NCBI GenBank assembly: GCA_018398765.1
Contig: JAHBMJ010003202.1
Coordinates: forward strand, 1-30,000
Origin: Chromera velia
Taxonomy: Eukaryota; Sar; Chromeraceae
Length of the DNA: 30,000 bases
Direction of reading: 5' to 3'
The notes beneath the pieces are model-generated. The model was given only the letters and a program-made list of their open reading frames with translations. It was not told the DNA's origin and searched no databases. Positions 1 through 30,000 of the stretch are shown piece by piece (position 1 is the stretch's first letter; each line of letters begins with the position of its first letter). The position numbers and the translations under genes are program-made.

Positions 1-381
1 GGTGGGTGGGTGGGTGGATCGGTCGTTGCCTTTCGTTTGGTTTCGTCTGCATGGCTTTCTTTATTCAGAACAGGAAAGGAGGAAAGTTCATGTTATGAGG
101 CTTCCTCCCTCAATTGCTTCTACAACTTTTTCTTTTTGGGGGTCTTCGCTTTTTTGGTTTCTTCCCACAAGAAAACTGCACTTCTTTCCAAAGAATCAGT
201 CAGTCATTCGTCTGCCGTTCTGAAATCGGTGCATGATAGGGGAAGGTAGAAGAATTTATGGCGATTTATTGGTCAGATGAATACTCCTCCGTCGCTGTCG
301 ACATCGAAATAGACTGGTCCAAACAAAATGAAATGCAATCAATAAATCAACCAAACGAAAAGCAAACAACCGAACGTACGC

Positions 382-419
<38 letters not shown>
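1..419. other. Probable intron of the acyl-CoA dehydrogenase gene
   Basis: No exon is recognisable here on either strand. The stretch ends in a (TG)n run at about 384-416 followed by a TGCAG acceptor at 415-419. The next exon opens in the middle of an acyl-CoA dehydrogenase domain, so earlier exons must lie to the left of the window and this stretch is most likely intron. Short open frames here are low-complexity and carry no recognisable motif. Confidence 0.6.
384..416. repeat. (TG)n microsatellite at an intron end
   Basis: Uninterrupted TG dinucleotides run directly into the acceptor TGCAG. Similar TG tracts lie at about 2211-2241 and 16822-16850, all in introns of this window. Confidence 0.9.
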
Positions 420-1035
420 ACGCGTTGAACATCCAGAGTGCCATCAGGGTCATCAAGGGAGGCAGGGCAGTGAGGGTGACGGGAAGGAAGTGGTACATCT
501 CCGGGGCCATGGATCCTCGGTTGGTCAGTGGGTGTGTGTGTGCGTGGGGGGGTGGGTGGTGACGTCAGTCAGTGCATGCGCTTTCTTTCCGCCGCGCTGG
601 GTGGGATTTGATTATTTGGTTGGTCTTTGTACATACCTGATAAAGGTTTTTTGAATGATTTTCGGTGTATTTTTGTTGACAGCATTTCCGGGTTTCTCAT
701 CAGCACTTGATGCGAAATTTCGTTCGTTTTGTCATGCTGGCTCACTGCAGATGCACTTTTGCGGTTGTCCTCGGTCTTCACATCGATGAGCAGAAGGAGA
801 GAGAGAAGGAGAAGAAGGGGGGAGAAGGAAAGAGAAAGGCGGAGAGACGGCAGGATCTGCACTCTGTGGTCAGTCAAGGAGTGAGAGTCTGCTTACATGT
901 TTCCCCTCGTGCTCTTTTTTTTGAAGTCCAGTCCGTGAAGTGAGTGGTGGATTGAGCGCAGTGGGGCTCAATCGGAAGCAGACAAAGCAGTCAACTCAAG
1001 CCTTGCTTCTTGCGTCCGTTCCTGTTGCTAGGCTG

Positions 1036-1079
<44 letters not shown>

Positions 1080-2207
1080 ATCCTCCTTCTTCCTCACCTG
1101 CATCTGTTCGGACCCTCGTCCTTCCTTCCTGGCTTATCTGATTTAGGGGGGGGGGCTTTTCTAACTGAAACGCGGACAGGCAGAGAGACAGACAGGCAGA
1201 CAAAAAGGCAGGCAGGCAGGCAGGCAGGCAGGCAGAGGAACAGAAAGAAAAACAAAATGCCTTTATTATCTCTCCCCCCAGTGCAGTCGACCAGTTGCTT
1301 CGTCCGGTCTCTTCACCTGCGGAAGTTGTCCGTTTCTTTTATGCTCCAAGAATGCACGTGATCGTGCCTGTGCCCACGGTAACGTGAAAGCGCTCGAGTG
1401 TTCTTCTTGTTGACTGCATTGAACTTGCCCCTGCATATTCTCTCTGTGCTGGATGCTGCACTGAGTGCAGGTGATCGTGCCGATGTCCACCGAGGGAGTC
1501 AACGTGGAGAGACCCCACACGGTGTTTGGGTATGACGACGCGCCGCACGGTCGGTACAGGGGGGGGGGCGCTCTGCGTAGGCGTCTTCACGGCTGAAGGT
1601 CACATCCCTTGAATGTGCAGATACACTTTGTCTGGCCGACACCCTCAGTAGATCAGCGCGCACGCTCTCCTTTGTACCTCGCTCCTTCCATCCAATGCTT
1701 TCTGCTCCTGTGACGCTTCTTTCTACACACATAAACACACGCACACACATGCATAGTCGCACGCACGCACCACGGATGATGCAAGGATCTCAATCGAGAC
1801 CGGTCTTAGTTTACCCACACTCTTGGCTGTTTGAGTTGTGCAGGCCATGCTGAAATGACCTTTGACTGCGAGGTTCCGATTGAGAACGTCCTGCTGGGAC
1901 CTGGGAGAGGATTCGAAATTGCACAGGGGAGGCTGGGGGGGGGCAGGCTGCATCACTGTCTGCGTCTTCTTGGGGCAGCTGAGCGTTCGATGCGTCTGAT
2001 GGCAAGAAGGGCGTTTGACCGGACGGCTTTCGGGGGTCAACTGTCCAGCAACGCCGCGTTCCGAGAGCGACTGGCGAGGTGCAGGGTGCAACTGGACTCC
2101 GCCAAGTGAGTGCTTGAGGGAGGGAGTCAGTGGCCGGGGGCGTGTGAGTGACGTGCCGTCGCATGTCTGCAGTCTGCTCTCTCACATTGCGACATGCTGT
2201 GTTCGTT

Positions 2208-2244
<37 letters not shown>

Positions 2245-3168
2245 GGGTGGGGAGCGATCTCAAGAGGACTATCTGGGGCGGTTCTGTAGAGTGGAGTGCG
2301 AATGGACTGGGCCGGGGCCGAGCCAATATCGATTGCAAGCGTTGTATTGCATTGCATTGTACTGCGTTGTGCAGATGGGCCTGCTACCACGCGGCCGATC
2401 TGATGGATAAGGTAAGCGAGGGCAAGGTGCCAGCCCGAAAACTACACTCAGCCATCGCCAAGGCAAAAGTCCAGACTCCGGAAGTGGCCGGGATGGTCAT
2501 CGACGAGGCCATCCAGTTGTTTGGGGCAGCGGGTGTGTCGGATGTCACCCCGCTTGCTTACCTCTGGGCTCAGGTCGGTTTCTGTTTTTGTATGCGTATG
2601 TTCGTTGTAACGGTGGACTTTTGCTTTCTGTATCTTATTTCTTTTGTTCAATCCCGGTTGGGCTGGATGAGCTTTGCCCTGCCCCCCGTCCTGCATTTCT
2701 AGTGGGTGTCTCTGTATGCCGATATGAATGCATATGCAACGGGAAAGGGACAAGAGAAAGGATTCCCTTGCCTTCTCGAGCCTCTCTGTCGCTGGGTACG
2801 ATTTAAGTGCGGTTCTTCGTCTCCTTCTTCTTCTTCTTCTTCTTCATCATTTCCGTTGTGCTGTGGAGATAAAATGAGACGAGACCCAACGGACGTGTGT
2901 CCGATCAAACTAGACAACGGAAGCAACGTCCCCCTGTATGGTCCCTCCTTTCTTTTCTCTCTCTGTGTGTGTATCTGTCTGTCTTCAGGCTCGCACCATC
3001 AGACTGGCAGACGGGCCCGATGCCGCCCACCTGCGCACTGTGGCGCGTCTGGAGCTCCTCAGCCAGGAGGAGAAGCAGAAGTCTGTCTTTGTCAATGAGA
3101 AGAGCGGCGGTGAGAAACAGCTCCTGAAGAGTTCTCGCTCGTTTGCCGCGCTCACTGCAAAAATGTGA
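420..3168 (+). CDS. Acyl-CoA dehydrogenase, ACAD10/ACAD11/IBR3-like (3' part)
   Basis: Exons 420-519, 751-868, 1471-1549, 1844-2105, 2375-2573 and 2989-3168 join in phase and give about 311 residues; the 5' part is outside the window. Family motifs appear in order: GRKWYISGAMDPR, VIVPMSTEGV, VFGYDDAPHG, QGRLGGGRLHHCLRLLG, AIQLFGAAGVS and IRLADGPDAAH. These are typical of the ACAD10/ACAD11/plant IBR3 branch of FAD-dependent acyl-CoA dehydrogenases, which introduce the alpha-beta double bond in fatty acyl-CoAs. The last motif sits where this branch carries its conserved DGPDEVH segment. An N-terminal kinase-like domain, present in some members, cannot be judged. Two oddities: a Lys/Glu/Gly-rich insertion coded by a GA-rich tract at about 789-850, and a C-terminus of AKM, which resembles a variant PTS1 peroxisomal signal. 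The stop is TGA at 3166. Family assignment is firm; substrate and compartment are inferred. Confidence 0.93.
1038..1236. repeat. (CT)n and (GGCA)n arrays in an ACAD intron
   Basis: A CT tract at about 1038-1079 and a clean GGCA tetranucleotide array at about 1207-1235 lie in the intron 869-1470. They are simple-sequence expansions with no coding potential. Confidence 0.85.
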
Positions 3169-3582
3169 CCAGACCTCAAACCTGTGATCGATCAAATCGT
3201 AAGCGTGTCAAAAAAAAAGCTCAGTAAGTTGTTTGTTGAGCAGATCGACTGAAGCTGACTCAGGCTCGCTTGAATAATAGCTAGTCACTTACTAGATCGC
3301 CCAGATTTAAGTAAAATCAAGAATTACTAAGAGAATATTTGATTTCCATAGTGTTGATAAAAAAAATATTTAAAATGTTTAACAGTAAAAACGGTTGGAA
3401 AACAGTTTGAAAATTTCTATAATTAATATTAAATAGGATGCTTCAACTAGCCTGAGATGCTTCTAGGCGCCGCACTTTTAAAAAAAATTAGAAAAAAAAT
3501 ATGTAGTACGGTTAGGAGTAACGAAAGCAGGACGGTTACTAGGCGGCCGCTAGGCCGCCTGGTTACCAATTTTGTGGTTACG
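3169..3582. other. AT-rich intergenic flank, no gene seen
   Basis: Composition shifts to AT-rich right after the ACAD stop. No open frame with recognisable motifs is present. An 8-bp perfect GC-rich hairpin, AGGCGGCC-GCTA-GGCCGCCT, sits at 3541-3560 close to the left arm of the inverted repeat. Confidence 0.6.
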
Positions 3583-3742
3583 GTTAGTGACCATGTTTGA
3601 TTTGATTATATTTGATTTGATTTGATTTGATTTGAGCTTCAACCTCAAATGTTTGATATTTGAGGTAAGATTTGAGGTTAACCTCTTAGAGTTCCTCACT
3701 GAGTCACTGACTTACTGTCACTCTGATCATTTTTCTCATAAC

Positions 3743-3898
3743 AATAGTTATCAGAACATTTCTGATGTATATTTCAAAAATTTAAAAAGATATATATAAA
3801 ATTATAACTTATCAGGTTATGATAATAGTTATCAGAACATTTCTGATGTATATTTCAAAAATTTAAAAAGATATATATAAAATTATAACTTATCAGGT
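3743..3898. repeat. 81-bp tandem duplication
   Basis: Two copies start at 3743 and 3824 (period 81 bp) and match essentially perfectly until about 3898. Each begins AATAGTTATCAGAACATTTC and contains TATATATAAAATTATAAC. The lack of divergence implies a recent duplication within the transposon region. Confidence 0.93.
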
Positions 3899-4121
3899 CC
3901 GTAAAAAAAATATGCCTGTATGGCAGTGTATATACACTAGTCACTAAGACTCACTCTAGTACTAATAGAGATTAAGAACGTAAAATTGATAGATTTGAAA
4001 TTGCATATGACTTTTTATTGATACGATAAAGTTACAGCACGTACCAAAATTGAGGTGACAATCACTCAGCTTTATGGCACTTCCTTTTCCTCTTCTTCAT
4101 GATCACTTTCTTCAATGTGAA

Positions 4122-4349
4122 TCACCTGTCTTTGATTGACAGAATAATCTCGTTCTTCAGTATTGGGAGCAGAAGTCTCTGCACCTTCCCTACAGACGGG
4201 AGATCGTAGCGGGGGTCCAGTGCCTTGACCAGCTTTCGCAATGCCTCGTTTTCTATGAGATGAGGCCAGCCAGCACTGGCCAGAAAGTCAGTGGTCAGCA
4301 TATTGCACTTGATTCTGTTCTCATGTGTCTCTGCATATGGTGCGACCAC
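4122..4349 (-). pseudogene. hAT-superfamily transposase fragment
   Basis: A 75-codon open frame on the minus strand contains WPHLIENEALRKLVKALDPR and RYDLPSVGKVQRLLLP. This resembles the segment of BED-finger/hAT transposases just before the RNase H-like catalytic core, where a 'pF..v....F..l...l.P.Y.lPSr' pattern is usual. The open frame extends upstream of its first Met in the same frame (EAEAVVAPYAE). No BED finger, DDE residues or C-terminal dimerisation domain follow, so this is a remnant. The assignment rests on one motif seen by eye. Confidence 0.55.
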
Positions 4350-5121
4350 GGCTTCTGCTTCATCTTTGGTGGGGAAAAACGTTCACACGTCAGGCTGCTT
4401 CGACTCCCCCGCCCCCTCCAACCGCTTCTCCTGTCTTTCTTGGAGCAGCTACACATGTTTGTCAGACGTGATCGTCAAGCCATGCTGATTGATGAGGTGG
4501 GTTTGAAAAGAACTGGTTACCGCTGCTGCATACTCACAGCCACAAATAGTTTCTCTTTCCTCCTCGGCTCCTTGTATTTTCACCTGACACTGAATCACAT
4601 TTGCCCCCTTTTACACGGACCATATTTTTTTTGCGTACCCGGCTCTAAAAACAAATTAATGCCTCCTTTTTCCCGTTCGACCCTGTTAGATTGTGTGACA
4701 TGTCTTTATGGGGTGTAAAATGTTTGTAGACGCTCAAAAAGGGGGCCGTAAAAGATGTTCCAGCACCAGAAAAGTCAATACAGCTGTTTGGAAAAACGTT
4801 CAGCTGATCGGTTTACCCTCTGCATGAAGTAAAAAGGGGTGAAACGTCAATTTCAGTACAGCTCAAAACGTTTTTTTTTTGAGAGCAAACCATCAAGATT
4901 TAGGTTTTTTCATTTAAATCAGCATGCGTGACGGATCGGTACTTGCAAAAGTTTTTTCGGGACCTTCATATTTGAGGTTAAAAGTCGTATTGATCAAATA
5001 TTTGATCGTATTTGATAGGTCTTTAAACACTAGGTCCTCCCTAACTGGATATTTGATTTGAGCTTAAGCCCTACCTCAAATCAAATCAAATTAAATCAAA
5101 TCAAATCAAACATGGTCACTA

Positions 5122-6273
5122 GTTACGGTAGTAGTGTTCCAATGGTAGTGGTATAGTAGTGAAAAAATAGGCAGATTTGGCCACATTCTGAGTTAAACTT
5201 AACCTACAAAACCAATTTTAGACTAGTAAAAATCATATTTTTGGCATTCATCAAAAGTTTATTCTAGTAAAAATCAATGTTCATCATTTTATGACTGAAC
5301 TCTAACTCACTCTAACTAGTATATCATTATGTTACATTATGTATAACATATACTATTTGAGTATGATCATTCAGGGCTTTAAACAATAACAAAAATTAAA
5401 CTGCTAATGAGTTAAGTGGTCAAGCTTTAAAATGGCCCTTAAATAGGTTCAGCAACTGTTTTTAGTAGTAGTAACTTTTTGCCAGAGTTCTTCCTTAAAC
5501 TATCATGTACTATCATAGTAGTGGTACACGCATTCAAGTCTGCTGGTTACCATCTTATGGTTATCAAACTGACGATAACTCACTACTGTTTACTACTATT
5601 GTGCTACCATGATGATGATGATGATGATGATGATTGAGGGTTAAATCCTAGATCTAGCGACGCCAGATCCCAAGCCACTAACAAGGTTTTGAGGACAACC
5701 CAGAACACACATTCATGGGGGGGGGATGAGGAAGCACCAAGACCCGGAGGCCTATAGCTGGTAGTCTTTTAGCCTTCCTCCTTCCATCTTTCTCAGTCCT
5801 ATACCTTGCAGCCGCTCGAGAAGAAGTTTGTTTCTTTAGTGTGCATGGCTTGAGAAGAAGTGCATGCATGAGCCATCTATGCAGAGGGCCTGCAGGGCGG
5901 CGCCGCGCCCCGTCTGCATGAGGAAGACCCCGGCCGCGCCGCCGCGCGCATGCAAAATAGCTGGCCGGCCGGGAGTCTCGATCAGCGGGAGAGGCATGGG
6001 AGAGGCTTCAATTGGGTTGTGTGGATTCAAATGGATTCAATCATTGAGGAAGCTGTCTGTCTGGATGTGTGTCTGCGTCTAGTGCTAAGGAGCCAACTGG
6101 AATTGAGGGCAGCTCGGTGTCCGTTTTGCTCTGTCCCCATGCGCAGTTCTGTTCAATAAAGAAAGACCTGTCGTAGCTCGGACTCGGAGACGGCGGCGGG
6201 TTTTGACTTCCGGAGGAGCAACCCAGGCTCATAAACAAGTCGGAACAGAAAGGTTGAGAGAACTCACATAAGG
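5122..6273. other. Intergenic region upstream of PEX4
   Basis: The AT-rich island continues to about 5640 and ends in a clean (ATG)n/(TGA)n array at about 5609-5634. From about 5700 composition becomes GC-richer and includes a GC-dense patch near 5885-5975 with several GCATGC sites. This is probably the promoter and 5' UTR of the E2 gene. No exon or core promoter element can be assigned with confidence. Confidence 0.5.
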
Positions 6274-8213
6274 ATGGCACGCAACCGTCTGACCAAGGAA
6301 TACCGAGAGATCTCCAGACTGGAGGACGTCAGCATAAAATTGGAGGCAAGGTAGGTTTGTGACTGCGTCGAGCGACCAATGCAGTGACGGAAGGGAGGAA
6401 CAAAGATATAAAAGCAGTCTGCTGTGTAAAAAATGCATGTGTGTGAAGAATAAAAAATCGGCTGTACAGATAGACGAATGGGTGGGGTGCAGAGAAAAGA
6501 GAGAGAAAGACCCCGGGCCCCGAGTCGTCAGGCGTAGACGGGCAGTGTCGTGTCTTCATTCCGGAGCCCGCAGAGAATGAGAGTGAGTGGATGGCGCATG
6601 GAGTGGTGTTTGGCGGGAAACGCATGTATAAATGCATCGATTTATTCAACGGGGACAAGCTGTTTGCATGCCGAGGGCTACCGCGGCCTCCACCCTCCAG
6701 ACACAACCTCCGTGAAGCTGTTCTGCTGCCCCCCCACATGTCTATGTACTTGGGTCCGTACGTTTTGCGTGTCCAAAGATGCTTTTCTCTCTGCACAGTG
6801 CTCTACTCTGAACCGCCTGCCAGTTCACGGACGTGGTTTGCCTGCAACTTCAACAGCCGTTTAGTCCTTCTTGTGTTTTCCCCTCTCGAACGATCTACTG
6901 AAAACCCGCCCGCCCGCCCCCTGAATCAATCCGTACAAGCATCGATCGATTGATGTGCCCGCCCCCTTCATTCCCTTTCCTGCCTGCCCGCCTGACTCTC
7001 TTTACAGGCCCGCAGAGTGAGTGGCTCATGTGTTCTCCATGCTCTCACGCACGCACTTGATGCAGCTTGCCCTGCTTGTCTCTCTCTTCTTCTCCTCCTT
7101 CTTCTGCTCGCCTGCCGGTGAGAAAATTAATGAATGATTGAAAACGAATGAATGAATAAGTGTGCCAGTGAGTACAGAAATGGATGAAAGACTGAATTAG
7201 AATACAAAAGAAGGGAACACTTCGAAAGTGTGAGTTAACAAAGCAAACGAGTCCATCAGAAGCAATTCCTGCCCGCATCTTTCCCTTCTCCCCCCTCCCT
7301 CTCATTGCCTCAAACGACACCCCCCAACTGCACGCCACCACTCGATCGGTGCATGCAGCCCTGAAGATCTCCACGATTGGAACGCGTACTTGAAAGGACC
7401 GGAGGGGTCACCGTACGCAGTGAGTCAGTCAGCCATGAAAGAAGGCAGGCAGGCAGTCACGGTCGCTGTCTCCCTCAGAAAAACACTGACCCATTCCTTC
7501 ATAATCTTTCTCTTTGACGCACGCACACACATACACATACACACACACACACACAGAGAGAGAGAGGGGGGNGGGGGGGAGGGAGAGAGGGAAAGAGAGA
7601 GAGGAACACAGAACGACAGAGACGCGCGCACACACACTCACAGACGCTCTCTCTCTCTCTGTCCCTCAAATACGAACACAGATAGACGCATGGATATGAG
7701 GACAGATTATGAGATGGATTGATAGACAGAAGAGCCGTCACTGCTGACTGCCTGCCTGCCTGCAGGGCGGGACGTTCACGATTCGCCTCCAGTGCCCCTC
7801 CCAGTACCCCCTCTCACCCCCGACAGTCACGTTTGTCACGCGGTGTTTTCACCCCAACGTTAACTTCGAGACGGGTGCGTGGCTCATGCATATGTATGCA
7901 TGATGCATGACTCATGGATGCTTCTTTTTTTCATCCGCATGATTGCCTGCCGCATCTCTTCTCAGGTCGATTGTGGGTTGAATGACGAAGGCGGGCTTTC
8001 CCTTTCCCTTCCGTACGTTTTTCAGGCAGTTCAAAGAGAAGCACATGCAGAGAACAGAAGAAAGCAGGATGCGGTCTGGCTGGTTGGCTTGCTGTCCCTC
8101 TGTCTCAGCGTCCGTCTGGGTCTCTTTTCGTCCGCCCGATTTTGTGTCCGTGCCTGTGGCTCCACGTATTTCTCACTGGGTCTTTGCTGCCTGCCTGTCT
8201 GTGTCTGTTTGCA

Positions 8214-8246
<33 letters not shown>

Positions 8247-8618
8247 TTCTATCTTTCTATTTGTCTCTGTCGCGAGACCCGGAAAAGGAAGTGGATTATG
8301 TTGAATAAGTCAATGAAAGGAGAAAGAAAGAAACCCTACAGTCCGTCTTTCTGTTTGTTGTCGAGTCTTCGTGAGAACCTATTTGAAGACTGACTAGCTA
8401 TGCCTGTGCGTGCAGGGGAGTTGTGTCTAGACATTTTGAAGACCGACTGGTCTCCCGCCTGGTCCCTGATCTCCGTCTGTCGAGCAGTCGTGGCGCTGCT
8501 CCACGACCCCAACGCGGACTCCCCCCTCAATTGCGATGCCGGGAATTTGATTCGGTCGGGGGATATGCTAGGATTCCGAACTCTGGCAGCCATGTATACA
8601 AAAGAGCATGCGACTTAA
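6274..8618 (+). CDS. PEX4: Peroxisomal ubiquitin-conjugating enzyme E2 (PEX4)
   Basis: Exons 6274-6350, 7008-7016 (9 nt), 7359-7419, 7766-7874 and 8416-8618 give a 152-aa UBC-fold protein, the normal size for a minimal E2. The N-terminal helix reads MARNRLTKEYREISRL. The core shows WNAYLKGPEGSPYAGG, a proline-rich YPLSPPTVTF strand and HPNVNFETGELCLDILKTDW. In that last motif HPN and the catalytic Cys of ELCLDIL are both present, so it should form a ubiquitin thioester. The segment ILKTDWSPAWSLISVCRA and DSPLNCDAGNLIRSGD are characteristic of PEX4, the E2 that mono-ubiquitinates the PTS1 receptor PEX5 for recycling from the peroxisomal membrane, normally anchored by PEX22 and working with the PEX2/10/12 RING ligases. 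No membrane segment is present, as expected. The ATG at 6274 starts the usual E2 helix. The microexon is inferred from phase and fit. Confidence 0.92.
7008..7016 (+). other. PEX4: 9-nt microexon of PEX4 (inferred)
   Basis: GCCCGCAGA lies between an acceptor TTTACAG and a donor GTGAGT. It completes the split codon left by exon 1 and supplies R-P-A-D/E before the next exon, giving KLEARPADPEDLHDW across the junctions. This is continuous with the usual E2 N-terminal region. Without it, exons 1 and 3 do not join in the correct frame (phase 2 joined to a 1-nt carry would drop three codons but keep frame, so homology fit and splice sites are the main support). Confidence 0.65.
7526..7614. repeat. 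(CA)n/(GA)n tract with an ambiguous base
   Basis: Inside PEX4 intron 3, a CA run passes into GA and a G homopolymer. The base at 7572 is N within the poly-G run, an unresolved homopolymer in the assembly. It does not touch coding sequence. Confidence 0.9.
8211..8262. repeat. (TGTC)n array in PEX4 intron 4
   Basis: TGTC units run from about 8213 to 8242 and then drift to CTATCTTT units. The array is intronic, upstream of the last PEX4 exon. Confidence 0.85.
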
Positions 8619-9770
8619 AGAAGAAAGTGATCTGTGATGGAATCATTGATGGATATTTCTACTGACATTTCAAGACGGTTTAAATTGAATCCAGACGACG
8701 TTGAATTTCGGTTAATTGAAAGGATGTGTGCGCTTATCATCATGCATCGGAATAATTAATGAATGTCACTCATTAGTGTGTACTAGAGTATATATATGTA
8801 TAATAATGCTCATCATTATCATTATACGCCATCGTTGTCTGCCTAGACTAGTGGCCTAGCCTTCGAGGCTTCCAACGTTCGGTAAGAGACAAGCTTGGTA
8901 GCCCTCCCCCAAAGGAGAAACCACACGCAAAAACATGACAAATGACCCCCAGCGGCTCAAAAAGGGCTTGTCCTGAACTATGAGAAAAGGTCGGCTTTAA
9001 ACGCTGGTCTGTAGGATTAAAAGATAACGGGGAAGAGCCAAGCTACCCGCCTTCTTCTATTCCATCTCTCTCTTTTTCTCTTTTTCTTTATTTTCTTTGC
9101 TTTTCCCTGACCGGTGTTCGTATACTGGGAAACTCACGCTATCACAATCCATCACAGTCGTCCTGAAGTGCTCCATGACGTGTGCATACGTGTGACTTGC
9201 CGTTCTGACCCAGGTGGAAAACCCCTATCGAGTCATGCCCCCAGATTTTCACCGTCTCCTCTGATTTTCTTCTTCTACACAGCAATTACACAGCACTGCT
9301 TTCTCAAAAACTGGCTGCGGCTGTGAGTGCGGCTTGTCTGGTCAACTTTGAAGGAAGGGGGAAACCTGGAAGGCTGGCATCTACCCCTAGGCGTGTGGAG
9401 TCACGGGCACGGCCGTGTTTGCCATGGTTCTGGATCTGTGTAGGATAGAGAGCCCAGCTCGCAGGCGTCTCCTCAGTTAGTTGAAGCTCCGAGGTCGTTG
9501 TGGGTGTTTTGCTTCCTCTGCTTGCTTTATGGTTGTCCTTTTGGCGCATCCACTGCTTGTTCCAGAGTGAGGGGACACCTGGTGACTCTGGGTGCCTCAA
9601 CTGCGTCAAGAGACTGGGAGAACAAGAAGTTCGCAAAGCCGTCTCCGACTGTTGTAGAAGAAACTCATTGTGTTGGGAGCTGGAAGCTTTCTACCACTAT
9701 GTGGGGCTGCCTGCTTGTTTGTCTACTCTCTTCGCACCCACGCCAAAGCGTAAAAACGATTGATTGACTA
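8619..9770. other. Intergenic region downstream of PEX4
   Basis: Two overlapping open frames of about 87-89 codons at 9498-9767 (+) and one of 110 codons at 9304-9636 (-) show no motif that I recognise. The plus-strand frame has scattered cysteines and is followed by a TAATAATG-rich tail near 9765-9800. Such a tail can mark the 3' end of a non-LTR retroelement, but no reverse transcriptase motif is present to support that. I make no functional call. Confidence 0.4.
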
Positions 9771-11645
9771 ATAATGCTAGTAATAATGAATAATGATGAT
9801 GACGGTATATTTAATTTTACTGTTACAATTTTTATATTTAATTAGACTATGCTTTTGGTTGATAGTGCCAGTGTAACATCCTAAGTAACGTTAAACTAGG
9901 GTAACGTCCTCTTTCATCCTTTTCATGATATCGTGAAGTTCAACGTTTTCCCACTCAAAAACGAAAAAAGGGTAACGTCCGTGTTTGTTTTTTCTTCCTA
10001 TATTTTTTTGTTTCTTTTGTCCTTTATCTATTTTTTAGTTGGTCTGTCAAAGTTAAGCAATTGCAAGCTTTGCTGTATGCTAGGCACTGCTATAGTATTA
10101 TCGCTAGGCTTGGATTCAATATATATATATATATATATATCTTTAGGGTTCCCCTAATATAATAATATAAATATAATATAATATGGTATAACATCTACAT
10201 AAATTCACCCCGTGTTAATCTTTTTTTCCCTCTTAATTCATCTGAACAGAACAACTTGCCTCTGAAGCCTTATAAAAAACTGTTTCAAAAAATAATAACC
10301 AAAGAGATGCGTCATCATCAGATTTTGCAGGACCGATCGTAGGACGGATCTTCATTCTCTAACTCAATTGCAGCCTTCAACCCAATCTTCATCCTCTCAT
10401 ATTACATTATAAGTTTATATTATATTATATTATATTACATTATATATTATATTAGTGTTTTGTCTGAAATATAATATATATTGAATCCGAGTCTAGTATT
10501 ATCGACAGTATTATTCTTAATTGAGTAAATTATCGATCAAACGGGATACTCGTACACCAATCCTGTACATAGGGTTAGACAATCACTTTTTTAAAAATGT
10601 TTTATTATACATTGTTTTGTTACACATTTTAATAGAATTTTGATGAATGAATTAGTACACACTTTAGTGTGCATTAATTCAAACTATCACTTTTAGGAAT
10701 GCATTAAGTACACACTTTAGTGTGCATTAATTCAAACTATCACTTTTAGGAATGCATTATTACACAGTAATATGTACATACTTTAGTATGTATTAATTCC
10801 ATGTTTCATCTTTGTCTTCTTCTTCTTCTTCAAGATGGTTTGAGGGTACGTACTACTTTTAAAGTAATGGTGTCGTCAGCAACACGGCAGGGAGAGCTTT
10901 TGAACATTGGAGGCAGGGGTAAAAAGAGCAGAGATGGGAGCAGGTGCCATGAGAGAGACGGTAGATTTGTCTAAAATTATTGCACACTAATTGTTACATA
11001 CTTTTATATGTAACAAGAGGGGGGTCAGAGGTAATTGTTACATATTTAACTTTGTGCAACACTACAGGATTGGTGTAGATACTCGTTAGAATTTAACTAG
11101 TAACTTTATATCTAGCTTTATATCAAAGCCAACATCAAAGTTGAGAAGTCTGTTAATAACTAGATTGAAAAACGTAGTAAAAAACAGTTTGTATTCAATA
11201 TACAGTCCGACTGAATTACTTAATTGCTGTAGTAGTATGTTGATATCGATTCCGCAAGTTGATGCGGGTCATCTTATATTTGATATATATATAGAATATA
11301 TAGTAAATATACAGTGATACAACACATGCATTCATACACCTATACTTCCCTATACTTAGTATAGTTACCTTCACAGTCCGCTCAACCGTTGACCATCTGT
11401 TCTTTAAGTAAGTTTATGGTTTAAAACTGTACTAACAACCAGTCTCTATTCAATACTCTGGCAGTCACGTAGTTGCTGCCATGCAGTGTAGTAATATATT
11501 AATCTCGCGACGACTAGCGCGACGAGCGGCGATGGCGGCGAGCTCGCGGCCAGCGGCGACGAGGCTCAGCTTTTCTTTTGATTCTTATCTTTCTCAAGGT
11601 TTGCTCACTTTGTTTTGATCGTGCGGTTTTAAATCATAAACTTAA
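9771..11645. other. AT-rich island without genes
   Basis: The stretch includes an (AT)n run at about 10119-10141, TATAATATAA-rich sequence near 10150-10190 and 10410-10460, and palindromic tandem repeats at 10654-10800. A small GC-rich patch with several GCGACGA/GGCGACG units lies at about 11505-11570. Nothing resembling an exon was found. Confidence 0.6.
10654..10759. repeat. 53-bp tandem repeat carrying a palindrome
   Basis: Two near-perfect units start at 10654 and 10707. Each contains TACACACTTTAGTGTGCA, which is almost self-complementary. A diverged third palindrome, TACATACTTTAGTATGTA, follows at about 10777-10794, and a related ACATACTTTTATATGT lies near 10996. The palindromes keep pairing although arm bases differ, so they may be terminal or hairpin parts of a small transposable element. 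Confidence 0.85.
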
Positions 11646-13155
11646 TTAAGGCAAAACGAGAGAAATGCAAGCAAAATGGAGGAAGATCCAGATAGAGATA
11701 GAAGAAAGACCTGCAAGTGTAATCTGAGAGGCTGCAGATGTTTCAGAGCCTCTCAGTCTGTTTTGCTCTTCCCCGTTCGTCCCTTTTTCTTCCTCGGACT
11801 CTGTCTCTCCCCCCACTGCACAATCTGTACATCCCTCCGAGTCTGTATTGCCGTCTCCACTGATAGGATCACTGCCGGGGTCCGAACTTTCTGCAGCGGG
11901 CTCCTCGACCCTCAACTCGGGGTCCCAGGCAACATTGGGGGTGGCCTCTGGCCTCACTGCATCAAAACAGAAGAGCAGCCACTCTGCATTGGAGTATTTA
12001 TTCTTGTACATATTCCTTGTTCTCTTCACGTCCGATCCTCTTGGCAGAGTGTCCGGGAGGTCCTCGAATCTCTGCAGGTTCACGTTGGCACCGTTTAACT
12101 CAGCGAGGTCAAAGTCAAACAACACACGCGTGCCGTCTCCTGACACGTACGTCACTCGTGTCTCTGTGCCCTCGTTGACCGATTGCTCTCTCTCGATCGT
12201 CAGGGAGTTCTCCTTCGCTCTTGAAAACATATGTGCAGACACGCACAGTTGAGCGCAACTTTCGGATGAGGGTCCTAAGTGGGAGCCGCTCTTTGAGGAA
12301 ATGGGATCGGTGACCGGCATATTCGAATTGTTGAACCATGTCAGATCAACGTCAATCTTCACGTCGCTGGGCCGCAGAGTGTGGCCCTGCACGGACGCCC
12401 ATCCGTCTGCCACACTAGCTCTGAACTTGAAGACATCGTCCTGAGTGTTGGCCTCGCAGGAGTGGACGTCGAATTCCTCCTCTGTCCCTGAGGCGGGCAC
12501 AGTGGTCTTTGTACAGGAGAATGGATCCCATTTACGTGCACCAGAGAAATAGGTACTGTACCTGAGATTGTACCACCCAGTGATGGTGTCGTTGGACCCG
12601 GGTTGAAACCCTGCCTCCGCATTTCCGTCACAGTACTCGAACACGTAGTCGAACGCCAGCAGGGTGGTGAGGGAACTTCTCTCGATATTGCGCTCCGTAG
12701 CTGTGCTCTGCTCTGCCTCGTCTCCGTCCGTCTTCTCGACAGAGGATTCAGAGCGGCTGTATCCCATCCAAATGTCCGCAGTGCCGAAATTCAAGAGGAA
12801 AAACCGGTAAGTGCTCATACCCATGAACGTCGAGTCTCTACGTTGACTCCCTGAAGGCACATTCATCCACATTCCAGCGCGAATGAACTTGGATGGCGGT
12901 CTCACTAGCACCCTAAGGATTCGAATCAGACTAGACTGGCTGTCTTACTCGGAAAGGAAGAGAAGGAATTGACTGACCTTCGTCAGTGATTTTTCGGACC
13001 GCCTTTGCAGACACCCACCGGTTCTTCCTCTTGAAAGACCACTCTCTGTCGACGCCATGCACAGCTTTTGCCATTCGGGCTACTGAGACAGGCTGCCCGA
13101 CGCAGGCATGTAGCAGCACAACGGCAACGACTGCCGCATACTTCACCATCTGCAT
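11646..13155 (-). CDS. Secreted, probably GPI-anchored Cys-rich protein A
   Basis: Two exons, 13155-12978 and 12850-11646, separated by a 127-nt GTCAGT...TTCAG intron, encode 460 aa. The start MQMVKY gives a signal peptide with core YAAVVAVVLLHACVG; an upstream in-frame Met at 13242 would bury it, and a start at 13149 is also possible. The mature part begins with a basic stretch (VDREWSFKRKNRWVSAKAV). The central domain has shared motifs with protein B: RDSTFMGMS, SSLTTLLAFD, FEYCD, WDPFSCTKTTVP, FDVHSCEANTQDDVFKFRAS, DVKIDVDLTWFNN, SCAQLCVSAHMFS, SGDGTRVLFDFDLAELNGA and EWLLFCFDAVRP. At least seven cysteines are conserved between the two. The tail is acidic and Ser/Gly-rich and ends in a hydrophobic segment (SISIWIFLHFACISLVLP) with no cytoplasmic tail, the layout of a GPI signal. 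I do not recognise the family. Confidence 0.85.
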
Positions 13156-13455
13156 CTTCGACTTTCTGCCAGAAGGCGAACAACTGTTGTTCTTATGATT
13201 AGTGGAAAGAGAGAAAGATTCTGTGTAGTCGGTAAAATGCACAACAGAACTGCACCTCGGCTCTTCTGTAGCGAAATATCTCTGCCATATACATATACAG
13301 CCACGTGACGAAGGGAAGAGGGATCGATCGAGTGTTTACTATCACAAGTGAAAAACTGCATGCAAGGGATGCGTATATATAGCAACACGAAAGCGGGCGC
13401 GGATTAATAATTGCGCGAGGATATACGGACGTACTATAGCGGAGTCGCGGAGTCG
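13156..13455. promoter_or_regulatory. Upstream region of protein A gene
   Basis: Read on the minus strand, TATATATA lies at 13381-13374, about 220 bp before the chosen ATG, with a TGCATGCA-like site (CTTGCATGCAG) next to it at about 13365. This could be a TATA element with a long 5' UTR, but alveolate core promoters are poorly defined and the assignment is weak. Confidence 0.25.
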
Positions 13456-13541
13456 CCTCGCGGGGGGCAGCTCAGCTTTGCTGAGATCAGCCGAGAGGCC
13501 CTGATATCACTCTATTTTTGGGGGGGGAGATCGATGTCACC
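13456..13541 (+). repeat. Short structured repeat, copy 1
   Basis: The element reads GGGGGGCAGCTCAGCT, TGCTGAGATCAGCCGAGAGG and CCCTGATATC, then a T/G-rich stretch ending GATGTCACC. It folds into a CTCAGC...GCTGAG-type hairpin inside a GCCTC/GAGGC-like outer stem. Related copies lie at 13591-13642 (same strand), 26762-26900 and 27762-27900 (opposite strand). Confidence 0.75.
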
Positions 13542-13590
13542 GCTTAATTCGTGGAATTAATTCATGGAATCAAGGTGAGTCAATATGCAT

Positions 13591-13642
13591 TTCGCCTCGG
13601 AGGGCAGCTCAGCCTGGCCTGGGGGCCCTGAGATAGCGCGGA
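13591..13642 (+). repeat. Short structured repeat, copy 2 (partial)
   Basis: TTCGCCTCGGAGGGCAGCTC, then AGCCTGGCC and GGGGCCCTGAGATAGC, match the head of the other copies. The G-run and CGTGAC-like end are missing, so this is a truncated copy about 50 bp downstream of copy 1. Confidence 0.65.
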
Positions 13643-14700
13643 CTTAATTGCATAACATGCACTTAGATATGCACGGCCGAGACACGCACGTCCGTAGTAA
13701 TTACTACGTACGTACGTTAAATTCGTCGTTATAATTCAAAACACTGATGCCCCCTAAGACACTCACCCAACTGGTTGGGTGTATCACGTATACACATGCA
13801 AACTTTGTGTTTTGCAGAAAAAAACAGTCCGCGATCGCGATGTCAGTGCGTTGGATGCCAGCTCGACTTCAGTGCAATGCCTGTAAAGCCCGCAGCGTTT
13901 GTAGGTACGGGGCCGCGGAGCGGCCGTACTCTGCCGCAGGGTGCCCGAAGGGCGCTCCGCAGCACGCCACGGAGGAAAGTTTCCTCGTGTCCGCACCGCG
14001 CCGCGGAGCGACTGTCCAAGCTACTCTGTGGAGCCCCGCGACAAACCGTTCACAGACTTGTCAAAACACAGTAAAAACATGTATACCAAAGAGCCTCCCG
14101 AAAAATTTTGGCGCCTGCGGCGCAAATTGCTCGTTTTATAAGTATATATTGGCAGGGCGGGCGGGGAAGGGTGCACCGCTGCGGAGGGGCTTGAAAGAGT
14201 CCGCGGCATAGCCACGGACTAAATTAAAGAGCCCCGCAGCACAGCCGCGGGGCTCAAAATGGCGGCTTTACAGGCATTGCTTCAGTAGAACCATGATGGT
14301 CATTGGTCAGGAACAAACTGAACCATAGCATATATAGTGTATCTATTGAACTATATATCTGCACATAAGAAAGTCCAAAAAGTTGTAGTACAGGCCTATA
14401 CAAGCCAAAAAGATAGATAATAAAAAAATGTATCTAACTAGTTTACGGAGCACGTAAAAACTCATCTGTTGCCACTCTATTATATTTTAGTGAAAAAAAA
14501 AGAAAAAATATAAGCACATGTAGGTTGCACAGTTGTACCATAAATTTAACTTTATATTTCTCCTACGTATGCTAATATGGAATTTATATATCGATTTGCA
14601 AGTTAATCCGTCCGACTTAGTCCGAATATAGTACCATAAAATTGCTTTTGCACCATTTTTTTCTTCAAAAAACTTAAGTCACTGCCAGTAACTTTCTAGA
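13643..14700. other. Non-genic region with hairpin cluster, then AT-rich
   Basis: An open frame at 13747-14211 (+, 154 codons) has several CxxC-like pairs but no known domain, and its composition follows GC-rich repeats. Hairpins with a shared core lie at 13955-13974, 14198-14220 and 14229-14255. From about 14270 to 14700 the sequence is AT-rich and empty. Confidence 0.45.
13955..14255. repeat. Cluster of hairpins with a shared core
   Basis: Three inverted repeats share the core CCGC(A/G)GCA-(A)GCC(A/G)CGG: CTCCGCAGCACGCCACGGAG at 13955-13974, AGTCCGCGGC-ATA-GCCACGGACT at 14198-14220 and a 27-nt hairpin with arms GAGCCCCGC/GCGGGGCTC at 14229-14255. The outer arm bases differ between copies yet stay complementary. 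A larger 8-bp inverted pair, GCGGAGCG/CGCTCCGC, spans about 13914-13960. Confidence 0.7.
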
Positions 14701-15660
14701 TTCAGTGCCGGTTAATGGTATGTAACACGATTCTATTTCGCCCGCTGCATGGACGTCCAACTCGTTTGGCCCTTTCGTGCCACGAGATGCATGTGAACGA
14801 CTCTTGCAGGAGCTTTTTCTTTTTCAGTAACAAGAAAATCACCAAGATATTCATGGGGCGCACTTGCATGTGGGTTTGTTTTTTCTGTACTTCTTGAGTT
14901 GGAAGGCATGTCTGTACGGCAGGCAGGCTCTTTGCCCTCACCTTGCCCGACAGGCCCTTTTCCTTTTCATTCCCACCGGCGCTCCCGTATACACAGTCGT
15001 TGGCTGGCAGAACCACAAGTGTTTGCCGCTCAAACAGTGACAGAGACGTAAACGATGGATGAAACATGTTCGATGTCAACGCCATCAGTCAAGAAAGAAA
15101 GAGCGGGATCGAGAGAGAGAGAGAGAGAAAATGATTCGGTGGCTATTCATACAATGTCATCATCAATCAATCATCTCCACATGGTCCATGCAGAAGTACA
15201 CGAGGGGCGTCAAGCATGACACCCCGCGCCCACTTCATTCATTCATTCGAAAACGGAGTTTTTCAGAAGATTTCAAGAATGCTGATGCAATGGAGAAACA
15301 GAATGAATTAGAATACACACAGATTCACACAAAAGGAGCGGCTCTGTGGGCCATACATGCAGGCAACGAAAGCTGTTCCCACCCCAAAACTTCTTCTGTC
15401 CCCACCCATCTGTCTGTCTGTCTTCCTGACCGACGACCTGAACCACTTGGACGAATTGATTTTCTCTCATTGTGGAAGAGAAATTGGGACTCGGTCTGCA
15501 CACGTCCAGCAAGATTCTTTTTTTTTGTTTCACAGCAAACCTGATTGCTCCCATGCAGGAAGAGAGAAAGAGAGAAAGAGAGACGGAATTTTGCCGTCGC
15601 TGCCCTCTCTCATCTCCCAGAAATCGATCCAATGAATACCCTCATCCCTTCTCCGAGCTC
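14701..15660. other. Intergenic; one weak minus-strand exon candidate
   Basis: On the minus strand, an open frame from the Met codon at 15085 runs MALTSNMFHPSFTSLSLFER and onward to GLSGK, followed by a GTGAGG donor at about 14942. It could be a first exon, but no continuing exon or domain is recognisable. The plus strand carries only GA-rich low-complexity frames. No other feature is supported. Confidence 0.25.
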
Positions 15661-15667
15661 CTCCTCT

Positions 15668-16818
15668 TTATGACCCAGAAAACATGTCATCCTCGCACTC
15701 GCCTTCATCTCCATAGTCTTCATCTCCCCCCTCCTCCCCCTCGCCTCCAAAACCAAAATCCTCCTCCCCTCCGCACATGTCCCCCTCATCACCACCATCG
15801 TTCGCCAAGGCATCCTTCATGTGCTCGTAGTCCATGCAGAGGTCGCTCCCGTTCGTCACACGCTCGGGCAACTCCCACTCCTCAGAAAAGCCGTACTGCT
15901 CAGTCAGCTGCAAACAAACATCGAAGGTGTCGATCGATATCAGTACGCGGACATGGACTGAAAGTCAGCCTGTCTTCGACCGATAGAAATCGTACAGTAG
16001 TCCACACGCAAGCAAGCGTCTTTGTGTGTCGAATGGCCGCCCCCCTCGAGGGCATCTGTCCTCGTCAGCTAGGAAGGATCTTTCCGAGTTTCGATCTTTT
16101 CCTGCTGTTTCAAAAATTTCCCGCTGCGTGCCGGCCCCCTTCCCCCCAACCTCTCAATTGCATCGTTGTTATCCTCCCCCGATACCTCCTTCCGATCTTA
16201 TGGACCGGCTCTTTCCATTAACTTGTGATCAGTGAGTCAATCATCCCTCTTTTCTGTTCCTCCTTACCTGCTTGCACTTTTCCTCGTCCTCCATCACGCC
16301 CTCGGTGATCTTTTTGACGACGGCGAAGGCAGCTGTGAGCATGTGCACCAGGGCGGCGGGGCCTCCCTTCTCTCCTCCCGCAAGGGTCATGTCGGGGTGG
16401 GGGACGCCCAGAGTCTGCAGACAGACAGACACAGGGAGACAGACAAGGAGGGACGAAGACGAAGGACCAGTTTCCTCAATGTCGAAATGCAAACAGACAA
16501 ACAGAGATCAATCAGCGAGAAGAGAGTCGGGGGGTCTCGGAAGACAAACGATCGATGCATGCAGGGCGTGAGTGAGTGAGTGAGTGAGGGAGTGAGTGAG
16601 TGAGTGAGCGAGCAAGTGAGTGAGTGAGTGAATGAGTGAGTGAGTGAGTACGTCAGCGTGGCGAGAGAACAAAGAGCGGGCAAGCGGCTGGAGGCCTCAT
16701 CTGCTTCCTTGCTGCGTTCGTGTCGCCGTCCGGCCGGCCTGCAGTTCCCCTCTTCTCCTCTCATAGCACGGTGAGATTCAGTTCTCCCACTTCGCTTGCG
16801 TGGAGAATGCTTTTATGC

Positions 16819-16875
<57 letters not shown>

Positions 16876-19181
16876 AGGTAGGATTGTGCTCAAGTGTGTC
16901 TGAAGCCCATTCCTTGAAGAGTCAAAGCTGCATGCCTGAATTGACTCCCTCACTCACCTTTTTGCCCTTCGTGTAGTTCTCCCTCTTCAGGCCGTCCATC
17001 CGTCTGCCGTAGGAGACAGAGGCCAGCAGGGAGGGGGCTTTCTCCTGCAGTCACTCACTCACTCACCCATGCATTCAGAAAGAGTGCGTGGTGTAGAACT
17101 GGAAGAAGAAAAGATGGTCAGAATGAAAACAAAAGGAAGGAAGGAAGAAAAAAGGTACAACAGGGAGACATTGGGAGAGGGGATAAAAAGAAGGAAGAAA
17201 GGAATTGAGCAAGGAGCCAAAGGTAGGAACTGTCTCTTCAGTTGAACGTTCAACTGACTGACCAGAGTGAAGTCATACTCAGGCCAGTCGAAGATCACCT
17301 TCTTGCGGTCGGAGAGGAAGCCGAAGTGCATACGGGGGTAGGGGACCAGGTGGGAGTTCACAGAACGGAGAGAGGAGGGAGAGCTGACGATGTTCGCAAG
17401 AGCCGGCAAGCACCTGCATGCACTCGAACAAGTCAGCAAACAGAAAATGTTCTCGTCTGTTTTGTTTCACATTTCATGTCTTTCTGTCTGAAAGAGAATT
17501 GGCAAATTAGAAACACGGGAAGGCAACAAGACGGGGGGCTGCAGGGAGGGAGATGACGCCGTTCTTCCCTTCCTACCTCCACCCATCGCCGGACAAGCAG
17601 AAAGAAAGAGAAAGTACCGGCGGAGAAATTCAGAACAGCGAAAGAATATTATTTCATCCGACAAGAAGTGAAGACCATGTCTACATAGATACAGAGAAAA
17701 CAAAAGCCGGACGGCGTGTCCTTGCAGGCTGATAGCTAGGAATGGGTTGACTTGCCCGGCGCTTCATCTGTCCTGCCGAATCGCAAAAAAGAAAATGATT
17801 CATTCATTCATTCATTCATTCATTCATTCAGATTGTGTCACGAGGCCCCACCTTGAGAGGATCCAAATATCTGTGTAGGTCTTTCTCCGGATTCGTAACA
17901 CCAAGTGAAGTCACTTAACTATCTGCCTGCCTGCCTGCCTGCCTGCCTGACTGACTGATTGACTGACTCTGCCTTCTGTGAGTCCAGGACGAAAAAGCAG
18001 AAGTCGCAGTTCTCGATCAGGTCGCACATCGCAGGGGCGGCCTTGTACCATTCATTCGCGTCCTTAGGCAGGATCACGCAGACAACCTGCAGGTGGGTAG
18101 GTAGGTAGGTAGGTAGGTAGGTAGAATCGAGTGAAGAACACAAATCATGCAACGAAGATTGGTGCGTGCGTGTGCATCCTAATCCAGTGATCTACAGGTC
18201 TTCCTCTCCTGCGCAGTTTCCTCTCAAGCCCTCTCTCATGACTTGTCCATCTGTGTGTCTTAACGAAGATGAAGGCACAAACACACACGTCCACACACCC
18301 ACCATAGGCTCGCAGCAGGCCTCGTATCGTGCGTTGTACATCACCTCCATGTTGGCGATCATGCCAGACGAAGTGGTGTCGAGGATGTAAAGTCGTTCGA
18401 TGCTCTCGAGAGACTCCACGCTCATGGGCATCTCGGATCCCTTCTTGTACTCTACACCAGACACGCCGCCCAGCTCGGACCCCCACTCCTCTCCCTTGGA
18501 GCCGATGCCGACCTGGAGACGCGGAAACAAACAAGGGAGAAAGGGGAGGATCGAGGGAATGCATCACAAAGGCTATCATCGGCACGACAGGCAGAAACCA
18601 AAAGAAGCAGATCAGCATGTGTCTCCAGACTTGAGGGGACAGAACAGGGTGGGTAAGTTAAGACATGCAGGAGAAGGGGAGTGTGCGAGAGTTTGGCTGT
18701 GGGTGAAAGGAACGCAATGGCATGCCGGGAGGGCTGGATGGAGTCTTGCAGACAGGAGGAAGAGAGAAGGGGTCGCGGCCAGAATGGCACAGTACTGATT
18801 CGCATGGTGCTTTGGTGGTGAAGCAGCAGAAAGTATGTTCAGGCTTTTCAATACTTTCCTCTCTCCCGCGGAACAATGACATGTATTTGTGTCTAGGCTG
18901 ACGCACGCACAATCATTTTTGGCCTGGGTGGGTAGAAGACCGCGAGTTTTGGGTCTGCAGGGACAGAGGATATGCACAGCAGTTAGGAGACAATGTTACA
19001 TTGATGCAAAAACACAAATATACATGCACACATACGCATGGTTGTGTGCAGCATTTCAAGACTACGAGTTTGGTGTAAGGAGGAAACTCGGAAAGACAGG
19101 AAAGGAAGTGGGGTTCTAGGAGGGCAGGTTGAAGCAGAAAGGAAGGAAGAGTGTTGTGGGTTGGTGATAGGCGGAAAGCCA

Positions 19182-19220
<39 letters not shown>

Positions 19221-21573
19221 TCTCCCCATGCATACCCACACAAGCCAGCCCGCCAGCCACAGAAAAAGAAACCAAACAAAGCTCTAAGGTTCCTTGAAGA
19301 GATAGATGCACCGATCGATCGAACACTCTTCGTCGGCGTGGGTGTAGGCACAAAAACATTACCACACAACGAGGTGCTTTGCCTGCTTGGTTGCCTGTCC
19401 GAGGACCTTGAATCACCTTGGTTGAACAACCTAGCTATGCAGCCGACCGACCGACCGGGGAATGGCACGTTGAATCCGGGCTTGAACTTCTTCATTCCCT
19501 TCTCGCCTGCGCTCTCGAGGAGAGTCGGGAACGTGTCGTATCCTGCAGGCCATGCAGAGAGAGGGGGGGGGGTTCTTTCGTTTCTATTCCAAGCATCGGG
19601 TGCTCTCTTCTGCCTCTAGAGAGCTGTAGGTGCTTCTTCCCTTTTTTTGTCTCGGCCTCTCTGTGTGTATCTATCTGTACATGTATGTCCCTTCTTCCTT
19701 CCACTCTCTCGACTCATCCCCCCCGCTTCTGCATGCAATGACCCAGAGAGCACTCTGCTCTGCACTGCAGCGTGGCACAAATCTATACACACAGAAATCG
19801 TACTCTCAATGCACTCAACGACTTATCTGTCTGTTTCCATCTTCTGTGTGTTGACATCAATGAAATTTTCTGCGCATCGAGCACCGGCTGAGGTACCCAC
19901 CTACCTGCAGAGATCCAATCCTCCTCTGCGCCCTCCCCAATAGTCCAGTGGCAGAACGCCCGCATGTCATACATGGACTTGGCGGCCTTGACGTACTTGA
20001 AGATCTTGTTATAGGTCTGCACACGCACGCACAGCTCATGTGGTCAGCGGAAAGGAAAGGAGAGACCCGAGAATGGAAGACAAACAAAAGCACAAATGGT
20101 AGCTTTCTTACAGATGACACACCGATCGATGAATCCTTCCTCATCTCAATCCATGAATCCGTACTTTGAACACCGTACGGCCTCAAGCCTTCACACGATG
20201 AGATACAGCACAGTGGAAGTGATTAGACTCGACCGACACACACGGCCAGTAAATCCCTCTCTGTCCCTTCTTTATTTACCCTCCCTCTACGCAGCCCCAG
20301 CCCCTGTCCGTTTTCTCTCTTTGTCCGTAAGCTTCACTGTGCGGGCGTGTGTGTGTGTGTGTGTGTGCGTGTACGTTCTGACCTCTCAAGAAATGCCTTT
20401 CGACTGAGCTTGCATATCTGATGCATCGTCTGCTGGTCTCTGTCTGTCTGTCTGTCTGTCTGTCTGTGTGTTTGTCTGTCTGTCTGTCTGTCTGTCTGAC
20501 CTTCTTTCCGTCAGGGAAGAAGCAGATGGGGGCGTCTCTCTTGACGATCTTCTGGACTATCTGCTTGCGGCCCTCGGGATTTCCGAACCTGAGCAAGCGG
20601 GAATTAATTCAGAAAGAATTCAAAGTACAAGAAAGCGAGGAATTAAGAGCGTGCAGGCGGGTAGAAATGAGTTTTGTTGAAACAGAGAGGATTCAGCAAT
20701 AGTGTCAGTACCTTACTTTCTGCCTTTCTCCATTCTCAAATGCAACATATGCCCCCGCTTCCAACAGACCTTCACTCACTGACTGACTGACTGACTGACA
20801 GACTGACCAGAAGAGGCGTTCCACGAAAGCGATCTTGACTTCCTTGGGGATGCAGCACATCTTCGCGAGGAGATACAGGACGGAAGGAGAAGGCCCAACC
20901 TGCATGCGCACAGCAGCAGACAGATAGAACCACGTTAGGACACGGAAATGCACCCGCGCGAGTCTAAAATGTACGCAGAGTCATATACACAACAAAGAAG
21001 TACACATACATGGGCTCTCACCATCAAGTACGCACGTACACTTTGACTGGCAGAAGGGCGTACTGCATGCATGGCATGAAATTTCTTCCTGAGGATCGTG
21101 AAACTGAAAGAAGACTTCGCCCAAATAGGTGGACAGCGACCTCATGAACTTATGAGAGTGCAGGTCAGTTTAGATCATGGCAATGTTGTGTTGACTGGAG
21201 AGGGCATTATGAGCTTGTCATGGATCAATTGAGAGAATGAATCCACAGCACAAAAAAGAAACTATGTGGCAGCATGGATCAATTGAGAGAATCCAAAGCA
21301 CAAAACAGAAACTATGTGGCAGCATGGATCAATTGAGAGAATCCAAAGCACAAAACAGAAACTATGTGGCAGCTGGGCTCTCATCAAAATTTCCAGTTGG
21401 ATGAGCCTGTACCTTCTCTCGCTGTCTGCCCGAACAAAGGGCATCTCACCAACAAAAGAAGAACTCACCATGGCGCTGTCTGAGTTGGCGTGAGGTGTGA
21501 CGATGATGTAGGTCAACTTGTCGGGGCTGATGCGCTGGACAAGTCTGCACGCGCAAGCAGATCCAGAGGATCC

Positions 21574-21612
<39 letters not shown>

Positions 21613-22778
21613 GGGCATGTAATTGTACAAGGACAGCATATGCACACGCACAGGAACGGAGCCCCGTTTTTCTGCTCGGTCTCCGCTGAATGTTTCCTCT
21701 CAGCCAGGTCTGTCGTGAATGTCAGTGAGTGCGTGAGTGAACGAGTGAGTGAACACGAAAGCAAATGAGTGGATGAAGACGAAACACGGTGTCTTGGATT
21801 CTTTCATTTTGAAACATCCGTTGTTCATCAATTCCTTCTTTCGTTTGGTCTCCCCCCCAGGAGTGGATTGACAGTCATGCGGGTCGGTTTCACGTTCAAT
21901 TCTCCAACTTCAAAGGGAACACGCACATGCAGACAGTCACTGTCTTTCTTCAAAGTGTCTTGGGATTTTGCCTCTCTCTTTCTCTGTACATGTACATCTG
22001 TGCGTATGTTGTTGACTGCTCCTTACCCGGGAGGCTCGCCCCAGATGGGGATTTCCTGCAGTCAATCGATCAGCAACAGACACTCACACTTCCACGTGCG
22101 CATGCACAGACGTATATAGATGTACATGCATAGACCAGTAAGCATAGCACGAAAAAGAGGCCACAAATCGATCAGCCAGCGGCACCCAGACTGCTCCTGG
22201 ACCTGCGAAAGAAGTCACCATGTATACGGCCCTCTTCCTCTGGATGTCAAGAGGTCTACTAGCTTTCTTCTTTCTCTGTGGATGCACGTGCATGCGCACT
22301 TTCCGAAGAAGCCGAGACAAAGAGGGTGAGGAGTTTTCGGTGTTACTTCAAATGCTGCGAATTCGACGGAGAAAAGAGTGAAATCCGCGAAGAAAGAAAC
22401 CAAACAACACTACGACAGTACAAGGGTGCGAGTGCATTGGCAGTGGATTTGAGGTTGATGCACGCGAGGCTATCTTTCTCTCTCTTTCCAGGACGGACCT
22501 GCCAAGCGACCCCGGAGCAAACATCAGTGATGACTGCGATCTTCTCGGCCTTTTCGTGCCAGTTGGCGATGACGTCGTCCGGAATTTCGTTGAGAGGAGT
22601 GTCGACGGTAATCTTACCGGAAAGGTCAGTCACCTGCAGGCGAGGGAATTGAAATTGTGAGCCTCCCAAACCGGGCTTGGGGCGCTTTCTTCCTTCATGC
22701 TGCAGACGGACTTACTTTTGAAGTTCCTGGCCTGATGAAGAGAGGAAGACATTTGACGGAGTCATGCAAGGTCGCCAT
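15668..22778 (-). CDS. Tubulin-superfamily protein, apparently circularly permuted
   Basis: Fifteen exons on the minus strand: 22778-22716, 22633-22499, 22055-22027, 21544-21469, 20899-20808, 20588-20501, 20016-19905, 19542-19456, 18954-18911, 18512-18303, 18086-17968, 17413-17263, 17044-16958, 16414-16268, 15907-15668. They keep frame across all 14 introns and give 559 aa. Residues ~48-227 look like the tubulin C-terminal region: IAVITDVCSGVA (H9-like), KLTYIIVTPH (S8-like, 85-94), PSVLYLLAKM (H10-like), VKIAFVERLFW (S9-like, 122-132) and MYDMRAFCHWTIGEGAEE (H11/H12, 176-193; most conserved alpha-tubulin positions match). Residues ~240-382 look like the N-terminal half: MIVGIGSKGEEWG (S1/T1-like), ENCDFCFFVLDSQKA (S6/H7, cf. 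DNEA) and SSLRSVNSHLVPYPRMHF (H7-H8/S7). A novel region and an acidic tail follow. No GGGTGSG loop is found and the alpha-type H8 catalytic Glu is absent, so GTP hydrolysis is doubtful. Homology of the H11/H12 and S7 motifs is firm; the rest is aligned by eye. Confidence 0.8.
16569..16649. repeat. (GAGT)n array in an intron
   Basis: GAGT units with few interruptions lie in the intron between the last two exons of the tubulin-like gene. A mixed (TG)n(AG)n run lies further on at about 16822-16875. Confidence 0.9.
17797..18124. repeat. Three period-4 arrays around exon 11
   Basis: ATTC units lie at about 17797-17830, CTGC then CTGA units at about 17925-17966 and GGTA units at about 18093-18123. 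The second abuts the splice donor and the third abuts the acceptor of the tubulin-like gene's exon at 18086-17968. Confidence 0.85.
20441..20500. repeat. (TGTC)n array abutting a splice donor
   Basis: On the plus strand TGTC units run up to the exon edge at 20501. On the coding strand the intron therefore begins GTCAGACAGACAGACAGACA, so the donor is the first unit of the array. Confidence 0.9.
21220..21373. repeat. Three-copy ~50-bp tandem repeat in an intron
   Basis: Units start at 21220 (54 bp), 21274 (50 bp) and 21324 (50 bp), each beginning ATGGATCAATTGAGAGAATC or a close variant and ending ACTATGTGGCAGC. The last two are identical. The array lies in intron 4 of the tubulin-like gene. 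Confidence 0.95.
21573..21611. repeat. (GACA)n array in an intron
   Basis: Clean GACA/ACAG tetranucleotides lie in intron 3 of the tubulin-like gene, about 30 bp from the acceptor of exon 4. Confidence 0.9.
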
Positions 22779-23521
22779 CCTTGCAAGTCTGGTGTTTTCT
22801 TGTATAAAGACGTTCGAGCTCGGTCAGAAGATTCTCTTTCGGTCAATGTCTTGCGGCTGTGTTGTGCGATGAAGATAGCAAGAGCGGCACTTCTGAAGAC
22901 TGTCGACTTTCTCGGCTGATGGGAACTGATAGGCTTCTTGCAACGCTTCAGTTTGGAACACTTTTAAAACCCGGAGTGCGCACGTGTTGTCAAGAGCCGA
23001 TTTGGACGAGGGGCCGGTGTGCTCCGAATTAAGTCAATTAAGGCTGCACGCGGTGGATTGCCCTCTCCGCGAATGCATGCATGAATAACGGGCCCCATGC
23101 AGCGCGGGGAAAATTTTCACATCAACCAATTGCCAACGAAAGCGCGGTTTTTTTTCGAAAAGGTCGTCGGAACATCCGAGGAACACAGGCACGCGCGGCA
23201 GTGCCGGGGCCTTTGGGGCTGCGGGGAAACAACTGTTGCATGTTTACGACGTGCGTGTTTCACAGTTTCACGGCGCGCGCGTAGTTATGCCCGACTGTTG
23301 CATGCAATCCGTTGCTTGTCGAAAACGGTTGACGCTTATGCTGAAATTGACGTGACTGGAACCATATGCATGTAGCTTTATCAGGAAGGCAGGCGATCTC
23401 TGTTAAGCCAAAGTCATTGTCACTCGCTCTTAGCAGACCGAAGCAGAAGATCACACCTGAGAGAAGCATATATATACACACTCAACTGTTGCACGAGGAG
23501 AAACTTCGATTGATCGAGAGG
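22779..23521. promoter_or_regulatory. Divergent intergenic region between tubulin-like gene and gene B
   Basis: The two genes diverge from this 743-bp interval. It contains a GAATGCATGCATGAA site at about 23071, one copy of a local repeat at 23121-23272 and TATATATA at about 23469-23476, some 45 bp before the gene B ATG. A short first-exon 5' UTR for gene B would fit. Promoter roles are inferred. Confidence 0.35.
23121..23272 (+). repeat. Local direct repeat, copy 1
   Basis: This copy shares AGGAACACAG-CACGCGCGGC, AGTGCCGGGGCCTTTGGGG and GGGAAACAACTGTTG with 23766-23900, in the same orientation. It lies upstream of gene B; the second copy is inside the gene B intron. Confidence 0.85.
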
Positions 23522-25279
23522 ATGTTGCGAGGTGTTGCAGTGACCGCGGTACTCGTGCTGTTCAAGTCAGAGTCTGGGGTCGCAATGGAAGTCCAGAGAA
23601 TGCAGAAGCTGCCAGACTCAGTCGACAGGGAGTGGACGTTCCGGAAGAGAGACCGATGGGTGTCTGCAAAGGCTGTGCGCAGACTTACAGGAGAAGGTAC
23701 GTTGGCAAACAAACAAACGAACAAGCAAGCAAGCAAGCAAGCAGAGATGGCCAAGCCGACTGTGGCATCTACCAATAGCCAACAAAAGCGCGCTTTTTTC
23801 CAGAAAAGTAGGTCTGAACACCCGAGGAACACAGACACGCGCGGCAGTGCCGGGGCCTTTGGGGGGAAACAACTGTTGTTTACGACTTGTTTCTCACGGG
23901 TGTTCGGCTTCTTCCTCTTCCTCCTCGCCGCCTCCTCCTATGTATTCTCCTCATCTTCCTCCTTCTACTTCTTCCTCTTCCTTGCGTTTGTCTGGCACTT
24001 CCCAGATTCGATCATGCCAACGACCGTGCAGCCCTCCCTTTCTCTTCTCTTCATGCTCGGTGCAGGAAGCGTTCAACGGGACTCCACGTTCATGGGCATG
24101 AGCACCTTCCTCTCCTCTGCGGATGTATGGACCGGGTTCAACCACTTCGAAAGTTCCGTCGGCATGACAGACGAGAGCGGAGACGACGAGAACGACGAGA
24201 GCACAACCACCGTCTCCAACATCCAACGCTCCTCCCTCACCACCCTCCTTGCCTTCGACCACGTATTTGAGTACTGCGACGCCAACGCCCAGCCCGGATA
24301 CCAAGCCGAGTCCAACGACACCCTCACAGGCTGGTACAACCTCAGATACCGATGGCCTTCCTGGTCTCCCATTCCGTTGGGAGGGCGGAAGTGGGATCCA
24401 TTCTCCTGTACAAAGACCACTGTGCCCGGCTCAGGGACAGAGGAGGAATTCGACGTCCACTCCTGTGAGGCCAACACTCAGGACGATGTCTTCAAGTTCA
24501 GAGCTAGTGTGGCAGACGGGTTTGCGAAGATTCAAGGACACGAGTTGGAACCGAGCGACGTGAAGATTGACGTCGACTTGACATGGTTCAACAACCCGAA
24601 TATGCCCGCATCAAACCCTATCGAATCCGAAAGCAACTCCCACCTAGGCCCCTCTTCCCTCAGTTGCGCTCAACTGTGCGTGTCTGCACACATGTTTTCG
24701 AAAGCGAAGGAACGATCGGTTACAGTTGAGAAAGAAGAGTTGGTCAATGGAGGCACTGAGAGTCGGTACACCTATCTGTCAGGAGACGGCACGCGTGTGT
24801 TGTTTGATTTTGACCTCGCTGAGTTGAATGGTGCCAGCGTGAACCTGCAGAGATTTGACAGCCTTCCAGATTCCCTTCCGAGAAAGACAGAGATAGAAGC
24901 CGAACGCAGACGATACAAGAATTGGGCCGGTTTCACGAAAGCAGAGTGGTTGCTTTTCTGCTTCGATGCGGTGCGGCCTTCCAGCACGCCCAATGTGTCG
25001 TGGGATCCGGAACTGCGCGTCGTGGCTCCGTCGACTGATGCAGACGACGGGGGATGCGGCAGCGGGTCTGGATGCGATACTGATGGGGGCTCTGGCGACG
25101 CCGCAAGCGGCACGGACGGAGGATCCACTGACCCCCCATCAAGTGAAGAGGGAGAAGAGAACGAACCTGAGGGCAATCTGAGGGGACCTGAAAGCTCGGA
25201 TGGATTTCGCGTGAGGGGGGTTAGGGGTATACTCGGAGGGGCCCTGTTGGTCTCTCTTCTGTTGGTCCTTTTGTTTTAA
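23522..25279 (+). CDS. Secreted, probably GPI-anchored Cys-rich protein B
   Basis: Exons 23522-23696 and 24066-25279 encode 462 aa, almost the same length as protein A (460 aa). The intron (GTACGT...TGCAG, 369 nt) sits at the same codon as in A, after (D/G)EG. The N-terminus MLRGVAVTAVLVLFKSESGV is a short, somewhat weak signal peptide, followed by VDREWTFRKRDRWVSAKAV as in A. The central domain repeats every motif listed for A, including WDPFSCTKTTVP, FDVHSCEANTQDDVFKFRAS and LSCAQLCVSAHMFS. The tail is Gly/Asp/Ser-rich and ends GILGGALLVSLLLVLLF, a GPI-type or membrane tail with no cytoplasmic part. The unspliced frame stays open upstream and through the intron; I prefer splicing because protein A lacks that segment. 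Family not recognised. Confidence 0.85.
   Translation: MLRGVAVTAVLVLFKSESGVAMEVQRMQKLPDSVDREWTFRKRDRWVSAKAVRRLTGEGTLANKQTNKQASKQAEMAKPTVASTNSQQKRAFFQKSRSEHPRNTDTRGSAGAFGGKQLLFTTCFSRVFGFFLFLLAASSYVFSSSSSFYFFLFLAFVWHFPDSIMPTTVQPSLSLLFMLGAGSVQRDSTFMGMSTFLSSADVWTGFNHFESSVGMTDESGDDENDESTTTVSNIQRSSLTTLLAFDHVFEYCDANAQPGYQAESNDTLTGWYNLRYRWPSWSPIPLGGRKWDPFSCTKTTVPGSGTEEEFDVHSCEANTQDDVFKFRASVADGFAKIQGHELEPSDVKIDVDLTWFNNPNMPASNPIESESNSHLGPSSLSCAQLCVSAHMFSKAKERSVTVEKEELVNGGTESRYTYLSGDGTRVLFDFDLAELNGASVNLQRFDSLPDSLPRKTEIEAERRRYKNWAGFTKAEWLLFCFDAVRPSSTPNVSWDPELRVVAPSTDADDGGCGSGSGCDTDGGSGDAASGTDGGSTDPPSSEEGEENEPEGNLRGPESSDGFRVRGVRGILGGALLVSLLLVLLF
23766..23900 (+). repeat. Local direct repeat, copy 2 (intronic)
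   Basis: It lies inside the gene B intron, just after an (AAGC)n array at about 23724-23742, and matches the copy at 23121-23272 with small indels. One of the two probably arose by duplication or insertion. Confidence 0.85.
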
Positions 25280-26270
25280 TTCCTTTCGATCGAATCGGAT
25301 CAAGAGGTCTCGAGAGTCTGGCAATCATGCAGGGGGATCGAGGCATTTGATTCTCTGTCCAACAAATTTCGTCACACACAAGAGAGTCTGACGCAGAGAA
25401 ATTCTGCATTGTCTCTCTCTTGTCCTGTCTATTGACTGCGCATGCGTCGGACAGTAGGGGGAGTTGGAGCTTTCCGGCAGTTAACATAAGTGTCGGGACT
25501 CAGCTTCCTTCCTCGCTGCCGTCTGTTCTTTCTTTCTTTGTCCCTTTTTTTTTAGTTGAGATGTGTTCAACTGAAAGAGCTAGGAAGGGAGAGACCGTCA
25601 AATTGACATCGATCCGTGCCTCTCCCTCCCTCATGCTTGGTTTCATGCGTGCGTCAACCCGTGTGTATTTATTTTTTCTTTCCCCAGCTTTTTGCGTCTT
25701 CAACTCAAGCGAGGGCCTCAAACAGGCAGACTCCTTGAGATCGGACAGGCAGATGCGCACCCAAACAATTGGCTTTCATGTTGTTCTCTTCTCACTCATG
25801 AAAGCAGTTTGAAAAAATCTGACAGACTCGTGGAATGAATGAGTTTGGAGGGTGCCTTGTCTTGTGTGGTACGAGGGAAAACAGTCAGCACAGAGAGGGA
25901 AAGGATGCTGTTCTGTGTAAATGCTGTGGACTGTGCTGCAGATGCCTTGTGGTTGATGCGTTGCTGCTTCAAAGCTTCGATCGTGAATGCACAGCTAGCC
26001 TAACTACCGAATTGGCGTGCGTCGCTTTGAGTTCAGAAAGACATGTCGGAAAGAGTCACATGTCAGACCAGAAGTGCAGTGTGTGAAAGAAGGTCTGCAT
26101 GCAGGAACAGGGATGATCTGAGGGATCCACCTGTCTCATTGAAGAATATCCAAAAGACTGTCGAATGCCAATGCTGCCGAGGAGTACCAAGAAGTCATAG
26201 CGTCTTAAAAGGGAAGACAAAAGAATTTCTGAGGATGACAATTCCATATTACGTGACGTACAGTGAAACC
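25280..26270. other. Intergenic region downstream of gene B
   Basis: Open frames of 76-130 codons occur but carry no domain, splice-bounded block or homology to neighbouring genes. CT-rich stretches and TGCATGCA sites are present. I see no supported gene. Confidence 0.5.
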
Positions 26271-26761
26271 TAGATCGAGTGAAACACAATGTACTACGCA
26301 ATATATATAAAAGTTTTTAATCATCTATGAAATGAAGATAATCAATTTAATGGATAGCTTCATTGAATATGAAAAGACTCGGAGCATTAAATTAGTTTTA
26401 ATAGGTTTGATGAGTTTTTTATGTGTTGTTTTCTTTTTTTTCTAATAATCTGTTACAGACTTTTACTAATTTATCAGTGTAAAACTTTATTAGTTCATCC
26501 AAACTTCATCATCTTCTACACCGTTTTTTCTTTTTTAAAATAATCCCTTATAAAATTTTATGAGCAGTTCATTAAGATGAATAATCAACGTAATGTTTAA
26601 TACCATCCTGCACAGACTTAAAAAGTTAAAGGAATTTATAGCAATAATAATCGGTAATTTAAAGAAATTTAAACTAATTTAAACATGAATTTTAAGGAAT
26701 TCAAATTTAAAAAAAAATAAAAGAATTAATTTATAATTTCATTTTTCACGATCTTTGGAGG
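26271..26761. other. AT-rich island, no gene seen
   Basis: Very AT-rich with poly-A and TTTAAA runs. No open frame of note and no clear repeats beyond homopolymers. Confidence 0.6.
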
Positions 26762-26900
26762 ACCGTGACAGATGGAGACCGAACTTGAAACGACCCCCCC
26801 TCCTAAAAAAAAATAAAAAAATCTGATATATGAGAGTGCGTCTGATCTCAGGGCCTCTTAGGTCTCTGAGCTGATATTTCAGTAGAGCTGAGCTACCGGG
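26762..26900 (-). repeat. Short structured repeat, copy 3
   Basis: On the minus strand the element begins GCCCGGTAGCTCAGCTCTAC, very like the 5' end and A box of a tRNA gene. It continues CTAAGAGGCCCTGAGATCAG, an A/T-rich stretch, GGGGGGGTCG, GTTCGGTCTCC (B-box-like) and TGTCACGGTC. The same order occurs in copy 4. A tRNA-derived SINE is the most economical reading, but no terminal duplication was identified. Confidence 0.7.
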
Positions 26901-27632
26901 CATGCACCCGCATGTACGAAGCGATAGCCACGCAGATCCTCTATTTTTTCTATACATGATTTAATTAAGTGACTTCAAAAGCGGTGGAGGTTAACGGAGG
27001 CGATTAAAGTTGATGAGATAAATAGAAGAGGAACTAGGCAAAAACGTGATAGAGAGGTAGATGGATTCAGAAACTAACGTTGGATAGACTAGATAGAAAC
27101 AGGCTTAGGCATAACACCCAATACCGCACGAACTAACTGCTGGTATGCTAGGACGTGCCATGCCTCTATGAACCCTAGCTCAAGAAAACGTTTTTTTCGA
27201 TCTCCTTTGTCTCTTTTCTCTCTCTTTTGTTTATCCATTCTGTCCTGAAGCCGCGATTGATAAACTGAATTGAAGTGATCAAAGTCGCTTTTGTTTTAGC
27301 CGTTCATGGTTTTAGAATGGAACTTATCGACAAACTAGGCTAAATACGATAAAAAGATCCGTTTCCCATATATGGGGATATGGCAGGCATATGACAAAAC
27401 CCTCAATCATTATTTTTCTATGTATGCAGCTATATATACGGGATATACCCAACCAGTTTGGTGACTGCCTCGGAGGGCCATTTGGGGGGTTGGCCATATA
27501 ATTTGATTGATACAAACCATTATGCGGGGGCTTGGGCATGTCTTGCCTGCAATGTATATAGCAAGTGCATGGCGGGGGCCACGGCAACGCACGTAAAATA
27601 TGTTTTTCGGGACCGCGCATGTGCACAAACAT
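26901..27632. other. Intergenic, no gene seen
   Basis: A 102-132 codon minus-strand frame covers about 27324-27808, but part of its apparent peptide repetition comes from the DNA repeat at 27633-27762. No recognised domain. A CCTCGGAGGGCC string at about 27469 resembles the edge of the structured repeat without the rest. Confidence 0.45.
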
Positions 27633-27762
27633 GCAACTCCGTACGAGTTACTTGAGGGGCACGTACCATGAGCTAGGAGCGACGTAATAATCAAGCTAGT
27701 AATTAATGCGATCGCGGCTCCGTGCGAGTTGCTTGAGGGGCATATTTTGGAATTAGGGCGAC
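27633..27762. repeat. Two diverged ~48-bp direct repeats
   Basis: Copies at 27633-27683 and 27715-27762 share CTCCGT(A/G)CGAGTT(A/G)CTTGAGGGGCA and end (G)GAGCGAC or GGGCGAC. The second runs straight into structured-repeat copy 4. Confidence 0.8.
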
Positions 27763-27900
27763 ACCGTGACAGACAAATAAACAGACTGACACCGAACCCC
27801 CCCCCCAAAAATGAAAAAATGCGTTATGCGAATGCGTGCGATCTCAGGGCCTCTCGGCTGATCTCAGCAGAGCTGAGCTGCCCCCCGAGGCGATAGCGAT
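27762..27900 (-). repeat. Short structured repeat, copy 4
   Basis: On the minus strand: TCGCCTCGGGGGGCAGCTCA, GCTCTGCTGAGATCAGCCGA, GAGGCCCTGAGATCGC, an A/T stretch, poly-G, GGTTCGGTGTC (close to the B-box consensus GGTTCGANNCC) and TCTGTCACGGT. It is about the same length as copy 3 and colinear with it. CTCAGC-AGA-GCTGAG forms a perfect hairpin at about 27862-27876. Confidence 0.75.
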
Positions 27901-28275
27901 ACATACCATAGCGATGCCTGCATGCATGCGCGGGAGTCGGGTGACGATTCAAACCGACAAATCCTGCGCAACTGTCGACCATGCATGCATGCAGGGCCAT
28001 GCATTGCAGGTAATTGCAGGCCGGCTTCTTAATTACCTTTACAGGACCTGAAGGACACAGCGTTGCGGATTTCTTAGCGTCGTGTTGAAACGATGAGCAT
28101 GACTGGAGACCGTCTGTAAAACTGAATCTGACGCGAGCAAATGCTGAACCCTCCGTGCAGCCATGTGTTTCAAAAAAAGATTCTGGAAAGCGTCTCTCTG
28201 TTTCCGCGTGTACCGACAGCTATATAACCCCTGGCTCATGCATGTCTTTTAGACTTTGACAATTGAATACCAACC
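27901..28275. promoter_or_regulatory. Upstream region of the 28276 gene
   Basis: Several TGCATGCA-type sites lie at about 27918-27995. TATATAA at 28221-28227 is about 50 bp before the ATG at 28276 and is the best TATA candidate. Assignment is by position only. Confidence 0.3.
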
Positions 28276-29869
28276 ATGAGTTCCTTGTTCAAGCTCCACT
28301 TTGTACTCTGCTTCCTGTTGCCGTTCGTGCGGTGGTCCAAGGCGGTCTGTTACCTGACGGGGGATGCCGACTGTGCGGTGTGCTGGTTGGACTCCGGGAC
28401 AGTCGACGCAGTGCCCAGTGCCCCCATGCCCTGTCCGCCTGGGCTGCAGCTCGTCTGGGACACCCCGCCCCCCGATTCCTTCTATGAAGACGAGATTTCA
28501 ACGGTACGTCGAATGAGTGCATGATTCAGTCCGCTGCCGGGGTATGCGCAATGCATGCGCCTGCTGAGGGAGTGACTGACCTTTCTTTCAACCGTGCTTT
28601 GCATGACATACATTTCCAATGAACGTTTTTCTTTCTTTGCCTCCATCAAAGGAAACTTCCTTCAGAGGGAGGACCCGGTCTGTGCTGCGATCTGCGAAAA
28701 TCTCCCGCTAGCTGAATCTCTGATCGAAAGCTCGTGGCACGCCATATCCGCATCTATATATCTGCACATTCATGCATGTGAGTAGAAGAAGGTGCCGGCT
28801 CGAGGCCAATAAATCCGTCCGAATGCATCTCTCTCTCTCTCTCTCTCGCACGCGCGCGCGCTCTCGTCTGAGTGGTCTCTGCTGTGTCGTGCAGGCTGTG
28901 TACACGTTCACAGTCGACACCGACGCCTATCCCACTGTGAAGAGTCGGGGAAAGGACATCAGTCACGGGAACGTCCATTCCTGTCTGGCTGGGAGAGGGG
29001 CCTGCACTCCGTTTGTCTCAAACTCACCAGGTGAACCAGAAGCAAATCCACTGCAGCTGGGAATATGCATGAAGTGGCAGCATGTGGTTTCGCTTTTTTC
29101 AGACTCAACTGACGAGAAGGTCTCATTTCCATTCATAAGCAGGCATCGATGAACTGCTCCCCCCATGTCGACACATGACACATATGCGTGTACGGAGAAG
29201 GTTGTACACGAACGCAACGCAAGATAGAGACGCACGCTCCCTGTGTCTGCGTGTCAGATACAGAAAGTGCTTTCTTCCTTCCCTGTGAATTTCCCGTTAT
29301 TTTCTTTTTTGACTCCTTTCTTCCTCGGCTCTCCCTTTCCGTTCTCTCTCTCTCTCTCTCTTTCATTCCTCCTTTTCTTTCTTTCCTTCTTTCTGCCTTT
29401 TCTTATTTGTTTTTTATCACACTCTACACTCCAAAAACATGTTGGGGAGAGATATGGAGGGATACACACCGTGCAGTACTGGTCTTGCAGATTCATCCCC
29501 TTGCCGCCCTCGCAGGTCTTCGTGGTCGTGCAGTGCAAACAAAAACTCTTTTGCTGTCTGTTGAAATAGCTCGTTGGTTCGCATATCGATACATTCTAGC
29601 CACCTTCTGGGTTTTGTCTGTGTATTCTCTGTCCGTCTGTCCGTCTGTCCGTCTGTCCGTCTGTCTGCCTCCCTCTCTGTTCCTCTGTCTGCCTGTCTGT
29701 GTGTCTGAGTGTCTGCCGACTTGCAGGACTGTCGACACACACGGAGGCGCTGACCGCAGATTTGACAAACGGCAACACCGCTTCGTTTCGGTCAGAGATG
29801 GAGTTGAGTGCAGAGAAGTACGTCGCCATCGCCCACGTACAGTACTTCACTGTCATTGACGGCGAACAG
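28276..29869 (+). CDS. Secreted or receptor-like protein (5' part), unknown family
   Basis: Exons 28276-28503, 28895-29030 and 29727-29869 join in phase to give 169 residues, and a GTACGC donor at 29870 shows the gene continues beyond the window. The ATG starts a strong signal peptide (MSSLFKLHFVLCFLLPFVRW, then SKA). The mature N-terminus is Cys-rich (VCYLTGDADCAVCWLDSG, then MPCPPG and WDTPPP). The second exon encodes AVYTFTVDTDAYP and HSCLAGRGACTPF. The third encodes SEMELSAEKYVAIAHVQYFT, alternating like beta strands. It may be the ectodomain of a larger membrane protein, but no transmembrane segment is within view. The donor GTGAAC at 29031 is atypical, so the second junction is less sure; a 24-nt extra exon at 29491-29514 is a possible alternative. 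Function not recognised. Confidence 0.7.
28829..28865. repeat. (CT)n-(CG)n run in an intron
   Basis: CT units pass into CGCG units at about 28850-28862, upstream of the second exon of the 28276 gene. Intronic. Confidence 0.85.
29625..29705. repeat. (GTCC/GTCT)n array in an intron
   Basis: Period-4 units GTCC-GTCT alternate from about 29630 to 29665 and then decay. It lies about 20-100 bp before the acceptor of the third exon of the 28276 gene. Confidence 0.85.
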
Positions 29870-30000
29870 GTACGCCCGATAGGTCTGCATCTGAAGAATA
29901 GAGCTACTGGCTGCTTCAATCTCTTAATTGTCTTTTCGTTCCCTCGCTCGGTCCGGCTCTCTTTGATGCGTCCTTGCGTGCGTCAATCTCTTGTTTTGTT

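Follow-up and report, generated by a model that had tools for sequence, protein, structure and literature searches.

The minus strand of a 30,000-nucleotide window (the whole stretch of DNA analyzed, positions 1 to 30,000 of contig JAHBMJ010003202.1 in Chromera velia assembly GCA_018398765.1) contains a gene whose 559-amino-acid product is probably a fused, decayed alpha-beta tubulin-like protein, with two units in a row rather than one permuted unit. The first unit would correspond to an alpha-like C-terminal region, comprising H11/H12 with candidate intermediate-domain strands ahead of it; behind it, past a linker, would come a beta-like second unit with its elements in normal order, namely a reduced N-domain, H7-S7, H11/H12, and a tail rich in acidic residues. 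Ordinarily, alpha- and beta-tubulin are two distinct polypeptides, and tubulin architecture is generally regarded as permitting little change. The protein belongs to a small family in the C. velia genome.

Fifteen exons between positions 22778 and 15668 (Table 1) were spliced by hand, with the joins picked by eye, into one open frame of 559 codons followed by a stop. All 14 introns are GT-AG, and GC3 is 0.755 versus an intron GC content of 0.494. The single stop-free frame across 14 introns agrees with the first-pass annotation, which had also placed MYDMRAFCHWTIGEGAEE at residues 176 to 193 and LVPYPRMHF at residues 374 to 382, where both lie in the spliced protein. An in-frame stop is present 45 nucleotides upstream of the ATG, and an extra 5' exon may be spliced in at an AG near this ATG. 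A 17-nucleotide additional exon (17772-17756) was discarded because it broke the frame.

Table 1. Exons and tubulin-like segments of the 559-amino-acid gene, in transcript order (positions in the window)
Feature	Positions	Strand	Residues and content	Basis
Exons 1-5	22778-22716, 22633-22499, 22055-22027, 21544-21469, 20899-20808	minus		
Exons 6-10	20588-20501, 20016-19905, 19542-19456, 18954-18911, 18512-18303	minus		
Exons 11-15	18086-17968, 17413-17263, 17044-16958, 16414-16268, 15907-15668	minus		
Exons 2-6	20501..22633	minus	22-161; weak candidate H9-S8-H10-S9-S10 of unit 1	Register in forced global alignment
Exons 7-8	19456..20016	minus	~161-204, including MYDMRAFCHWTIGEGAEE; first H11/H12, alpha-tubulin-like	Profile, hhalign, class scores
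Exons 9-10	18303..18954	minus	Most of linker (225-240) and degenerate N-domain region with S1/T1 and T4 candidates	Linker in two paralogues
Exons 11-12	17263..18086	minus	~314-384, including LVPYPRMHF; S5-H6-S6-H7-S7	hhalign, pairwise tests in three paralogues
Exon 13	16958..17044	minus	SLLASVSYGRRMDG (407-420); conserved past S7, without clear tubulin counterpart	Three-copy alignment
Exons 14-15	15668..16414	minus	~460-518; second H11/H12, beta-tubulin-like, then acidic tail	Profile, class scores

The first-pass annotation had described a tubulin whose two halves occur in swapped order, as H11/H12 precedes S7. The order itself is confirmed, with H11/H12 at residues ~161 to 204 and S7 at 374 to 382 and the same arrangement in a paralogue, so that C-terminal elements do lie before N-terminal ones. 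A phmmer search of PDB with residues 1 to 527 returned 116 sequences, the best 60 of which were all alpha-tubulins (top E value, 0.0062), and its best alignment pairs residues 173 to 207 with tubulin 395 to 429 and residues 368 to 386 with tubulin 253 to 271, the reverse of the tubulin order; taken alone, the S7 stretch of this alignment is weak (i-Evalue, 290). A permutation is expected to leave one copy of each element, yet a second H11/H12, which the earlier annotation overlooked, follows S7 at residues 460 to 518, its normal place, and leans toward the other class, an arrangement that a tandem fusion with losses fits. Circular permutation, in which the C-terminal half of a single tubulin would have moved to the front and created new ends, was set aside as the first choice because of this second, beta-leaning copy, and we consider it unlikely. 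It would account for H11 preceding S7 in both the gene and its paralogue, for candidate H9-S10 elements in the expected register ahead of the first H11, and for S8-H10-S9 being unrecognizable past S7; however, the H11/H12 copy beyond S7 is the best match in the PDB profile search (residues 459 to 526 to beta-tubulin 370 to 439; whole-sequence E value, 0.0031), and the two copies differ in class leaning.

In the same PDB profile search, residues 145 to 217 matched alpha-tubulin ~367 to 440. Against class profiles that are thin (two alpha sequences, one of which ends at residue 407, one beta, one gamma, and three bacterial), the first H11/H12 scored 43.9 as alpha versus 28.8 as beta and the second scored 32.2 as beta versus 17.5 as alpha; the alpha-beta assignment is provisional because of the few class sequences, as is the conclusion that two tubulin-like units of different class appear to share one open frame. 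In the 559-amino-acid protein alone, the first copy has 16 of 40 residues identical to alpha-tubulin (z, 11.4), and the second has a z score of 5.9 to the reference beta-tubulin and 0.1 to alpha-tubulin. The second copy in the paralogue shares 16 of 31 residues with beta-tubulin (z, 12.0), while the class of its unit 1 is a near tie (alpha, 49, against 48 for one own beta); unit 1 in a more distant copy gives a weak class signal (z, 2.3). When the two C-terminal ends were compared directly with each other, no match signal appeared (11.9). The first H11/H12 resembles alpha-tubulin in being of the RAFxHWxxGEGxEE type; unlike alpha-tubulin, the protein has no recognizable GTPase domain before it, no N-domain having been found ahead of unit 1 in this gene, and the chain does not end there but continues into a second unit. 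That unit resembles beta-tubulin in carrying S5-H6-S6-H7-S7, H11/H12, and then an acidic tail in normal order, with D and E making up 23 of the final 60 residues, and it differs in that the N- and intermediate domains are shortened, the GGGTGSG and T7 motifs are absent, and an alpha-like segment stands in front. Complete N- and C-domains are thus not present in both units.

The regions between these segments are less readily placed. The H9-, S8-, H10-, and S9-like segments reported earlier hold only in that H9, S8, and S9 are registered in a forced global alignment; residues 40 to 160 did no better than shuffles by hhalign (62 of 200 as good) and gave weak pairwise scores. The reported S1-like segment was not recovered and a T4 element also lacked support, as 73 of 200 shuffles matched tubulin as well as residues 236 to 305, the N-domain candidate, did and pairwise scores were weak. 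Residues 383 to 445 were also not above shuffles by hhalign (145 of 200 as good). A weak pairwise match of residues 384 to 440 to alpha-tubulin 214 to 263 was observed out of place; shuffled sequences equalled it in 2 and in 6 of 300 cases. The distance from S7 to the second H11 match is ~76 profile positions, compared with ~110 in tubulin, and this spacing, with the candidate intermediate-domain strands in front, would suit a composite fold in which a unit 2 lacking S8-H10-S9 is completed by the front intermediate domain, giving partly permuted connectivity. This arrangement is likewise doubtful, since the front strands lack statistical support and precede an H11/H12 of their own.

The similarity of the protein to tubulin is short and borderline, and a low probability attaches to its being an unrelated protein with a chance or convergent likeness to short tubulin motifs. 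Consistent with such a likeness, neither PF00091 (Tubulin) nor PF03953 (Tubulin_C) matched residues 1 to 527 or three parts of the protein at an E value of ≤10, and no Pfam tubulin match was found for the 866-amino-acid paralogue, whereas the genome's own alpha-tubulin, used as a positive control, matched both domains. A four-tubulin HMM gave nonsignificant E values against three family copies (1.7, 26, and 38), aligning only short S7 and H11/H12 pieces, and NCBIfam gave no match for three members. Against chance, tubulins made up 59 of the best 60 of 146 rows in the PDB profile search, with borderline E values, and hhalign found both H11/H12 copies and S5-S7 within one protein; when the three segments were cut out singly, each exceeded its 200 shuffles and its own reversal. 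The strongest match is S5-H6-S6-H7-S7 (score, 57.5; probability, 95.6; 0 of 200 shuffles as good), followed by the first H11/H12 (36.8; 0 of 200) and the second (30.1, barely above the best shuffle of another segment at 29.6). In the full-length comparison, S5-S7 is the only confident match (94.6), the two H11/H12 copies having probabilities of 8.4 and 8.0 that rise to 42.0 to 57.5 and 18.4 to 87.0 when they are cut out. The motif HLVPFPRLHF in the distant paralogue also argues against chance. Kinship with tubulin, as first proposed, holds, as does the position of H11 ahead of S7, which recurs in a paralogue. Failure of either half to hit tubulin in a profile search, which the first-pass annotation had named as grounds for rejection, was the outcome in Pfam, but tubulin was hit when PDB was searched with a profile and when profiles were compared with each other. 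Homology at S7 and H11/H12 is present, though weak by HMM score alone. In viral contigs, 29 pattern matches included no relatives, and there was no alpha-tubulin pattern match.

Three relatives of the gene were found in the C. velia genome: a collinear gene of 25 exons encoding 866 amino acids, in which the entire order of elements is kept; a shortened copy interrupted by a stop codon; and a partial, more distantly related copy whose sequence enters a stretch of N before any second H11/H12. A genome search with the distant copy returned itself and three rows at E values of 0.138 to 0.544; an 819-amino-acid open frame given for three stretches in this search was contradicted by the frame list (318 amino acids) and was disregarded. 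The stop codon in the shortened relative and the joins picked by eye would be compatible with an erroneously merged model of two adjacent tubulin-derived genes or pseudogenes, an explanation that we regard as very improbable. The linker is recognizable in two paralogues and single exons span the join: exon 18 of the 866-amino-acid paralogue covers the linker together with the first part of unit 2, and a single 582-nucleotide exon of the distant paralogue runs from the H11 candidate via the linker into the N-domain region, although S7 lies in a later exon than the linker-spanning one in each copy. The open frame, the canonical introns, and selection on the protein also argue against a merged model. 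Between two copies, 38 of 114 fourfold sites are identical (0.275 expected), near saturation, yet 228 of 519 aligned residues (44%) are identical, indicating present or past selection on the protein. Of its 14 introns, the 559-amino-acid gene has only 2 at positions where the 866-amino-acid gene also has an intron in the same phase.

The N-terminus of the 866-amino-acid paralogue comprises ~330 amino acids; its two matches in PDB were at chance level (E values, 3.4 and 3.8), and a search of the window plus a further 10 kb revealed no comparable extension (best E value, 1.4). A leucine-rich repeat (LRR) reading of this region was rejected (2 motifs, with as many in 229 of 2,000 shuffles, and nothing in Pfam). 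An S4/T4 candidate at residues 271 to 331 of this paralogue exceeded 100 shuffles with a mixed profile, and with alpha alone 40 of 100 were as good.

GGGTGSG is the GTP-binding glycine loop T4 of tubulin, and GxxNxD is its T7 motif. GGGTGSG and G[AGQY]xNxD were absent from the three family copies checked, which suggests that GTP binding and hydrolysis have been lost and would make tubulin-like polymerization of the 559-amino-acid protein unlikely. The outer H11/H12 surface of tubulin and its acidic tail bind motors, microtubule-associated proteins, and tail-modifying enzymes. The protein is probably a nonpolymerizing tubulin mimic or adaptor; as a fixed mimic or adaptor, it would use this surface and its tail, or it would cap or decorate microtubules. 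More tentatively, and with less than even confidence, the family may represent natural covalent alpha-beta pseudo-heterodimers that have lost GTP binding and act as fixed mimics, the intermediate domain of one unit possibly completing the fold of the other. If so, a selected fused family without GTP motifs would be evidence that reuse of the tubulin surface does not require polymerization, and chromerids would gain a cytoskeletal part that merits comparison with the apical structures of parasitic relatives, C. velia probably being related to malaria parasites. The case also illustrates that tandem fusion with losses can mimic circular permutation.

Among literature titles and abstract openings, none dealt with a naturally occurring fusion of alpha- and beta-tubulin or with a tubulin of permuted order. 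PMC10056924 mentions a single partial alpha-tubulin/Sec1 fusion model, and its main text names Chromera 0 times. Trypanosomatid tubulin genes occur in tandem arrays, as PMC1621084 describes; those are adjacent genes, whereas here a single polypeptide is encoded. By analogy, side-by-side tubulin genes would be a plausible source of the fusion, although the route is speculation. For S5-S7 of the 559- and 866-amino-acid proteins, the top pairwise scores go to bacterial tubulins (L054 to L056, from Myxococcales and Polyangia metagenome-assembled genomes), which, unlike the C. velia proteins, are single-unit tubulins of ordinary length (432 to 441 amino acids).

The simplest reading of the tubulin-like gene in this Chromera velia window is a tandem, in which an alpha-like C-terminal region (unit 1) would be followed by a linker and then by a beta-like unit (unit 2) with normal element order, shortened domains, and an acidic tail. 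Spliced on the minus strand, the gene comprises 15 exons and 14 GT-AG introns that form a single frame of 559 amino acids, which bears out the 14 introns and one open frame of the first-pass annotation; the H11/H12 and S7 signatures likewise start where it had placed them, at residues 176 and 374 of the spliced protein.

Evidence of kinship with tubulin varied with the search used. Residues 1-527 of the protein, or three parts thereof, had no tubulin match in Pfam, where the organism's own alpha-tubulin, a positive control, matched both tubulin models. That alpha-tubulin itself had its highest scores with 7tnt and 7miz, both Toxoplasma entries. A hidden Markov model built from four tubulins gave E values of 1.7, 26, and 38 against three copies and picked out solely short S7 and H11/H12 pieces. 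A phmmer search of the PDB with residues 1-527 returned 116 sequences (top E value, 0.0062), the best 60 of which were all alpha-tubulins, and a profile built from the window protein and two paralogues returned 146 (top E value, 0.0031), with tubulins making up 59 of the best 60. The profile check proposed earlier was thus negative for Pfam and positive for the PDB.

The strongest stretch in the best profile matches was not the H11 reported before but positions 459-526, which aligned to beta-tubulin 370-439 and followed, in collinear order, a weak match to S7 (366-383 to 248-265); another group of matches paired 145-217 with alpha-tubulin at approximately 367-440. The protein thus has two H11/H12 regions. 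H11 does precede S7, as first claimed, and the five phmmer alignments displayed have this inverted order. The second H11/H12 sets the protein apart from a circularly permuted tubulin and contradicts that interpretation, unless the fold is a composite with partly permuted connectivity, which we consider improbable.

The two C-terminal ends leaned to different classes. For the first, the alpha score was 43.9 and the beta score 28.8; the second reached 17.5 with alpha, a value matched by 7/100 shuffles, and 32.2 with beta, matched by 0/100. With single sequences, unit 1 of the window protein favored alpha (z 11.4, 16/40 identities) over beta (z 7.2-8.5), and unit 2 favored three betas (z 4.3-5.9) over alpha (z 0.1). 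Unit 2 of the 866-aa paralogue matched a reference beta at z 12.0 (16/31 identities; alpha z 1.4), and its unit 1 was a near tie (alpha 49, one own beta 48). Values were modest for unit 2 of the truncated relative (beta z 2.6-4.6) and weak for unit 1 of the distant copy (z 2.3). Compared with each other, the two ends were not mutually detected.

Segments were also aligned by hhalign to the organism's own alpha-tubulin, to typed alpha-, beta-, and gamma-tubulins, and to three bacterial ones, seven tubulins in all. In the intact protein, probabilities were 94.6 for S5-S7 (314-384), 8.4 for the second H11/H12 (460-518), and 8.0 for the first (161-204); in excised segments they varied with the cut, from 18.4 to 87.0 for the second and from 42.0 to 57.5 for the first. 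Three segments exceeded their reversal and all 200 column shuffles: S5-S7 (57.5; shuffle maximum, 23.6), the unit 1 H11/H12 (36.8; 21.5), and the post-S7 segment with the second H11/H12 (30.1; 23.5), the last nearly equaled by a shuffle of a different segment at 29.6. Shuffles did as well for S1-T4 (73/200), H9-S10 of unit 1 (62/200), and the stretch directly after S7 (145/200), and the S1-like and H9-, S8-, H10-, and S9-like segments of the first-pass annotation are not upheld.

The protein resembles canonical tubulin in S7 and H11/H12, which qualify as homologous, and differs in failing the Pfam models and lacking the GTP motifs. Absence of GGGTGSG and the T7-type motif from all three copies tested suggests that GTP binding and ordinary polymerisation have been lost. 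The outer face (H11/H12) is retained, as is, in the window copy, the tail (23 acidic residues in the last 60). From these features and general tubulin biology, the protein may serve as an adaptor, a cap, or a fixed mimic of tubulin, a tentative proposal that is less likely than not. No natural alpha-beta tubulin fusion or permuted tubulin was among the matches listed in full-text literature that includes few subscription papers, which does not prove the absence of an earlier example.

The assembly searched (177.8 Mb, 4040 contigs, including the window contig, C3110) contains three relatives, of which the truncated one is likely a pseudogene. In the 866-aa paralogue, one exon covers both the linker and the beginning of unit 2, and in the distant copy a single 582-nt exon extends from the H11 candidate across the linker as far as the N-domain region. 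Each copy has its S7 in an exon further downstream. Readable sequence in the distant copy gives way to N ahead of any second H11/H12 position. Codon comparison shows that the tubulin-like protein is, or has been, under selection. Between the window gene and the 866-aa paralogue, identity was 0.582, 0.659, and 0.418 at codon positions 1, 2, and 3, with positions 1 and 2 above 3, and 38/114 fourfold sites were identical (expectation, 0.275), near saturation; GC3 was 0.755 versus an intron GC of 0.494. The paralogue carries approximately 330 additional N-terminal residues (1-331) with no Pfam match and no relevant PDB match; neither a leucine-rich repeat (LRR) nor a tubulin N-domain reading of them was established by Pfam, PDB, or further sequence tests.

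Coordinates of the tubulin-like gene, its relatives, and other features
Feature	Location	Strand	Exons	Remarks
Tubulin-like gene	window 22778-15668	-		
866-aa paralogue (L031+L033)	G000 C3702		25	collinear with window gene; 228/519 aligned residues identical
Truncated relative (L032)	G000 C1166:29500-34701			close to contig end; in-frame TAG in S7 exon
Distant copy	G000 C3136			HLVPFPRLHF at S7
Divergent tubulin (L003)	G000 C3737:21102-24749			GGGTGTA replaces GGGTGSG
Long open frame	window 11646-12944	-		
Long open frame	window 23351-25279	+		
Further frames	window ~1810-2700	+		include VLLGPGRGFEIAQGRLGGGR

The genome also encodes a divergent tubulin (L003) with 45% identity to its own alpha-tubulin across the first 214 residues, and tubulin-like genes with 47-49% identity to beta-tubulin (L054-L056) occur in MAGs labelled bacterial (Myxococcales, Polyangia). 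Within the window, the tubulin-like gene is flanked by a pair of long open frames from a single family, one on each side and on opposite strands, which have stretches such as CEANTQDDVFKFRASVADG in common. The further frames presumably resemble acyl-CoA dehydrogenase exons, as judged by eye.
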